Assembly: GCA_901538445.1 (NCBI GenBank)
Contig: LR594584.1
Location: 2,283,738-2,347,737, forward strand
Reading direction: 5' to 3'
Source of the DNA: Gemmataceae bacterium
GTDB taxonomy: Bacteria; Planctomycetota; Planctomycetia; Gemmatales; Gemmataceae
DNA: 64,000 nucleotides
The notes beneath the pieces were generated by a model. The model had not been told where the DNA came from and searched no databases. It saw only the letters and a program-made list of their open reading frames with translations. The translations under genes and the position numbers were made by a program. Positions 1 to 64,000 of this stretch are shown here, one piece after another. How positions within the stretch are numbered: position 1 is the stretch's first letter; the number at the start of each line of letters is the position of its first letter.

Positions 1-1
1 C

Positions 2-418
2 ACCCGGTACGAGCAACTCGGGCCGCGGGTGGAGCGGTTCTTCGAGAAGGGCAAGGGCCGCACCACGACCCAGAACCTCGTCGGCAAGTGGCCGGACTTT
101 GCGCTGGCCGTCAACGCCTTTGCCATGTCCGAGAAGGGCGACAAGATCCCGCCCGCCGTGCTCGGCCCGGCCCGGCCCGGCGAGTTCAAGGAGCCGCTCC
201 GGCACTTCGTGACCCGCGAGTTGATCCCGGCGCTGTCGCCCGGCGACCGCAAAGCGCTCGAGGCGCTCGAGGGGAAGTGGCCGGAGTACCCGAACGCGAT
301 TGTGCGGCTCGCGAGGCAGTGCGACCTCTCGGCCCCGGGGCTGATGCTCCCGGGCTCGCCGAAGCGGTGGGACGCGATGTACGGCGGGCTCGGGCCGCGT
401 GTGAAGGGACTGAACTGA
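2..418 (+). CDS. C-terminal part of an unrecognised protein (5' end outside window)
   Basis: The frame is open from base 2, so the gene begins before the window; the GTG at 29 is only the first internal start-like codon. About 138 residues are visible. They are charged and mostly helical-looking, with no signal peptide, membrane segment or catalytic motif that I recognise. The repeated pattern around 'GKWPDFALAVNAFA' and 'GKWPEYPNAIVRLA' suggests two related helical units about 65 residues apart. The gene ends 25 bp before mug. No function is proposed. Confidence 0.6.
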   Translation, partial: TRYEQLGPRVERFFEKGKGRTTTQNLVGKWPDFALAVNAFAMSEKGDKIPPAVLGPARPGEFKEPLRHFVTRELIPALSPGDRKALEALEGKWPEYPNAIVRLARQCDLSAPGLMLPGSPKRWDAMYGGLGPRVKGLN

Positions 419-443
419 TCGGCGTCGCCCGGACAGGCACGAC

Positions 444-1019
444 ATGAACCAACCGACCCCGCACCGGCCGACCCGGGCCGAACTCCTCGCGGCCCGGGAC
501 AAGACCGTTCCGGACGTGATCGCGCCGGGGCTGTCGGTGCTGTTCTGCGGGATCAACCCGGGGCTCTACACGGCCGCGATCGGCCACCACTTCGGCCGCC
601 CCGGGAACCGCTTCTGGCCGACGCTCCACGCCGCGGGGTTCACGCCGCGACTGTTCGACCCAAGCGAGGAGCAACAACTTCTCCCGCTCAGGTACGGCAT
701 CACGAACGTCGTCGCCCGCGCCACCGCCGCGGCCGACGAACTGACGACCGATGAGATCATTGCGGGCGGCAAGCGGTTGCGCCGAACCGTGCTGAAGTAC
801 GCGCCGCGGTTCCTCGCGGTGCTGGGCATCGGGGCGTACCGCGTCGCGTTCGCACGGCCCAAGGCGAAGCTGGGGTTGCAGGCCGACCCGATCGGCCCGA
901 CCCGCGTCTGGGTGCTCCCGAACCCGAGCGGGCTCAACGCCCACTACCGGGCCGGCGACCTCGCGAAAGTGTTCGCCGAGTTGCGCGTGGCGGCCGCTGA
1001 TTCGGCCGCCGCGGGGTGA
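444..1019 (+). CDS. mug: G/U(T) mismatch-specific DNA glycosylase (Mug family)
   Basis: This 191-aa protein matches the Mug/TDG branch of the uracil-DNA glycosylase superfamily, which excises uracil or thymine from G:U and G:T mismatches in the first step of base excision repair. The first active-site motif GINPG lies at residues 36-40, with the Asn that positions the catalytic water. The second motif NPSGLN lies at 160-165 and corresponds to the strand-wedging loop. The length is close to the roughly 170 aa of E. coli Mug plus a short N-terminal extension. The ATG at 444 follows the previous gene by 25 bp. The gene converges on two minus-strand glycosyltransferase genes and has no repair neighbours. 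Confidence 0.9.
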   Translation: MNQPTPHRPTRAELLAARDKTVPDVIAPGLSVLFCGINPGLYTAAIGHHFGRPGNRFWPTLHAAGFTPRLFDPSEEQQLLPLRYGITNVVARATAAADELTTDEIIAGGKRLRRTVLKYAPRFLAVLGIGAYRVAFARPKAKLGLQADPIGPTRVWVLPNPSGLNAHYRAGDLAKVFAELRVAAADSAAAG

Positions 1020-1025
1020 GTGAGG

Positions 1026-2183
1026 TCAGTTGGACGTGATCGTGCGGTAGAACGCCTCGAACCGGCGGCACATCGCGTCGCGGCTGTACTCGGCCTCGAC
1101 CCGCCGCCGGGCCGACGACCCGAACGCCGCGGCCCGCATCGGGTTCTCCAGCATCTGGCCGAGCGCCCCCACGAGCGCCTCGCTGTCGCCGGCGGGCACG
1201 ATCAACCCGTCCTTCCCGTGGCGGAGCACCTGCGCGTTCGCCCCCACGTCGGTCGCGATGACCGCACGCCCGGCCGACATGTACTCCAGCAGTGCGTTCG
1301 ACATTCCTTCCGAGTGCGACGGCAGCACGGCGACGTCTACGGTGCGGAGGAACCCGGCCACGTCGGTGACCGAGCCGCGGAGCTTGAACCGGTCGCCCAG
1401 GCCAAGTTCCGCGTGGAGCCGCTCCAGTTCGGGGCGCTGCTCGCCGTCGCCCGCGACGTCGAACGTGAGTCGCGGGAACCGTTCCAGCGCCGACTTCGCG
1501 GCGCGCATCAACCCGTCGATGTTCTTCACCGGCCGAAGGTTCGCGACGCACCCGACCCGCACGCGCGGCTTCGACGTGTCCGGGAACATGAACCGGTTGA
1601 ACCGCGCCGTGTCGACGCCGTTCTCCAGCACCACGACGCGGTCGCCGCGGTGCCGCTCGCGCTCGACGAGCGCCTGCTTGCCGGCGTCGGTGTTGGTCAG
1701 CATCGCGTCAACGAACGGCCGCACGCACCGACCCAGAACGCGGTGCTTGCCGGTCAGCCAGTACCCGAGGTTGTTCTGCACGCGGACGACGCGTTTGATG
1801 CCGCACGCCTTGGCAAGCGGCGCGCCGAAGTATGCGGCGTCGAGGAAGTACGTCTGGAGCACGTCCGGCCGCTGCTCGCGCCAGAACGACCGGAGCCGGG
1901 CCGCGGCCCGCGTCGCCGAGACGCTCAGGAGTTTGCGGACCCCGAGGCGGATCACCGGGCAATCGGCCGGTTCGAGGGCGCGCGACAGGTCGTCCTCGCC
2001 GTCGAGGAGCACGAGCGACGGCTGGACCCGGGTGCGGTCGAGTTCGCGGACGAGGGCGAGGAGCTGCGACTCCGTTCCGGCCCGGCTCAGCCGGTCGATC
2101 ATGAAGCAGACCTTGACCGGTTCGGCGACCGGTGCAGGGAGCGCAATGACGGACGGGCGACGGGGCGCAAGGAGTGCGGACAT
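1026..2183 (-). CDS. GT4-type glycosyltransferase (second gene of a pair)
   Basis: This 385-aa protein has the GT-B layout of family GT4 retaining glycosyltransferases. The N-terminal Rossmann half begins with 'VCFMIDRLSRAGTESQLL', where the Gly-containing loop contacts the acceptor. The C-terminal half has the EX7E motif in 'SEGMSNALLEYMSAG', whose glutamates hold the nucleotide sugar. The protein is probably cytosolic and peripherally membrane-bound, transferring sugar to a lipid-linked or surface glycan; the substrate cannot be read from the sequence. It lies 18 bp downstream of a second GT4 gene on the same strand, so the two are probably co-transcribed. No other polysaccharide genes are adjacent. 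Confidence 0.85.
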   Translation of the reverse strand: MSALLAPRRPSVIALPAPVAEPVKVCFMIDRLSRAGTESQLLALVRELDRTRVQPSLVLLDGEDDLSRALEPADCPVIRLGVRKLLSVSATRAAARLRSFWREQRPDVLQTYFLDAAYFGAPLAKACGIKRVVRVQNNLGYWLTGKHRVLGRCVRPFVDAMLTNTDAGKQALVERERHRGDRVVVLENGVDTARFNRFMFPDTSKPRVRVGCVANLRPVKNIDGLMRAAKSALERFPRLTFDVAGDGEQRPELERLHAELGLGDRFKLRGSVTDVAGFLRTVDVAVLPSHSEGMSNALLEYMSAGRAVIATDVGANAQVLRHGKDGLIVPAGDSEALVGALGQMLENPMRAAAFGSSARRRVEAEYSRDAMCRRFEAFYRTITSN

Positions 2184-2201
2184 CCATGTTCCTCAGAGGG
2201 G

Positions 2202-3401
2202 TCACCCGCCGACCGCGACGCCGCGCCGGGGCGCGGGTCCGGTGGCGGGGTGCGGGCCGCGATCCGTCGCGGTGCCGCGGGTCGGCGACGTCAACTGCTG
2301 CAACAACTTCAGGTACGCGGCGGCCTGCGCGGCGAACGTGAACGTGGTCCGCATCCGGTGCTTGCCGGCGGCCCCGAACCGGGCGCGCAGCTCGGAATCG
2401 CGGAGCAACTCGCCGATTCGAGCGGCGATGCGGGCCGGCTGGCCGGGCGGGACCAGGAAGCCGGTCTCGTTGTCGGCGATGGCTTCCGGCGTGCCGCCGA
2501 CGGCAGTTGCGACGACCGGAACGCCGGCGGCGCTCGCCTCCAGCGCGACGTTCGGGAGCCCCTCGGTGAACGACGGCAGCACGACGACGTCGGCCGCCCC
2601 GATGAGCGAGTCGAGGTCAGTGCGAAAGCCGGGCATGACGAGACGGTTGGCGAGCCCGAGGTCGCGGACGCGCGCTTCGAGTTCGGGCCGCAGCACCCCC
2701 TCGCCGAACAGGACGACGCCCGCGGTCGGGTGCTCGCGGCAGATGGTCGCGGCGGCCTCGACGAGCACGCCGAACCCCTTCTCGGGGCTCAGCCGCCCGG
2801 CCGCGAGGACGACCCGTGACACCCCGCTGTCACCCGGCAGGAACCCGAGCAGCCGCTGCCGCGCCGCGGGGTCCTGGGACTCGAACGCGGCGAGCCGGGC
2901 GCTGTTGCGGATCACGCTCATGCGCGCCGCCGGGACGCGGCACCACCGCCGCACCTTCGCGGCCTGCCCCTCGGACACGCACACGACGTGGTCCATGAAC
3001 CGCAGGTGCCGGCGGTCGAGCCACTCGTAGACCTTCACCTTGCGCGTCTCGCCGGTCCAGCCCCGCGAAACCGCGATCGCCGGGACGCCGGCCCGCCGCG
3101 CCGCGGCGCGACCGAGGATGTGCGCCTTGTACCCGTGGCAGATGAGCGCGTCGCACTGCGTGTCGCGGAGCAGGGCGGTCGCTTCGCGGACCGCGGCGAG
3201 GGCGTGCGGGAAGTCGGCCGCGAGCTGAACCGTCGGGAAACCGTTGCGGCGGATCTCGTCGAGGAAGCCGGCGCTCCGGCCGCCCTCGGAGAAGCTGGCG
3301 AACGTGGTGCGGACGTCGTGTGGGAGGGCCTGCGCGAGGCCGAGCATTTGGCGCTCGGGGCCGCCGAAGAACGTGCTCGATGTCAGGTGGACGAGTCGCA
3401 C
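2202..3401 (-). CDS. GT4-type glycosyltransferase (first gene of a pair)
   Basis: This 399-aa GT-B fold protein starts 'MRLVHLTSSTFFGGPERQ', the N-terminal acceptor-side loop typical of GT4 enzymes. The donor-site signature is in 'TEGLPNVALEASAAG' (EX7E). 'AAGRLSPEKGF' is the usual nucleotide-diphosphate-binding segment. No signal peptide or membrane helix is seen, so it probably acts at the inner face of the membrane. It is upstream of and in tandem with the GT4 gene at 1026-2183. The two are only moderately similar, which fits sequential sugar additions to one glycan; that role is inferred. Confidence 0.85.
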   Translation of the reverse strand: MRLVHLTSSTFFGGPERQMLGLAQALPHDVRTTFASFSEGGRSAGFLDEIRRNGFPTVQLAADFPHALAAVREATALLRDTQCDALICHGYKAHILGRAAARRAGVPAIAVSRGWTGETRKVKVYEWLDRRHLRFMDHVVCVSEGQAAKVRRWCRVPAARMSVIRNSARLAAFESQDPAARQRLLGFLPGDSGVSRVVLAAGRLSPEKGFGVLVEAAATICREHPTAGVVLFGEGVLRPELEARVRDLGLANRLVMPGFRTDLDSLIGAADVVVLPSFTEGLPNVALEASAAGVPVVATAVGGTPEAIADNETGFLVPPGQPARIAARIGELLRDSELRARFGAAGKHRMRTTFTFAAQAAAYLKLLQQLTSPTRGTATDRGPHPATGPAPRRGVAVGG

Positions 3402-3490
3402 GGGAGTCCTTTCCCGATTCGGACCGAACGTCTGGTTTGGAAGTGTAGGGGGTCAGGGTGCCGGTTGTCGAGGGGAGTTTGTTTGAGTTT

Positions 3491-3515
3491 GGCGCGAGGT
3501 TCGAGTCCCCGCGCC
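3491..3515. terminator. Terminator-like hairpin after the tailed sigma factor gene
   Basis: GGCGCGAGG (3491-3499) pairs with CCCCGCGCC (3507-3515) with one mismatch around the 7-nt loop TTCGAGT. It lies 10 bp past the stop of the minus-strand gene ending at 3525. There is no U tract. Confidence 0.4.
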
Positions 3516-3524
3516 GGACCTGCG

Positions 3525-5057
3525 TCACTCCTCGCCGTTCGGCCTGACCTTTTCGGGCTTCGGCTTGTCGCCGTCGCCCTTTTCCGGCTTGGGCTTGTCG
3601 CCGTCGCGCTTCTTGCCGCCGGCCTCGATCAGCACCGCGGCCGAGTCGTCGGCCGTCAGGGTCACCATGACGCGGTCTCCGGCCTTCAGATCCGCGAGCT
3701 TCGCGTCCTTGCCGTTCACGACAACCTTCCCGCCCGGGGCGAGTTTCAGGGAGCGCTCGGCCTTCTCGTTCGCGACGGTGACGCCGCCGGCGTCGATGCT
3801 CTTGATCGACCCGCCGAACAGGTTGCCGCTCACGACGACCTCGTTCGCGGTCCGCGGCTGGCCGTCCTTTCCGGGAATCAGGCTGAAGGTCACCATCGCG
3901 CCCTTCGCGATGTCGCCGAGCTTCGCGTCCTTCCCGTCGATGAGTACCTTCGCGTCGTCGGTCAGCTTGACGACGATCTCGTTGCCGGCTTCGCCCTTGG
4001 TCACGAGCGCGACGGTCTTGGTGGCCGCGTCAACGCTAGACACCTTCCCCGCGAACTTCGGCACCTTCTTCGGCTTCTCGCCGTCCTTGGGAGCGGCCGG
4101 CTTGTCGCCGTCTTTCGGCCCGGCGGGCTTCTGGCCGTCCTTCGGGGCCGCCGGCTTGTCGCCGTCGGGCTTCGGAGCCTTCTTCACCGCTTCCGGCGCG
4201 ACCGGCTTCTTCTCGTCGGCCTGCGTGGCGAGCACGCCAAAGCCGCCGCCCACCAGCGAGAGGCCGACCGCGACCGGGCCGAGGACTTTCAAGTTGAATG
4301 CGCTCATGGAACGGATCACCTCGAGTGCGAGTGACTGGATCGCGGCGGGAACCGTGACCCCGCCGGTTGCAAGTTCGGTGGCGGATGCGGACAGCGACGG
4401 CGGAACGGCTGCGCTCAACTCCCCGGCCGACAACACCGCGTACCACGCGGTGGCCGGGACAACCACCCCGCGGCGAATGAGTCGGTCGCGCAGCATGTCG
4501 CGGGCACGGGCGAGCCGGCTCGACACGGTGCCTTCCGGCAGCCCGAGGCGTGCGGCCGCCTCGCCCTTGTGAAGCCCCTGCACCCCGCACAGCACGAGCG
4601 GCAGCCGGTACTTCTCGGGCAGGGCGTTCACCTGCTCGTCGAGCACCGCCGCAAGGTCGGTGGCCTCTGGCGGCACTTCGGCCGTCGCGCGACGCGCCGC
4701 GTACTCGCCCTCGACCTGCTGCCGACGTGCCGCCCGCCCGCGGGCCTTGAGGGCGGTGCGGTAGGCGACGCCGTACAGCCACGGCGCGAGCCGGTCCGGC
4801 GGGCGAACCGCGTCGGCCTTGCGGGCGAGGACGAGGAACGTGACCTGGAAGGCGTCGTCGGCCGCGTGCGTGTCACGCAGCACCCGCCGACACACGCCGA
4901 GGACCATCGGCCCGTGCCGCCGCACCAGCGAGCCGAAGGCGTCCTCGTCCCGCACGGTTCGGTAGCGCGTGAGCAACTCGACGTCGGCCCCGCCGACCGC
5001 GTCGCGAACCTGCTCGAAGGCGGCCCCGAGGGTGCCCGCCAGTCCCGTCGCTGCCAT
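3525..5057 (-). CDS. ECF-type sigma factor with transmembrane segment and extracytoplasmic C-terminal tail
   Basis: The start at 5057 is chosen because GGGAGG lies 5 bp upstream and the sigma domain follows directly, giving 510 aa. Region 2 spans roughly residues 25-105 and region 4 roughly 135-195, with the helix-turn-helix around 'AAARLGLPEGTVSSRLARAR'. Normal ECF factors end there (about 190 aa). This one continues into a hydrophobic segment (about 257-279), a Lys/Pro/Asp linker of decapeptide repeats like GDKPAAPKDG (about 288-332), and a beta-rich region (335-480) with two similar units around VLIDGKDAKL and VVNGKDAKL. A final basic GDKPKPEK repeat closes the protein. Planctomycete ECF factors with C-terminal extensions are known. 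The layout implies a membrane-tethered sigma factor that may sense the envelope directly; no separate anti-sigma gene is adjacent. Confidence 0.85.
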   Translation of the reverse strand: MAATGLAGTLGAAFEQVRDAVGGADVELLTRYRTVRDEDAFGSLVRRHGPMVLGVCRRVLRDTHAADDAFQVTFLVLARKADAVRPPDRLAPWLYGVAYRTALKARGRAARRQQVEGEYAARRATAEVPPEATDLAAVLDEQVNALPEKYRLPLVLCGVQGLHKGEAAARLGLPEGTVSSRLARARDMLRDRLIRRGVVVPATAWYAVLSAGELSAAVPPSLSASATELATGGVTVPAAIQSLALEVIRSMSAFNLKVLGPVAVGLSLVGGGFGVLATQADEKKPVAPEAVKKAPKPDGDKPAAPKDGQKPAGPKDGDKPAAPKDGEKPKKVPKFAGKVSSVDAATKTVALVTKGEAGNEIVVKLTDDAKVLIDGKDAKLGDIAKGAMVTFSLIPGKDGQPRTANEVVVSGNLFGGSIKSIDAGGVTVANEKAERSLKLAPGGKVVVNGKDAKLADLKAGDRVMVTLTADDSAAVLIEAGGKKRDGDKPKPEKGDGDKPKPEKVRPNGEE

Positions 5058-5213
5058 CGCATCCTCCCACCGACACCGGGTAATGCCTCGGGACCGCGGT
5101 GCGGGTCCGCAATTTCGCACTTTTCTCCAATCAAGTGTACCTGACCCTCCGGTTCGACGCTTGAGTTTGGGGTGCAGGGGATTGTGGGTTCTCGACGCGC
5201 CCGGCGGTTCGGG

Positions 5214-5219
5214 TACAAT
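5214..5219 (+). promoter_or_regulatory. Possible -10 element of apgM, leaderless arrangement
   Basis: TACAAT ends 7 nt before the ATG at 5227, so a normal initiation point would fall on or next to the start codon. No convincing -35 hexamer or Shine-Dalgarno sequence is visible. Confidence 0.3.
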
Positions 5220-5226
5220 CTCGGGC

Positions 5227-6441
5227 ATGAAGTACGTCATCGTGATCCCCGACGGGTGCGCCGACGAGCCCGTCGCCGAGCTGGGCGGGCTGACCCCGCT
5301 CCAGGCTGCCCGCCTCCCGAACATGGACCGCGTCGCGAGGGCCGGCGTCGTCGGGCTCTCCAACAACGTCCCGGCGTCGCTCACCCCGGCGTCCGACGTC
5401 GCCACGCTCTCGCTGTTCGGGTACGACCCGCTCAAGGTCTACACCGGCCGCGCGCCGCTCGAAACCGCGGCGATGGGCATCCACCTCGGCCCGAACGACT
5501 GGGCCATCCGGTGCAACCTCGTCCACGTCCCCGACGGCCACATGCGGGACTTCACCGCGGGGCACATTTCGAGCGAGGACGGCGGCCCGCTCATCCGCGC
5601 GATGCAGGCGGAACTCGGCGGCAAGGAGGTCGCGGGCGGGGTGCTCGAGTTCCACCCCGGCGTGCAGTACCGCAACATCCTCGTGTGGCGCGGCAAGTCG
5701 GCCGCGTCGCCGTTCGTTGGCATGAAGACGCAGGCCCCGCACGACATCCCCGACTGGGCCGTCGCGGACTACCTCCCGACCGGTCCCGGCGGCGACGTGC
5801 TCAACCCGATCATGGAGGCGAGCAAGGCGGTGCTCGCGAAGCACCCCGTCAACCAGCGCCGCGTTGCCGAGGGGAAGACGCCGGCGACGCAGGTGTGGCT
5901 CTGGGGGCAGGGCAAGGCCCCGCAGGTCGAGCCGTTCCGTGAGACCTACGGCAAGGCCGGTGCGATCATCTCCGCGGTCGACCTCGTCCGCGGGGTCGGG
6001 GTTCTGATCGGCTGGCACCGCATCGACGTCCCCGGCGCGACCGGGTACCTGGACACGAACTACGCGAACAAGGGGAAGTACGCGGTCGAGGCTCTCGGCG
6101 CGTTCGACCTCGTGTGCGTCCACGTCGAGGCACCCGACGAGGCGTCGCACGAGGGGAAGGCGCACGAGAAGGTGAGGTCGCTGGAGCAGATCGACGAGCA
6201 CATCGTCGGCCCCCTGCTTGACGCGCTGCCGCGGCACGGCGACTACCGCATCCTGGTCGAACCGGACCACCGCACCACGATCAGAACCCGCGCCCACGCC
6301 TACGGGGCGGTCGCGTTCGCGGCGGCGGGTGCGGGAATTCTCCCGGACGCGGCGGCGACCTACGACGAGGTCGCCGCCGCCTCGACCGGCCTCTGTTTCG
6401 ACCCCGGTTGGCACCTCATGAAGTGGTTCCTGGACCGCTGA
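5227..6441 (+). CDS. apgM: 2,3-bisphosphoglycerate-independent phosphoglycerate mutase, archaeal type
   Basis: This 404-aa enzyme of the alkaline phosphatase superfamily interconverts 3- and 2-phosphoglycerate in glycolysis and gluconeogenesis in the cytosol. The N-terminus 'MKYVIVIPDG' carries the first metal-binding Asp. 'TPASDVATLSLFGYDP' contains the catalytic Ser in the ApgM arrangement, and 'HVEAPDEASHEG' holds further metal ligands near the C-terminus. The length fits ApgM (about 400 aa), not the 510-aa GpmI. The reading frame is open further upstream, but the protein core begins at the ATG at 5227, just after a -10-like TACAAT. The metallo-beta-lactamase-fold gene follows 46 bp later. 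Confidence 0.92.
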   Translation: MKYVIVIPDGCADEPVAELGGLTPLQAARLPNMDRVARAGVVGLSNNVPASLTPASDVATLSLFGYDPLKVYTGRAPLETAAMGIHLGPNDWAIRCNLVHVPDGHMRDFTAGHISSEDGGPLIRAMQAELGGKEVAGGVLEFHPGVQYRNILVWRGKSAASPFVGMKTQAPHDIPDWAVADYLPTGPGGDVLNPIMEASKAVLAKHPVNQRRVAEGKTPATQVWLWGQGKAPQVEPFRETYGKAGAIISAVDLVRGVGVLIGWHRIDVPGATGYLDTNYANKGKYAVEALGAFDLVCVHVEAPDEASHEGKAHEKVRSLEQIDEHIVGPLLDALPRHGDYRILVEPDHRTTIRTRAHAYGAVAFAAAGAGILPDAAATYDEVAAASTGLCFDPGWHLMKWFLDR

Positions 6442-6487
6442 ATCGTCTTGTCGCGCCGCACCACACGCGGACTTACGGAGACCACGC

Positions 6488-7297
6488 ATGAATCGGCTGC
6501 TGTTCACCCTCGCATCACTCGCGGCCCTCGCGGCCCCGGCCGCGGCGCAGGACGACGCGAAGAAGGTCAAGCTCCGCTGGTTCGGCCAGTCGATGTTCCA
6601 GCTCGAAACCGCCGCCGGCAAGCTGGTCGTGTTCGACCCGCAGATGATTCCGACGTTCGGCCCGCCGCGGCTCAGCGCCGACGTCACGCTCATCAGCCAC
6701 CCGCACAACGACCACAACCAGCTCGAGGCGCTCAAGGAAAAGGGGCGGGTGTTCGAGGGCGTGCGGGCCGGGAAGGGGACCAAGACCGAGTGGGTCACGG
6801 TGGACGAGAAGGTCGGCGCGATCCGCGTCCGCACGGTGGGCACGTACCACGACACCACGAACGGGATGCAGCGCGGCAAGAACAGCGTGTGGGTCGTCGA
6901 GGCCGACGGCCTGACGTTCGCGCACCTCGGCGACCTCGGGCACGAGCTCACCGAGGCGCAGGTGAAGGCGATCGGCAAGGTGGACGTGCTGATGGTGCCC
7001 GTCGGCGGCATCTACACGCTCAACGGGGAACAGGCGAAGAAGATCGTCGAGCAGATCAAGCCGCGGCTGTTCGTCCTGCCGATGCACTACGGCGTGCCCG
7101 GGTACGACGACCTGCTCCCCGCGACCGAGTTCCTCGAGGAGCAGAAGAACCTCAAGAAGTTGACCGACACGAACGAGCTGGAGATCCCGGTCGAGATGAA
7201 GGCGGACGAGCCCGCGGTCGTGCTGCTCGGGTGGAAGGGACCGGCCAAACCGGAACCGGTCCCCGACCCGAAGAAGCAGCCCGAGAAGAAGCCCTGA
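6488..7297 (+). CDS. Secreted metallo-beta-lactamase-fold hydrolase (UPF0173-like)
   Basis: This 269-aa protein has an N-terminal signal peptide (residues 1-20, cleavage near AAAQ). It then shows the compact metal-dependent hydrolase fold of the UPF0173/UlaG-like branch. The zinc motif HPHNDH (71-76) matches HxHxDH. Further candidate ligands are in 'HLGDLGHEL' and 'MHYGVPG'. The protein ends in a Pro/Lys-rich tail (PKKQPEKKP). The substrate is unknown; many relatives are lactonases or phosphodiesterases. Signal peptides are unusual in this branch, so the export prediction is worth noting. It follows apgM by 46 bp on the same strand. Confidence 0.82.
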   Translation: MNRLLFTLASLAALAAPAAAQDDAKKVKLRWFGQSMFQLETAAGKLVVFDPQMIPTFGPPRLSADVTLISHPHNDHNQLEALKEKGRVFEGVRAGKGTKTEWVTVDEKVGAIRVRTVGTYHDTTNGMQRGKNSVWVVEADGLTFAHLGDLGHELTEAQVKAIGKVDVLMVPVGGIYTLNGEQAKKIVEQIKPRLFVLPMHYGVPGYDDLLPATEFLEEQKNLKKLTDTNELEIPVEMKADEPAVVLLGWKGPAKPEPVPDPKKQPEKKP

Positions 7298-7351
7298 ATC
7301 TGAACACGGGTCGGACGGACAACGCAGGGTCAGGGTAACGATTGGCAGATT

Positions 7352-7387
7352 TTGCGGCCGAGGCGCACTTTTCCGTGCCGGCCGCAA
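7352..7387 (+). terminator. Terminator-like hairpin after the metallo-hydrolase gene
   Basis: TTGCGGCCG (7352-7360) pairs perfectly with CGGCCGCAA (7379-7387). An inner GCAC/GTGC pair closes a TTTTCC loop. It sits 54 bp past the stop at 7297 and before the kinase gene. Confidence 0.5.
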
Positions 7388-7492
7388 GGGAAGTGATTTG
7401 AGCGGCAAAGTGGAGTGGCCGGCGGCCGGTTTGCGATCTAGTCTTGCGTCGCCACAGCGTTCGTCCGGGTCGGATGCCGGAGAGACTCGAGA

Positions 7493-8896
7493 ATGATCGG
7501 CCGCGTCTTCCTGGGTCGGTACGAAACCCGACGCCTCATCGGGGAAGGCGGGATGGGCCGCGTGTACCTCGCACGCCAGCTCGACGCCGGCCGCGACGTC
7601 GTCGTCAAGGTGATGCACGACCACATCGCGACCGACGCCAAGTTCCGCGACCGGTTCCAGCGCGAGACCGTCCTCATGGGGCGGTTCCAGCACCCCGGGG
7701 CCGTGTCCCTCATCGCCGCCAGCCTCGACGACCCGCTCGGCCCCTGCATCGTGATGGAGTACATCAAGGGGGTCAACCTCGAGAGCATGCTCGCCAAGAA
7801 CGGGAAGATGACGGCCCCCCGCGTGGGGCGGATCATCCGCGAGCTGTGCGAGGTGCTCCAGGCGGCCCACGACGAGGGGATCATCCACCGCGACCTGAAG
7901 CCCGCGAACCTGATGGTCATCGACCCGGACTCGCCCCGGGAGCGGATCAAGGTCATGGACTTCGGCCTCGCCAAGCTGGTCGAGAGCGACACCGGCCGCA
8001 AGGTCACCGACACCAACGTCGATTTCGCGGTCGGCACCCCCGGGTACATCTGCCCCGAGCAGGTCCGGGGCGAGGAAATGGACCACCGCGGCGACCTGTA
8101 CTCGGTCGGCGTGATGATGTACGAGCTGCTCAGCGGCCGGCTCCCGTTCACCGGCGCGACGAGCATGGACATCCTGCTCGCCCACGCCACCGAGTTCCCG
8201 CCCACGTTCGCCGAACTGGGCATGTCCGGGTGGGTGCCCGAGGAGGTCGAGCAGCTCGTGTTCGACTGCCTGGCCAAGCACCCCGACGACCGCCCGCAGC
8301 AGGCCCGCGAGTTGGCCGAGCGGTACGACACCGCCCTGGAGCGGGCGATGGCGGCCCGCAACGCCAAGGTCGCCAACCCGGCCCCGTCCCTCATGGGCCG
8401 GTCCCCGGGCCACGCCCAGGGGCTGACCCCGCCGCTCAACCCGGTCCCCGCGGACCACGAGCCGCCCCCGCCCCACGCCTCGCAAACGGCCGTACAGTCC
8501 GGCGTCCCGCAGCGGGAGCAGTCCGCGCTCCCGTTCAACATGGAAGCGTGGATGCCCGAGCGGATCGCGATCATGAAGCTGCGGGGGTTCGTCCACGACG
8601 CCGGCGGCGAGGTGGTCGAGAGCCTGCCGGGGCTCATCAAGGTGCGGATCGGCGGCCGCAAGACCCCGGTGGGCGGGCCGCTCTCGTGGCTCGGGATCGG
8701 CCGCCGCGCGTCCGGCCCGGTGGACTGCGAGATCCACCTGTACCACGCGTACCCGGACCAGGAGAACCGGCTCACGGTCCACGTCCTGTTCCGCCCGTCG
8801 CACCCCCGCCTGTTGCTCGACAAGACGTGGCGGCAGCGGTGCACCGAGGTGTTCGTCGAACTCCGCGCGTACCTCATGGGCCGCGCGGCCGAGTGA
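7493..8896 (+). CDS. Soluble PknB-type serine/threonine protein kinase
   Basis: This 467-aa protein carries a complete bacterial Hanks-type kinase domain in its first 280 residues. The Gly-rich loop GEGGMGRVY lies at 17-25 and the ATP-anchoring Lys is at 39. The catalytic HRDLKPANL lies at 132-140 (Asp134), the metal-binding DFG at 156-158, and 'GTPGYICPEQ' is the activation-segment end. A Pro-rich linker (about 300-340) leads to a C-terminal domain (about 350-467) that I do not recognise. Most planctomycete PknB-like kinases carry a membrane helix and an external sensor; none is visible here, so this kinase is probably cytosolic. It converges on a membrane-protein gene only 6 bp away. Confidence 0.92.
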   Translation: MIGRVFLGRYETRRLIGEGGMGRVYLARQLDAGRDVVVKVMHDHIATDAKFRDRFQRETVLMGRFQHPGAVSLIAASLDDPLGPCIVMEYIKGVNLESMLAKNGKMTAPRVGRIIRELCEVLQAAHDEGIIHRDLKPANLMVIDPDSPRERIKVMDFGLAKLVESDTGRKVTDTNVDFAVGTPGYICPEQVRGEEMDHRGDLYSVGVMMYELLSGRLPFTGATSMDILLAHATEFPPTFAELGMSGWVPEEVEQLVFDCLAKHPDDRPQQARELAERYDTALERAMAARNAKVANPAPSLMGRSPGHAQGLTPPLNPVPADHEPPPPHASQTAVQSGVPQREQSALPFNMEAWMPERIAIMKLRGFVHDAGGEVVESLPGLIKVRIGGRKTPVGGPLSWLGIGRRASGPVDCEIHLYHAYPDQENRLTVHVLFRPSHPRLLLDKTWRQRCTEVFVELRAYLMGRAAE

Positions 8897-8902
8897 CGCG
8901 CC

Positions 8903-9379
8903 TCACCAGCCCGCGTCCTCGTCGTCGTCCGCCCCGAACCCGTCGTCCGCGATCTCGTTCAGATCGGCCCCGAAGAACCCGACCCGGACCCCGTTGCGGC
9001 CCAGCGCGCGGGTGGCGACGCCGTTGGCGACCGTGAGGAGCAGGAGCCCGACCACCGGGGCGACCAACCACAGGTCGAGCGCCAACACCGCCAGCACGAG
9101 CGCGATCACCCCGAGCCCCGCGCCGACCGCCCAGACCGGGCTCCGCACCACCCAGTAGATGAGGAACGCGAACGCCGCGCCCGCGAGATCGACGACGAAC
9201 GACAACGCGACCGGGACCTCGAAGTCCACCCACCCGCCGTTCAGGATGCTCAGAACGAGGATCCCGAGCCACATGGTGAGCTGCGACAGGACGCACGCGA
9301 TCACCCACCGCTGGTAGTGGGCGACGCGCTTGAGAACGTCCGCGGGAAGTCGGGGGGCGTCGTCGTCGGACTCGGGCAT
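8903..9379 (-). CDS. Small membrane protein of unknown function, acidic tail
   Basis: Starting at the ATG at 9379 ('MPESDDD') gives 158 aa; a longer frame upstream is Pro/Arg-rich and unlikely to be translated. An acidic start is followed by about four hydrophobic segments ('VIACVLSQLTMWLGILVLSI', 'VALSFVVDLAGAAFAFLIYW', 'VWAVGAGLGVIALVLAVLAL', 'WLVAPVVGLLLLTVANG'). The protein ends in a cytosolic tail rich in Asp (GADDDEDAGW). I do not recognise the family. It is convergent with the kinase gene. Confidence 0.7.
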   Translation of the reverse strand: MPESDDDAPRLPADVLKRVAHYQRWVIACVLSQLTMWLGILVLSILNGGWVDFEVPVALSFVVDLAGAAFAFLIYWVVRSPVWAVGAGLGVIALVLAVLALDLWLVAPVVGLLLLTVANGVATRALGRNGVRVGFFGADLNEIADDGFGADDDEDAGW

Positions 9380-9478
9380 GGGGACCGTCGGGCGTGGGGG
9401 CGGCAATCGGGGGCACCCGGTCGCTTCCCAATGTACCCGAAACCCGCCCCGGCGGCCGGCCATTCCGGCCGCGCCCGC

Positions 9479-10051
9479 TCACTGCTTCGGGATCTGCACG
9501 CCGCGCTTGCGGAGCGCGTCCTCCAGCTTCGCGCGATCGGTCTTCGCGGGGTCGATCAGGGCCGTCACCTTCCCGTCCTTGAAGCTCGCCGTGGCCTGCG
9601 CCACGCCGTCGAGGCGGGCGATGCCCTCGTACGCGGCGAGTTCGCACGCCCGGCAGTCGAGCCCGCCGACGGCGATCACCACCCGCTCGAACTTGTCGCG
9701 GGGGCCGGCGAGCCGCGGGCCGACCCCGAACGTGCTGTGCGACTCGGCCCGCACCTTCTGGTCGAGCCGCTCCACGACCTGCTCCGGCTTCGCCCCAGGG
9801 AACACCTTCGACGGGACGAACTCGACCGTGACCTCCGCGGCGTCGAAGCTCACCGAGACGAGCGTGACGCCGGCGATCTCCTTGAAGTTCTCGCGGAGGT
9901 CCTTCTCGCGGTCCGGCACGAACAGCCCGTACACGCGGTACGTGAACTGCTCGGCCTTCGGCTCGGGCTTCTTGTCCTTCTCTTGCGCGGCCGCCGAGCA
10001 CAGGAGCAGAGCGGTGCCGGCTGCGATCGCGATACAACGTGCGGTGGTCAT
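9479..10051 (-). CDS. Secreted protein with two heavy-metal-associated-like domains
   Basis: This 190-aa protein has a signal peptide (1-22). Two ferredoxin-like HMA-type units follow, about 36-105 and 122-190. The second keeps a metal-site-like GLDCRAC (Cys133, Cys136) and the typical 'LDGVAQATASFKDGKVTALI' strand pattern. The first has no cysteines and so cannot bind metal in the usual way. HMA domains bind Cu(I) or related soft metals. A periplasmic one could chaperone copper to the cytochrome or copper proteins encoded nearby, but this is inference. It is 28 bp downstream of the interrupted DUF1592 gene on the same strand. Confidence 0.6.
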   Translation of the reverse strand: MTTARCIAIAAGTALLLCSAAAQEKDKKPEPKAEQFTYRVYGLFVPDREKDLRENFKEIAGVTLVSVSFDAAEVTVEFVPSKVFPGAKPEQVVERLDQKVRAESHSTFGVGPRLAGPRDKFERVVIAVGGLDCRACELAAYEGIARLDGVAQATASFKDGKVTALIDPAKTDRAKLEDALRKRGVQIPKQ

Positions 10052-10079
10052 CGGGGCGGCTCGGTTCAGGGTTGTGCGT

Positions 10080-12692
10080 TCAGCGGGTGCGGAACAGCGT
10101 GCTCTGCACCAACTCGTGGATCAGCGTGCGGGTGCCGCCGCCGCTCTTGTTCGCAGCGGCCACGACCGCGGCGACGTCTTCGCGGTCGCCGAACGCCGCG
10201 CCGCGGGCCGTCGCGTACACCGCGAACTGCCGGGCCAGGTTGGTCAGCAGCGCGTCGCGGTCCGCGGCCAGGAGGGTCTGGAACTCTTCGAGGCCGGAAA
10301 AGGCGCGACCGTCGGGCAGCGTGCCGCTCGAATCGACCTTCGGCCCGAGCTTGAACCCGATGCCGATGAACGGGTCGATGGTCCCCCGCGGGGCCGGGTC
10401 GCCGGTGCCGAGCGACCGGTACCGCGACCGGTGCCCGCCGATCACGTCGAACTCCTCCAACGCGAACCCGGGCGGGTCGATCTTCGCGTGGCACGACGCG
10501 CAGGCCGCGTTGTTCCGGTGCTTGTCGAGCAGCTCGCGGATCGTGGTGGCCCCGCGGACGTCCGGCTCGACGGCGGGGATGTTCGGCGGCGGTGGGGCCG
10601 GCGGCTTGCCGAGTAACCGGTCGAGGACGAACGCCCCGCGGGGCACGGGCGAGGTCGTCGTGCCGTTGGCCGTCACCTTCAGCACGGCGGCCTGCGTGAG
10701 GAACCCGCCGCGGTGCGAGCCCGGCGGAAGCGCGACGCGGCGCACCTGCGTGCCGCTCACCGCGGGCAGCCCGTAGTGCGCCGCGAGCCGGCCGTTGAGC
10801 ATCGCGAAGTCGCCCTTCACGAGGTAGTCGGCCGTCAGGTTCTTGTCGATCAGCTCGCGGAAGTACGCCCGCGACTCGGCGAGCATCGAGTCTTCCAGGT
10901 ACTTGTTGAACTCGGGGTACAGCTTGCGGTCCGGGTCGTTGGCGGCGATCTGCCGGAGCTTGAGCCACTGGCCCAGGAAGTCCTCGACGAACCGGTTCGC
11001 CTTCGGGTCGGCGAGGAGCCGCTCGACCTCGGCCCGGAGGACGTCGGGCTTGCGGAGCGTGCCGGCGGCCGCGAGCTTCAGCAGCGCGTCGTCGGGGGTC
11101 GAGTTCCAGAGGAAGTATGACAGGCGGTCGGCGAGGCCGTGGTCGTCGAGTTCGCCCGCCGGCTCGACGTGGTACAGGAAGTCCGGCGAGCAGAGCGCCG
11201 CACGGTACGCCTACCGCATCGCCAGCTCGAAGCAGTCGCCGGCCTTGAGCCGGTCGGCCACGCGATCGACGTACTGCTTGCGGACGTCGGCACTCACCGG
11301 CCGCCGGAAGGCCCGTGGCAAGAAGTCGGCCAGGAGCTTGTCGGCGTCGTCGAGCGGCTTCTCGGAGTGGACCGTCCAGAGGCCCGGGATCGGGTCCGGC
11401 TTGTTCCGGGCCATGAACAGTTGCTGCCGGTCGGGATTACGGGCCGGCGGGCGGACGCCGGGGTGGGCCTTCGGGTCGAACTCCTTGATCGGCAGGTCCC
11501 CGAACAACCGCCGGTGCCCGAGCGGGGGCCACGAGTCGTGGATCGGCCCCTCGATCTCGAAATAGTCGCACGCGATGGCGGGGCCGGTGAACCCCATCGC
11601 GCGGTCCTTTCCGCGGGTGTGCGCGTGCGCGAGCGACGCGGCGTTGAACCCGAGCGTCTCCCGCGGGTTCAGCCACGTCGTGACCTCGTGGACCTTCTCG
11701 GTGATCGACGGAGCGTCGAGGTACGTCAGCACCGTGCTCGGGTGCCCGCCGCCGCGGCCGTCCCCGGTGAGCTGCACGACCGACAGCCGGGCCGCCTCGG
11801 TGCCGCGGGACGGCAGCACCTTGCCCTTGTCCCACTGGAAGCTCCACAGCGGCGTCGTGAGCTTGTACCGGCCGGGGTAGATGGCGACGAACTCGTTGAA
11901 GTACGGGTGAAACGACTCGTCCTCGGTGCGGAACAGGCCGACCGACGCGCCGCTGCGGAACGAGCCCATGCGCTCGTGCGCGCCCTGGTCGATGTGCTCG
12001 TGCGCGCCGGCCGGCGGGAAGTCCGGGTCCGGCTTCTTGTTCTTGAGCAGCACGCCGTCGCCGTGCATCAGCACGTGCGCGACGAACCCCGACGGGTACG
12101 CGAGCGACGTGCGGAACTTGTCGGGCTTCGGGGCGCGCGGCCGGGTCGCGATGGCGACGTCGAGCACGCGGTCGGCGGCCTCGAAGTACTTCGCGAGGTT
12201 GACGTGCGACAGGTCGAGCGCGTCGCCGTTCTTGTCGAACCCGTGGACCTGTCCGTCGGCCGGGAGGTCGATCTGGAGCGGGAGCCCGGGGAGGTCGAAC
12301 AGGTCGCGGATGGTGTTCTCGTACTCGACGCGGGTGAGCCGCCGCAGTTGCGGGCGGCCGTCGCGGGCGGCCGCCTTGCGCTCGGCGGCGATCAGGTCGT
12401 CGCGGACCGCCTTCACCGCGGCGGCGAGGTCGGCGGCGTCCGGCCGCGGCTTCTTCTTCGGGGGCATCTCCCCGCTGGCAACGCGGTCGTGGATGGTGAC
12501 CCACTTCGCGGCGTTCTCCGGATCGGTTGGGGTGAACTTGAGCGACGTGAGGTCGAGCCCGCCCTGCTTCGCGTCGGCATCGTGACACGCGACGCAGTGC
12601 GCCTCGAAGAACTTGACCGGCGGCGCGGCCCGCAACGGGGCGGCGAGCGCCAGGACCGCGCAAGCGGCGATGAGTGTGGTGCGGGTGCGCAT
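10080..12692 (-). pseudogene. DUF1592-family secreted cytochrome protein, interrupted by an in-frame TAG
   Basis: Read through the stop, the gene encodes 870 residues, the usual size of proteins with the DUF1587-DUF1595-DUF1592-DUF1588-DUF1585 array. The N-terminal part (11211-12692, 493 aa) has a signal peptide (1-22), a heme site CVACH (33-37) and the DUF1587 segment 'LRRLTRVEYENTIRDLFDL'. It stops at TAG (11211-11213) inside the highly conserved 'FELAMR-x-AYRAALCSP' region. The same frame continues without another stop to 10080, covering DUF1592, DUF1588 (second heme site CASCH) and DUF1585. There is no frameshift, only one nonsense codon. The DUF1552 gene upstream is the usual partner. 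The change could be a real recent mutation, a sequencing error or readthrough. The start is the ATG at 12692. Confidence 0.85.
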
Positions 12693-12736
12693 GGTGGAGG
12701 TGCGGGGTGGGTGGGGCGGGCGTCTGGTGCGAACAC

Positions 12737-12767
12737 GCGGCGGACCGTTGCGGGTGCGGTCCGCCGC
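12737..12767 (-). terminator. Hairpin between the DUF1552 and DUF1592 genes
   Basis: GCGGCGGACCG (12737-12747) pairs perfectly with CGGTCCGCCGC (12757-12767) around a 9-nt loop. It lies in the 89-bp gap between two co-directional partner genes, so it may attenuate rather than end transcription. Confidence 0.45.
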
Positions 12768-12781
12768 GGCGGGGCAGGGGG

Positions 12782-14038
12782 TCAGACCATCTCGAGGCCG
12801 CGCATCGTGCCCTTGCCCGTAGAGAACTCGCGGACCTCCATGCCGAGCCGCTGGAGCATCGACACGAACAGGTTCGTGAGCGGGTAGTTGTTGGTGGTGT
12901 CGAACGCGAGGTGCTGGCCGTGCTTGAACCCGCCGCCGGCGAGCAGCACCGGCAGGTTGTTGTTCGAGTGCGAGTTCGCGCTGCCCATGCACGTGCCGTA
13001 CAGCACCATCGTGCGGTCGAGGAGCGTGGCGTCTTGCTCCTTGACGCTCGACAGGGACTTGAGCAGCCCGGCGAGGGAGTCGAACTGGCCCGACTCCTTG
13101 GCCTTCAACTCCGCGAGCACCTCAGGCCGGTTCCCGTGGTGCGTGATGTTGTGGATCACAGTCGTGTCCACGAAGATCGTCACCAGCCGGGTCGAGTCGG
13201 TTTCGAGGGCGAGTTTGACGGTGTCGAACATGATCTGCATCTGGCGGGCGAACTCGCGGCCGTCCTTCTCGTCCTCGGGCGGCTTGGCGGTCACCTTCGG
13301 CTTGTCCTTCTGCTCCCACGCCTCGGACGCGGCGAGCCGCTGCTCCAGGTCGCGGACCGAGCTGAAGTACTGGTCGAGCCGCTGCTTGTCGGCCGGGGCG
13401 AGCGAGCCGTTGAGCCGCTTCGCCTGGTCGCCGACGAAGTCGAGCGTGCTGCGGCCCTGGCGGAGCGCTTCCACCTGCGCGGCGACTTCGGCCGGCTTGC
13501 CCTGAACGAACAGCTTCTCGAACAGCTTCCGCGGGCTGCGCTCGATCGGGATCGGCGCGCCGCTGCGGGTGTAGCTGAGCGTCTGCCCCTCGTTCCCGCA
13601 GCCGAGCACGAGCGACGGGTAGCGGGTCTTCGGCCCGAGGTGCTCGGCCGCGAGTTGATCGACGGACACCCAGTTGCGGAACCCGCCCCGCTCGGGGTGC
13701 GGGGTGCCGGTGAGGAAGCACTTCTCGGCCGCGTGCCCGCCGGTCACGCCCGGGTGGCTCACGCCCGAGAACACCGTGAGCTGGTGGCGGAACGCCGCGA
13801 GCCGCTGCAGGTACGGGGTCGCGACGTAGTCTTTGCCGGCCTTCTCGGGGAAGAAGAACTGCGGCAGGATGCCCATGTTCGTTTCGATGCCGATCATGCG
13901 CCGCGGGGTCTCGGCCTTGTCGGCGGCGAACGCCGGCTGCATCGCGTCGAGCAGCGGCAGGGCCATCGCGACGCCGGTGCCGCGGAGGAACGTGCGGCGG
14001 GACAGCGCGCGGGGCGTCGGGAGGAGTGCGGGCGTCAT
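12782..14038 (-). CDS. DUF1552 family secreted protein (partner of DUF1592 protein)
   Basis: The ATG at 14038 gives 418 aa beginning with a Tat signal ('LSRRTFLRG', then a hydrophobic stretch ending near AFA). The body matches DUF1552: 'SGVSHPGVTGGH' near residue 95 corresponds to the histidine-rich signature of the family. 'VLYGTCMGSANSHSNNNLPVLLAGGG' is its conserved C-terminal block. The family is abundant in Planctomycetes and Verrucomicrobia, almost always beside DUF1592 proteins, and its biochemical role is unestablished. Tat export suggests folding or cofactor loading before secretion. The partner gene downstream is broken by a stop codon, so this protein may currently lack its full-length partner. 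Confidence 0.88.
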   Translation of the reverse strand: MTPALLPTPRALSRRTFLRGTGVAMALPLLDAMQPAFAADKAETPRRMIGIETNMGILPQFFFPEKAGKDYVATPYLQRLAAFRHQLTVFSGVSHPGVTGGHAAEKCFLTGTPHPERGGFRNWVSVDQLAAEHLGPKTRYPSLVLGCGNEGQTLSYTRSGAPIPIERSPRKLFEKLFVQGKPAEVAAQVEALRQGRSTLDFVGDQAKRLNGSLAPADKQRLDQYFSSVRDLEQRLAASEAWEQKDKPKVTAKPPEDEKDGREFARQMQIMFDTVKLALETDSTRLVTIFVDTTVIHNITHHGNRPEVLAELKAKESGQFDSLAGLLKSLSSVKEQDATLLDRTMVLYGTCMGSANSHSNNNLPVLLAGGGFKHGQHLAFDTTNNYPLTNLFVSMLQRLGMEVREFSTGKGTMRGLEMV

Positions 14039-14139
14039 GGTGGCGACGGGTGTGTTGGGGGCGGAGTCGGGGCGGGAGTGACGCGGGCAGGTGGTCTCAA
14101 CTGTCGCACGGGCGCTGGGGCGGGTCAACAACATTCTCA

Positions 14140-14161
14140 CCGCGGTCGTGTTCGACCGCGG
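14140..14161 (-). terminator. Terminator-like hairpin after the SnoaL-like gene
   Basis: CCGCGGTCG (14140-14148), loop TGTT, CGACCGCGG (14153-14161): a perfect 9-bp stem with a tetraloop, 57 bp past the stop at 14219 and 101 bp before the DUF1552 start. Confidence 0.55.
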
Positions 14162-14218
14162 GTCACAATCTTCTGTACCTCAGACGAAACATCGACCCGC
14201 CCGGTTCCCGAAATCCGC

Positions 14219-14653
14219 TCACTTTTCGAGCGGCGTCTCCTGGTAGTAGTGCTCCAGCCACTTGCCACCCTTGCGGACCCACACCGCCGAGGCGAAGCTC
14301 TTCGCAGGCACGTCCTTGCCCTTGTAGGTGCCCTTCATTTCGAGCGGGTACGTGACCAGCGCCGCGTCCGGCCCGAGAACGGTGATCTTCATCTTCGCGG
14401 GCGTGTACGCGCTGAGCTTCAACTCCGGGAGCGTCTTGATCGACTCCTCGCGGGTTTGCGTTCCGCCCCACGCCGTGACCGACAGGTGGTCGTCGGTCTC
14501 GAGCGCCTTGACCAGCGCGCCGTCGCCCGCCTTGAAGGCGTCGTTGAGTGCGGCAATCGCCTTCTCGATTTCCTTGGTCGCGTCCTCGGCACGTGCCGGG
14601 GAAGCGGCGGCCAGCAGCGCGGCCGAGAGTACGAACCGTGTCAGCGTGTGCAT
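14219..14653 (-). CDS. Secreted SnoaL/DUF4440-like (NTF2-fold) protein
   Basis: This 144-aa protein has a signal peptide (1-22, cleavage near ARAE) and a single NTF2-like cone domain. The pattern 'IEKAIAALNDAFKAGDGALVKAL' followed by beta strands and 'SAVWVRKGGKWLEHYYQETP' is typical of DUF4440/SnoaL-like proteins. No catalytic residues can be assigned; such domains often bind small ligands. The gene is 16 bp downstream of the large dehydrogenase-like cytochrome gene on the same strand, so the two are probably co-transcribed. Confidence 0.8.
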   Translation of the reverse strand: MHTLTRFVLSAALLAAASPARAEDATKEIEKAIAALNDAFKAGDGALVKALETDDHLSVTAWGGTQTREESIKTLPELKLSAYTPAKMKITVLGPDAALVTYPLEMKGTYKGKDVPAKSFASAVWVRKGGKWLEHYYQETPLEK

Positions 14654-14669
14654 CGGCGATCTCCGTGGG

Positions 14670-17600
14670 TTATTTCAGCGTCACCAGGTACTCGATCAGG
14701 TCGCGCATCTCGCGCGGCGTGAGCGTGCGATCGACGGCGGGCATCGGCGACAGCGCCGCCGAGCGCCGCTCGATCTCGTCGGCCGGCACGGTGTGCTTCT
14801 TGCCGTCGGGGGTCTGCACGACGAGCATCGACTTGTCCTCGGACACGAGCGTGCCGCCCAGCACGCGGCCGTCCACGAGCGTGAGCGTCACCGTGCCGAA
14901 GCCGGCGGCGATCTTGGCGCTGGGGAGGACGAGCGATTCGAGAATGTGCTCGCGCGTCCTGGTCGGGTTCCGGGTGGCGACCTGCGACAGGTCCGGGCCG
15001 GCGGTGCCGCCCACGCCCTTTACCGTGTGGCACCGCACGCACTGCGCCGCGGTGTGGTTGAAGAACACCTCCCGGCCGGCCTCGGCGTCGCCGCCGGTGA
15101 GGCTCACCTGGAACTTGCCGACGGGGTCTTTGGGCAGCGCGTCTTCGAACTTCAGCCGCAGCCGGTCGCGAACGGGGGAGGGCGTCGCCTTGAGCGCTTC
15201 GAGCACGTCCACCTGAAGATCGACCGGCACCTCGCCGGCCGCGAGGCGGTACGTCCACGCGTCGAGCACGCGGCCGGCGGCGGGCGTCTTCGTCGCGGCG
15301 ACCGCCGCGATGGCCCGCTGGCGCTCGCGGGGCGCGGCCTTGTCGTCGGCGAGCACCTCGTCGAGCAGTGGAACGCCGCGGGACGGGTCGGCCTTCGCGA
15401 TCAGGTCGCGGGCCTCGGCGCGAACCAGCGGCGACGTGCTCTTGAGCGCCGAGGTCAGCACCGTCTCGGCCTGCTTCGACTTGCGGCCCGCGAGGAACCG
15501 CATCGCCGCGACCCGCAGGTTCGGGTCGGCCTTCGCGTCGTCGGCGAGCGCGACGAACCGCGCCTCGTCGGCCCTCGCACCGACCGCGACGATCAGCCCG
15601 ACCGCGTCGGCCTGGAGCCTCCCACTTGTTCCGGTGAGGAGCGTTTCGAGGCCGTCTTCAACCACGCCGCGAACGACGAGCGGCTCGCGGGGCTTCTCGG
15701 CGCGCCAGAAGCCGGTGACGCGGTCGCGTGGCGGAGGGCTCGTCCAGTCTCGCAACGCGCCAAGCGCCTCGGCCCGCACCGCGGTCGAGAGGACTGGACT
15801 GGTCACGGCGGCGAGAACGGCCTTCGCGTTCTCAGACCCGCCGAGGCGGTAGTTCGCGTTGATCGCCCGGCGGGCGAGAGGGTCGGCGTCCGGGATCGGC
15901 GACGCGAGGAGTTTCGAGAGTTGCGACGCGAGTTGCGGGAGCAGGTCGTCCAGCGGCAGGTCGTGAATCGCGCGCGCCGCCTCCGTGCGTACCAGCGGAT
16001 CGGCGTCATCGAGGAAAGCCGCGAGGCGCGCGTCGCTGAGCCGCCGTTGCACCAGAACCACGGCCATCCGCACTGCGGGGCTGGCGTCGGTCGAGCGGGC
16101 CGCGACGCTGTCTGCATCGCCGATCCGGGTGAGCGCCGCGACGCACGCGTGCCGCAGGAACGGGTCCTCGTCCTTGTTCGCCTTGAGCGCGTCGAACAGC
16201 GGCCCGACCGCGGCCTTGAATTTCAGCTTGCCGAGTGACTGCGCTGCGAAGAACCGCACGCGGGCGCTCGGGTCGGTGAGCCGCTCGACCAGTTTGGGTG
16301 CGGCCGCGCCGTTGCCGGCGTCGCCGGTGAGCTTCGCGGCCTGCGCGCGGACCTCGTCGTCGGCGTCCGCGAGTTGAGCGGTGATCGTGGCGACCACCGC
16401 CGGGTGCGTGCGGGCCAGTTGCCCGAGCGCCCACAGCGCGTGGATGCGCGCGAGCTGGGTGTCGTTCTTGACCGCGGTCTTCTCCAGTTGGCTCCGGACG
16501 CCAGCGTCGCGCCCGTACCCGGCGAGATCGACGAGCGCAAACTGCGCCCTGAGTCGGACGCGCTGATCGGCGTGCCCGAGCAACTTCACGAGTACTTCCG
16601 GCTTGAGCTTGTCGAATCCTTCGGCGAATAACGTCTTCGTCTCCTTCACAACCGGGTCTTCGATCTTGGCGGGGTCGAACGCGGTGTAGATGCGGCCGCC
16701 GAGGCTCTTGCCGCCCCAGTCGAGGTTGATGAAGTCGGAGATGTACAGCTTGCCGTCGTACCCGAACTCCGCGTCGGTCGCCTTGATCGGCTTGAGGAAG
16801 TCGTGGTAGTCCTCGACCTCGAACCCGGCCCCCTTCGGCCTCACGCGGAACGCCTCCAGCCCGGCCCCGGGGCCGCTGGTGTAGTTGCACATGATGAAGC
16901 TGTTCTTGTACCGGTCCGGGAGGCTGGTGCCGCTCGTGAACAGGAACCCGCTCGGGCCGGTGCCGATCTTGCCGACCGGCGGGACGATGTACGCCGGCTG
17001 GCCGGGGTGCGGCAGGTGCCACAGCCGCTCGGCGAACCACGGGCCGGCCGCGTACGGGCTCGGGATCGTCTGGTACGGCATGTTCCAGCCGGTGTCGCCG
17101 CCCTCCACGACGTACACGAGGCGGGCGTGGTCGCCCTTGTCGCAGTTGTTGTCGTCCGCGAACAGGTTGCCGTACTGGTCGAACGCGAGTTCCTGCGGGT
17201 TCCGCAGCCCGCGGTGAACCACCTCGAACTCGGTCCCGTCCGGGTTGCACCGGAACACGGCCCCGGTCCGCGCCCCGCTGAACTGCTTGCCCTCCTTGCT
17301 CGTCACGTCGAACCCGCGGTCGCCGACGCTGAAGTACAGTTTGCCGTCCGGCCCCCACGCGAGCCCGTGCAGGTCGTGGCCGAGGAACGCGCAGTTCACG
17401 CCGAACCCGGTGAGCAGCGCCTCGCGTTTGTCGGCCCGGCCGTCGCCGTCGGTGTCCTTCAGCTTCCAGAGGTTCGGGATGCAGGTGAAGTACACGTCGC
17501 CGTTGGTCGCCATCACCCCGGCGGCGAGTCCGTCGAGCGGCGCGTTGAACCCGCCGGCGAACACGGTGCTCCTGTCGGCGACCCCCTTGCCCTTAGTGTC

Positions 17601-18050
17601 TTCGAGGAGCCGGATCTGGTCGGCGTGCTTGCTGAACCACTTCATCCCGCCGTCGAACTTGCTCGCGTGCTTCTTGAACATCGCGAGACGGTCGCTGAGC
17701 GTGTTCACCTGGAGGTCGTCGTCGAGAAGGAACCCGCGGGAGCGGTTCTCCTCGGTCCCCTGGTTGAACCGGTACTCCTCGGCGACGAACACGCGGTTCT
17801 TCTCGTCGAGCCCGATGGCGACGGGGCTGGCAAGCATCGGCTCGGCCGCAAACAGCTCGACCTTCACGCCGGCGGGCGCGCGGAACGTTGGGATCTGCTT
17901 GCGGGCCGCGTCGGTGCCGTCGGGCAGGGTCGGCTCGGTGACCGGCTCGAGCAGGTCCGCGGATCGCGGGGCCGGTGCGGGCTCGACGGCCAGTGCGGCG
18001 GTGAGGGCGAACAACAGCGCAGCAGGAGCGGCGAAGCGAATGGAGCGCAT
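14670..18050 (-). CDS. PVC-type membrane-bound dehydrogenase/HEAT-repeat/cytochrome c protein
   Basis: This 1126-aa secreted protein starts at the ATG at 18050, which is followed by a signal peptide (1-21). Residues about 45-465 form the beta-propeller of the 'membrane-bound dehydrogenase domain' family, related to PQQ/NHL sugar dehydrogenases, with blocks such as '[24 protein letters not shown]'. Residues about 480-960 are HEAT-like helical repeats. The C-terminus is the PVC-type heme domain with CVRCH at 1004-1008 and the characteristic '[15 protein letters not shown]' segment. Such proteins are thought to oxidise sugars in the periplasm and pass electrons to an attached cytochrome c; the substrate is not known. 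It is divergent from the ECF sigma gene at 18218 across about 170 bp. Confidence 0.9.
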   Translation of the reverse strand: [1126 protein letters not shown]

Positions 18051-18177
18051 GGCGGTGTTCGGAGAGGGTCGGGTGGTGAGGGAGCCCGCCGGAGGAGAGG
18101 TCATCATACCGTAAGCTCGGGCGACCGCCAGACGCTGCCGGCCGACACCCGCAGGGCGGCGACCGGGTACACCCTCC

Positions 18178-18183
18178 TAGAAT
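18178..18183 (+). promoter_or_regulatory. Possible -10 element of the ECF sigma gene
   Basis: TAGAAT lies 34 bp before the chosen ATG at 18218 in a very GC-rich intergenic stretch. No good -35 hexamer is visible. Confidence 0.3.
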
Positions 18184-18217
18184 GTGAGCACTCGTGGGGC
18201 GCACGTCAGGGCGGGGC

Positions 18218-18772
18218 ATGCTCAGCGACGACGAACGGGAGCGGCTCGGGGTATGGGTCCGGGCGGTCGCGCCGCGGGCGGTCGCCTACGCGCGGTCGCT
18301 CACCCGCGACCCGGACCGGGCCGAGGACGTCGTTCAGGAGTGCCTGTTCCGGTTGCTCCGGCGGGCCGGCGACTACGACCTCGAGCGCGACGGCGCGAAG
18401 ATCCTGTTCCGCGCCATCTCGAACCTGTGCATCAACCAGGCGACCCGCGAGCGGGACCTCGTCGGGCTCGGTTCCCGGTCCGCCGACGACGACCGCTCGT
18501 TCGACGTGGCCGACCCGTCCGTGCTGCGCCCGGACCAGATCGCCCAGCACCGCGAGCTGGAGCAGCGGGTCCGCGACACGCTCCAGAAGCTACCGCCGAT
18601 GCAGCGCGCCGCGGTCGAGTTGCGGGCGCTCGGGATGTCGAAGGAGGACATCGCCGAGGCGCTCGGCGTCACCCCGACCAACGCGGGCGTCCTGGTGTTC
18701 CGCGGCCGCAAGCAACTCGCCGCCGAACTGCGGTCCGTACTGGGTGAGGCCGGGGCCGAAGAATCCGTGTAA
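18218..18772 (+). CDS. ECF-family RNA polymerase sigma factor
   Basis: The ATG at 18218, behind GGGCGGGGC, gives 184 aa; a GTG at 18194 in the same frame would add 8 residues. Region 2 includes 'AYARSLTRDPDRAEDVVQECLFRLL'. Region 4 includes 'LPPMQRAAVELRALGMSKEDIAEALGVTPTNAGVLVFRGRKQL', with the usual helix-turn-helix. It directs RNA polymerase to a dedicated promoter set. The gene 75 bp downstream encodes a single-pass membrane protein that probably restrains it. The divergent neighbour is the dehydrogenase-like cytochrome gene, a possible target; that is inferred. Confidence 0.9.
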   Translation: MLSDDERERLGVWVRAVAPRAVAYARSLTRDPDRAEDVVQECLFRLLRRAGDYDLERDGAKILFRAISNLCINQATRERDLVGLGSRSADDDRSFDVADPSVLRPDQIAQHRELEQRVRDTLQKLPPMQRAAVELRALGMSKEDIAEALGVTPTNAGVLVFRGRKQLAAELRSVLGEAGAEESV

Positions 18773-18847
18773 CGGACCGAAACCCACGGGGTTGTCCCGG
18801 TGTTCCGCCGCCACTCGCCGGCGGCTGTCGCTCGGTAAGGCGCTCCG

Positions 18848-19795
18848 ATGACCCCACCCAATGACCCGTTCCCGCCGCCGGAACCCGGGCTCGACGCGCT
18901 CGTCCGCGAGCAACTCGACGCCGAGGCCGGGCGCGTCGATGCCGGTCGCATGTGGGACCGTCTCGCGGGCCAGTTGCGGGCCGACGCCGCGCCGGTGACG
19001 CCCCCGCCCCGCAACTGGGCGCGCGTCGCCGCCGGGTTCGCAACGGCGGCGGCCCTCCTCGTGGCCGCGTTCGTGCTGGCCCCGACCCGGGACGCGGCCG
19101 CAACGCCGGCCCAGGTGGTCGAATCGGCGCGCGCCGCGTACCGCCCCGACGCGGACCGCAGCTACACCCAGACCGTTCAACTGCCGCCGAACCTGCCCGC
19201 CCCGATGAGCCTGCTGTTCGACAGCGGACGGGCCGTGACCGTCCGCACCCGCGGGGACCGGTTCGTCGTCACACCGGGGCTCGGCGGTCGCGGGGCGTGG
19301 GGCCGCGACGCCAACGGGCGCGTGTGGATCGCCCCGACCCGTGACGCCGCGGCGCGGTTCACCGCGGCCGAACTGCCCCCCCCGGTTCAAGACGCGGTCA
19401 AGATCCGCGCCCTCGAAGTCGGCCCGCTCCTCGACGAAGTGCTCAAGGACTTCGACCTCGCCTGGGCCGAGCCGCCCGCCCGCGGTGCGCCGACGCTGGC
19501 CGTGCGCGCCACGCGCCGCGGCGAGACATTCGCTGGGCAGATCCACTCGGCGGAACTCGTCGTCGAGAAGGACACCCGCGTGGTCCGGTCCCTCGTGCTG
19601 CGGCGGCCCCTGGCCGTGGGCGGCCTGCTGACGCTGACGTTCACCCTCGCCGACACGACCGAGCGCGACCCGGCCGACTACTCCGCCGAGGGGCACGTCG
19701 GTCCGGGCCAGCCCGTGTACGACGCCTCGCGACCGGTACTGCGCCGCCGCGTGCTTCTCCAGAACCTCGGGGACGTCATCGTGAACGGGTTGTAG
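18848..19795 (+). CDS. Single-pass membrane protein, probable anti-sigma regulator of the adjacent ECF factor
   Basis: This 315-aa protein has a short cytosolic part (1-58), one membrane helix (59-78, 'VAAGFATAAALLVAAFVLAP') and a large external domain. The cytosolic part has a short helical stretch ('LDALVREQLDAEAGRVDAGRMWDRLAGQL') resembling minimal sigma-binding segments, without the HxxxCxxC of zinc anti-sigma factors. The external part resembles LolA/RseB-like folds ('RSYTQTVQLPPNLPAPMSLLFDSGRAVTVRT'). Position immediately after the sigma gene and topology support a membrane anti-sigma role. No direct homology is certain. Confidence 0.55.
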   Translation: MTPPNDPFPPPEPGLDALVREQLDAEAGRVDAGRMWDRLAGQLRADAAPVTPPPRNWARVAAGFATAAALLVAAFVLAPTRDAAATPAQVVESARAAYRPDADRSYTQTVQLPPNLPAPMSLLFDSGRAVTVRTRGDRFVVTPGLGGRGAWGRDANGRVWIAPTRDAAARFTAAELPPPVQDAVKIRALEVGPLLDEVLKDFDLAWAEPPARGAPTLAVRATRRGETFAGQIHSAELVVEKDTRVVRSLVLRRPLAVGGLLTLTFTLADTTERDPADYSAEGHVGPGQPVYDASRPVLRRRVLLQNLGDVIVNGL

Positions 19796-19841
19796 CTGCG
19801 TGATACCAGGTCTGGTGGATGCTTCACTCTGCGTGTGTGTT

Positions 19842-19973
19842 CCCTCCCCCCGTGCGGGAGGGTGCCGCTAGCCCGCGAGCAGCAGGTGAGGGATGATGCG
19901 ATCTCAGGTGTGGAGGCTGTACCCCTCACCCGGCTCGCAAATCCTCGCCACCCTCTCCCGCAAGGGGAGAGGG
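19842..19973. repeat. MITE-like imperfect inverted repeat
   Basis: The left arm (19842-19892) and the reverse complement of the right arm (about 19922-19973) align over about 50 bp: both run from CCCTC-rich, through TGCGGGA and GGGTG, to GTGAGGG. The right arm contains its own perfect hairpin, CCCTCTCCC/GGGAGAGGG around GCAAG. It fills the 325-bp gap between 18848-19795 and 20121-21962. No ORF inside it is credible. Confidence 0.6.
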
Positions 19974-20106
19974 CCAGACAAAAGGCCGCAAGGGCAAGCA
20001 CCACCGCGATCCGGTGTGGCCGCTTCCGGTCGCTCCGTGCCGCTCGCCGGATGACGCCTCGTCTCGATGCTCGCGCAGGCATTCGTTGGCCGCTCGATTT
20101 GCTAAC

Positions 20107-20112
20107 AGGAGG
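20107..20112 (+). promoter_or_regulatory. Strong Shine-Dalgarno of the redoxin/cytochrome gene
   Basis: AGGAGG lies 8 bp before the ATG at 20121 and fixes that start. Such a perfect site is rare in this window. Confidence 0.75.
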
Positions 20113-20120
20113 TTCCACCC

Positions 20121-21962
20121 ATGGCGCTCCGCTACCTCGTCCCGGCACTCGTCGCCGGTCTCGCGCTGGTCCCGTCGGGCGTCGCGCGCCCTGCCGACCC
20201 GAAGCCGGTCGCGGCGTTCGCGCTGACCGACGCCGCCGGGAAGAAGTGGGCGGTCGCCGACCAGAAGGCGAAATTCACGGTCGTCGCGTTCCTCGCGCTC
20301 GAGTGCCCGATGTCGAACGGCTACCTTCCGGTGCTGGGCGAGGTCGCGACGAAGTACGCCGACAAGGGCGTCGCCCTCGTCGGCGTGTTCCCCGACACGG
20401 AGACGACCCCCGCGCAGGCCGCGGCGCACGCGAAGGAGTACAAGGTTCCGTTCCCGGTGTTCGCGGATCGCGAACAGGTCTCGGTCGCGGCGCTCGGGCC
20501 AAAGGTCACCCCCGAAGTCGTTGTCCTCGACGAGAAGCTCGTGGTCCGCTACCGCGGGCGCATCGACGACGGGTTCGCCGCCCGGCTCAAGCCGCGCGCC
20601 GTTGTGACTCGCCACGACCTCGTCGCGGCGCTCGACGAACTCCTCGCGGGTAAGGCCGTGAGCGAGCCCGAGACGAAGGCACTCGGGTGCCCGATCAGCA
20701 CCGCCGAGGCGAAGCCGGCCGCGGCCGGGAGCGCCGTCACGTTCCACAAGGACGTGCTGCCGGTGCTGCAATCGCACTGCCAGTCGTGCCACCGGCCGGG
20801 GCAGGCCGGACCGTTCGCGCTGCTGACGTACAAGCAGGCGACGAAGTGGGCCGACCTGTGCGTCGAGGAAGTCGCCGCCAAGCGGATGCCGCCGTGGAAG
20901 CCGGCCCCGAACGCGCTGCTCGCCGGCGAGCGGAGCCTGCCGCCCGCGGCCGCGAAGGTCTTGGAGCAGTGGGTCGCACAGGGGATGCCGGAAGGCGACC
21001 CGAAGGACGCGCCCGCACCAGTGAAGTTCGACGACACGTGGACGCTCGGCGAACCGGACCTGGTCCTCGAAGCGCCGTCCGACGTGACCGTTGCTGCGAA
21101 GGGGCCGGACCACTTCCGCGTTCTCGTGTTCCCGACTAACCTCACCGAGGACAAGGACGTGGTCGCCGTCGAGGTCCGGCCCGGGAACCCGAAGGTCGTC
21201 CACCACACTGTCAACCTGATCGACCGCACCGGCACCGCACGCAAGCTCCAGGCCCAGGCGGCCGCGAAGGCGGACCCGAACGACCCGGACCGCGGCCCCG
21301 GGTACGCGGTGAAAATGGGGTTCGGGTTCGTTCCGGACCGCTCCGGCATCCTGGGCGGCTGGGCCCCGGGCATGCTCCCGAAGTTGCTGCCCGACGGCGT
21401 CGCGATCCGGCTCCCGAAGGGGAGCGACATCGCCATCCAGATCCACTACCACCGGACCGGCAAGGAGGAGACGGACCGCACGCGCGTCGGGCTGTACTTC
21501 GCCAAGAAGCCGGCGAAGGAGCGGTTCTCGTCGCTCCCCGTGGCCGGGCTGTTCTGGGCGATCCCCGCGGGCCAGAAGGAGTACGTCGTGGACCGCTCGT
21601 GGCGCACGACCGAGGACGCGACCGTGTACCGCCTGATCCCGCACATGCACCTGCTCGGGAAGGACATCGAGCTGTTCGCGACCCTGCCCGGCGAGAAGGA
21701 GCGGAGCCTCATCCGCATCCCGGTGTGGGACTACAACTGGCAGGAGCAGTACGACCTGAAGGAGCCGCTCAAGCTCCCGCAGGGGACCGTGCTGCGAGTG
21801 CGGGCGACGTTCGACAACTCGGCCGAGAACCCGAACAACCCGAGCTCGCCCCCGAAGGTGGTGCGGCTCGGCGAGCAGACCACCGACGAGATGTGCTTCG
21901 TGTTCCTCGGCGTCTCCTCCGCGGGCTTCCCGCAAGCGCTGATCCCGACCGGGAAGTGGTGA
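20121..21962 (+). CDS. Secreted redoxin / cytochrome c / copper-monooxygenase-like fusion protein
   Basis: This 613-aa protein has three parts after a signal peptide (1-23). A thioredoxin/redoxin domain (about 27-175) has 'ECPMSN' (Cys62) in place of CxxC, so it has no resolving cysteine in the usual place. A cytochrome c-like segment (about 205-300) has CQSCH at 220-224. The C-terminal part (about 310-613) has the spacing of copper type II ascorbate-dependent monooxygenases: HH at 361-362, HYH at 442-444 and HMH at 508-510. All three histidine clusters look intact. This fusion type recurs in Planctomycetes and related bacteria, with unknown substrate. The protein is probably periplasmic. A perfect AGGAGG precedes the ATG. 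The nearest upstream gene is the probable anti-sigma gene 325 bp away. Confidence 0.82.
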   Translation: MALRYLVPALVAGLALVPSGVARPADPKPVAAFALTDAAGKKWAVADQKAKFTVVAFLALECPMSNGYLPVLGEVATKYADKGVALVGVFPDTETTPAQAAAHAKEYKVPFPVFADREQVSVAALGPKVTPEVVVLDEKLVVRYRGRIDDGFAARLKPRAVVTRHDLVAALDELLAGKAVSEPETKALGCPISTAEAKPAAAGSAVTFHKDVLPVLQSHCQSCHRPGQAGPFALLTYKQATKWADLCVEEVAAKRMPPWKPAPNALLAGERSLPPAAAKVLEQWVAQGMPEGDPKDAPAPVKFDDTWTLGEPDLVLEAPSDVTVAAKGPDHFRVLVFPTNLTEDKDVVAVEVRPGNPKVVHHTVNLIDRTGTARKLQAQAAAKADPNDPDRGPGYAVKMGFGFVPDRSGILGGWAPGMLPKLLPDGVAIRLPKGSDIAIQIHYHRTGKEETDRTRVGLYFAKKPAKERFSSLPVAGLFWAIPAGQKEYVVDRSWRTTEDATVYRLIPHMHLLGKDIELFATLPGEKERSLIRIPVWDYNWQEQYDLKEPLKLPQGTVLRVRATFDNSAENPNNPSSPPKVVRLGEQTTDEMCFVFLGVSSAGFPQALIPTGKW

Positions 21963-22012
21963 TGCGGAAAATACGCGTCCCACCAGGTAGTCTTTTCAGG
22001 CGTGTGTGCCGG

Positions 22013-22241
22013 GCGAGCCGTGTGTGTCAACACACGGGTGGGCGTGAACAGAGGTACGCAGAGATTGAATCTGGGTCAGGGGCACCCCCTCGCTGGCGCT
22101 CCGGGTTCGCCAAGAAGTTGCACAGCTTCTTGGCGAACCCGGAGCGCCAGCGAGGGGGTGGCTACACAACCCAAACCACCGACTGTGAAACACTGCGTCG
22201 CCCTGTGAGCGTGAACCCGCGTGTTGACACACACGGCTCGC
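22013..22241. repeat. Nested perfect inverted repeats (MITE-like element)
   Basis: The outer arms are 21 bp and perfect (22013-22033, GCGAGCCGTGTGTGTCAACAC; complement at 22221-22241). An inner hairpin at 22083-22160 has two perfect 35-bp arms (22083-22117 and 22126-22160) around the 8-nt loop TTGCACAG. Sequence between outer and inner arms is also partly complementary (GTGAAC, ACGCAG). It lies between two convergent genes. Confidence 0.85.
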
Positions 22242-22320
22242 GCGGCAGCTACTTCCCGGGGATGCGTTTGACTGGGTTCGCGAGCCGACCTGTACCGGCC
22301 GGCGGCCAAGGAGCGGAGAT

Positions 22321-22460
22321 TGGTTCTGGGGCCGGGCCGAATGCTTCTGGAAAGTCGGGGTTGATTCTGAGGAGTTCGGGTTGATTCTGGAGAGTTCGGG
22401 CTGGTTCTGGAGAGTTCGGGCTGGTTCTGAGGAGTTGGGGATGATTCTGGAGACCCCACC
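22321..22460. repeat. Seven-unit 20-bp tandem repeat
   Basis: Seven consecutive 20-bp units hold exact phase. The four central ones (22361-22440) match a consensus like YTGRTTCTGRRGAGTTCGGG; the outer units are degenerate. Since 20 is not a multiple of 3, the array is unlikely to encode protein. It lies just past the 3' end of the MFS gene. Confidence 0.85.
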
Positions 22461-22491
22461 CCCCGGACCCGCCAGAACCATTCTCCCAGAC

Positions 22492-22520
22492 ATTATACAC
22501 CCGTGCGCCTATTCCGGCAA
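22492..22520 (-). promoter_or_regulatory. Consensus-like promoter reading into the tandem repeat
   Basis: On the minus strand, TTGCCG (22520-22515), a 17-bp spacer and a perfect TATAAT (22497-22492), preceded by TG. It overlaps the last codons of the MFS gene and points leftward into the 20-bp repeats and the nested hairpin. Confidence 0.45.
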
Positions 22521-24011
22521 CGGCCTGCCCTTCGTTTCCGGTGCGAATGCGATCAGCACCAGCCCGAACAGGTAGACCACCGCGACGACGGCGCAGGCGT
22601 TCGCGTAGTTGCGGTCGAACGCGTCGAGGAGGTTCAGCATCTGGAGCTGGCCGACGGCCGCGATGATGCGCCCGAAGTTGAACCCGAACCCCTGGCCGGT
22701 GGCCCGCACCGAGGTGCGGAACAACTCGGGGAGGTACAGCGGGAGCCAGCCGTAGAACGACGCCGAGATCATGCCCAGCAGCCCGGCCGACAGGACGAAC
22801 GCGAGGCCGTACTCGGAGTTGAGCTTGTAGAACGCGACCATGGTGACCAGCGACGCGACGCACAGCGCGGCGTACACCGGCCGGCGGCCGAGCCCACCGC
22901 CGAGCAGCGCGGCCCCGACGCACCCGAGCGCCGCGCCGATCGACGACGAGACCTGCACCCACGGCCGTGCGTCGGGCGACGAACCCCCGGGCAGCGTGCC
23001 GACGAACATGTACACCCACATCAGCCCGGCCCAGGTCGCGAGCAGCGGCACGCCGCTCAGGCCGGCCGCGAGCAGCATCCGCAGGAGCGTCTCGCGCCGC
23101 GCCTCGGGCGACAGCGGCGACCGCGAGAGGTAGCCGCGGGCCGGTGTGAGGTAGCCGACGATCACCACCACGAGCGCGACGACCGAGATCGAAACCCGCG
23201 CGAGCAAACTCGTGCCGGGCATGGACCACACGGCGATGATGCCGACGGCCGCGCCCGCCCCGACCAGCACGCCGAGCAGGTCGCGGCTCGACCAGTGCGA
23301 GGCCGCACCGGACTCCTTCTCCTTCTCCCACTTCTCGGACTCGGGGACGAACAGTCGGATCAGGAGCGTGAGTAGGGCCGGGAGCGCGCCCAGGAGCATC
23401 AGCAGCCGCCAGTCGCCGTGCGAGGTGAGCTTCGCCGCCACGTCGTGCGGGACGCCGACGCTGGTGAGCCAGACGGGCACGTCCTCGCCGACGCGGTTGA
23501 GGCCGAGCTTGATGAACCCGCACACGGTGTACCCGAGGTTGCCGAACGCGCCGATCACCCCGGCGAGCCACGCCCGCGAGGCGTTCGGCCACACCTCCAT
23601 GACCAGCGCGACGCCGAGCGCCCACTCCCCGCCCATCCCGAGCGCGCCGAGGAACCGCAGGGCCGCGAGCACCTCGGGCGACCCGGACGCGGCCGAGAGT
23701 CCGCTACAGAGCGAGTACATTAGCACGCTCACGGTCATCGCCCGCACCCGGCCGATCTTGTCGCCGAGCCACCCGAAGACGACCCCGCCCGTCGCGGCCC
23801 CGACGAGGAAGCACGCCATCACGATGCCGAACCACTCATCGACCCGGGCCTTGTCGGGCCGCGCCGGGTTGTCCGGGTCGCGCAACCATTCTTCGAGGGC
23901 GTCGCGGCCGACGAGCGGGAACAGGCCCATCTCCATGCCGTCGAACATCCACCCGAGCAGGGCGGCGAGGAGCGTGAGGTAGCGGCCGCGGGACGTGGTC
24001 GATGGGTTCAT
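22509..24011 (-). CDS. MFS transporter, sugar-porter-like, 12 membrane segments
   Basis: The ATG at 24011 ('MNPSTTSRGRYLTLLAALLG') gives 500 aa with about 12 hydrophobic helices. The cytosolic loop between helices 2 and 3 has 'GWLGDKIGRVRAM', the classic MFS motif GxxxDrxGRR. 'RFLGALGMGGEWALG' is the helix 4-5 signature, and 'PELFRTSVRATGQGFGFNFGR' resembles the second-half signature of sugar and carboxylate porters. The C-terminus 'FAPETKGRPLPE' is a sugar-porter-like PETKG. It most likely imports a sugar or organic acid by proton symport; the substrate is not determinable. It is the last gene of the minus-strand run that begins with the histidine kinase and lies 83 bp after the HExxH gene. 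Confidence 0.9.
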   Translation of the reverse strand: MNPSTTSRGRYLTLLAALLGWMFDGMEMGLFPLVGRDALEEWLRDPDNPARPDKARVDEWFGIVMACFLVGAATGGVVFGWLGDKIGRVRAMTVSVLMYSLCSGLSAASGSPEVLAALRFLGALGMGGEWALGVALVMEVWPNASRAWLAGVIGAFGNLGYTVCGFIKLGLNRVGEDVPVWLTSVGVPHDVAAKLTSHGDWRLLMLLGALPALLTLLIRLFVPESEKWEKEKESGAASHWSSRDLLGVLVGAGAAVGIIAVWSMPGTSLLARVSISVVALVVVIVGYLTPARGYLSRSPLSPEARRETLLRMLLAAGLSGVPLLATWAGLMWVYMFVGTLPGGSSPDARPWVQVSSSIGAALGCVGAALLGGGLGRRPVYAALCVASLVTMVAFYKLNSEYGLAFVLSAGLLGMISASFYGWLPLYLPELFRTSVRATGQGFGFNFGRIIAAVGQLQMLNLLDAFDRNYANACAVVAVVYLFGLVLIAFAPETKGRPLPE

Positions 24012-24094
24012 GGTTCGGGCGGCGTGGCAGCGCCAACAGGGGAGGTCGGTTTGACCTGTTGTACGCGGCCGACCACGCGCCCGGCGAGCGGCCG

Positions 24095-25003
24095 TCACTT
24101 CTTGGGCGCGTCTTTGGGCTCCGGCGGCCACCGGAACGGCTTCACCGTTTTGGGGTCGAACCCCGCCAGGTGGCCGGGCTCCGTGCGGTCGGTCGGGCGG
24201 ACGTACCGCCACTTGCTCCCCCGGAACACCTCGTCGACGAGCGCGAACGCCCGCGGGTCGTACTTCTCCAGGTCGCCGCGGGTGCGGACGTGGTTGTGGT
24301 CGTGGTCCGGGCGGCGGTTGGTGTCGAAGTACGACTGCACCACCTCGGCCCAGTACTCGTCGCGGTTCTTGCCGGCGTACTTGCCCTTCCAGAGCCCGTC
24401 GGCGACCGCCCGCTCGAAGGTCGCACGGAGCCGCGCGTCGAAGTCCTTGTCGGCCACGTTGAGCCCCATCGCGTGGACCGCGTGGGCGAACTCGTGGACC
24501 AGGATGCTCTCCTCGTGGTACGGGTCGCTCGGCAGGCCGAGCAGGTTCTCCTCGCCGCACGACACCGCGGGGCGGGCGCGGGTCGCCCCGAGGCCGCGGG
24601 CGCGGCGGTCGTAGTACGCTTTCGGCGTCAGGTCGCTGTGCTCGGGAACGTCGGTGGTGAACTCGTCGGTCGCCATCACCGCGAGCCGGCACCCGCTGTC
24701 GGTGAGCGCCTGCCGCAGGTCCGGCCGCGGCTCGAGCATTTGGTTGATGAGGTAGGCCGCTTCGAGCAGCGCGTAGTCGTTGGCCCTCGCCGTCCCAAGC
24801 ACGGGGAACCCCCGGGCGCTCACGTACTTCGTGTACCGTGGGTTGAAGCCGGGTGGGGGGGCGGTCACCCGGAGCGTGACGAGTCGCGGCGCGGGGGCCG
24901 CGGCCCGCACGGGCGCCTCCCGCGGGTCCGCAGCTTCCGCCGGCGGGCCGCTCGCACCCGTCGGTGCGAGGGCGGCGATCAGCACGAGGGCGAGCGGGTT
25001 CAT
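24095..25003 (-). CDS. Secreted putative zinc metallopeptidase (HExxH)
   Basis: This 302-aa protein has a signal peptide (about 1-25). A zinc-binding HEFAH (170-174), within 'ILVHEFAHAVHAMGLN', is followed about 50-60 residues later by 'RDEYWAEVVQSYFDTN', whose glutamates could supply the third ligand, as in gluzincins and lethal-factor-like peptidases. The intervening 'DARLRATFERAVADGLWKGKYAGKN' is consistent with that layout. I do not recognise a characterised subfamily, and activity is unproved. The gene follows the DUF1501 gene by 21 bp and precedes the MFS gene, so the protein may process a substrate outside the cell before import. Confidence 0.7.
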   Translation of the reverse strand: MNPLALVLIAALAPTGASGPPAEAADPREAPVRAAAPAPRLVTLRVTAPPPGFNPRYTKYVSARGFPVLGTARANDYALLEAAYLINQMLEPRPDLRQALTDSGCRLAVMATDEFTTDVPEHSDLTPKAYYDRRARGLGATRARPAVSCGEENLLGLPSDPYHEESILVHEFAHAVHAMGLNVADKDFDARLRATFERAVADGLWKGKYAGKNRDEYWAEVVQSYFDTNRRPDHDHNHVRTRGDLEKYDPRAFALVDEVFRGSKWRYVRPTDRTEPGHLAGFDPKTVKPFRWPPEPKDAPKK

Positions 25004-25024
25004 TGGCCGGGTCCCGGGTGGCGG

Positions 25025-26530
25025 CTACGAGAGCAGTTCCGGGATGACGTGCCCGTGGACGTCGGTGAGTCGCCGGTCGATGCCGTTGTGCCGCACGGTG
25101 AGTTTCGTATGGTCGATGCCGAGCAGGTGCAAGATCGTGGCGTGGACGTCGTACACCTCGGTCGGGTTCTTCCGGTCGGCCGGCTTGTACCCGAAGTCGT
25201 CGCTGAGTCCGTGGGTCACGCCGCCCTTGATGCCGCCCCCGGCGAGCCAGTTGGTGAAGCAGTACGGGTTGTGGTCGCGGCCCTTCCCGCCCTGCGAACT
25301 CGGCATCCGGCCGAACTCGGAGGTCCAGAGGATGATCGTGTCTTCCAGCAGCCCGAGCCGCTTCAGGTCGGCGATCAGCGCGGCCGCGCCCCGGGCCATG
25401 CCAAACGCGAGCGGGCCGTGGTCGCGGTGGATGTCCTCGTGCGAGTCCCAGTTCCGCCGCGGGAACCCGTTGTCGTTGCCGCTCCAGATCTGCACGAACC
25501 GCACGCCGCGCTCCAGCAGCCGGCGGGCGACGAGGCACTTGCGGCCGAAGTAGTCCGTCTCCTCGATCGGGTTGATCTCCTTGTCGAACGCCGACTTCCC
25601 GTGGTCGAGCCCGTACAGCTTGAACACGCTCGCCGGCTCGCGGGAGATGTCGAGCGCCTCCGGGGCCGCGAGTTGCATCTTCGCGGCCAGCTCGTAGCTC
25701 TTGATCCGCGCGTCGAGCCGCTCGTCGCCGGGCCGCACGGCCGAGTGCTCGCGGTTCAGTTGCGAGAGCAGGTCGATCCCGGCCGCGTCGCTCCGCTTGG
25801 TGATGAACTTGGCCCGCTCGTCCGGGAACAGGTCTTCCACGGGCGTCTTGCTCCCGGGGAAGATCGCGCTGCCCTGGTGCTGGGCCGGGAGGAACGCGCT
25901 GTCCCAGTTCTTCGTGCCGTTTGACGCGAGCCCGCGGTGGTCGGGGAGCACCACGAACGTCGGGAGGTTCTGGTTCTCGCTCCCGAGGCCGTAGCTCGCC
26001 CAGCACCCCATCGCTGGGAACCCGGGTCGGTTGAACCCAGTGGTCTGGAGCAGGGTGCCCTGACTGTGGACGCCGGTCTTGCCGATCATGTTGTGAACGA
26101 ACGCCATCTCGTCGGCGACCGCGCCCAGCGGCGCGACCGTGTCCGACAGCATCTTCCCGCTCTTGCCGTAGGGCTTGAAGTCCCACACGGGCTTGAGCCA
26201 CGGCCCGAGGCCGTTCTGGAACGCCTCGACGTGCTCGCCGAAGTTGGCGGGCTTGCCGTGCTGCTTGACCAGCTCGGGCTTGTAGTCGAACAGGTCCACG
26301 TGGCTCGCCCCGCCGGCCATGAACAACTGGACGACCCGCTTGGCCCGCGGCTTGTGGTGGAGGCCCCCGTCGGCACGCTTCGGTGCGTCGGCGAGCAGCC
26401 GGTCGGAGCCGAGCAGTGCGGCGAGGGCGATGCCCCCGAGCCCGCCGCCCGAGTGGAAGAGAAAGTCTCTTCGGGACGTGCGGAGTGCGGAGTGCGGAGT
26501 GCGGAGTGAAGAACCACGATACACGGTCAT
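25025..26530 (-). CDS. DUF1501 family Tat-exported protein (SRR type)
   Basis: The ATG at 26530 gives 501 aa with a Tat leader, 'SRRDFLFHSGGGLGG', followed by a hydrophobic stretch. DUF1501 has the alkaline phosphatase/sulfatase-like fold; conserved blocks here are 'LFMAGGASHVDLFDYKPEL' (metal-site region), 'GRDHNPYCFTNWLAGGGIKGG' and 'DVHATILHLLGIDHTKLT'. The function of the family is unknown. It is 58 bp downstream of its DUF1549/DUF1553 partner. The N-terminal codons before SRR are made of four copies of the heptamer GTGCGGA (26478-26508), an unusual origin for a leader region. It groups with the protein at 61948 rather than with the other three DUF1501 proteins here. Confidence 0.88.
   Translation of the reverse strand: MTVYRGSSLRTPHSALRTSRRDFLFHSGGGLGGIALAALLGSDRLLADAPKRADGGLHHKPRAKRVVQLFMAGGASHVDLFDYKPELVKQHGKPANFGEHVEAFQNGLGPWLKPVWDFKPYGKSGKMLSDTVAPLGAVADEMAFVHNMIGKTGVHSQGTLLQTTGFNRPGFPAMGCWASYGLGSENQNLPTFVVLPDHRGLASNGTKNWDSAFLPAQHQGSAIFPGSKTPVEDLFPDERAKFITKRSDAAGIDLLSQLNREHSAVRPGDERLDARIKSYELAAKMQLAAPEALDISREPASVFKLYGLDHGKSAFDKEINPIEETDYFGRKCLVARRLLERGVRFVQIWSGNDNGFPRRNWDSHEDIHRDHGPLAFGMARGAAALIADLKRLGLLEDTIILWTSEFGRMPSSQGGKGRDHNPYCFTNWLAGGGIKGGVTHGLSDDFGYKPADRKNPTEVYDVHATILHLLGIDHTKLTVRHNGIDRRLTDVHGHVIPELLS
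26478..26508. repeat. Heptamer tandem repeat inside the DUF1501 leader
   Basis: Four perfect copies of GTGCGGA plus a partial fifth. They encode RTPHSALRTS just before the Tat motif. The same heptamer type appears at 46619-46639. Confidence 0.8.
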
Positions 26531-26588
26531 GTTCGCATCCCTAATCTGGTGGCGCAATCCAAGGGGCAACCCACAATCCGCGAGCGGC

Positions 26589-29585
26589 TCAGTCCACGAA
26601 CACGAACTCGTTCAGGTTCAGGATCACCCGGCAGGCGTTGGCGAGCCCGTGTTCCTTCGCGTAGGCGGTGAGGGCGTCCAGCTCCTTCGGGGTCGGGGCG
26701 CGACCGAACGCGAGGCGGACCGCGGCGGTGACGCGGCCCGCGTCGTCGGCCGCGAGCTTCTCAACCCGCTCGGCGAAGTGCTTCGCCATCGCGACCGCGA
26801 GCTTGTTGTTCAGGAGCGCGAGCGCCTGTTGCGGGGTCAGCGTCTGGTTCCGCTTCTCGACGGCGAGAGACGGGTCCGCACAGTCGAGCGCGACCATGAA
26901 CGGCTGTTGCTTCGAGCGCACCGTGAACCGGTACACCGACCGCCGGTGCGACTTCGCGTCCTCCGGGTCGTGGAGGTGGTACTGGTAGTGCGGCGAGTGC
27001 TCGGGGTGCTCGACGACGAAGTCCTTGAAGCTCGGGCCGCCCATCGTCAGATCGAGCTTGCCGGCGACCGACAGGATCGAGTCGCGGACCGCCTCGGCCT
27101 CCAGCTTGCGGCGGTTCTGCCGCCACAGGTAGCGGTTGTCGCTGTCGAGCTTGGCGTTCGCCTCGTTCGCGGCCGACGCCTGCTTGTACGTCTTGCTCGT
27201 CACGATCAGCCGGTGCAACTTCTTGAGCGACTGGTGATCTCGCAGTTCGGCGGCGAGGAAGTCGAGCAGTTCGGGGTGCGTCGGCAGTTGGCCCATCTTG
27301 CCGAAGTCGCTCGGGGTGTCGACGATCCCGCGGCCGAAGTGGTACTGCCACACGCGGTTCGCCATGACCCGCCAGGTGAGCGGGTTGTCCGGCGACGCGA
27401 TCCAGTTCGCGAGCGCCGCGCGCCGCTCCCCCTCGGAGTGGCCTGCGGGCAGGTCGAAGGTGCCGTTCACGCCGGGGATCGCGCGGATCGCACCCGCAGG
27501 AACCTCCTTGCCCGGCCGCGTCACGTCGCCCCGCGAGAGCACGAAGATCGGCCGCGGCGCGCCACCCTTGCCCCCGGTCCCGATGAAGTTCCCGCCGCCC
27601 GTGTGGACCGCGCCGACGTAGGCCCGGCGGCGGGTACCCGCGAGTGCCGCGAGTTCGGCATCGAGCTTGCGGACCTCGGCCTCGGCCGCCGCCAGCCCGG
27701 CCGCGTTCGCGTCTCCGAGCCCACGCTTGAGGAGGGTGTCGCGTTGGTCCTTTAGCTTGTTGAGTTCCGGCGCGCTGAGCGCCGGCCCCGGCGGGTACAG
27801 TCCGTCGGTGACATTGGTGAGCCCCCACCGCGGGCCGACCTCGATCGAGTCCACCGCGGTCGCCTTCTTCCCGGCGGCCCGGTTCTTCCCGTCGGCGGCG
27901 TACACCTCCAGCTCGGCGAGTGCCAGGAAGAACTCTTCCGGCAGGCGGGGCGCGAGCTTGGTCGCGGTCACCCGCACGTACCGGCCGGACTTCCCGGCCC
28001 CGGCGGAGGCGGTGAACGCGGCGGTGCCGGGGTTGGGGAGGTCGCTCCCGGTCTGATCCACAAGGGGAACCGCTGTCTTGAAGTCCGCGTCGTCCGACGC
28101 CTCGACCTTGAACCGGGGGGGGAACCCGAAGCCCGCACCGATCTTGTTGAAGTCGTCGGAGCACGGCCGCAGCACGACCCGGTCGAGCTTCACCCTCTCG
28201 CCGAGGTCCACCTGAACCCACTTCACCACGTCCGGCTTGGCGGCCAGCACCGAGTGGTAGCCGTGCTCGGCCGGGGCCGGCTTCGAGCCCGCTTTGCCAC
28301 CGTCCGCGATCCGGCGTTCGACCTCGACCAACTCCGCCCCGGCGGCCTTGCGGGCAGCGGCGAGGAGCGCCCCGGCGCGCCCGGAGGCCGCCGCCTTTTG
28401 CGCCTCCAGCTCGGCCCGCCGCGTGGCGACCTTCGGGTCCGTGTCGTACAGCCGATCGGTCCGGTCTACGGCCGCGAACACCGCCTGGAGCCGGTAGTAG
28501 TCCTCCTGCGGGATCGGGTCGAACTTGTGGTTGTGGCACTGGGCGCAGCTCACCGTCAGGCCCATGAAGGTGCCGATGGTGTTGGCGACCATGTCGTCGC
28601 GGTCGAGGTGCCGGGCCACCTTGCCGTCGACCTTCGACTCGGGCACCTCGATGTGACCGATCAGGTCCCACGGCCCGGCGGCCAGGAACCCGAGCGCCTC
28701 GATGCCGTCCACCGTTCCCGGGAACAGAACGTCGCCCGCGACCTGCTCCTTCACGAACCGACCATAGGGCTTGTCGTCGTTCAGCGAGCGGATGACGTAG
28801 TCCCGGTACGGCCAGGCGTTCGGCCGCGGCTGGTCCTTGTCGTACCCGTGCGTCTCGCCGAAGTGGACGACGTCGAGCCAGTACCGCGCCCACCTCTCGC
28901 CGTACTGCGGCATCGCGAGCAGCTTCTCGACCAGCCGCTCGAAGGCGTCCGGGGCCGGATCCTTGACGAACGCTTCGACTTCTTCCGGCGACGCGGGCAG
29001 GCCGATGAGGTCGAAGTACAGGCGGCGGATGAGGGTCCCGCGGTCCGCCTCGGGTGACGCAACGAGCCGCTTCTCGGCGAGCTTGGCGGCAACGAACGTG
29101 TCGATCGGGTTCGCCCCGGCGGGCACGGTCGGCTTCGCGATCGGCTTGAGGCTCCACCAGTCGGCCGGGTTATCGGCCTGCCCGTCGTTCGGCCACTTCG
29201 CGCCCTGCTCGATCCACCCCCTGAGAGTCGCGACCTCGGCGGCCGTGAGCCGCTCGCCCTTGGGCGGCATCTTCGTGTCATCGGTCGCGACCACCCGGTG
29301 GATCAGGAGGCTCTCGGCCGCCTTCCCCGCGACGAACGGACTGCCCGACTCGCCGCCCTTGAGCGCGTCGGCCCGACGGTCGAGCCGCAGGTCGCCGCGC
29401 TGCTTGTCCGGGCCGTGGCACGAGAGGCAGTGCTTCGCGAGGATCGGCTTCACGTCCCGGTCGAACTCGACCCCATTTGGGTCGGCGGCCGGCACCCCCC
29501 GGGCCTGCTGTGCGAGGGGGAGCCGGACCAGCAGGACCGCAGCGGCCGCGACGATAACGAGCGGGACGGTGGCGGGACGGAGCAT
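26589..29585 (-). CDS. Secreted cytochrome c / DUF1549 / discoidin-like / DUF1553 protein
   Basis: The ATG at 29585 gives 998 aa; upstream frame is not needed. Signal anchor or peptide at 1-26. PSCyt1-type cytochrome domain with CLSCH at 53-57, then DUF1549 (about 155-370) with a second heme site CAQCH at 347-351. An inserted F5/8 type C (discoidin)-like domain (about 441-600) has 'GYHSVLAAKPDVVKWVQVDLGE' and 'FPPRFKVEASDDADF'. DUF1553 occupies the C-terminal third ('RRKLEAEAVRDSILSVAG', 'ALLNNKLAVAMAKHFA'). The protein is probably periplasmic or surface-bound. The discoidin segment is clearly related to both ectodomain repeats of the histidine kinase encoded two genes upstream. Gap to the regulator gene 98 bp, to the DUF1501 gene 58 bp. 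Confidence 0.9.
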   Translation of the reverse strand: MLRPATVPLVIVAAAAVLLVRLPLAQQARGVPAADPNGVEFDRDVKPILAKHCLSCHGPDKQRGDLRLDRRADALKGGESGSPFVAGKAAESLLIHRVVATDDTKMPPKGERLTAAEVATLRGWIEQGAKWPNDGQADNPADWWSLKPIAKPTVPAGANPIDTFVAAKLAEKRLVASPEADRGTLIRRLYFDLIGLPASPEEVEAFVKDPAPDAFERLVEKLLAMPQYGERWARYWLDVVHFGETHGYDKDQPRPNAWPYRDYVIRSLNDDKPYGRFVKEQVAGDVLFPGTVDGIEALGFLAAGPWDLIGHIEVPESKVDGKVARHLDRDDMVANTIGTFMGLTVSCAQCHNHKFDPIPQEDYYRLQAVFAAVDRTDRLYDTDPKVATRRAELEAQKAAASGRAGALLAAARKAAGAELVEVERRIADGGKAGSKPAPAEHGYHSVLAAKPDVVKWVQVDLGERVKLDRVVLRPCSDDFNKIGAGFGFPPRFKVEASDDADFKTAVPLVDQTGSDLPNPGTAAFTASAGAGKSGRYVRVTATKLAPRLPEEFFLALAELEVYAADGKNRAAGKKATAVDSIEVGPRWGLTNVTDGLYPPGPALSAPELNKLKDQRDTLLKRGLGDANAAGLAAAEAEVRKLDAELAALAGTRRRAYVGAVHTGGGNFIGTGGKGGAPRPIFVLSRGDVTRPGKEVPAGAIRAIPGVNGTFDLPAGHSEGERRAALANWIASPDNPLTWRVMANRVWQYHFGRGIVDTPSDFGKMGQLPTHPELLDFLAAELRDHQSLKKLHRLIVTSKTYKQASAANEANAKLDSDNRYLWRQNRRKLEAEAVRDSILSVAGKLDLTMGGPSFKDFVVEHPEHSPHYQYHLHDPEDAKSHRRSVYRFTVRSKQQPFMVALDCADPSLAVEKRNQTLTPQQALALLNNKLAVAMAKHFAERVEKLAADDAGRVTAAVRLAFGRAPTPKELDALTAYAKEHGLANACRVILNLNEFVFVD

Positions 29586-29683
29586 CGGTCTACTCGCGGC
29601 GAGGAGCGAACGGGCGGAGTTGAAGGAAAGGTAACCCACGAACGAGCGCCCCCGCATCCCGCAATCACGGGACGGGCGAGTGT

Positions 29684-30337
29684 TTAGACCAGTTTCTCTT
29701 TCAGCGCCTTGGCCACGGCCCCCGAGCGCGTGTGGACGTGGAGCTTCTCGTAGATGTTGCGGATGTGCGTATCGACCGTGTGAACGCTGAGGTCGAGTTC
29801 CGAGGCGATCTCCTTCTTGATGAGCCCCTGGACCATGAGGTCGAGTACCCCGCGCTCGCGCTCGGTAAGCCCGTAGTCCGCCGGCGGGGGCGCGAGGCGC
29901 GTGAACATTTCGAGAACGCGCCGCGCGATCCGCCCGTTCATCGGCGACCCGCCGGCCAGCACGTCCCGGATCGCCGCGGTGATCTCCCCCACCGGGGACA
30001 TCTTGAGCAGGTAGCCCGTGGCCCCGGCACAGATCGCCCGAAAGATCTTGTCCTCGTCCTCGAAGACCGTCAGGACGATGATCCGCACCCCCGGTGCGGC
30101 CGCGACCAATCGGGGGATGCCGTCGAGCCCGCTCATTCCCGGGAGGCCGATGTCCAGGAGGATCACCCCCGGGGGCTCGCGGCTCGTGGCCAGCGCCGCG
30201 AGCGCGTCCTCGCAGTTGGCGAATGCCGCCGGGCAGGCGAGTCCCGGGGCCGCGTCCACCACCCGCATGATGGCGCGCCGGTACGAGTCGTTGTCCTCGA
30301 TCGTCCACACGCGGGCCGGTTGTGCAGCGGTCACCAT
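29684..30337 (-). CDS. NarL/LuxR-family response regulator
   Basis: This 217-aa two-domain regulator has a receiver domain (1-125) with acidic residues in 'TIEDND', phosphorylatable Asp62 in 'ILLDIGLPG', Thr in 'VLTVFED' and Lys112 in 'YLLKMSP'. A LuxR-type helix-turn-helix follows (about 152-212, 'LTERERGVLDLMVQGLIKKEIASELDLSVHTVDTHIRNIYEKL'). It starts only 4 bp after the histidine kinase stop, so the two are translationally linked and form a two-component system. The likely targets are the co-directional genes downstream, beginning with the discoidin-containing cytochrome gene. Confidence 0.95.
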   Translation of the reverse strand: MVTAAQPARVWTIEDNDSYRRAIMRVVDAAPGLACPAAFANCEDALAALATSREPPGVILLDIGLPGMSGLDGIPRLVAAAPGVRIIVLTVFEDEDKIFRAICAGATGYLLKMSPVGEITAAIRDVLAGGSPMNGRIARRVLEMFTRLAPPPADYGLTERERGVLDLMVQGLIKKEIASELDLSVHTVDTHIRNIYEKLHVHTRSGAVAKALKEKLV

Positions 30338-30341
30338 GATT

Positions 30342-32270
30342 TCACCCGATCGGAACGTGGAGGGTCAGGGTCGTGCCGCCGCCGGGCACCGTCTGAACGG
30401 TCAACTCGCCGCCCAGGTTCGTGACCCGGAACCGGATCCCCCGGAGCCCGGTGCCGGCGGTCACCTTGCCCGCGTCGAACCCGACCCCGTCGTCGGTGAC
30501 GGTCAGGAGGAAGGCGTCGGCCACGCGGTCGCACCTCACGGTGACGTTCCGCGCACGGGCATGGCGGGCGATGTTGTGGAGGATTTCCTTGAACGCGAGA
30601 AAGAGCTGCCGCTTGAACTCGAGGGAGACCCGGGCGGGCAGGCACCCGTCGGGGGCATCGAAGGTGAACGTGACCCCGACGAGCAGGGTCGCGGCCGATT
30701 CCCGGAGCTTGGCCAGGAGGTCGGCGCTGGTGTCGGGGCCGCGGCCCATGAGCCACACGAGGTCGCGGAGCGAGTCCGCGGTGCGCTGCGCCACGCGGGC
30801 GATCTCGGGCAGGTCGTGCGCGTCCCCGGCCTGGGCGAGGAGCAGGATGCCGCCGAGGTTGCTGCCGACCTCGTCGTGCAGGTCGCGGGAGATCCGGTCG
30901 CGGAGCCGCTCGGCCTCGCGGCGGCGCGCGACCCGCCCCCGCCACACGACCACCCCGACGAGCGCGACCGCGGCGACCGCGAGCCACCCGGCGAGGGTGA
31001 CCAGCCGCGCGTACGCGTGCCCCCGGGCCGACTCCAGCGCCGCCTCGACCGACCGCCACGCGGCGTGCCACTGGGTCGTCTTCGCTTCCACGGCCGCCCA
31101 CTCCGGCCACTCGGCGAGGCGGTGCTGGCTCGCGTACCCGTCCACCAGGTGCCGCGTGCCCCACAGCCCCCGCTCGATCGTGTCCCGAGCGGTCACGGGC
31201 CGCCCGAGCGCGACGTTCGTCCCGCCGCTGTAGACCTGGAGTTCCGCCAGTGCGAACACGTAGTCCTGGGTGCGCTCCCAGAGCCGAGTCGCGGTCACCC
31301 GCACGTACCGGCCCCGGAACCCGTCGGCCGGGACCACGACGAGACCGTCGCCGGGGTTCGGGAAATCGGCCGCGGTCGCGTTCAGGAGGACGCGCCGCGA
31401 GCGGAACCCCGCGTCCGGCGAGACCTCGACCCGGAACCGGAGCGGGAACCCGAACCCGCTCCGCTCCGCGAAGTCGCTCGGCCGGGCGGGGACGAGCCGG
31501 ACCTCTTCAAGGACGCGGTCCTCGCCGAGGTCCACTTGCACCCACTTCTCCGCGTCGGGAACGGGGCTGATTTCCGAGTGGTAGCCGTTGGCGGGACTGA
31601 GTTCGGGGGCGAGCGGGGGGCCGATGATGCCCTGTCCGTCGACGAGGTTCCGCAGGCTCCAGACGGGGCCGTTCTCGAGCGGGTCGGACCCGACCACGGC
31701 GCACCCCGCGGCGACGTTCCGGTTGGCCGAGAGGACCAGCACCTCGCCCAGCGCGAAGAAGAACAGCGAGCCCCGCGTGTTCAAGAAGGTTGCGGTCACC
31801 CGCACGAACCGGGCGGGCCGCTGGTTCGCCGGGACGATCACCGGGCGGTCGGCGGTCGAGACCTCGATCTCGGCGACCAGGAAGGCGTCGGAGAGATCCT
31901 CCTGGTCGGCAACTTCGACCCGCATCTTCCGCGGGAACAGGTAGCCGGGGCCGGCCTCCCCGGGCGGCCCGACGGCCGGCACGATCACGATGGTGTCGAT
32001 CGGACGGCGGTCGTACAGGTCGATCTGGACCCACCGGGCGCTCGTCGAGGTGTACGCCGCCCGGCTGTGGTACCCGAGGGCCGGGCAGGTCGCGAGCGGG
32101 GCGCGGGGGGCCGGGGTGTCGGCCCGCAACTCGCGCCGCCGCTCGTCGAGGGCGCGGAAGTCCGGGCTGACCAGCTTGGCCAGGCGGTCGAGCGCGGTCG
32201 GCTGTGCGGCGTCCGCGTTGGGAACGGCGACGAGCACGACCGCAAGAGCGAGAGCGGCGCGGCGGAGCAT
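30342..32270 (-). CDS. Sensor histidine kinase with two discoidin-like ectodomains
   Basis: The ATG at 32270 gives 642 aa with a signal peptide (1-22). Two discoidin-like repeats follow (about 66-220 and 228-385), sharing 'LGYHSRAAYTSTSARWVQIDL' / 'GYHSEISPVPDAEKWVQVDL' and 'RPARFVRVTATFL' / 'FRGRYVRVTATRL'. One membrane helix (424-443) precedes a HisKA_3 dimerisation domain with the phosphoacceptor His465 in 'RDLHDEVGSNLGG'. A HATPase domain follows with N-box 'KEILHNIARHA' (561-571) and G1 'DDGVGFD' (593-599). This is the NarX/DesK-like class that pairs with NarL regulators. Discoidin domains usually bind glycans or phospholipids, so an extracellular polysaccharide is the likely signal; that is inference. 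DUF1559 gene upstream at 115 bp. Confidence 0.92.
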   Translation of the reverse strand: MLRRAALALAVVLVAVPNADAAQPTALDRLAKLVSPDFRALDERRRELRADTPAPRAPLATCPALGYHSRAAYTSTSARWVQIDLYDRRPIDTIVIVPAVGPPGEAGPGYLFPRKMRVEVADQEDLSDAFLVAEIEVSTADRPVIVPANQRPARFVRVTATFLNTRGSLFFFALGEVLVLSANRNVAAGCAVVGSDPLENGPVWSLRNLVDGQGIIGPPLAPELSPANGYHSEISPVPDAEKWVQVDLGEDRVLEEVRLVPARPSDFAERSGFGFPLRFRVEVSPDAGFRSRRVLLNATAADFPNPGDGLVVVPADGFRGRYVRVTATRLWERTQDYVFALAELQVYSGGTNVALGRPVTARDTIERGLWGTRHLVDGYASQHRLAEWPEWAAVEAKTTQWHAAWRSVEAALESARGHAYARLVTLAGWLAVAAVALVGVVVWRGRVARRREAERLRDRISRDLHDEVGSNLGGILLLAQAGDAHDLPEIARVAQRTADSLRDLVWLMGRGPDTSADLLAKLRESAATLLVGVTFTFDAPDGCLPARVSLEFKRQLFLAFKEILHNIARHARARNVTVRCDRVADAFLLTVTDDGVGFDAGKVTAGTGLRGIRFRVTNLGGELTVQTVPGGGTTLTLHVPIG

Positions 32271-32385
32271 ACCACCAGTATCCGGTGGGGCGGGACGGAA
32301 CGCCACCGCGTTCCGGGCGTGGCAGGGGCCGGCCGGGTGACGGCGGCCGGCCGAAAGGTGCCTCAGGGCGAGGACAGGCGGGTGT

Positions 32386-33351
32386 CTACTCGTCGCTGAC
32401 CACGTTCCCGTCGTTGATCGACCCCATGTTGGACCAGGTCGTGCCGGTGATGCCGTTGCGGACGAACTGCACGCTCCCGTCGCACCGGACCGCGTTGGCC
32501 CCGCCGGTGTGCCGGCTGCGGGCGGCGTTCTGCCCGGACGCCCCGGCCGCGGCGCACGGGAGCAGCGGGTCCGTGTTTGCCGTACACCGGCCGGTGTCGG
32601 GGGAGGTCGAGTTGGGGGAGTTGATGGTCATCACCTGGAACCCCACGTAGGCGACGTCGTCGTTGAACACGTCGCCGCGGGCGTCGGTCCCGTCCGTGTC
32701 CGTTTTCGCCATGATGATTTCGGCCATCAGCACCGTGTTCGACGTGCCGTCGGTGATGTCGGTCATCCGGGTCTTGAACGGGCTCCCCGGCGCGCCGTTC
32801 GTCCACCCGAACGGGGCACGGGACGTGGTCGAGGTGCCGTTGGCCGCGACGTTGCCCCAGTTCACCATGTAGTTGGAGCGCGCCCGCCAGTACGCATCGC
32901 CCTTCCAGATGGCCCCCACGCGGTCGCTCGGGCAGTAGTAGATGCCGGGGGTCTGCGCGCACACCCCGGTTGTTGCGTTGGTGTTGATGCGGCCGGCGTC
33001 GTGGAAGTTGCCCGTCTCCGTGTTACCGTACTGCCCCGCGAGGGCCGACTGCTCGACATACGGCCACAGGTACACCACCCAGGTCTTGCGGCCGCCGCTG
33101 TTCGTCGCCCCGATCGGGAACGACTGGGTGGCGTCGTGGTGGCCGTGCATGGCGAGCCCCCACTGCTTGAGGTTGTTCTGGCACTTCATCCGGGCGGCGG
33201 CCTCGCGGACCTTCTGCACCGCGGGGAGGAGCAACCCAATCAGGATCGCGATGATGGCGATGACGACGAGGAGTTCGATCAGCGTGAACCCGACGCGGGC
33301 GGTGCGGTCTGGCGACCGGCCCCCGACCCGACGAACCGCGGACAGAGACAT
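32386..33351 (-). CDS. DUF1559 pseudopilin-like protein
   Basis: The ATG at 33351 gives 321 aa. A prepilin-type leader ends at Gly21 before Phe22 ('[18 protein letters not shown]', Glu at +5), so prepilin peptidase should process it. The planctomycete hallmark '[21 protein letters not shown]' follows. The C-terminus carries the H-X9-DG motif ('[12 protein letters not shown]'), typical of DUF1559. These proteins are numerous in Planctomycetes and may form pseudopili or surface fibres; the function is unproved. It is the upstream-most gene of the minus-strand run that includes the two-component system, with palindromes in the 230-bp divergent region before it. Confidence 0.93.
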
Positions 33352-33442
33352 GATGACCTCGGGAATGAGAGGAAGAGTGGCGGCGGGCGGCGGCCCCGGC
33401 TCCCGCCGCCAGACACGGTACCCGACCCTGAAACCGCCCGGC

Positions 33443-33499
33443 TTCACGCGATCGCGTGAGGCGTGGAATTGTGGTCCGACGTTCACGCGATCGCGTGAA
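33443..33499. promoter_or_regulatory. Two copies of a GCGATCGC-centred palindrome, operator-like
   Basis: TTCACGCGATCGCGTGA occurs at 33443-33459 and, extended to the perfect 18-bp palindrome TTCACGCGATCGCGTGAA, at 33482-33499. The copies are 39 bp apart in the divergent region between the DUF1559 and DUF1501 genes. Confidence 0.55.
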
Positions 33500-33581
33500 G
33501 CGTGGGACGGTCATTCGAACCTAAGCTCACCACACACCCGCTCTCCGATCGCGTTGCACCAAGTTCGTCCCGGAGCCCACC

Positions 33582-34922
33582 ATGTTGTCGATCCCCGTTG
33601 GCGCGACCCGCCTGTGCGACGGCGCGACCCGCCGGACCTTCCTACGGGCCGGAGCCCTCGCCGTACCGGGGCTCTCGCTGAGCCTCACCGACCTGCTGCG
33701 GGCCGAGGAGCGGGCCGGCTCGCGGTCCCGGCACAAGGCGGTCATTCACATCACGCTCGGCGGCGGCCCGCCGCACCAGGACACCTTCGACCTGAAGCCC
33801 GACGCGCCGGCCGAAGTCCGCGGCGAGTTCAAGCCGATCCGCACCGCCGTGCCGGGCCTGGACATCTGCGAGGTGTTCCCGAAGATCGCGAAGATCGCGG
33901 ACAAGTTCGCGGTCCTGCGCTCGATCGTGGGGGCGGAAGCGCGGCACGACACGTTCCAGTGCCTCACCGGCTGGAAACTCGACGAGTTGGGGACGCTCGG
34001 CGGGCGGCCGTGCCTCGGTGCGGCGGCGGGAAAGCTCCTGGGGCCGGCACCCGGCTCCGCTCCAACCGCGGTCGGCCTCAACAACATCGGGACGTGGCGG
34101 CGGGCGGGGCACGGCGGCTTCCTCGGGCCGGCGCACGGGCCGTTCCTCCCGCAGGGTCCGGCGCTGAGTGACCTGCGATTGAAGGGCACGACCCCAGATC
34201 ACCTCGCGGACCGCAGGCGGCTCCTCGCGGCGTTCGACACGGCCCGCCGCGACGCCGACCGGTCCGGGGCGATGGCGGCGATGGACGAGTTCGAGAAGCG
34301 GGCGTTCGAGGTCATCACGTCGTCGCGGCTGGTCGAGGCGCTCGACCTCTCGAAGGAGCCCGAGAAGGTCCGCCAGCGGTACGGCGACGGGAAGCCCTAC
34401 GGCAAGCACATCCTCGACGGTTCCCCGACCGCGAACGAGATGTTCCTCCTGGCCCGGCGGCTCGTGGAGGCCAGCGTCCGCGTGGTCACCGTTCCCTACG
34501 GCCGCTGGGACTCGCACCTGGACAACTTCGACTTCATCCGGGACCACGGGCCGAAGCTCGACCAGGCGCTCACGGCGCTGGTGGAAGACCTCGATTCGCG
34601 TGGCATGCTCGACGACGTGACGGTCATCGCGTGGGGCGAGTTCGGCCGCACCCCGAAGATCAACAAGGATGCGGGCCGCGACCACTGGCCCGAGGTGAAC
34701 TGCGCGATCCTTGCGGGGGGCGGGATGAAGGTCGGGCAGGTTGTCGGGAGCACAACGCGGTACGCCGAGAGCGCACGGGACCGGCCGATCGACTTCCAGG
34801 AGGTGCTCGCGACGCTGTACCACAACCTCGGCATCGACGTGACCACGGCACAGTTGACCGACCCGACCGGCCGCCCGCAGTTCCTCGTCGATGCGAAGCC
34901 GATCCGCGAACTCGTCGGGTGA
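33582..34922 (+). CDS. DUF1501 family Tat-exported protein (CDG type, orphan)
   Basis: This 446-aa protein starts with 'LCDGATRRTFLRAG', a Tat leader of the CDGxTRRxFL form also seen in the DUF1501 proteins at 39824 and 57419. Conserved blocks: 'ITLGGGPPHQDTFDLKPDAPAEVRGEF' with the metal-site Asp, 'YGRWDSHLDNFDFIRDHGPKLD', and 'WGEFGRTPKINKDAGRDHWP', where the Asp-His pair matches phosphatase-superfamily ligands. Its usual DUF1549/DUF1553 partner is not adjacent. The upstream divergent gene encodes a DUF1559 protein, and a strong hairpin follows 16 bp after the stop. It may pair with a partner elsewhere or with the product of 41766. Confidence 0.9.
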   Translation: MLSIPVGATRLCDGATRRTFLRAGALAVPGLSLSLTDLLRAEERAGSRSRHKAVIHITLGGGPPHQDTFDLKPDAPAEVRGEFKPIRTAVPGLDICEVFPKIAKIADKFAVLRSIVGAEARHDTFQCLTGWKLDELGTLGGRPCLGAAAGKLLGPAPGSAPTAVGLNNIGTWRRAGHGGFLGPAHGPFLPQGPALSDLRLKGTTPDHLADRRRLLAAFDTARRDADRSGAMAAMDEFEKRAFEVITSSRLVEALDLSKEPEKVRQRYGDGKPYGKHILDGSPTANEMFLLARRLVEASVRVVTVPYGRWDSHLDNFDFIRDHGPKLDQALTALVEDLDSRGMLDDVTVIAWGEFGRTPKINKDAGRDHWPEVNCAILAGGGMKVGQVVGSTTRYAESARDRPIDFQEVLATLYHNLGIDVTTAQLTDPTGRPQFLVDAKPIRELVG

Positions 34923-34938
34923 CGCAGCGGGAAAGAGA

Positions 34939-34968
34939 AAGCGGCCCGAGGAAACCCTCGGGCCGCTT
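34939..34968 (+). terminator. Intrinsic terminator-like hairpin after the orphan DUF1501 gene
   Basis: AAGCGGCCCGAGG (34939-34951), loop AAAC, CCTCGGGCCGCTT (34956-34968): a perfect 13-bp stem followed by CGTTCCTGT. Confidence 0.75.
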
Positions 34969-35000
34969 CGTTCCTGTGGCGTCTACTTCTGGACCTGTAC

Positions 35001-35134
35001 CGCGGAAGGCTCACGGCACCGCCGCCGGGGGGGAGCTGGATCCCCGTGCGGAACCACGACTTGCGGGGTTGTCCCAGACCGCACGGGGATCCAGCTCCCC
35101 CCCGGCGACAGCGGTGCTGGAACAGCCTTCCGCG
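35001..35134. repeat. MITE-like nested inverted repeat
   Basis: Outer arms CGCGGAAGGCT (35001-35011) and its complement (35124-35134); middle CACCGC/GCGGTG; inner perfect 28-bp arms at 35024-35051 and 35079-35106 around a 27-nt centre. It occupies the first part of the 418-bp gap before the lipoprotein gene. Confidence 0.8.
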
Positions 35135-35154
35135 AGTCGCATGAGGGGCCAAGT

Positions 35155-35195
35155 GCTCGGACGACGCAACATCGTCCTGTCGCAGAGCGACGAGC
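35155..35195. other. Compact three-way-junction fold, possible structured RNA
   Basis: In 41 nt, GCTC/GAGC (35155-35158, 35192-35195) encloses two abutting perfect hairpins: GGACGA-(7 nt)-TCGTCC (35159-35177) and GTCGC-AGA-GCGAC (35179-35191). The complement reads TTTAGCTC next to the junction, as in the 5' part of many tRNAs, but no T arm follows. The remainder of the gap to 35341 shows nothing else. Confidence 0.3.
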
Positions 35196-35340
35196 TAAAC
35201 CACCAAAGGAACGCCGCCAGCGTAGTCCGCACCTCGCGCGCGGGCAAGCGACTTTCGACTCGACACGGGTTCGTCAGGACGCTATGGGACCGGCGTGGCA
35301 GACTTCGGGGGAAGGCTGCGCGCCGTCGGGGGGAACGCTG

Positions 35341-35904
35341 ATGACTCGTCTCGTGCTGCTGGTCGCGGCGGGTGTCGCTGCTCTGTCGGGCTGTGCGACC
35401 CAGGCCAGGTACGTCGAGCGGAACGCCGACTCCGGCGTCATCGCGATCCCCGAGAACACCGACACGTTCCCGTCGTTCAGCCGGACCGAGGCGCTGTCGT
35501 TGATCGAGAAGCACGTCGGCCCGAACTACGACATCGTCGAGGAGCGGCCGGTCGCGACACAGGTGCCGATCCGCCGGAACCTCCAGGCCGAAACGGAGTT
35601 CGTTCGGAGCCCGAACCGCATCACCCCATCGACCGCGACGGACCCCCGCACGCCCGTGGCCGAGGGGACGCACGAGGTCACGGAGTGGCGGATCTCGTAC
35701 CGCAAGCGCACGGGTTCGTGGCTCAGCGACGGCGGCCTCACCACTTCTGCCACGTCGCTGACCCCGGCCGCGGGCGAGGTTCAGCAGACCCAGTACCAGT
35801 CGGGTGCGGTGCCCGCGAGCGTGGTCAACGCCGGCGGCATCGTCCCGTCGGTTGCCCCGGGCGGCGGGGTGGTGACGGCCGACGGGACCGGCACGCCGCG
35901 GTGA
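35341..35904 (+). CDS. Lipoprotein of unknown function
   Basis: The ATG at 35341, with GGGGGGAA upstream, gives 187 aa; the longer open frame upstream crosses the repeat element and is rejected. A lipoprotein signal peptide ends at the lipobox LSGC (Cys near 18), so it should be membrane-anchored. The rest is mostly polar: 'SLIEKHVGPNYDIVEERPV', a central 'GTHEVTEWRISYRKRTGSW', and a Gly/Ala/Thr-rich low-complexity tail. The family is not recognised. It is 19 bp upstream of galT on the same strand, but a functional link to galactose metabolism is not evident. Confidence 0.8.
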   Translation: MTRLVLLVAAGVAALSGCATQARYVERNADSGVIAIPENTDTFPSFSRTEALSLIEKHVGPNYDIVEERPVATQVPIRRNLQAETEFVRSPNRITPSTATDPRTPVAEGTHEVTEWRISYRKRTGSWLSDGGLTTSATSLTPAAGEVQQTQYQSGAVPASVVNAGGIVPSVAPGGGVVTADGTGTPR

Positions 35905-35923
35905 CGCGCAATACCCTACCCGC

Positions 35924-36970
35924 ATGAGCCCCGAACCCGAATTCCGCCGCGACCCGGTGTGCGGCCGGTGGGCGGTCGTCGCCCCGGAGCGGTCGCACCG
36001 GCCCATCACGCTTGAGGGCGTCGAGCCGCGGCACCGCCGCAACGGCGAGCGCCGCCCGTGTCCGTTCTGCCCCGGCCAGGAGCACGACACGCCGGACGAG
36101 GTGCTCGCGTACCGCGCCTCGGGCTCCGCACCGGACGGACCCGGGTGGCAGCTCCGCGTCGTGCCGAACAAGTTCCCCGCTGTGCGGCCCGACGCCGGCG
36201 GCGCGTTCTGCGCCGTCGAGGGCATGGTGTTCCTCACCACGCCGGGGTTCGGTCGCGCCGAGGTGGTCGTCGAGTGCGCCGAGCACCTCGCCGACCCCAC
36301 CGCCCTGAACCCGCAGCAATTCACCGACGTGTTCCGCGCGTACCGGGAGCGCCTGGTCGCACTCGCGGGCGACCCCCAACTCGCCTACGCCGCGGTGTTC
36401 AAGAACGTCGGGGCCGAGGCCGGCGCGTCGCTCGGGCACACGCACTCGCAGATCATCTCGCTGCCCATCGTCCCCGAAGCGATCTGGGCCGAGCTTCTCG
36501 GGTCGGAGGCGTTCCACGCGCGAACCGGGCGGTGCGTGTTCTGCGACCTCGCGGCCCGTGAACTCGCCGACGGCGAGCGGGTCGTCGCCCGGTCCGCGAA
36601 CTTCCTCGCCGTCACCGCGTTCGCCCCGCGGTACGCCTACGAGTTCTGGGTGCTGCCGCTTCAGCACTCCGCCCGCTACGAGGCGATCACCGACGCACGC
36701 GCTTCCGAACTCGCGGGCCTGATCCGGCGCGTGCTGGTCGCGCTCGACCGGGCGCAGGCCGAGCCGGCGTACAACTGGTTCCTCCACACGGCCCCGCTGC
36801 GGTCGCCCGAACTGGCGCACTACCACTGGCACATCGAGGTGCTCCCACGCACGGCCCGCCCCGCCGGGCTCGAGTGGGGGTACGGGTGCTTCATCACCAC
36901 CGTTTCGCCCGAGCGGGCGGCGGCCGAACTGCGCGGAGCGTTGCCGCCCGATGAACGGCCGGTAGGCTGA
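35924..36970 (+). CDS. galT: Galactose-1-phosphate uridylyltransferase
   Basis: This 348-aa HIT-superfamily enzyme transfers UMP between glucose-1-phosphate and galactose-1-phosphate (Leloir pathway). The zinc-site cysteines CPFC are at 46-49. The active-site triad is HTHSQ (172-176), matching the HxHxQ pattern with His174 as the expected nucleophile; most family members have HPHSQ. A second histidine-rich block, 'HYHWHIEVLPR', lies near residue 302. Length and architecture match GalT. galK and galE are not in the window. The close relative ADP-glucose phosphorylase or ATP adenylyltransferase cannot be fully excluded. nadD follows 30 bp later. Confidence 0.88.
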   Translation: MSPEPEFRRDPVCGRWAVVAPERSHRPITLEGVEPRHRRNGERRPCPFCPGQEHDTPDEVLAYRASGSAPDGPGWQLRVVPNKFPAVRPDAGGAFCAVEGMVFLTTPGFGRAEVVVECAEHLADPTALNPQQFTDVFRAYRERLVALAGDPQLAYAAVFKNVGAEAGASLGHTHSQIISLPIVPEAIWAELLGSEAFHARTGRCVFCDLAARELADGERVVARSANFLAVTAFAPRYAYEFWVLPLQHSARYEAITDARASELAGLIRRVLVALDRAQAEPAYNWFLHTAPLRSPELAHYHWHIEVLPRTARPAGLEWGYGCFITTVSPERAAAELRGALPPDERPVG

Positions 36971-37000
36971 CGCTTTCGGCATTCTGCGACGGGGCGGCAC

Positions 37001-37609
37001 ATGCGAATCGGCATCTTCGGCGGCACGTTCGACCCGGTCCACATGGGCCACCTCATCATCGCCGAACAATGCCGGACCCAAGCCGGGCTCGATCAGGTCT
37101 GGTTCGTGCCCAGCGCGCACCCGCCGCACAAGGCGGGGCAGGGGGTGACGCGGTTCGACCAGCGGTGCGACATGGTCGAACTGGCGATCGCGGGCCACCC
37201 CGCGTTCCGCGTCGAGCGGATCGAGCAGCACCTCCCGCCCCCGAGCTACACGGCCGAGACGCTCGCCGAACTCACGCGCCGCCAGCCGGGCGACGAGTTC
37301 TTCCTGCTGATGGGGTCCGACGGGCTCCCGGACCTCCCGGGGTGGTACGAGCCGCAGCGGGTGATCGAGCGCGCCGGTCTCGTGGTCGTCCCGCGGCCCG
37401 GCGTCATGCTCTGGACCGTCGAACGGCTCGCGACCGCCCTCGGGGTGCCCGCCGCCGCGGTGCGGATGCGGTTCGTCGCGTGCCCGATGATCGAGATCGC
37501 CAGCCGCGAGTTGCGCCGGGCGGTCGCCGACGGGCTGAGCGTCCGGTATCTGGTTCCACGGGCCGTCGAGGAGTACCTGAACGACCGCAAGCTGTACGCC
37601 CGGAAGTGA
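37001..37609 (+). CDS. nadD: Nicotinate-nucleotide adenylyltransferase
   Basis: This 202-aa enzyme forms nicotinate adenine dinucleotide from nicotinate mononucleotide and ATP in NAD synthesis. The nucleotidyltransferase motif GGTFDPVHMGH lies at residues 7-17, with His14 and His17 as the (H/T)xGH pair. 'FVPSAHPPHK' follows and binds the mononucleotide. The C-terminal 'IASRELRRAVADG' replaces the common ISSTxIR. Length fits the family. It lies between galT (30 bp) and the radical SAM gene (71 bp). In many bacteria nadD sits near obgE or rsfS; neither is present here. Confidence 0.93.
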   Translation: MRIGIFGGTFDPVHMGHLIIAEQCRTQAGLDQVWFVPSAHPPHKAGQGVTRFDQRCDMVELAIAGHPAFRVERIEQHLPPPSYTAETLAELTRRQPGDEFFLLMGSDGLPDLPGWYEPQRVIERAGLVVVPRPGVMLWTVERLATALGVPAAAVRMRFVACPMIEIASRELRRAVADGLSVRYLVPRAVEEYLNDRKLYARK

Positions 37610-37634
37610 TGGGACCGCCCCGACACCGCTCTGC

Positions 37635-37640
37635 TACAAT
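37635..37640 (+). promoter_or_regulatory. Possible -10 element before the radical SAM gene
   Basis: TACAAT, preceded by TGC as in an extended -10 (TGCTACAAT), 40 bp before the ATG at 37681. No -35 match at 17 bp. Confidence 0.3.
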
Positions 37641-37680
37641 GACGCTGTTCCTGTTGCGCTGAATTCCGGGGCCGGTTCCG

Positions 37681-39540
37681 ATGCTGAACACCGCACTTCG
37701 AGACGCCGTCATGCGGGTGCTGCCGCGGGTGAAGACCCCGGCGCAGTACACCGGCGGCGAACTCAACTCGACGCCGAAGGACCACCGCCACGTCCGCGGG
37801 AAGCTCTGCCTGTGCTTCCCGGACGCGTACACGATCGGCATGAGCCACCACGGCCTCCAGGTGCTCTACACGATCATGAACAACGACCCGCAGTGGGCGT
37901 GCGAGCGGGCGTTCGCCCCGTGGCTCGACTTCGAGGCCGAACTCCGCAAGAACGGCCTCCCGCTCTACGGCCTGGAGACGTTCACGCCGCTCCGCGACTT
38001 CGACCTCGTCGGGTTCAGCCTCCAGTACGAGGTGTGCTACACGAACCTGCTGACGATGATCGACCTCGGTGGGATTCCGCACTTCGCGCGCGACCGCCGC
38101 GTCACCGACCCGCTGATCGTCGCCGGCGGCCCCGGCGCGCAGAACCCGGAGTTGCTCGCGCCGTTCGTTGACCTGTTCGTGATCGGCGACGGCGAGGAGT
38201 CGTTGCCGTGGGTCATGGAAAAGTGGATGGCGCTCAAGGAGGTCGCGCTCCGTGACGGCGACACGAGCCCGGAACGCCGGCTCGAGATGCTCGCCGAACT
38301 CGTCGGCAGCACCGCCTGGGCCTACGCCCCGATCTTCTACGAGTTCGACTACCACGGCGACGGCACGATCGCGGCCGTCCACCGCACGCGGGCCGACGTG
38401 CCGATGCAGATCGAGAGCTGCACGATCGACCAGGACCTCGACGCGATCCCGCTGCCGACCAAGCCGGTCGTGTCGTTCGTGCAGACCCCGCACGACCGCA
38501 TCGCCATCGAGATCATGCGCGGGTGCCCGTGGCAGTGCCGGTTCTGCCAATCGACCGTGATCAAGCGGCCCCTGCGGGTGCGGAGCGTCGAGACCATTGT
38601 GCAGGCGGCGCTCGAGAGCTACCGCAACACGGGGATGAACGAGATCAGTCTGCTGTCGCTGTCGAGCAGCGACTACCCGCACTTCGAGGAGCTGGTGCGG
38701 CGGATGCACGAGGTGTTCGGCCCGCTCGGCGTGAACGTCTCGCTTCCGAGCCTGCGGGTGAACCACCAGCTCCGCAGCGTGCCGAAGCTCACGTCCGGGT
38801 GGCGGCGGGCCGGGATGACGCTCGCGCCCGAGGTGGCCCGCGACGACATGCGGACGCAGATCCGCAAGCCGATCAAGAACGACGACCTGATCGAGGGGTG
38901 CCGTGCCGCGTTCAAGGAGGGGATGTCGCACGTCAAGCTGTACTTCCTGTGCGGGCTACCCGGCGAGCGGACCGCGGACCTCGACGGCATCGTGGACCTG
39001 GCCGAGACGATCAGCCGCGTGGGCCGCGAGTTCGGCGGCCGCGACAAGGAAGTGGTCGCGTCGGTCTCGAACTTCGTCCCGAAGCCGCACACGCCGTACC
39101 AGTGGAACGGGATGCAGACCCGCGAGTACTTCCGCTGGGCCGGCGACTACCTGCACCGCCGCAAGCGGGTGAAAGCGGTGAAGATCAAGCAGCACGACGT
39201 GGAGACGAGCCTCTTGGAAGGCATCCTCACCCGCGGCGACCGCCGTGTGAGCCCTGGGCTGTACGAGGCGTGGAAGCGGGGCGCGCGGTTCGACGGGTGG
39301 CGCGAGTGCTTCAACCCGCAACTGTGGTGGGACACGTTCCGCGACCTGAACATCGACGTGGACTTCTACCGCACCCGGCACCGGCCGGTGAGTGAGCGGC
39401 TCCCGTGGGACCACGTGAACGTGAAGAAGGGCCGGGCGTACCTGGAGAAGGAGCAGGCCCGCAGCGTGGTGCAACTCGGCGTAATGGCCGAGGCGGTCAG
39501 CGGGGACGCGGAGAAGGGGCCGACCGGGTGCGGCGGGTGA
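37681..39540 (+). CDS. B12-binding-type radical SAM protein (TIGR03960 family)
   Basis: This 619-aa protein has an N-terminal Rossmann-like region ('KLCLCFPDAYTIGMSHHGLQVLY', 'DPLIVAGGPGAQNPELLAPFVDLFVIGDGE') and a radical SAM core with the 4Fe-4S motif CPWQCRFC (Cys282, Cys286, Cys289; CX3CX2C). It matches the TIGR03960 family, widespread and uncharacterised. In many genomes a DUF2344 (TIGR03936) gene and ribonuclease G follow, but here a DUF1501 gene does. The reaction is unknown; the family is sometimes linked to tRNA or ribosomal modification. The start at 37681 lies after a TACAAT element. Confidence 0.9.
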   Translation: MLNTALRDAVMRVLPRVKTPAQYTGGELNSTPKDHRHVRGKLCLCFPDAYTIGMSHHGLQVLYTIMNNDPQWACERAFAPWLDFEAELRKNGLPLYGLETFTPLRDFDLVGFSLQYEVCYTNLLTMIDLGGIPHFARDRRVTDPLIVAGGPGAQNPELLAPFVDLFVIGDGEESLPWVMEKWMALKEVALRDGDTSPERRLEMLAELVGSTAWAYAPIFYEFDYHGDGTIAAVHRTRADVPMQIESCTIDQDLDAIPLPTKPVVSFVQTPHDRIAIEIMRGCPWQCRFCQSTVIKRPLRVRSVETIVQAALESYRNTGMNEISLLSLSSSDYPHFEELVRRMHEVFGPLGVNVSLPSLRVNHQLRSVPKLTSGWRRAGMTLAPEVARDDMRTQIRKPIKNDDLIEGCRAAFKEGMSHVKLYFLCGLPGERTADLDGIVDLAETISRVGREFGGRDKEVVASVSNFVPKPHTPYQWNGMQTREYFRWAGDYLHRRKRVKAVKIKQHDVETSLLEGILTRGDRRVSPGLYEAWKRGARFDGWRECFNPQLWWDTFRDLNIDVDFYRTRHRPVSERLPWDHVNVKKGRAYLEKEQARSVVQLGVMAEAVSGDAEKGPTGCGG

Positions 39541-39670
39541 AACCTCGCCGTGCGGGTCGGGTCGCCGGGCAATCCGGCCGTTCCGCGCCAGCTGGAGGGT
39601 ACGGTGCCGAAACTTCTGACACCTTGCCAACTCCGCCGAGGCCGGCCCGTGACTCGGACGCCTTTTTGAG

Positions 39671-39700
39671 TTGACACCCACCGGCCCCCGTGTGAAGATT
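39671..39700 (+). promoter_or_regulatory. Possible promoter before the 39824 DUF1501 gene
   Basis: A perfect -35 TTGACA (39671-39676) with a weak AAGATT (39695-39700) 18 bp later. The rest of the 283-bp gap (39541-39823) has no gene. Confidence 0.3.
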
Positions 39701-39823
39701 CGATCTGTTGGGGCACTCCGACGGAATCCCACCTGCGCCGGATCACCCGGTTCCCCCGTCGGCACCTCGACAGCGTTCTTCCTCCCACCTGCTCCTGCCC
39801 GGTCCCATCATCGAGGGCGAATC

Positions 39824-41116
39824 ATGCTGCGGTTCCTCGGCTCGCCTCACCGGTTCTGCGACGGCGCGACCCGCCGCGACTTCCTCCAGATCGGCGCGTT
39901 CGGCGCGGGCGTCACGCTCGCCGACATGCTCCACGCCCGCTCCGCCAGCGCGGCCGCCGGCAAGAAGCAGGCCTCGCGGTCGAACAAGGCCGCCATCATG
40001 ATCTACCTGCCCGGCGGCCCGTCGCACATCGACATGTACGACCCGAAACCGGACGCCCCGGTCGAGTTCCGCGGCGAGTTCAACCCGATCAAGACCAACG
40101 TCGCCGGCGTCGAGATCTGCGAGCACTTCCCGCTGCAAGCGAAGATGTGGGACAAGCTCGCGTGCGTGCGGTCCGTCGTCTCCGTGGACGAGCACAGCGA
40201 CTCGCTCGTGATGACCGGCTACCCCGACCGCGTGAACCGCACCGCCGACCACCCGTGCTTCGGCTCCGTCGTGTCGAAGGTCCGGGCCGAGAGCAACGGG
40301 GCCGTGCCGCCGTTCGTCTCGCTCCGCGGCATGAGCCGGGGCACCGAGCCGGGCTACCTCGGCATCGCGCACCGGCCGTTCACGCCGGGCGGGCAGGGCA
40401 ACGCGAACCTGCGGCTGGCCCAGGGCGTCACCGCCGGCCGCCTCGACGACCGCAAGGGGCTCCTCACCGGGTTCGACGACACGCGCCGCGAGATCGACGC
40501 GAGCGGTACAATGGTGGGGATGGACTCGTACACCGAGAAGGCAATCGAGATGGTGACCGCGGGCGTGGTCCGCGACGCGCTCGACATCCGCAAGGAAGAC
40601 CCGAAGACCCAGGAGCGGTACAAGGGCGTCGAGCAGTTCCTGACGGCCCGGCGGCTGGTCGAGGCGGGCGTCGGCTGCGTCACCTTGAGCATCGGCGGGT
40701 GGGACACGCACGGACAGAACTTCCAGACGCTCAAGAAGCAACTCCCGAAGGTGGACCAGGGCATCGCGAACCTGATCCAGGACCTGCACGACCGCGGCAT
40801 GGCCGACGACGTGGTGACCGTGATGTGGGGCGAGTTCGGCCGCACGCCGAAGGTGAACATGAACGCGGGCCGCGACCACTGGAGCCCCGTGATGGGTGCG
40901 ATGATCGCCGGCGGCGGGCTGAAGATGGGCCAGGCGATCGGCGCGAGCACCGCGAAGGGCGAGCGGCCCAAGGACCGGCCGATCACCGTCCCGCAACTGC
41001 TCGGCACGATCTACCGGCAACTCGGCATCGACCCCGGCATGACGTTCCCCAACGGCGGCGGCCGGCCGATGTACGTGCTCGACGACCGCGAGCCGGTGAA
41101 GGAACTCCTGGGCTGA
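39824..41116 (+). CDS. DUF1501 family Tat-exported protein (CDG type)
   Basis: The ATG at 39824 gives 430 aa, beginning 'FCDGATRRDFLQIGAFGAG', a Tat leader. Conserved blocks 'IYLPGGPSHIDMYDPKPDAP', 'GGWDTHGQNFQTLKKQLPKVD' and 'WGEFGRTPKVNMNAGRDHWSP' cover the expected metal-binding Asp/His positions of the phosphatase/sulfatase-like fold. It is followed by a small lipoprotein gene (106 bp) and then by a BIG2/CX4CH/DUF1549/DUF1553 gene, its probable partner. In this type the DUF1501 gene comes first. The open frame extends upstream to 39671, but the leader fixes the start. Confidence 0.9.
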   Translation: MLRFLGSPHRFCDGATRRDFLQIGAFGAGVTLADMLHARSASAAAGKKQASRSNKAAIMIYLPGGPSHIDMYDPKPDAPVEFRGEFNPIKTNVAGVEICEHFPLQAKMWDKLACVRSVVSVDEHSDSLVMTGYPDRVNRTADHPCFGSVVSKVRAESNGAVPPFVSLRGMSRGTEPGYLGIAHRPFTPGGQGNANLRLAQGVTAGRLDDRKGLLTGFDDTRREIDASGTMVGMDSYTEKAIEMVTAGVVRDALDIRKEDPKTQERYKGVEQFLTARRLVEAGVGCVTLSIGGWDTHGQNFQTLKKQLPKVDQGIANLIQDLHDRGMADDVVTVMWGEFGRTPKVNMNAGRDHWSPVMGAMIAGGGLKMGQAIGASTAKGERPKDRPITVPQLLGTIYRQLGIDPGMTFPNGGGRPMYVLDDREPVKELLG

Positions 41117-41222
41117 GCCGCTCCGTGCTCGTTCTTGCCGACCCGGGGCGGTACAACTAACCCCCCGGCGGCACCCCTACATTGCTGCGGACCCGCCGGG
41201 CCGATCGCCTCAGAGTCGAAAC

Positions 41223-41684
41223 ATGCTCATGGCCGCCCGTCGCTTTGCCGCCGCCCTTTTCGCGTGCCTCGCGCTCTCCTCCGCCGGCTGCGGGAGTAAC
41301 AACACCGGCAAGATCGTGGGCAAATGGAAGCTCCTCTCGGCCCCTGGTTTCACCCCCGAGGAGTTCAAGGTACTCGAATCGTTCAGGGCGTACCCGTGCC
41401 TGGAATTCAAGCAGGACGGCTCGGTCGTTGCCGGTCCCGAATTTACCGACCCGGCGCTGAAGGAGTTTTTCGTCAAGAGTGTTGACAAGAACGACTTGTC
41501 CAAGACCGGGAGCTACAAGCTCCTCAGTGGCGACAACGTTGAGATCAGCGGGATCCCGGACGTTCAGAAGGGCGGGGGCCTGTTCGGGAGCAGCGACTCC
41601 GGCCGAGTCAAGGTCGCGATCGAGGGTGACATCATGACGATTACCGCTGAGAATGGAACTGCCCAATTGACCCGCGTCAAGTAG
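41223..41684 (+). CDS. Small lipoprotein of unknown function (lipocalin-like)
   Basis: This 153-aa protein has a lipoprotein signal ending at LSSAGC (Cys near 23). The mature part begins 'IVGKWKLL' and continues with strands such as 'CLEFKQDGSVV', 'GSYKLLSGDNVEISG' and 'RVKVAIEGDIMTITAENGTAQLTRV'. This is the GxW-start, beta-barrel rhythm of lipocalin-like or DUF5004-type lipoproteins; a precise family is not assigned. Its base composition is noticeably less GC-rich than its neighbours. It sits between the DUF1501 gene and the DUF1549/DUF1553 gene and may be an accessory of that pair. Confidence 0.72.
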   Translation: MLMAARRFAAALFACLALSSAGCGSNNTGKIVGKWKLLSAPGFTPEEFKVLESFRAYPCLEFKQDGSVVAGPEFTDPALKEFFVKSVDKNDLSKTGSYKLLSGDNVEISGIPDVQKGGGLFGSSDSGRVKVAIEGDIMTITAENGTAQLTRVK

Positions 41685-41765
41685 ATGTGACGATCCCCGC
41701 GTGCGGCCCTCCGGGGCGCACGCCACGCTGAACCCGCCCGCACAACACCTCCCGTCGGAGCTGCC

Positions 41766-44249
41766 ATGACCCGCTTCCTCCTCGCCGCTGCTGTTGCGCT
41801 CGTCGCGGCCGGCGGCGCACTCGCCGAGTCCCCCAGGGCCGTGACCGCGATCACGCCGTACCCCGCGGCGTTCAAGCTCAAGGGGATGGAAGACGCGCCG
41901 CAACTGCTCGTCACAGGGAAGACGGCCGACGGCCGCGAGATCGACCTCTCGGCCGCCGCGACCTACGCGGTGAGCGACCCGAAGGTCGCCCGCGTCGATC
42001 CGACGGGCCGCGTGTTCCCGGTCGCCAACGGGGCGGCCGAGATCACGGTGAGTTACGAGGGGAAGACGGTCCGCGTGCCGCTGACGGCCGAGAAGATGGA
42101 GGCCCCGCAGCCGCTCAACTTCCCGAACCACGTGGTGCCGATCCTCACCAAGTTGTCGTGCAGCTCGGGCGGGTGCCACGGGAAGATCGCCGGCCAGAAC
42201 GGGTTCCGGCTCTCGCTCCTCGGGTTCGACCCGGCGTTCGACTACGAGAACCTGCTCAAGGAGGCCCGCGGCCGCCGCGTGTTCCCGGCCGCGCCCGAGA
42301 GCAGCCTGCTCCTCACCAAGATGGCCGGCGTCGCGGCCCACGGCGGCGGCAAGAAGACCGAGGTCGGCAGCGAGGAGTACAAGCTCATCCGCCGGTGGAT
42401 CGCCTCCGGCATGCCCTACGGGAGCCCGAGCGACCCGACGGTCACGAAGATCAGCGTCGTCCCCGAGAGCCGCGTGGTGGACCGCAAGGGCCGCCAGCAG
42501 GTCGCCGTGTACGCCCACTTCTCGGACGGCTCGGTCGAGGACGTCACCCGCCGCGCCCAGTACGAGAGCAACGACACCGACATCGCCAGCGTGAGCGACA
42601 CGGGCGTCGTCGCGACCCAGTCCATGACCGGCCAGGCCGCGGTGATGGCCCGGTTCAACGGGCACGTCGCGGTGTTCCGGGCGACCGTCCCGCGGCCCGG
42701 CGACGTGGTGAAGTTCACCTTCCCCGAGCAGACCGTGGTGGACAAGGCGACCGCCAACAAGTGGCGCGAGCTGAACATCACCCCGTCGGAACTCTGCACC
42801 GACGAGGTGTTCATCCGCCGCGTGTACCTCGACGTCACGGGCACGCTCCCGAGCGCCGCCGAGGTGACCGCGTTCCTCGCCGACAAGGACCCGAAGAAGC
42901 GCGACGCGCTGGTCGATAAGCTCCTCGACTCGCCCGAGTACGCCTACTTCTTCGCGAACAAGTGGGCCGACATCCTCCGCGTGAAGCGCCGGAACCAGGC
43001 CGACCGGGCCTACGGCACGTTCGCCTTCCACACCTGGATCCGCGAGGCGGTCGCCGCCGACAAGCCCTACGACGCCTTCGTCCGCGACATCGTGTGCGCC
43101 ATCGGCGACGAGTCGAAGTCGCCGGCGACCGTGTGGTACAAGGAGGTGAAGACCCCCGAGCAGTTCGTGGACGACGTGAGCCAGGTGTTCCTCGGCCAGC
43201 GGCTCGCGTGCGCGAACTGCCACCACCACCCCTACGAGAAGTGGAGCCAGGACGACTACTGGGGCGTCGCGGCGTTCTTCGGCCGGGTCGGCACCAAGAC
43301 CGTCCCGGTGCCGGGCCGCGTCCAGCAGAACAACCAGAACCAGCGGCAGGTGCTGTTCGTGAAGTCGGCCGGGAACGTGACCAACAAGCGGACCGGGCAG
43401 ACCGCCCCGATGAAGCCGCTCGACGCCGACCCGATGACCTCCGGCAGCGACGAGGACCCGCGGCAGAAGTTCGCCGACTGGATGACCGGCCCGACCAACC
43501 CGTTCTTCGCCAAGGCGGTCGCGAACCGGTACTGGGCGCACTTCTTCGGCCGCGGGATCGTGGACCCGCTCGACGACATGCGGATCACGAACCCGCCGTC
43601 GAACCCCGAGCTCCTCGACGCGCTGGCGAAGAACCTGGTCGACAACAAGTACAGCCTCAAGGCGCTGGTGAAGACGATCTGCAAGAGCCGCACGTACCAG
43701 CTCGCGGCGCTGCCGAACGAGCAGAACGCGGCCGACAAGCAGTCGTTCGCGCGGTACTACCCGAAGCGGCTCCAGGCCGAGGTACTGTTCGACGCGGTGT
43801 GCAAGCTGACCGACAGCCCGACCGTGTTCCCGGGCCTGCCGTCGGACCGGTTCGCCCCGAGCCGGGCCATCATGCTCCCGGACGAGTCGTTCGTGTCGTA
43901 CTTCCTCGACGTGACCGGCCGCCCGCAGCGGATCAGCGCGTGCGAGTGCGAGCGGGTGAACGAGGCGAGCCTGGCGATGACGCTGCACCTGCTCAACAGC
44001 CAGGAGGTGCAGGACAAGATCGCCCGCGCCGGGGCCCGCGCCGACCAGATCACCAAGGACCCGCGGCCCGACGCCGAGAAGGTGACGGAGCTGTTCCTCG
44101 TCGCGCTCGGGACCAAGCCGAGCGAGGAGAAGCTCAAGCTCGCGCTCGAGCACATCGAGAAGCACAAGGCCGCGAAGACGACGAAGCTCGCCTACGAGAA
44201 CATCATCTGGGCGCTGCTCAACAGCAAGGGGTTCCTGTTCAACCAGTGA
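41766..44249 (+). CDS. Secreted BIG2 / CX4CH cytochrome / DUF1549 / DUF1553 protein
   Basis: This 827-aa protein has a signal peptide (1-20). An Ig-like BIG2 domain (about 27-108, 'YAVSDPKVARVDPTGRVFPVANGAAEITVSY') comes first. An atypical heme motif CSSGGCH (132-138, CX4CH) follows, then a second Ig-like segment (about 225-310). DUF1549 (about 335-500) contains CANCH at 482-486, and DUF1553 forms the C-terminal third ('NPFFAKAVANRYWAHFFGRGIVDP', 'LNSKGFLFN'). The protein is probably periplasmic or surface-located and could hold two c-type hemes. Function of the family is unknown. It follows the DUF1501 gene at 39824 with a lipoprotein gene between. Confidence 0.9.
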   Translation: MTRFLLAAAVALVAAGGALAESPRAVTAITPYPAAFKLKGMEDAPQLLVTGKTADGREIDLSAAATYAVSDPKVARVDPTGRVFPVANGAAEITVSYEGKTVRVPLTAEKMEAPQPLNFPNHVVPILTKLSCSSGGCHGKIAGQNGFRLSLLGFDPAFDYENLLKEARGRRVFPAAPESSLLLTKMAGVAAHGGGKKTEVGSEEYKLIRRWIASGMPYGSPSDPTVTKISVVPESRVVDRKGRQQVAVYAHFSDGSVEDVTRRAQYESNDTDIASVSDTGVVATQSMTGQAAVMARFNGHVAVFRATVPRPGDVVKFTFPEQTVVDKATANKWRELNITPSELCTDEVFIRRVYLDVTGTLPSAAEVTAFLADKDPKKRDALVDKLLDSPEYAYFFANKWADILRVKRRNQADRAYGTFAFHTWIREAVAADKPYDAFVRDIVCAIGDESKSPATVWYKEVKTPEQFVDDVSQVFLGQRLACANCHHHPYEKWSQDDYWGVAAFFGRVGTKTVPVPGRVQQNNQNQRQVLFVKSAGNVTNKRTGQTAPMKPLDADPMTSGSDEDPRQKFADWMTGPTNPFFAKAVANRYWAHFFGRGIVDPLDDMRITNPPSNPELLDALAKNLVDNKYSLKALVKTICKSRTYQLAALPNEQNAADKQSFARYYPKRLQAEVLFDAVCKLTDSPTVFPGLPSDRFAPSRAIMLPDESFVSYFLDVTGRPQRISACECERVNEASLAMTLHLLNSQEVQDKIARAGARADQITKDPRPDAEKVTELFLVALGTKPSEEKLKLALEHIEKHKAAKTTKLAYENIIWALLNSKGFLFNQ

Positions 44250-44366
44250 TTTCGCGTCCCTTGACGTGCCGGAACGCACCTGGTCCGTGCCGTTACTCGA
44301 GCGGGAAAGCAAACTGGCGCACACCCGCTTCGTTGGCCTGATTGGTCGCCCAACTGCCTGCTACAC

Positions 44367-44396
44367 CAACACCCCCGGGCACCGCCGGGGGTGTTG
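44367..44396 (+). terminator. Terminator-like hairpin before dadA-like gene
   Basis: CAACACCCCCGG (44367-44378), 6-nt loop, CCGGGGGTGTTG (44385-44396): a perfect 12-bp stem, 117 bp past the DUF1549/DUF1553 stop and 17 bp before the next ATG. Confidence 0.65.
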
Positions 44397-44413
44397 CGTT
44401 TGAGGAAGTCGCC

Positions 44414-45658
44414 ATGCCGGGTCGCGTTGTGGTTGTGGGCGGGGGCGTCGTCGGGGCGTGTTCGGCGTACTACCTCGCGAGGGCCGGGTTCGCCGTGACG
44501 GTCCTCGACCGCGGCGCGTTCGGGGCGGGGTGCTCGCACGCCAACTGCGGGTACATCTGCCCGAGCCACGTTCTGCCGCTCGCGGTGCCGGGCGCGATCA
44601 CCTCAACGCTCAAGACGCTGTTCCAGAGGAACTCGCCGCTGAAGGTCCGTCCGGGCGTCGTGCTGGCGAACCTCGGCTGGTTCCTCGGGTTCGCCCGCCG
44701 GTGCAATCGACGCGACATGCTCGCCACCGGCCGCGCGATCCAGGCGCTCCTGAACTCCTCGCGCTCCCTCTTCGACGCGCTGATCCGCAACGAGAAGCTG
44801 GAGTGCGAGTACGAGACGAAGGGGCTGCTCTTCGTGTTCGCGACGCCGAAGCACTTCGAGCACTACGCCCACACCGACGAACTGCTCGCCCGCGAGTTCG
44901 CGCTGCCGGCCAAGCGGTTCGACTCGTCCGAACTCGCGGCACTCGAACCGGCCCTCAAACACGGCCAGGCGGGCGGCTACCTGTACCAGTCCGACGCGCA
45001 CCTGCGTCCCGACCGGCTCATGTCCGAGCTGCGGCGCGTGCTGACCGGCCTGGGCGTCGAGTTCCGCGAGAACTGCGAGGTCACCGGCTTTGTGAAGCAC
45101 GGCAGCGCCGCGACCGCGGTCCGCACAAAGGCCGGCGACGTGGCGGCCGATCACGTCGTCGTCGCGACCGGCGCGTGGACGCCGCGGCTGAACACCGAGT
45201 TGGGCTGCCGCGTGCCGATCCAGCCGGGGAAGGGGTACTCACTCACGATGCCGCGGCCGGCGGTGTGCCCGGCGTACCCGCTGATCTTCGAGGAGCACCG
45301 CGTCGCGGTCACGCCGTTCGCGTCGGGCTACCGGCTCGGCTCGACGATGGAATTTGCGGGGTACGACGCCACGATGAACCGCTCGCGGCTGTCGATACTC
45401 ACCGACGCGGCGAAGCACTACCTCCGCGACCCGCTCGCCGAGCCGGTGCAGGAGGAGTGGTGGGGCTGGCGGCCGATGACGTTCGACGGGCTCCCGGTGA
45501 TCGACCGCAGCCCGGTCATGGGGAACGTGCTCATCGCCGCCGGGCACAACATGCTTGGGCTTTCGATGGCGACCGCGACCGGCAAGCTCGTCGCCGAGAT
45601 GCTCGGCGGCGGGCAGACGCACATCGACCCGACGCCGTATGGGTTGGGGCGGTTCTGA
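44414..45658 (+). CDS. FAD-dependent D-amino-acid dehydrogenase-like oxidoreductase
   Basis: The ATG at 44414 gives 414 aa. The N-terminal dinucleotide-binding motif is GGGVVGACSAYYLA (from about residue 9), and the family-typical 'FAVTVLDRGAFGAGCSHANCG' follows. Further DAO-superfamily blocks are 'YQSDAHLRPDRLMSELRRVL', 'VVVATGAWTPRL' and the C-terminal 'WWGWRPMTFDGLPVIDRSP' with 'NVLIAAGHNMLGLSMATATGK'. It most resembles DadA, a membrane-associated enzyme oxidising D-amino acids and passing electrons to quinone. Related enzymes oxidise sarcosine or glycine. A hairpin lies just before the start. It converges on aguB, with a strong inverted repeat between. Confidence 0.85.
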   Translation: MPGRVVVVGGGVVGACSAYYLARAGFAVTVLDRGAFGAGCSHANCGYICPSHVLPLAVPGAITSTLKTLFQRNSPLKVRPGVVLANLGWFLGFARRCNRRDMLATGRAIQALLNSSRSLFDALIRNEKLECEYETKGLLFVFATPKHFEHYAHTDELLAREFALPAKRFDSSELAALEPALKHGQAGGYLYQSDAHLRPDRLMSELRRVLTGLGVEFRENCEVTGFVKHGSAATAVRTKAGDVAADHVVVATGAWTPRLNTELGCRVPIQPGKGYSLTMPRPAVCPAYPLIFEEHRVAVTPFASGYRLGSTMEFAGYDATMNRSRLSILTDAAKHYLRDPLAEPVQEEWWGWRPMTFDGLPVIDRSPVMGNVLIAAGHNMLGLSMATATGKLVAEMLGGGQTHIDPTPYGLGRF

Positions 45659-45671
45659 CACCGCAACCCGC

Positions 45672-45725
45672 GTCACGACTGACGCGGCTCGCCGAGCGGT
45701 GTTGGCGAGCCGCGTCAGTCGTGAC
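45672..45725. terminator. Perfect 22-bp inverted repeat between convergent genes
   Basis: The left arm (45672-45693, GTCACGACTGACGCGGCTCGCC) and right arm (45704-45725) are exactly complementary around a 10-nt loop. It lies between the dadA-like stop (45658) and the aguB stop (45740) and probably ends transcription from both sides. Confidence 0.7.
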
Positions 45726-45739
45726 ACGGGTGGTCGTTC

Positions 45740-46615
45740 TTAATCCGCGACGCGCTTCGTCACGCCCGCGTAAGCGTCGATGCGGCGGTCGCGGAAGAAC
45801 GGCCAGTTCCGCCGGACGTCTTCCATGTGCTTGCGGGAGCACTCCACCACCAGCACTTCCTCTTTGTCGTGGCTCGCCTTGGCAACGACCCGGCCGAACG
45901 GGTCGCTCACGAACGACCCGCCCCAGAACTCGAGCCCCTCGCCGACGATCACCTCGTGCCCGACGCGGTTCACCCCGCACACGTAGGTGCCGTTGGCGAT
46001 CGCGTGGCCCCGCATGCTCGTCTCCCAGGCGGCGTGCTGCGCCTCGCCGAACTCGGCCTTCTCGCGGGGGTGCCAGCCGATCGCGGTGGGATAGAAGATC
46101 ACCTCGGCCCCCTGGAGCGCCGTGAGCCGCGCCGCCTCGGGGTACCACTGGTCCCAGCACACGAGGGTGCCGACCTTCGCGGCCGGCGTGGTAAACACCT
46201 TGAACCCGAGGTCGCCGGGGGTGAAGTAGAACTTCTCGAGGAACAGTGGGTCGTCCGGGATGTGCATCTTGCGGTAGATGCCCATCAGTTCGCCCGTCGC
46301 GCTGTGAACGGTGGCGGTGTTGTGGTACACCCCGGCCATCCGCTTCTCGAACAGCGAGCCGACGACCACCACCCCGTTCTTCTTGGCCGCGGCCGCGAGC
46401 CGCTCCTCGCTCGGGCCGGGGATCGGCTCGGCCAGGTCGAACAGCGCGACGTCTTCCTGTTGGCAGAAGTAGTACCCGGTGAACAGTTCGGGCAGGCACA
46501 CGACCTGCGCGCCGCGCTTCGCGGCCTCGGCGATGGCGGCCTCGGCCTTCGCGAGGTTCGTCTCGCGGTCCGGGGCGATCTTCATCTGCACGGCGGCTAT
46601 GGTGAACGTGTTCAT
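45740..46615 (-). CDS. aguB: N-carbamoylputrescine amidase
   Basis: This 291-aa member of the nitrilase superfamily has the catalytic triad Glu43 ('[11 protein letters not shown]'), Lys116 ('YRKMHIPDD') and Cys153 ('VCWDQWYPE'). The sequence around these residues ('GYYFCQQED', '[18 protein letters not shown]', '[15 protein letters not shown]') matches the AguB branch, which hydrolyses N-carbamoylputrescine to putrescine in the arginine decarboxylase/agmatine route. Length fits the family. aguA is not in the window. The gene is divergent from acs, and a heptamer repeat begins 3 bp upstream of its ATG, occupying the place of a Shine-Dalgarno. Confidence 0.9.
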
Positions 46616-46618
46616 GTC

Positions 46619-46639
46619 GGAGTTCGGAGTGCGGAGTGC
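46619..46639. repeat. Heptamer repeat upstream of aguB
   Basis: Three direct copies of GGAGTKC (GGAGTTC, GGAGTGC, GGAGTGC) immediately upstream of the aguB start on the minus strand. Confidence 0.7.
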
Positions 46640-46692
46640 GGAATCAGGACACCGGCCTCCCCGGAAGCCGACGTCATCTTACAATCTCAAAC

Positions 46693-46730
46693 ATTCCACG
46701 TTCCGAATTCCGCGTTCCGCGTTCCGCACT
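46693..46730. repeat. Heptamer repeat upstream of acs
   Basis: Five direct heptamers (ATTCCAC, GTTCCGA, ATTCCGC, GTTCCGC, GTTCCGC) then ACT, ending 15 bp before the acs ATG. The final TTCCGCACTCC is the complement of the repeat on the aguB side. Confidence 0.75.
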
Positions 46731-46745
46731 CCCCCGGGGCCGTCC

Positions 46746-48695
46746 ATGTCGAGCGAGAACAACATCACCAGTGTGCTGAAGGAGACCCGCGTGTTCCCGC
46801 CGCCGGCGGAGTTCGTCGCGGCGGCGCACGTCGATGCGAAGGAGCGCGACCGGCTCGCGGAGTGGGCCGGGGCCGACCCCGACGCGTTCTGGGCCGAGCA
46901 GGCGAAGTCGCTGCACTGGTTCAAGCCGTGGTCGCAGGTGCTCGACTGGTCGAACGCCCCGCACGCGAAGTGGTTCGTCGGCGGGCAGATCAACGCGAGC
47001 GACAACTGCATCGACCGGCACCTCGCGGCCCGCGGGAACAAGGCCGCGATCGTGTTCGAGGGCGAGCCGGGCGACAGCCGCACGCTCACGTACCGCGACC
47101 TGCACCGCGAGGTGTGCAAGTTCGCGAACGTCCTCAAGACGCTCGGCGTGGGGAAGGGCGACCGCGTCACGATCTACATGCCGATGGTGCCCGAGGCCGC
47201 GATCGCGATGCTCGCGTGCGCCCGCATCGGGGCGATGCACTCGGTCGTGTTCGGCGGGTTCTCGGCCGACGCGGTCGCCGACCGCAACAACGACGCGCAG
47301 AGCAAGCTCGTCATCACCGCCGACGGCGGGTGGCGGCGCGGCAAGGTCGTTCCGCTCAAGGCGAACGTGGACGCGGCGCTCGCGAAGTCGCCGTCGGTCG
47401 AGACGTGCGTCGTGCTGAACCGGTGCAACACCGCGGTCGAGATGAAGGCCGGCCGCGACGTGTGGTGGCACGACCTGATGGCGGCGGCGAGCGCCGACTG
47501 CCCGGCCGAGCCGCTCGACAGCGAGCACCCGCTGTTTATCCTGTACACGTCCGGGAGTACCGGGAAGCCGAAGGGCGTGCTGCACACCACCGGCGGCTAC
47601 CTGCTCGGCGCGTCACTCACGCACAAGTGGGTGTTCGACATCAAGGAGTCTGACGTTTATTGGTGTACGGCGGATGTGGGCTGGATCACCGGCCACAGCT
47701 ACATCGTGTACGGCCCGCTGTGCAACGGCAGCACCGTCGTGATGTACGAGGGCGCGCCGAACCAGCCGAAGGAGGACCGGTTCTGGGAGGTGATCGAGAA
47801 GTACAAGGTCACCGTGTTCTACACCGCCCCGACGGCGATCAGGGCGTTCATCAAGTGGGGCGACCAGCACCCGAAGGCGCACGACCTGTCGTCGCTGCGG
47901 CTGCTCGGCAGCGTCGGCGAGCCGATCAACCCCGAGGCGTGGATGTGGTACCACACGGTCATCGGCGGCGGCCGGTGCCCGATCGTGGACACGTGGTGGC
48001 AGACCGAGACGGGCGCGATCATGATCGCGCCCGTCCCCGGTGCGGTGCCGACCAAGCCGGGCAGCGCGACGAAGCCGCTCCCGGGCATCGCCGCCGAAGT
48101 CGTCGACAAGTCCGGTCAGGCCGTGCCCGCGAACGCCGGCGGGTTCCTGGTCGTGAAGCGGCCGTGGCCGAGCATGATGCGGACCATCTACGGCGACGAC
48201 GACCGGTACAAGGCGACGTACTGGAGCAACTACCCGGGGGTGTACTTCACCGCCGACGGTGCCCGCACCGATGACGACGGCTACATCTGGGTGATGGGTC
48301 GCGTGGACGACGTGCTGAACGTGAGCGGGCACCGGCTCAGCACGATGGAGGTCGAGAGCGCGCTGGTGAACCACCCGAAGGTCGCCGAGGCCGCGGTGGT
48401 CGGCAAGCCCGACGACCTGAAGGGCGAGGGGATCGTGTGCTTCGTGACGCTGAAGGAGGGGAACGAGCCGACGGACGCGCTCAAGGCCGAGTTGAAGGCG
48501 CACGTCGTCACGAACATCGGCGCGCTGGCCCGACCGGACGACATCAAGTTCACGCCCACGCTGCCGAAGACGCGGAGCGGGAAGATCATGCGGCGGTTCC
48601 TCCGCGACGTCGCCGCCGGCCGACAGTCGACCGGCGACGCGACCACGCTGGAGGACTTCACGGTCCTCGCCAAGCTCCGCGAAGACGAGGAGTGA
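46746..48695 (+). CDS. acs: Acetyl-CoA synthetase (AMP-forming)
   Basis: This 649-aa adenylate-forming enzyme makes acetyl-CoA from acetate, ATP and CoA via acetyl-AMP. The N-terminal '[15 protein letters not shown]' is Acs-specific. Core motifs are '[19 protein letters not shown]' (P loop), 'DTWWQTETG' (acetate pocket, with the Trp typical of small acyl substrates) and '[21 protein letters not shown]' (hinge). The C-terminal lysine Lys613 in '[10 protein letters not shown]' is the residue regulated by acetylation in the family. Length fits Acs (about 650 aa). The ATG at 46746 follows a heptamer-repeat region with no clear Shine-Dalgarno. aguB is divergent. Confidence 0.96.
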
Positions 48696-48713
48696 TCTCG
48701 GCGCGGCGAGCAC

Positions 48714-48753
48714 GGGATCGCGTGACGGCGCGCACGGGCCGTCACGCGATCCC
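48714..48753. terminator. Perfect 16-bp inverted repeat after acs
   Basis: GGGATCGCGTGACGGC (48714-48729) pairs with GCCGTCACGCGATCCC (48738-48753) around 8 nt. It is 18 bp past the acs stop and overlaps the original 3' end of the DUF4058 frame (stop at 48742-48744). Confidence 0.7.
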
Positions 48754-49466
48754 GAGGATCCGACACGCCTCCTGGTAACTCGATTCCAGCGGGAGCATCA
48801 CCCTCAGCTCCGGGGTCAGCCAGATCGGGAGCGTCGGCAGGAGTTGGCCCACGTCATCGGGTAGAACCAGGCGTCGAGCAGCGTGCGGTGCTTGGGTCCC
48901 TTGCGGGTGCGGATCGTGACCGCGTACAGCGACGGCGGGGTCGGAGTGAGGGCCGGGTCGCTGCGGTCGAGTAAGGTCAGCAACTCCGCGTACAGGTTCG
49001 CCTGCCGGACGGTCACCAGATCGACCAGCGACACGCAGACTCCTTGTTGTAACAGCGCCGCAGCCTTGCCGGTGAAGACTTCGCGCGTGTTGGGCCGGTC
49101 CTTGTTCGCCGGGCTGACGATCGTGATGGCCGCGACGAGTTGTCGGCCGCGCTCCGTGTCGTAGATGCGAACCTCGTACTCGTCCTGATCGGCGAGTTCC
49201 GCTTCGACCGTGAGCGTTGGGGAAAGTGCGGCCTGCGTGTGACCGTTGCTCGGATCGGGAAGGGGATCCGGGTCGCGCGAGTCCAGGTCGTAGCCACCCA
49301 CATCCACCTCGAATGAGGAACCGAGGTGGACCTTCGGTGCGGCCCGGAACCCGGCCGGCAGAATGGCTGTCAGATCGCGGACGATCTCACCCGGCCATTG
49401 ACTGTGGACCTCGTCCCACGAGTGCGTGTTGTTGACGGGTGAGCGGAAGTGGTCGCGCAGGGGCAT
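48742..49466 (-). pseudogene. DUF4058 family gene with a frameshift near its 3' end
   Basis: The frame from 49466 encodes 216 aa to a stop at 48816. It matches DUF4058: 'MPLRDHFRSP', 'WPGEIVRDLTAILPAGFRAAPKVHLGSSFEVDV', 'ITIVSPANKDRP', and 'TLLDAWFYP'. After 'WFYP' the frame turns to 'MTWANSCRRSRSG' and stops. One frame over, the sequence reads 'DDVGQLLPTLPIWLTPELRV' and continues to '...YQEACRILGIA' with a stop at 48742-48744, which looks like the normal C-terminus of the family. A one-base loss near 48857-48861 explains this. The protein may still work with a replaced tail. DUF4058 proteins are common in Planctomycetes and Cyanobacteria, of unknown function. Confidence 0.75.
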
Positions 49467-49529
49467 CGTACACCCTCCGCGAAGATTGTATCACGACGCG
49501 GAGCGCAGTGGTGCCTCACGTGCGTTGCG

Positions 49530-50462
49530 TTAGTAGTCGCCCGGGACGTCGCCGCGGGCCGGGGTGAGCAGCGGCCACCACACGCTCGACACGTTGACCG
49601 AGTCCGAGACGCCGCGGACGCTGCCGTCGCCCATCGCGACCACGAGCGTCCCGGTGTGCATCCCCGACGCGACCCCGCAGTCGGCCCGGGTCGCCCGCAC
49701 CTGGAACATCGCCTTCGCGCCGACGCGGCCGTTCTGGGGCTGCGAGCCGGTGGTGGAGAGCGGCTCCCACTGGGTCGCCCCGTCGGCCGGGCCGACCGCG
49801 AACACGGGGGCGTAGGTCGGGTCCCAGCCGCCGTGCGCCCACAGATTGTGCCGGTCCGCGACGGTGCCGTTCCGTGCGCACTGCGCCATCTTCTCCGCGT
49901 ACATCACGGTGCTCGAAGTGCCGTCGGACATGCCCGGCAGCAGCGTCATCTTCCCCGTCCCGTTCGTCTGCCACACGTTCCCCGCCGCCGGGTTGCCGAA
50001 CACCTGGAAGTTCATGCCGTAGCTCGTGGACGACCAGTTCCCCTGGGCGGTCCCTTCCCCGAAGGTCGTGTCCGACGGGCACGCGAGTACCGTCAGAACC
50101 GCGGCCCGACCGGTGCCCGTGCTGCGGCTCCCGTTGCTCAACAGGACCGGCGACCCGAACACCTGGAAGTTCGCGGTCTGTTCCAGGTACGGGAGCAGCG
50201 ACACGAAGCCCTGTTCGCGGACCCGCTCGTTGACCGTGTAGTCGGGGTGCTTGTCGTAGTACGACGGGAGGCGGCCGTTCGCGCTCTCGAAGCTGTGGGC
50301 GGCGAGCGCGACCTGCTTGAGGTTGTTCTGGCACTTCATCCGTGCGGCGGCCTCGCGGACCTTCTGCACGGCCGGGAGCAGGAGCCCGATCAGGACCGCG
50401 ATGATGGCGATCACCACCAGCAGTTCGATGAGCGTGAAGGCGCGGCGGGTGGGCGTGGGCAC
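49530..50462 (-). CDS. DUF1559 pseudopilin-like protein
   Basis: This 310-aa protein has a very short prepilin leader (MPTPTRRA) before '[16 protein letters not shown]'; the residue at -1 is Ala8 rather than the usual Gly, which prepilin peptidase tolerates less well. '[21 protein letters not shown]' follows, nearly identical to the protein at 32386. The C-terminal '[13 protein letters not shown]' gives the H-X9-DG form. The central part is unlike its paralogue ('[15 protein letters not shown]', '[20 protein letters not shown]'), with two copies of a 'NFQVFG' motif. Probably exported and assembled through a type II/IV pilus-like route. It is 121 bp downstream of the epimerase gene. Confidence 0.92.
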
Positions 50463-50583
50463 GGGACGACCTCGGGTGTGGTTGTGGGCGTCGCTGGGAC
50501 GCGGTACACCACCCGTTCAGCCCCTCGCGCGGAAACCTATCAACAGATTTGCCATTCGGCCCCGAAAGGCCCGGGGACCGTCG

Positions 50584-51534
50584 TTAAACCCACACGCCAC
50601 GGCCCTGTCGGCAGAGGTCGCGGGCCGCGGCCGGCCACTTCGGAAAGTGGAACGCGAAGCCGGATTCGAGCAATCGCGTCGGGACCACGCGCCGACTCTT
50701 GAGCACCAACTCGGTTTCGGTCCGCATCGCCCACGCGCCGAGTTCGAGCACCCACCGCGTCGCCGGGAGGCCCATGCTCGTGCCCCACGCTACGCGCAGG
50801 TCACGCATGAACTCCGCGTTCGGGAGCGGGTTCGGCGAGCAGATGTTCACCGGGCCGCTCAGGTCGCCCGCGATCAGCCACTCGACGGCCCGCACAAAGT
50901 CGACTTCGTGGACCCATGAGACGTACTGTCGGCCGTCGCCGGCGCGGCCGCCCAACCCCCGACGCACGAGCCACAGGAGCGTGTCGAACACCCCGCCGCG
51001 ATCGGGGCTCATCGTCATCGCCGACCGGAGAGCGACCTTGCGGGTGTGTGGCGTCTCGGCCGCGTCGAATGCGGTTTCCCAGGCGGTTGCGACGTCGATG
51101 CTGAACCGCCAAGTGTCCGGTGCGCCGGGTTCGGTGCCGCCGATGATGCCGGTGAGTTCGTCGTTTGGTGCGTCGAACCGGTGCGAGTAGATTGTCGCGG
51201 TGCTCGCCTGGAGCCACACCGGCGGTGGAGTTTTGACGGTCCGAATCGCCTCGCCGACGACCTGGGTGGAGAGGACGCGCGACTCTTTGATCTCGCGGCG
51301 GTTCGCGGGCGTGTACCGGCAATTCACACTGCGGCCGGCGAGGTTGATAACGACATCGGCCCCGTCGAGCTCCTTCGCCCACTCACCGACGGTGCGCGCG
51401 TCCCACGCGACAACGCGCCACGGGGCGACCCCGGGCGTGCGGCTCAGCACAACGACCTCGTGCTGCTGTGCGTGGAAGTGGCGGGCGAGTACAGTGCCGA
51501 CCTGGCCCGAGCCGCCGGGGATGACAACCTTCAT
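50584..51534 (-). CDS. TIGR01777 family NAD(P)-binding epimerase-like protein
   Basis: This 316-aa extended short-chain dehydrogenase starts with the dinucleotide-binding motif 'VVIPGGSGQVG' (GGxGxxG). TIGR01777-family blocks 'VVINLAGRSVNCRYTPANRREIKESRV', 'WLQASTATIYSHRFD' and 'GRQYVSWVHEVDFVRAVEWLI' follow. The family (YfcH/SulA-like) is common and its substrate unknown. The C-terminal DUF1731-like tail ('ELVLKSRRVVPTRLLESGFAFHFPKW') is present. It is transcribed toward the DUF1559 gene and lies 154 bp downstream of the WD40/PPC gene, with a hairpin in between. Confidence 0.88.
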   Translation of the reverse strand: MKVVIPGGSGQVGTVLARHFHAQQHEVVVLSRTPGVAPWRVVAWDARTVGEWAKELDGADVVINLAGRSVNCRYTPANRREIKESRVLSTQVVGEAIRTVKTPPPVWLQASTATIYSHRFDAPNDELTGIIGGTEPGAPDTWRFSIDVATAWETAFDAAETPHTRKVALRSAMTMSPDRGGVFDTLLWLVRRGLGGRAGDGRQYVSWVHEVDFVRAVEWLIAGDLSGPVNICSPNPLPNAEFMRDLRVAWGTSMGLPATRWVLELGAWAMRTETELVLKSRRVVPTRLLESGFAFHFPKWPAAARDLCRQGRGVWV

Positions 51535-51651
51535 CGCGGTTCCCCTGGTGTGTCAGTGGGGTAACCGCGACGCATCAAGAGAGGCAACCGATTCGCTATC
51601 GCGGAAGAGGATGATGGCTCGGTGGCACGGGCCACAGGATTGTGAACCGCC

Positions 51652-51676
51652 TGTCACAGGCCGGAGGCCTGTGACA
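51652..51676. terminator. Terminator-like hairpin after the WD40/PPC operon
   Basis: TGTCACAGGCC (51652-51662), loop GGA, GGCCTGTGACA (51666-51676): a perfect 11-bp stem, 12 bp past the stop of the minus-strand gene ending at 51689. Confidence 0.65.
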
Positions 51677-51688
51677 CCGGTGACCACT

Positions 51689-54589
51689 CTACTTCTCGAT
51701 CTTCAACTGTACGGACCTGGCGGCGTGCTCGGCGTTCGTGCCCTCGCGGCGGGCGAACACCACGATCGGCCGCTCCATCGGCTTCACCCACGGCTCCGCG
51801 TACAGCATGATCTCGCGGGTCGTCTCGCGCTCCGTGACGAGGATGCCGTTGAGCCCGATGTTCAGCACGCGGACCCCGTGCGGCAGTCCGCGGACCTCGA
51901 CCGGCACGCGGCCGGCGAACTTGCCCTGCCGTGCGATGTCCACGACGAACTTCGTCTCTTGGCCGGGCTTGAGCGTGAGTGCGGTTTCGCGCGTCGTGGT
52001 GACGATGTCGCCGACGGGAACCACCTTCACCGCGCCGCCGACGAACTCGCGAACGACGTCCTTGCCGCCGCTCTCCGAGCGGGCGACCATCCGCAGTTTC
52101 GTGTCGGCGGCCACCTTCGCGCCCACTTCGGCGAACAGCGTGAGCGCGGTCGTCGTGTGGCCCGCCTCGATGAACGTCTCGGGTGCCGACAGCCCGGCGG
52201 GGAGCCCCTCGAACCTCACCCGCACGCGGCCCTCGAAGCCGTCGATGCGGGTGAGCGTGACGTTGATCGGGAGCCCGCCGCCCGCGTGGATCGACGGGGC
52301 GTTCGGGGTGAAGCTCACCGCGAAATCGGGTTCGGGCGGCCGCACCGTGACGCGGAACGCGTGCGTCGGCCCGGCCCCGTTGCGCGCGTCGGTCACCCGC
52401 ACCTGGTACTCGCCGTCGGCCGGCGGCTCGAACATCAGGAACGAGTCCTTGCCGAACCCCGCGCCGCCGTCGTCGTTGCGGTAGTGGACCGGCACCACCG
52501 GTAACCCGTTGGGCGGGAACGCCGCACCGGGCGGGTGGATCTCGACCTTGTACATCGGTGTTCCGAGGGCGTGGTGGTTCGGCGTGGTGCCGAGGTAACC
52601 GACGCGCTGGCCGCCCACCTGATAGAACTGGCAATCGTCGTCCGGGTTCTTCGGCATCGCGACGATCCGCATCAGCTCGCCGTCCGCGAGAAGGTAATCG
52701 TCGATGGCCAGTTCGTTCCAGGTTTCGAGCCGGATGCCGGGGGCGGCCGAGTCGTGGTCGCGGAGCGTGCTGAACGTCTTCGCCACGCACCGGAGCGTCG
52801 CGCGCCGCACCGGCTTGCCCGACGAGTCGAAGATCTCGATCACCGGATCGACCGGCGACCCGGCGCGGCGGGCGAGCACCTCGACCACGAGCCGCTCGCC
52901 CTTCTTGGCGGCGAACCGGGCCGATTGCGCCTGACCGGGCCTGGTGAAGATCCCGTCGGCCGAGCCGGGCACGCGGACGTCGGCCCCGGCGGCGGGGTCG
53001 ATCACGACCGACGGGAACTCGCTGACCGTGACCGACGGCGCACCGAGCGGCTTCTCCTTGATCTCCGGGAGCGGAACCGGGACGCGCGACCCGACCGCCG
53101 CGTCGGCCGGCACCGCGACGTTGACGTGTAACCCGGACGGGGCCCCGAGGTTCACGCCCTCGACGTGGACCTCGGTCGTGCGGCCGCGCTGCGCCGCGAG
53201 CGGGAACACGCCGGTGACGACCGGGATGTCGCCGACACTCAGCCGGTAGGTGAAGTCGCCGCCGCCGCGGTAGTCGCGGTCGCGCACGCCGATCGAGTAG
53301 GTGCCGGCCGTCGGGGTGCGGAACCCGAGCAGGTTGCCGCCCTCGGCGAGGACCGCGCCGCCCGCGTCGGTGAGGACGAGGACGGGGTCGAGCTTCGAGC
53401 CAGCGGTGACGGCTTCGATGCCGATCTGGTCGCCGGCCTTCGCCTCGAAGCGGAAGAAGTCGGCGTCGCCGGCTCGGTCGACCGCCCCGACGACCGTCAC
53501 CGGCAGCGTCACGAGTTGCGCGACGCGGGCCGAGTCGGTGGTGCCGGCCTCCTTCACGACCGGGAACCGGTCCTTGGGGGCCGGCGGCGCGCCCGGCGTG
53601 GCCGCGGCGAGATTTGGGGTCGCGTTCGGCTTGCCCGTCTGCGGGTCGAGCAGCAGCGCGACGCCGTCGAACCGGCCGGCCGCGACTTGCGCGCCGTCGG
53701 GCCGGAGCGCGAAGTCGAGGACCGCCTCGGGCTGGGCAGGGTACGTCTTCGTCTCCGTGAGCTTGGTCGCGTCCCACGCCTTGACGACGCGGTCTTCGCC
53801 AACGGTGTAGAGCCGCGTGCCGTCTGGCGAGTACGCGAGGCGCCACACGGCGAGCACGTGCGCGAACGCCGAGCCGACGAGCTTCCCGCCGTCCTTGTCT
53901 GCCGCCCACACCCGCACGGACTTGTCCACGCCGCCCGCGGCGAGGTGCTTCTTGTCGGGGCTCCACGCGAGGCAGTACACCCAGTCGGTCGGGTCGCCGA
54001 GCGTGTACAGCCGCTTGCCGGTCGCCGCGTCCCACACCTTCACCGAGCGGTCCGCGGAGCCGGACGCGAGCAGCGAGCCGTCGTGGTTGAACGCGAGCGC
54101 GTACACCACGTCGCTGTGGTCCTTGAGCGTCAGCCGCGGTGCCTTCGGGGCGGTCGCGTCGGTGGGAACGTCCCAGACGTGGATGACGCGGTCGTAGCCC
54201 GTCGTGGCGAGGGTGCGGCCGTCCGGGGTGAACGCGAGCGCGAACACCGAGTCCTTGTTCGCAGGGATGGTTACGGCCGCGGCCTTCGTCGGCTTGCCGC
54301 CGGCGTCGAGCCGGAACAGCGACACCACGCCGCTCTTGCCGGGTTCACCTGCCGCGGCCGCGAGCCACTTCCCCTGCGGGTCGAACGCGAGCGCGGTGAT
54401 CCGGCCGGCCGCGCTCACGGTCCCGAGCGCGTCGGCCTTGGCAGAGTCGAACAGCCGCACCTCGCCGTGCGTGCCGAACGCCACGACCTTCCCGTTCGGG
54501 TGGTACGCGGTCGCCGTCACGGCAGGGGGCGGGGCGGCCGATGCGGCGCACGGGAGCGTGAGCAGGAGTGCGGAGAGGAGTCGGGTCAT
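51689..54589 (-). CDS. Secreted WD40-repeat protein with PPC-like and other beta domains
   Basis: This 966-aa protein has a signal peptide (1-18). Residues about 20-330 are seven or so WD40 repeats ('GRITALAFDPQGKWLAAAAGE', 'VYALAFNHDGSLLASGSADRSVKVWD', 'VYCLAWSPDKKHLAAGGVDKSVRVW'), forming a beta-propeller. Residues about 360-460 and 545-690 are pre-peptidase C-terminal (PPC)-like beta domains ('DADFFRFEAKAGDQIGIEAV', 'QSARFAAKKGERLVVEVLARRAGSPVDPVIEIFDSSG'). The remainder is further Ig-like sheet. It is likely periplasmic or surface-bound, acting in recognition. It is the last gene of a tight four-gene operon with DUF1501 and DUF1549/DUF1553 genes, 21 bp from the small membrane-protein gene. 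Confidence 0.88.
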   Translation of the reverse strand: MTRLLSALLLTLPCAASAAPPPAVTATAYHPNGKVVAFGTHGEVRLFDSAKADALGTVSAAGRITALAFDPQGKWLAAAAGEPGKSGVVSLFRLDAGGKPTKAAAVTIPANKDSVFALAFTPDGRTLATTGYDRVIHVWDVPTDATAPKAPRLTLKDHSDVVYALAFNHDGSLLASGSADRSVKVWDAATGKRLYTLGDPTDWVYCLAWSPDKKHLAAGGVDKSVRVWAADKDGGKLVGSAFAHVLAVWRLAYSPDGTRLYTVGEDRVVKAWDATKLTETKTYPAQPEAVLDFALRPDGAQVAAGRFDGVALLLDPQTGKPNATPNLAAATPGAPPAPKDRFPVVKEAGTTDSARVAQLVTLPVTVVGAVDRAGDADFFRFEAKAGDQIGIEAVTAGSKLDPVLVLTDAGGAVLAEGGNLLGFRTPTAGTYSIGVRDRDYRGGGDFTYRLSVGDIPVVTGVFPLAAQRGRTTEVHVEGVNLGAPSGLHVNVAVPADAAVGSRVPVPLPEIKEKPLGAPSVTVSEFPSVVIDPAAGADVRVPGSADGIFTRPGQAQSARFAAKKGERLVVEVLARRAGSPVDPVIEIFDSSGKPVRRATLRCVAKTFSTLRDHDSAAPGIRLETWNELAIDDYLLADGELMRIVAMPKNPDDDCQFYQVGGQRVGYLGTTPNHHALGTPMYKVEIHPPGAAFPPNGLPVVPVHYRNDDGGAGFGKDSFLMFEPPADGEYQVRVTDARNGAGPTHAFRVTVRPPEPDFAVSFTPNAPSIHAGGGLPINVTLTRIDGFEGRVRVRFEGLPAGLSAPETFIEAGHTTTALTLFAEVGAKVAADTKLRMVARSESGGKDVVREFVGGAVKVVPVGDIVTTTRETALTLKPGQETKFVVDIARQGKFAGRVPVEVRGLPHGVRVLNIGLNGILVTERETTREIMLYAEPWVKPMERPIVVFARREGTNAEHAARSVQLKIEK

Positions 54590-54610
54590 GATTGGAGTCC
54601 GGGCCTCGGG

Positions 54611-54901
54611 TCACTTGAACACGGCGAACGCGGCCCCGCCGGTGAGGAACAGGCCGATCAGCACGGCGAGCGAACAGCTCCCGCACCCGTCGAGGCACCC
54701 GCCGGCCCCTTCGATGACCGCGCCGCCGGCCTCGATGACCCCGCCGGCGAGGTCGATCGCGCCGCCGGCCACGTCGCCCGCGGCGCTGAGGAGCGAACCG
54801 CCGCCGTCGCTCCCGGCAGCCGCCCCGCCGTCGGTTCCGGCCGGCGGTTGCTTCTGCCACGGCTGTGCGTTCGGGTCGGGCAGTGGCGCGTCGGGGTTCA
54901 T
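54611..54901 (-). CDS. Small Cys-containing membrane protein of unknown function
   Basis: This 96-aa protein has a Pro/Gln-rich start, a Gly/Ala-rich middle with a quasi-repeat ('AGDVAGGAIDLAGGVIEAGGAVIEGAGG'), three cysteines (69, 73, 76 in 'GCLDGCGSC') and one C-terminal hydrophobic helix (77-95). The Cys spacing could bind metal or form disulfides next to the membrane. No family is recognised. It lies 16 bp from the DUF1549/DUF1553 gene and 21 bp from the WD40 gene on the same strand, so it is almost certainly part of that operon and is too tightly placed to be a chance ORF. Confidence 0.7.
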   Translation of the reverse strand: MNPDAPLPDPNAQPWQKQPPAGTDGGAAAGSDGGGSLLSAAGDVAGGAIDLAGGVIEAGGAVIEGAGGCLDGCGSCSLAVLIGLFLTGGAAFAVFK

Positions 54902-54917
54902 GGGCGAACGCTCCGCG

Positions 54918-57392
54918 TTAGTGGTTAAAGAAGAACTCGCGGCCGGTGAGGACGGCCCAGACGAAGTCCTCGATCGCCTCGCGGCGCGACTGCGGGCCGT
55001 CCTTCGCGGCCTCGGCGAGGAGCGCGACGAACTTGGTGCGCTCCGCGTCGGTCGGCGGGCGCGTGAGTGCGGCGAGGTACACGCGGTCCACGATCTCGGC
55101 GTCCGTCAGCTTCGAGTCGATCCACTTCGCGACCACCGACTGCTTGTCGCGGAGCTTCTCGTTGAGGGTCACGCCGTTGTTCAGGTGGAGCGCCTGGGTC
55201 ACGCTCGCGTCGGCCGTCCGCTCGCACGCACAGGTCGCGACGCGGTCGGCCCGGCCGAACGCTTCGAGGAACCGCGACAGTAGCAGCGAGTCGGGGAGTT
55301 GCATCGCGCGGGTGCCCATCGGGTACGCCGCGACGGGAGTGGCCGAGTCGCCGGCGGCCGACTTCACCTGGGTGAACGCGGTCGGCACGCCGGTGAGGTC
55401 CGAGTACGCGTCGAGGATCACCTCGGCCGGGAGCCGGCGGACGATGTACCCCGAGTAGAACCGGTCGTCGGCGGCGTTGGCGGGCATCGCCTGCGACGAC
55501 CGCTGGTACGCGGCCGACGTGAGGATGCCCCGCATCAGCCGCTTGACGTCGAACCGGTTCTTGACGAAGTCGGCGGCGAGCGCGTCGAGGAGTTCGATGT
55601 TGCTCGCGGGGTTGGACACGCGCAGGTCGTCCTCGGCCTCGACGAGCCCGCGGCCCATGTAGTTCCGCCACACGCGGTTCACCAGCGCCTTCGCGAAGAA
55701 CGGGTTGTTCGGGGCCGTCAGCCAGTCGGCGAAGTACGCGCGGCGGTCGGTCGCGGAGTCGAGCGGGAGCGGCTTGCCGTCGAGCGGGGCCGGGGGCATC
55801 GCGGTGCCGCGCCGCGGGTGCAGCGCCTCGCCGTCGAGCCGCGACTGCACCAGCACCTCGCCCGGCCGGTCGCCGTTCTTCAGCCCGACGCGGGAGAACA
55901 GGTTCGCGAACGCCCAGTACTCGTCCTGGGTCCACTTCTCGAGCGGGTGGTTGTGGCACTTCGCGCACCCGATGCCGGTGCCGAGGAAGGTGATCGCGGT
56001 CGCCTCGGCGAGCTGGCTCACGTCCTTGTGAAGCACGAAGTAGTTGCCGCCGCCGTTGCCCAGCGTGCTGCCCGACGCGGTGAGCACGTCGCGGGCGAAC
56101 TTGTCCCACGGCTCGTTGTCGGCCACCGACTGACGGACCTTGCGGTAGAACGCCCACATCGCCGGCTGCGGCAGCTTGCGGCTCGACACCAGCAGCAGGT
56201 CGGACCAGCGGTGCGCCCAGTAGTCGGCGAACTCGGGGCGGTCGAGCAGCTTGTCGATGAGCTTCGCGCGCTTCTGCGGGTCTTTATCCGCGAGGAACGC
56301 CTTCGCCTCCTCGACCCGGGGCAGGATGCCGCAGGTGTCGAGGTACGCCCGCCGCACGAACTCGGCGTCGGTGCAGGGGCCGGACGGCGGGAGCTTGAGT
56401 AGTTCGAGCTTCTTGAGTACCAGCTCGTCGATGAACCCGGCCCCGGCCGGGCGCTGGAACGCGGCTGCACCGACCTCATTGGGGAAGGGCACCGTGACCG
56501 TGAGCGTCGCGACCTTGGTGCCGAACGCGACGACCACCGCGGCCTCGCCCGTGCCCGTCACGGTGATCTCGCCGTCTTCATTGACTCCCGCGACGAGATC
56601 CTCGCTCGACGTGAACTTGGCCCAGCGGGTCACGTCCTCGGACGTGCCGTCGGAGTACACCGCACGCGCGACCACCCGCACCTTTTCCTTGGGCTTCAGG
56701 AGCGCGGCCCTGGGGAAGACCTCAATGCGGTCGAGCTGCGCGTCGGCGTCCCGCGGGCCGTGCGCGCCCTGCTTGATCCAGTCGAGCAGGAGCGCGTAGT
56801 TCTCGTCGCCGTCGGTGATGCGGGTGCCGCCGCCGTGTGGCACGAGCCGCGCGCCCTTCTTCAACAAGAGGCTGTCGGCCGGCGTGGTTTGATCGACGCG
56901 GCGGGCGAGCGCCTGGCGGGTGAGGACGAACCAGTCGGTCTCTGGGTCGAACCCGCGGAGCGAGAGCTTCAGCCCGCCCTTGCCCGCGAGCGCCCCGTGG
57001 CACGCACCCGAGTTGCACCCGGTCCGCGTCAGCACCGGCAGGACGTGGTTGCGGAAGCTCCACTCGGCCGGCTTCTCGAAGCCACTCACGGTGACTTTCG
57101 CAGTGGCGTTGCGGCCCCCGACGGTCGCGGTGACGACCACCTCGCCGTTACCGGCCGCAGTCACGACCCCGGCCCCGCTCACCTTCGCGACCTTGTCCGA
57201 TCCGCTCGCGAACTTCGCGGTCGCCGTGAGGTCGCGGACGACGCGGCCGCCCTCTTCCTCGACGACGAGGAGTTGCTGCGTGCGGTTCGGTCCCGAGAGC
57301 GTGACCGCGGGCGGGTACACGCGCAGTTCCGCCGCCGACGCCGGGAGAGCGATCGCAAGCGCGAGAGCGGAGAGGAGCATTCGCAGGTGCAT
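54918..57392 (-). CDS. Secreted BIG2 / CX4CH cytochrome / DUF1549 / DUF1553 protein
   Basis: The ATG at 57392 gives 824 aa (a second in-frame ATG lies 4 codons later). Signal peptide 1-20, a BIG2 Ig-like domain (about 23-104, 'FASGSDKVAKVSGAGVVTAAGNGEVVVTATV') and the atypical heme motif CNSGACH (126-132, CX4CH). A second Ig-like segment (about 215-300) precedes DUF1549 with CAKCH ('GIGCAKCHNHPLEKW') and DUF1553 ('NPFFAKALVNRVWRNYMGRGLVEA', 'LTGREFFFN'). It is a paralogue of the protein at 41766 with the same architecture. It follows its DUF1501 partner by 26 bp. Confidence 0.9.
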   Translation of the reverse strand: MHLRMLLSALALAIALPASAAELRVYPPAVTLSGPNRTQQLLVVEEEGGRVVRDLTATAKFASGSDKVAKVSGAGVVTAAGNGEVVVTATVGGRNATAKVTVSGFEKPAEWSFRNHVLPVLTRTGCNSGACHGALAGKGGLKLSLRGFDPETDWFVLTRQALARRVDQTTPADSLLLKKGARLVPHGGGTRITDGDENYALLLDWIKQGAHGPRDADAQLDRIEVFPRAALLKPKEKVRVVARAVYSDGTSEDVTRWAKFTSSEDLVAGVNEDGEITVTGTGEAAVVVAFGTKVATLTVTVPFPNEVGAAAFQRPAGAGFIDELVLKKLELLKLPPSGPCTDAEFVRRAYLDTCGILPRVEEAKAFLADKDPQKRAKLIDKLLDRPEFADYWAHRWSDLLLVSSRKLPQPAMWAFYRKVRQSVADNEPWDKFARDVLTASGSTLGNGGGNYFVLHKDVSQLAEATAITFLGTGIGCAKCHNHPLEKWTQDEYWAFANLFSRVGLKNGDRPGEVLVQSRLDGEALHPRRGTAMPPAPLDGKPLPLDSATDRRAYFADWLTAPNNPFFAKALVNRVWRNYMGRGLVEAEDDLRVSNPASNIELLDALAADFVKNRFDVKRLMRGILTSAAYQRSSQAMPANAADDRFYSGYIVRRLPAEVILDAYSDLTGVPTAFTQVKSAAGDSATPVAAYPMGTRAMQLPDSLLLSRFLEAFGRADRVATCACERTADASVTQALHLNNGVTLNEKLRDKQSVVAKWIDSKLTDAEIVDRVYLAALTRPPTDAERTKFVALLAEAAKDGPQSRREAIEDFVWAVLTGREFFFNH

Positions 57393-57418
57393 GTCGTGGC
57401 GCTCGGCTCGGGTGTGGG

Positions 57419-58795
57419 TCAGAACAGCTCGTTGATCGGCTTCACGTTGTAATCGACGAGCGGGATCGGGCGGTTCTGCGGGCCGGGGAGTTCTTTGTGC
57501 GGGTCGAGGCCGAGCCCCTTGTAGAGCGTCGCGGCGACCTCCGCGGGGGTGACGGGGCGCGTCTTCGGGGCGTACCCGAGTTCGTCCGACTCGCCGACGA
57601 TCCGGCCGCCCTGGAGCGGGCCGCCGCCCATCAGGATCGACCACACGTGCGGGTGGTGGTCGCGGCCGCCGGCCGGGTTCACCTTCGGCGTGCGGCCGAA
57701 CTCCCCGCACGCGACGACCATCGTGTTCGACAGCAGGCCGCGGTCGCTCAGGTCTTCGAGCAGGGCGGTGTACGCGGCGTCGAAGTTCGGCACCACCTCC
57801 TTCGCCATCTGCTGCACGTCGGTGAACGGCCGCGAGCCGTGGATGTCCCACGTCACCTCGTCGAACACCGTCTCGAACATGTTCACGGTGACGAACCGCA
57901 CCCCGGCCTCGATGAGCCGCCGGGCCATCAGGCACGACTGGCCGAACCGCGTGCGGCCGTACCGGTCGCGGGTCTTCTCGGACTCCTTGTCGAGCGCGAA
58001 CGCCTCGCGGGCCTTCGCCGACGACATGAGCTTGTAGGCGAGCGAGAAGTTCTCGTCGAGTTGCTTGGCCGCGCCGTTGTTCTCGAACGCGGCGGTCGCG
58101 CCGTCCACGGCGTCGCGGAACTTCTGCCGCCGCTCGGCCCGGATGCCGGAGATGTACTCGGGCGGCAGCAGGTCGGGCACCTTGAACCCGGGCGCGTTCG
58201 GGTCGGCGTTCAGGATGAACGGGTCGTGCGTCTTGCCGAGGTAGCCGGCGGCGTGGCCGTGCGGCAGGTTCCCGCCCGTGCGGCCGATCGGCTTCGGGAC
58301 CAGGACGTGCGCCGGCACCTCCCCGCGGCCGCCCTTGAGGTAGCCGAGGGCGCACCCGACGTGCGGGTACTCGATGCCGCCCGCGAACAGGCGGCCGGTC
58401 TGCATCATCTGGTGGCCGGTGTCGTGTACGGCGGTCGCGGTGTGGTACATGGACCGCACGATCGAGAACTTGTCGGCGTGCTTCGCGGTCCTCGGGAAGA
58501 TCTCGCTGAGCTGCGTGCCAACAACGTTCGTCTTCGTCGCGGAGAACGGCCCGCGGACCTCGGCCGGCGCGTTCGGCTTCGGGTCGAACGTGTCGAGCTG
58601 GCTCGGCCCGCCGACGAGGAACAGCATGATGCAGTTCACGTCGTCGTCCCTGGCCTTCTCGCCGGCCGCTGCTTTGGCTCGGTTGAGGCCGGCGAGCGTG
58701 AGCCCGAGCGGTGCGATCGCACCGGCGTGGAGGAAGTCGCGGCGGGTGTGGCCGTCGCAGAACGTGGCGGGGCGGTCGGCGTCGAGCCTGATCAT
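57419..58795 (-). CDS. DUF1501 family Tat-exported protein (CDG type)
   Basis: The ATG at 58795 gives 458 aa with the Tat leader 'FCDGHTRRDFLHAGAIAPLG'. Conserved blocks are 'LFLVGGPSQLDTFDPKPNAP', 'VRFVTVNMFETVFDEVTWDIHGS' and 'CGEFGRTPKVNPAGGRDHHPHVW'. In the first of these the motif GGPS replaces the GGGP of the orphan paralogue. It is the first gene of a four-gene operon with gaps of only 26, 16 and 21 bp. Its promoter should lie in the 318-bp divergent region shared with the gene at 59114. The family has a sulfatase/phosphatase-like fold and unknown activity. Confidence 0.9.
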   Translation of the reverse strand: MIRLDADRPATFCDGHTRRDFLHAGAIAPLGLTLAGLNRAKAAAGEKARDDDVNCIMLFLVGGPSQLDTFDPKPNAPAEVRGPFSATKTNVVGTQLSEIFPRTAKHADKFSIVRSMYHTATAVHDTGHQMMQTGRLFAGGIEYPHVGCALGYLKGGRGEVPAHVLVPKPIGRTGGNLPHGHAAGYLGKTHDPFILNADPNAPGFKVPDLLPPEYISGIRAERRQKFRDAVDGATAAFENNGAAKQLDENFSLAYKLMSSAKAREAFALDKESEKTRDRYGRTRFGQSCLMARRLIEAGVRFVTVNMFETVFDEVTWDIHGSRPFTDVQQMAKEVVPNFDAAYTALLEDLSDRGLLSNTMVVACGEFGRTPKVNPAGGRDHHPHVWSILMGGGPLQGGRIVGESDELGYAPKTRPVTPAEVAATLYKGLGLDPHKELPGPQNRPIPLVDYNVKPINELF

Positions 58796-59113
58796 TCGCG
58801 GAACCCCGGGGGAGAATCGACGGAGGCGAACCGGTTTCAAGGACGATGGTGACTGTAAATTATCGCTCGGAATAGTGCCTAAGTCTTGTCAATTGACCGC
58901 GAAAAATTGTAGCAATGCCGCACAGCGGCTCGGTACCGTGACCAACTCCGTCTGCGATAGCGAGATAGACGCTCATTCCACGGTTGTGAGCCCGGTTCCG
59001 GAATCTTTCGTGCGAGCGGGGAACACTGGTTCTCACGAGCGGACTCTGGGGTAGAATTGCGCTACTCCTGCCCCCCGTTCGACCCACCCCGCCGGTGCCT
59101 CCGAGGCGTTCTG
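58796..59113. promoter_or_regulatory. Divergent promoter region between two DUF1501/DUF1549 operons
   Basis: This 318-bp gap contains an island of unusually AT-rich sequence (about 58855-58915, with TGTAAATTATCG and AAAAATTGTAGCAAT), in contrast to its surroundings. TAGAAT at 59052-59057 is a candidate plus-strand -10. No ORF is credible. Both flanking operons encode DUF1501 with DUF1549/DUF1553 pairs. Confidence 0.45.
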
Positions 59114-61837
59114 ATGACCCGCTGGTCGCTTCTCGTCACGCTCGCAACCGTCGCCGCCCCCTCCGCCGTCGGTGCCGCCGAACCGCCCGCCAAGGCGACC
59201 CCCGAACAGGTCGAGTTCTTCGAGAAGAAGGTGCGGCCGATCCTGGCCGACAACTGTTACTCGTGCCACGGCCCGAAGAAGCAGAACGGCGGGCTGCGCC
59301 TCGACACCGCCACAGGGCTCAAGACCGGAGCGGACGACGGGGCGGTCATCGTCCCCGGCGACCCCGCGAAGAGCCGGCTGCTGAAGTCCGTTCGGTACGA
59401 GAACGACTTCAAGATGCCGCCCAAGAAGCAGCTCCCCGCCGAGGCGATCGCGGTCCTCACCGAGTGGGTGAAGGGCGGGGCGGCGGCCCCCGAGGACGCG
59501 GCGGCCGGGGCCGTTGCGGCCGACCCGAAATCGCACTGGGCGTTCAAGCCGATCAAGAACCCGCCGGTGCCGCAGGTCGCGGACGCCGCGACCCCGATCG
59601 ACGCCTTCGTCCTGGCGAAGCTCACCGAAGCGAAGCTCGCGCCGGCCCCGCTCGCCGACCGGCGCACGCTCATCCGCCGCGCGTACCTCGACCTGATCGG
59701 GCTCCCGCCGACCGCCGCCGAGGTCGAGGCGTTTGAGAAGGACGCCGACCCGAGGGCGTGGGAGAAGGTCATCGACCACCTGCTCGCGTCGCCGCAGTAC
59801 GGCCAGCGCTGGGGCCGGTACTGGCTCGACCTCGCACGGTACGCCGACACCAAGGGGTATGTCTTCAACGAGGACCGGAACTACCCGTTCGCGTACACCT
59901 ACCGCGACTACGTCATCCGGTCGCTGAACGAGGACAAGCCCTACGACCAGTTCGTCACCGAGCAACTCGCGGCCGACCGGCTCAACCTCGGTGACGACAA
60001 GCGGCCCCTCGCGGCGCTCGGGTTCCTGACGCTCGGCCGGCGGTTCCTGGGCAACACCCACGACATCATCGACGACCGCATCGACGTCGTGACCCGCGGG
60101 CTGATGGGCCTGTCGGTCGGGTGCGCCCGGTGCCACGACCACAAGTTCGACCCGATCCCGGCCACCGACTACTACTCGCTGTACGGCATCTTCGCGAGCA
60201 CGAGCGAGCCGAAGGACCTGCCGCTCATCGGCGAGGTGAAGCGGACGCCGGAGGTCGCCGCGTTCGAGGCCGAGGTCGCCAAGCGGGAAGGGGACTACAA
60301 GGCCGAGTTGCAGAAGCGCTACACGGCGACGCTGAAGAAGCTCCGCGACCCTGCGGCGGTCTCCGACTACCTGCGGGCCGTGATCGAACTGCGGAAGACG
60401 CCCGACGCGCAGGTCGGCAACGCGGTCCGCGAGCGCGACCTGCTCCCGTTCGTGTTCAACCGGTGGAAGGCGTTCCTCGCCCCGCAGTTCAAGGGGTGGT
60501 CGCCGGTGTACGGCCCGCTGCTGGCGCTCGCGGACCTGTCCGACAAGGTGTTCGCGGAAACGGCGGTCGAGGTGGTCGCCGCGCTGGCGAAGGACCCCAA
60601 GACGCCGGTGAACCCGCTCGTCCTGAAGGCGGTCACCGACGCCAAGCCGGCTACGTTCAAGGCTGCCGTCGAGGCGCTCTCGGCGGTGCTGACGGCGAAG
60701 CCCCCCGAGGGCGCGCCGTCCAGGGACCAGGCCGAGGTGTTCAAGGTGTGGGCGGCCGGCGGCCCGCTCGACATCGCCGTCACCGACTTCGACAAGATCC
60801 AGAACCGCGCCGACCGGGACGCGCTCACCGCGGCCCAGAAGAAGATCGACTCGTTCAAGGCGACCAACCCGTTCGCCCCGCCGCGGGCGCACGTCCTCGC
60901 CGACAAGTCGAGCCCGTTCCAGTCCTACGTGTTCCTGCGGGGCAACCCCGGGAACCGCGGCCCGAGCGTGCCGCTCCAGCCGCCGGCGATCACGAACCCC
61001 GCCCGCAAGCCGTTCACCGACGGGAGCGGCCGGCTCGAACTGGCCCGCGCGATCGTGAACCCCGAGAACCCGCTCACCGCCCGCGTGCTGGTGAACCGCG
61101 TCTGGGCCGGGCACTTCGGCCACGGGTTCGTCCGCACCCCGAGCGACTTCGGCGTCCGGTCCGACTCGCCGAGCCACCCGGAACTGCTCGACTGGCTCGC
61201 GACGCAGTTCATGCAGGACGGCTGGTCGCTCAAGAAGCTCCACAAGCTGATGATGACCTCGACCGCCTACCAGCGCTCGTCGGTCACCAGCGCCGAGGCG
61301 TTCAAGCTCGATACCGACAACAAGCTGCTGTCACACCAGAACCGCCGCCGGCTCGATTTCGAGGCGATGCGGGACAGCCTGCTCGCGACCTCCGGCAAGA
61401 TCGATCTCGCGCTCGAGGGCCGGCCGGTCGATCTGTTCAAGGCTCCGTTCACGACGCGCCGCAGCGTCTACGGGCTGATCGACCGCACGAACTTCCCCGG
61501 CACCATGCGGGCGTTCGACGTCGCCAGCCCGGACACGCACAGCCCGCAGCGGTTCCAGACGACTGCCCCCCAGCAGGCGCTGTTCCTGATGAACAGCCCG
61601 TTCCTGGCGGAGCAGGCGAAGGCGCTCGCCGCGCGCCCCGAGGTCGCGGCCGCGAAGACGCCGGAGGAGAAGGTGACGGCCCTCTACCGCGTCGCCCTGA
61701 GCCGCAACCCGACGAAGGCGGAACTCGCGCTCGCGCTGGAGTTCGTCGCAGAGGACGACCCGAAGGCCGCGTTCGGCGCGTGGCCGCAAGTCGCCCAGAC
61801 GCTGCTGCTGTGCAACGAGTTCGTGTTCATCGACTGA
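59114..61837 (+). CDS. Secreted cytochrome c / DUF1549 / DUF1553 protein
   Basis: The ATG at 59114 gives 907 aa with a signal peptide (1-22). PSCyt1-type cytochrome with CYSCH at 48-52 ('VRPILADNCYSCHGPKKQNGG'), then DUF1549 (about 155-355) with a second heme site CARCH at 337-341. A helical, coiled-coil-prone middle follows (about 370-480, 'EAEVAKREGDYKAELQKRY'), where its paralogue at 26589 has a discoidin domain. DUF1553 ends the protein ('NRRRLDFEAMRDSLLATSG', 'LLLCNEFVFID'). It is probably exported to the periplasm or surface. The DUF1501 partner follows 110 bp downstream, the order typical of this type. Confidence 0.9.
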   Translation: MTRWSLLVTLATVAAPSAVGAAEPPAKATPEQVEFFEKKVRPILADNCYSCHGPKKQNGGLRLDTATGLKTGADDGAVIVPGDPAKSRLLKSVRYENDFKMPPKKQLPAEAIAVLTEWVKGGAAAPEDAAAGAVAADPKSHWAFKPIKNPPVPQVADAATPIDAFVLAKLTEAKLAPAPLADRRTLIRRAYLDLIGLPPTAAEVEAFEKDADPRAWEKVIDHLLASPQYGQRWGRYWLDLARYADTKGYVFNEDRNYPFAYTYRDYVIRSLNEDKPYDQFVTEQLAADRLNLGDDKRPLAALGFLTLGRRFLGNTHDIIDDRIDVVTRGLMGLSVGCARCHDHKFDPIPATDYYSLYGIFASTSEPKDLPLIGEVKRTPEVAAFEAEVAKREGDYKAELQKRYTATLKKLRDPAAVSDYLRAVIELRKTPDAQVGNAVRERDLLPFVFNRWKAFLAPQFKGWSPVYGPLLALADLSDKVFAETAVEVVAALAKDPKTPVNPLVLKAVTDAKPATFKAAVEALSAVLTAKPPEGAPSRDQAEVFKVWAAGGPLDIAVTDFDKIQNRADRDALTAAQKKIDSFKATNPFAPPRAHVLADKSSPFQSYVFLRGNPGNRGPSVPLQPPAITNPARKPFTDGSGRLELARAIVNPENPLTARVLVNRVWAGHFGHGFVRTPSDFGVRSDSPSHPELLDWLATQFMQDGWSLKKLHKLMMTSTAYQRSSVTSAEAFKLDTDNKLLSHQNRRRLDFEAMRDSLLATSGKIDLALEGRPVDLFKAPFTTRRSVYGLIDRTNFPGTMRAFDVASPDTHSPQRFQTTAPQQALFLMNSPFLAEQAKALAARPEVAAAKTPEEKVTALYRVALSRNPTKAELALALEFVAEDDPKAAFGAWPQVAQTLLLCNEFVFID

Positions 61838-61947
61838 TGCCGAAGTCGCGTTCAACAGCGTCAGGCGAACAGGAACAGCCACTCGCCCACGAGCGAGAGA
61901 CGTGAGCGGCCGAATTTTCACGTGAATTCGCACTACGAGACCCCGCG

Positions 61948-63381
<1,434 letters not shown>

Positions 63382-63398
63382 CGAAGAGAAGCAACGGG

Positions 63399-63511
63399 AC
63401 GCGGACGACGCGGATCGAGGCAGGATTGAAGACCGATCAGACGACACTATCGGTTCAAATGTCGTCTCGTCTGACCCTCTTGATCCCGACTCCCATCCGC
63501 GTCATCCGCGT
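63399..63511. repeat. Nested inverted repeat between convergent genes
   Basis: Outer arms ACGCGGACGACGCGGAT (63399-63415) and the complement at 63495-63511 match 16 of 17. Inner arms AGACGACA (63439-63446) and TGTCGTCT (63460-63467) are perfect. The right arm supplies the last codons and stop of the PHP gene. Confidence 0.7.
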
Positions 63512-64000
63512 AGCATCGCCTTGCCTTTTCTGGCCTTGATGGCGGCGACGAGGTCGGCGTTGGTGCGGATGACGGCGTCGAAGTCGGTGTAGCAGCACCC
63601 CACCGTGTCGGGCTGGTGCGAGTCGCTGTTGCCGAGCTGCGCGTACTGGGGGTACTTCTTGAGTAACTCGGCGGCCCGGCGGCGCAGGTCGTCGTCCATG
63701 TTGTTCGACATCACCTCGATCCCGTCGAGTTCCGCGTCCTGCTCGCGGACGAGCTTCTCGAACGGCTGGTTCCACCGGTTCGGGTGCGCCGCCACGCACG
63801 CGCCGCCCTGGCGGTGGACCTCGCGGGTCAGCTCGCGCCACGCGGTGCCACGCGGGAGGGCGAACGGGTTGGTGACCCCGTAGCACAGCACGTCGCCGCC
63901 GCGGCCGGTGACCTCGATCCCGGCCAGGATCACGAGCCGCGGCTCGAACGCCCGCAGCTCGGCGAGTTCGGGCTCGGTCCACATGTGGTCGTGCTCGGTG
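63502..64000 (-). CDS. PHP-domain metal-dependent phosphoesterase, 5' end outside window
   Basis: The frame is open to the window edge, so the start lies beyond 64000; the ATG at 63984 is internal. The visible 166 residues begin with 'TEHDHMW', the DHD-like second metal motif of PHP domains, and include 'LVILAGIEVTGRGGDVLCYG', 'VAAHPNRW' and 'GNSDSHQPDTVG', all typical metal-binding blocks of PHP phosphoesterases (TrpH/YciV-like). Such enzymes hydrolyse nucleoside or oligonucleotide phosphates. The C-terminal codons lie in a repeat arm. Convergent with the DUF1501 gene at 61948. Confidence 0.82.
   Translation of the reverse strand, partial: TEHDHMWTEPELAELRAFEPRLVILAGIEVTGRGGDVLCYGVTNPFALPRGTAWRELTREVHRQGGACVAAHPNRWNQPFEKLVREQDAELDGIEVMSNNMDDDLRRRAAELLKKYPQYAQLGNSDSHQPDTVGCCYTDFDAVIRTNADLVAAIKARKGKAMLRG

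What the first reader, a model, noticed from the sequence alone, without database searches (positions are those of the whole stretch)
11211..11213. Single in-frame amber codon splits an otherwise intact DUF1592 gene
The frame is open on both sides of TAG for 493 and 376 codons, with all expected domains and both heme motifs in place. The codon falls in the conserved FELAMR-x-AYRAALCSP segment. A single C-to-T or G-to-T change from CAG or GAG would give it. No other decay is visible, so it is either very recent, an assembly error, or tolerated by readthrough.
Basis: seen in the sequence. Interest (0 to 1): 0.55.

Follow-up and report, generated by a model that had tools for sequence, protein, structure and literature searches.

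The report
Single stop codon in cytochrome gene
One gene for a planctomycete-type cytochrome protein carries a single stop codon where relatives have tryptophan, most likely a very fresh loss-of-function mutation (or a base error in the assembly) in a dispensable gene, and is ordinary.

Summary
In detail: TAG at 11213-11211 (minus strand) is codon 494 of an otherwise open 870-codon gene (12692-10080) with PSCyt1-DUF1587-DUF1595-DUF1592-DUF1588-DUF1585 domains. The guessed origin is wrong: the column is TGG in 6 and TAC in 2 of 8 same-genus orthologs, and TGG in 51 of 80 tree rows, so the stop arose from TGG by one G-to-A change, not from CAG or GAG. It is private: 9 of 19 genomes of the genus gave an ortholog, and only this one has the stop. 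The stop cuts the DUF1595 domain, and the next in-frame start lies 109 codons on, inside DUF1592, so a working split gene is unlikely. No decay is measurable elsewhere in the gene. None of 81 tRNA genes found has a CUA anticodon; RF1 is present; TAG is a usual terminator. Best reading: a very recent nonsense mutation in a dispensable gene (0.6). Main rival: a base-call or consensus error (0.27). Functional readthrough is not excluded but has no direct support (0.08). Ordinary, of a known kind.

The parts
10080..12692 (-). interrupted gene, 870 codons plus TGA, planctomycete-type cytochrome c protein (PSCyt1-PSD3-PSD5-PSD4-PSCyt3-PSD2)
11211..11213 (-). in-frame TAG, codon 494; TGG (6) or TAC (2) in the 8 same-genus orthologs found
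11163..11345 (-). PSD5 / DUF1595 domain, residues 450-510, spanning the stop
12456..12596 (-). PSCyt1 domain, begins with the first heme motif CVACH (12582-12596)
   Evidence: motif read
12150..12344 (-). PSD3 / DUF1587 domain
10767..11150 (-). PSD4 / DUF1592 domain, downstream of the stop; the first in-frame start codon after the stop (10886) lies inside it
10425..10712 (-). PSCyt3 / DUF1588 domain with the second heme motif CASCH (10488-10502)
   Evidence: motif read
10092..10313 (-). PSD2 / DUF1585 domain
12782..14140 (-). upstream neighbour, DUF1552 (HXXSHH) protein; ORF as listed, the true start may lie further in
9479..10051 (-). downstream neighbour, 190 aa with a heavy-metal-associated (HMA) domain

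Best explanation
A very recent nonsense substitution, TGG to TAG, in a gene that has no second close copy but is dispensable: a pseudogene at the moment of its birth. Translation should end after 493 residues (signal-like N-terminus, first cytochrome domain, DUF1587, a cut DUF1595), and the second heme domain is lost. Shown: the stop in the assembly, its ancestral codon, its restriction to this genome among those searched, absence of measurable decay, no suppressor tRNA found. Inferred: that the base call is true, that RF1 ends translation there, and that the product does not work.
For: The codon is TGG in 6 and TAC in 2 of 8 same-genus orthologs and TGG in 51 of 80 tree rows; the smallest well-supported group around the gene has 8 rows: 5 TGG, 2 TAC and this TAG (SH-like 97). 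9 of 19 genomes of the genus gave an ortholog at E 1e-250 and only this one has the stop; the 10 without are 92-99% complete: the gene is dispensable and the change is private. The best other matches in this genome are near-full-length paralogs at 47-48% identity, among 22 DUF1592 matches. RF1 present, just over its cut-off, 423.8 against 423.25 bits. TAG ends 72 of 507 coding ORFs of at least 100 codons in 800 kb, the finding's own stop counted. No CUA anticodon among 80 ARAGORN tRNA genes plus tRNA-Sec; no PylS over its cut-off. Against 17 chosen orthologs, 2 of 300 otherwise invariant columns are changed, as few as in intact orthologs (1 to 21); rough bound: free evolution for at most about 2-5% of the end branch. 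The first in-frame start after the stop is 109 codons on, inside DUF1592.
Against: The lack of any decay is equally what a base error or a still functional readthrough gene would show. No second strain, reads or expression data. The genome is a 95% complete, 4-contig assembly of unstated technology. How many other genes of this genome are broken by a single stop was not well measured.
Confidence: 0.6

Rival explanations
1. The TAG is not in the living population: a base-call or consensus error in the assembly, or a minority allele picked into the consensus.
For: A single private substitution with no other decay is exactly what an error looks like. 192 of 7821 single-base changes in this gene would give a stop; by my arithmetic, ten wrong bases per megabase would make about two false stops in a genome of 7.86 Mb.
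Against: No frameshift-like site in the 158.5 kb of 800 kb that had homologs to compare; the control genome G002 gave 24 in 218.2 kb, many among repeated copies of its own genes, which I take for mobile elements without testing it. 1 of 123 SBP_bac_10 matches has an interior stop and 0 of 22 DUF1592 matches, though that domain lies wholly after the stop here. These speak to indels and gross errors, hardly to single substitutions.
Confidence: 0.27
2. Tolerated readthrough: UAG is decoded at low level by a near-cognate tRNA (tryptophan or tyrosine would suit the column), giving a reduced amount of full-length protein, possibly as an intermediate on the way between TGG and TAC.
For: No relaxation of constraint after the stop: dN and dS against L024 are 0.115 and 0.635 after it, 0.147 and 0.533 before it. 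The column is W or Y in all 8 same-genus orthologs, and the 4 TAC rows fall in 3 separate places on the tree; TAG is one of the two single steps between TGG and TAC, and the other, TGC (Cys), was not seen in 110 loci. Belinky et al. 2021 (PMC7918605: abstract, passages and Results part 1 of 2 read) argue that such stop intermediates are common in bacteria.
Against: No CUA tRNA and no PylS found; RF1 present; TAG is a usual terminator. No other genome examined shares the stop, the criterion that Belinky et al. required. Absence of decay is expected from recency alone.
Confidence: 0.08
3. A true split into two separately translated proteins.
For: Both halves are open frames with coding-like codon usage.
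Against: The stop cuts the DUF1595 domain; the first in-frame ATG/GTG/TTG after it is at 10886, inside DUF1592; the downstream part would lack the N-terminal signal (inference); 78 of the 79 other tree rows show no stop in the aligned stretch, and the one in L140 lies elsewhere.
Confidence: 0.02

Closest known systems
In-frame stop codons in bacterial genes (Belinky et al. 2021, PMC7918605; abstract, passages and Results part 1 of 2 read)
   Same: Single in-frame stop in a conserved gene with signs of purifying selection on both sides; their stops persist only for short times; a stop may be the intermediate of a double substitution.
   Different: Their cases had to be shared at the same position by two or more genomes; this one is in 1 of the 9 genomes of the genus that gave the ortholog.
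Recent single-nonsense pseudogene (general knowledge, recalled)
   Same: One substitution, no other lesion, dispensable gene with distant paralogs.
   Different: No difference found; strain comparison and expression data are missing.
Planctomycete-specific cytochrome c genes of the PSCyt3 type (PMC5615132; passages and section 13 read)
   Same: Domain kinds; the paper says PSCyt3-encoding genes usually stand next to a family of unknown genes, that nothing is known of their functions, and that some carry carbohydrate-binding modules.
   Different: This copy carries an internal stop.

Membership tests
PSCyt3-type planctomycete cytochrome protein (PSCyt1-PSD3-PSD5-PSD4-PSCyt3-PSD2) | all six Pfam domains over their curated cut-offs, in order, on the protein with the stop masked | tested here: met
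PSCyt3-type planctomycete cytochrome protein (PSCyt1-PSD3-PSD5-PSD4-PSCyt3-PSD2) | two CxxCH heme motifs | tested here: met
   read directly in the translation
PSCyt3-type planctomycete cytochrome protein (PSCyt1-PSD3-PSD5-PSD4-PSCyt3-PSD2) | adjacent DUF1552 gene (pairing recalled, then checked) | tested here: met
   a DUF1552 relative lies in the same fetched stretch in 80 of 89 related loci
nascent pseudogene by nonsense mutation | stop absent from orthologs, sense codon one substitution away | tested here: met
nascent pseudogene by nonsense mutation | relaxed constraint or further lesions (expected only with age) | tested here: not met
   2 of 300 invariant columns changed, no other stop in the gene
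nascent pseudogene by nonsense mutation | stop present in reads and in the living strain | not testable with these tools
   no reads, no second strain
conserved stop-codon readthrough (Belinky et al. criterion) | same stop in two or more genomes | tested here: not met
   0 of 8 other same-genus orthologs, 0 of 79 other tree rows
amber suppression or pyrrolysine recoding | tRNA with CUA anticodon, or PylS | tested here: not met
   0 of 81 tRNA genes found (ARAGORN was run on the stretches around the Infernal matches, not on the whole genome); PylS profile 26 bits, under its cut-off, while 13 of 14 control genomes also match and 1 passes
genome-wide TAG reassignment | RF1 absent and TAG not used as terminator | tested here: not met
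   prfA just over its cut-off; TAG ends 72 of 507 ORFs in 800 kb, the finding's own counted

The most novel reading that the evidence does not exclude
The gene still works: UAG, at a column that is W or Y in all 8 same-genus orthologs, is read at useful efficiency by near-cognate Trp or Tyr tRNA, catching in the act a TGG-TAG-TAC double substitution through a stop intermediate.
Probability: 0.06. Interest if true: 0.45.

Novelty: already known. Interest (0 to 1): 0.12.

Why it matters
Little by itself: isolated private nonsense substitutions are expected in any genome. It would matter only if full-length protein were shown, since the column holds TGG in some and TAC in other close relatives and this genome carries a codon that is a direct intermediate, which would make the 'stop intermediate' idea testable at one named site. 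For annotation, the gene should be flagged as disrupted rather than called as two genes.

Tried and rejected
CAG/GAG origin: rejected. Suppressor tRNA: the places of all 76 RF00005 matches were fetched in 47 stretches and rescanned with ARAGORN (80 genes), plus tRNA-Sec; 3 weak Infernal matches (L097-L099) gave no ARAGORN gene. A script that looked for CUA anticodon loops in these and other fetched loci listed 25 chance-like places, none with a T-loop after it.

Genome-wide rate of internal stops: tried with a codon-usage decoder (167 candidate stops in 800 kb of this genome, 155 in 800 kb of G002), a local-score filter (it listed 5 stops of this genome and missed the known one, so I do not use it), homologs spanning the stop (only the known one of 167; I did not count how many candidates had any homolog) and tblastn (15 stops listed in this genome; I read the other 14 as shadow-frame or antisense alignments or single chance matches and did not test each). 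So the rate of other disrupted genes is not well measured.

Codon counts: one search examined 110 loci, including the window's own, distant paralogs and 4 pairs that look like one record fetched twice (L025/L104, L027/L105, L028/L106, L029/L107; judged from equal identity and coordinates). Of 89 loci of the ortholog group, one search dropped those 4 and 6 partial ones (L160, L175, L176, L179, L180, L182), giving 79 rows plus the window gene. L141 was read as CAC and GAG, because different aligned pieces were used. One search kept the best 80 of 224 relatives. One search used 17 chosen orthologs, not all. The tree is FastTree only, used for placement. One search counted neighbours anywhere in the fetched stretch, and some stretches are short.

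Papers: DUF1592+DUF1587 gave one paper, on Pseudomonas putida, seen in the listing only; DUF1592+DUF1552 gave none; 'planctomycete' + 'stop codon readthrough' gave two, listing only. Searches were further searches; of PMC13092985 (tRNA-Trp with short anticodon stems) I saw the listing and three passages, and it concerns UGA, so I did not use it.

Full report
Observation. The minus strand of the window holds a gene starting at ATG 12692 and ending with TGA at 10082-10080. It is open for 493 codons, has TAG at 11213-11211, and is then open for 376 codons. The coding signal does not change at the stop: GC3 is 0.961 before and 0.963 after, and a decoder that ignores stops sees one segment, 12701-10071. 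With the stop masked by X, six Pfam domains pass their cut-offs in order: PSCyt1, PSD3, PSD5, PSD4, PSCyt3, PSD2. PSD5 spans the codon: cut at the stop it reaches only 27.3 bits against a cut-off of 34.2, whole it reaches 58.9. The first-stage observation is right in its structural details.

What was there before. In 8 same-genus orthologs (75-81% identity) the codon is TGG in 6 and TAC in 2. In 110 loci of all degrees of kinship, look-alike duplicates and paralogs included, it is TGG in 58. In an 80-row tree it is TGG in 51, TAC in 4 and TAG only here; the smallest well-supported group around the window's gene has 8 rows, 5 with TGG and 2 with TAC. The stop thus most likely came from a tryptophan codon by one G-to-A change (C-to-T on the plus strand).

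How old and how widespread. A search of the 19 genomes held for the genus found the ortholog, at E 1e-250, in 9, and the stop only in this one. The 10 without it are 92 to 99% complete, so the gene can be done without. Against 17 chosen orthologs, the window's protein departs from 2 of 300 columns that are invariant in the others; those 17, each treated in the same way, depart from 1 to 21. If the gene had evolved freely along its whole end branch, about 134 to 268 departures would be expected for an end-branch dS of 0.2 to 0.4, so free evolution is limited to roughly the last 2-5% of that branch (a rough Poisson bound, since the end-branch dS is my estimate from the pairwise value with L024 and the tree). 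dN against L024 is no higher after the stop than before. The change is therefore very recent, or the gene is still under selection, or the base is wrong.

Can it be read through? RF1 is encoded; its match is only just over the cut-off, 423.8 against 423.25 bits. TAG ends 72 of 507 coding ORFs in 800 kb of this genome, the finding's own stop counted, so it is an ordinary terminator. Among 80 tRNA genes found by ARAGORN in the stretches around the 76 Infernal matches, and one tRNA-Sec with anticodon UCA, none has a CUA anticodon. PylS does not pass its cut-off. A dedicated suppressor was thus not found; leaky near-cognate decoding cannot be tested from sequence. Belinky et al. 2021 (PMC7918605; abstract, passages and Results part 1 of 2 read) argue for frequent tolerated in-frame stops in bacteria, but admitted only stops shared by two or more genomes, which this one is not in what I searched. 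Their other argument, double substitutions through a stop intermediate, has an echo here: TGG and TAC both occur in the genus, and TAG lies between them. One case cannot decide that.

Could the two halves work apart? The stop falls inside PSD5, and the first in-frame start codon after it is at 10886, inside PSD4. A re-started product would lack the head of that domain and the N-terminal signal (inference). Of the 79 other tree rows, 78 show no stop in the aligned stretch and one, L140, has a TGA at another position.

Is it an error? No frameshift-like site was found in the 158.5 kb of 800 kb of this assembly that had homologs to compare (24 in 218.2 kb of the control genome G002), 1 of 123 SBP_bac_10 matches has an interior stop, and 0 of 22 DUF1592 matches. 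This makes a grossly error-laden assembly unlikely but says little about single substitutions. Without reads the question stays open, and I give it 0.27.

Context. The gene stands between a DUF1552 gene and a small HMA-domain gene, all on the minus strand. In 89 related loci, some of them short or fetched twice, a DUF1552 relative lies in the same stretch in 80 and an HMA-protein relative in 68. PMC5615132 (passages and section 13) says that PSCyt3-encoding genes usually stand next to a family of unknown genes and that nothing is known of their functions. The function of this protein family is not settled by anything here.

Verdict. A private, very young nonsense substitution in a dispensable planctomycete cytochrome gene, or a base error that looks the same; an ordinary event of a known kind.

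Noticed in passing
L053:2519-4841 (G000:C3:1106518-1108840) and L054:3955-5030 (G000:C2:1021954-1023029), outside the window: Two dense tRNA arrays of 21 and 9 tRNA genes, together covering 18 amino acids (not Ile or Cys) beside the genome's dispersed tRNA genes; array members score 36-65 bits against RF00005, the best dispersed one 78. The larger array has DNA matches in 19 of 19 genomes of the genus searched, this one included, partly as short pieces, so it looks like an old second tRNA set.
   Followed up: partly
window 9479-10051 and 12782-14140: The DUF1552 - DUF1592 pair has a third partner just downstream, a small protein with an HMA metal-binding domain (signal-like N-terminus by eye); a relative lies in the same stretch in 68 of 89 related loci. 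A possible clue to a metal or redox function of the pair.
   Followed up: partly
window 14673-18107 (-): Next gene upstream of the cluster: 1145 aa with DUF7133 and GSDH matches, HEAT repeats and a cytochrome c match.
   Followed up: no
window 26592-30308 (-): A planctomycete-type cytochrome gene of another class (PSCyt1-PSCyt2-PSD1, with an F5/8 type C match just under its cut-off) in the same window.
   Followed up: no
G000:C3:2125400-2125493 (L100): tRNA-Sec with anticodon UCA, so this genome probably makes selenoproteins.
   Followed up: no
L140:7000: A relative of the gene in a record titled 'uncultured Verrucomicrobiales bacterium' has its own single interior TGA, at the position of residue 340; the window gene has a TGG codon there.
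   Followed up: no
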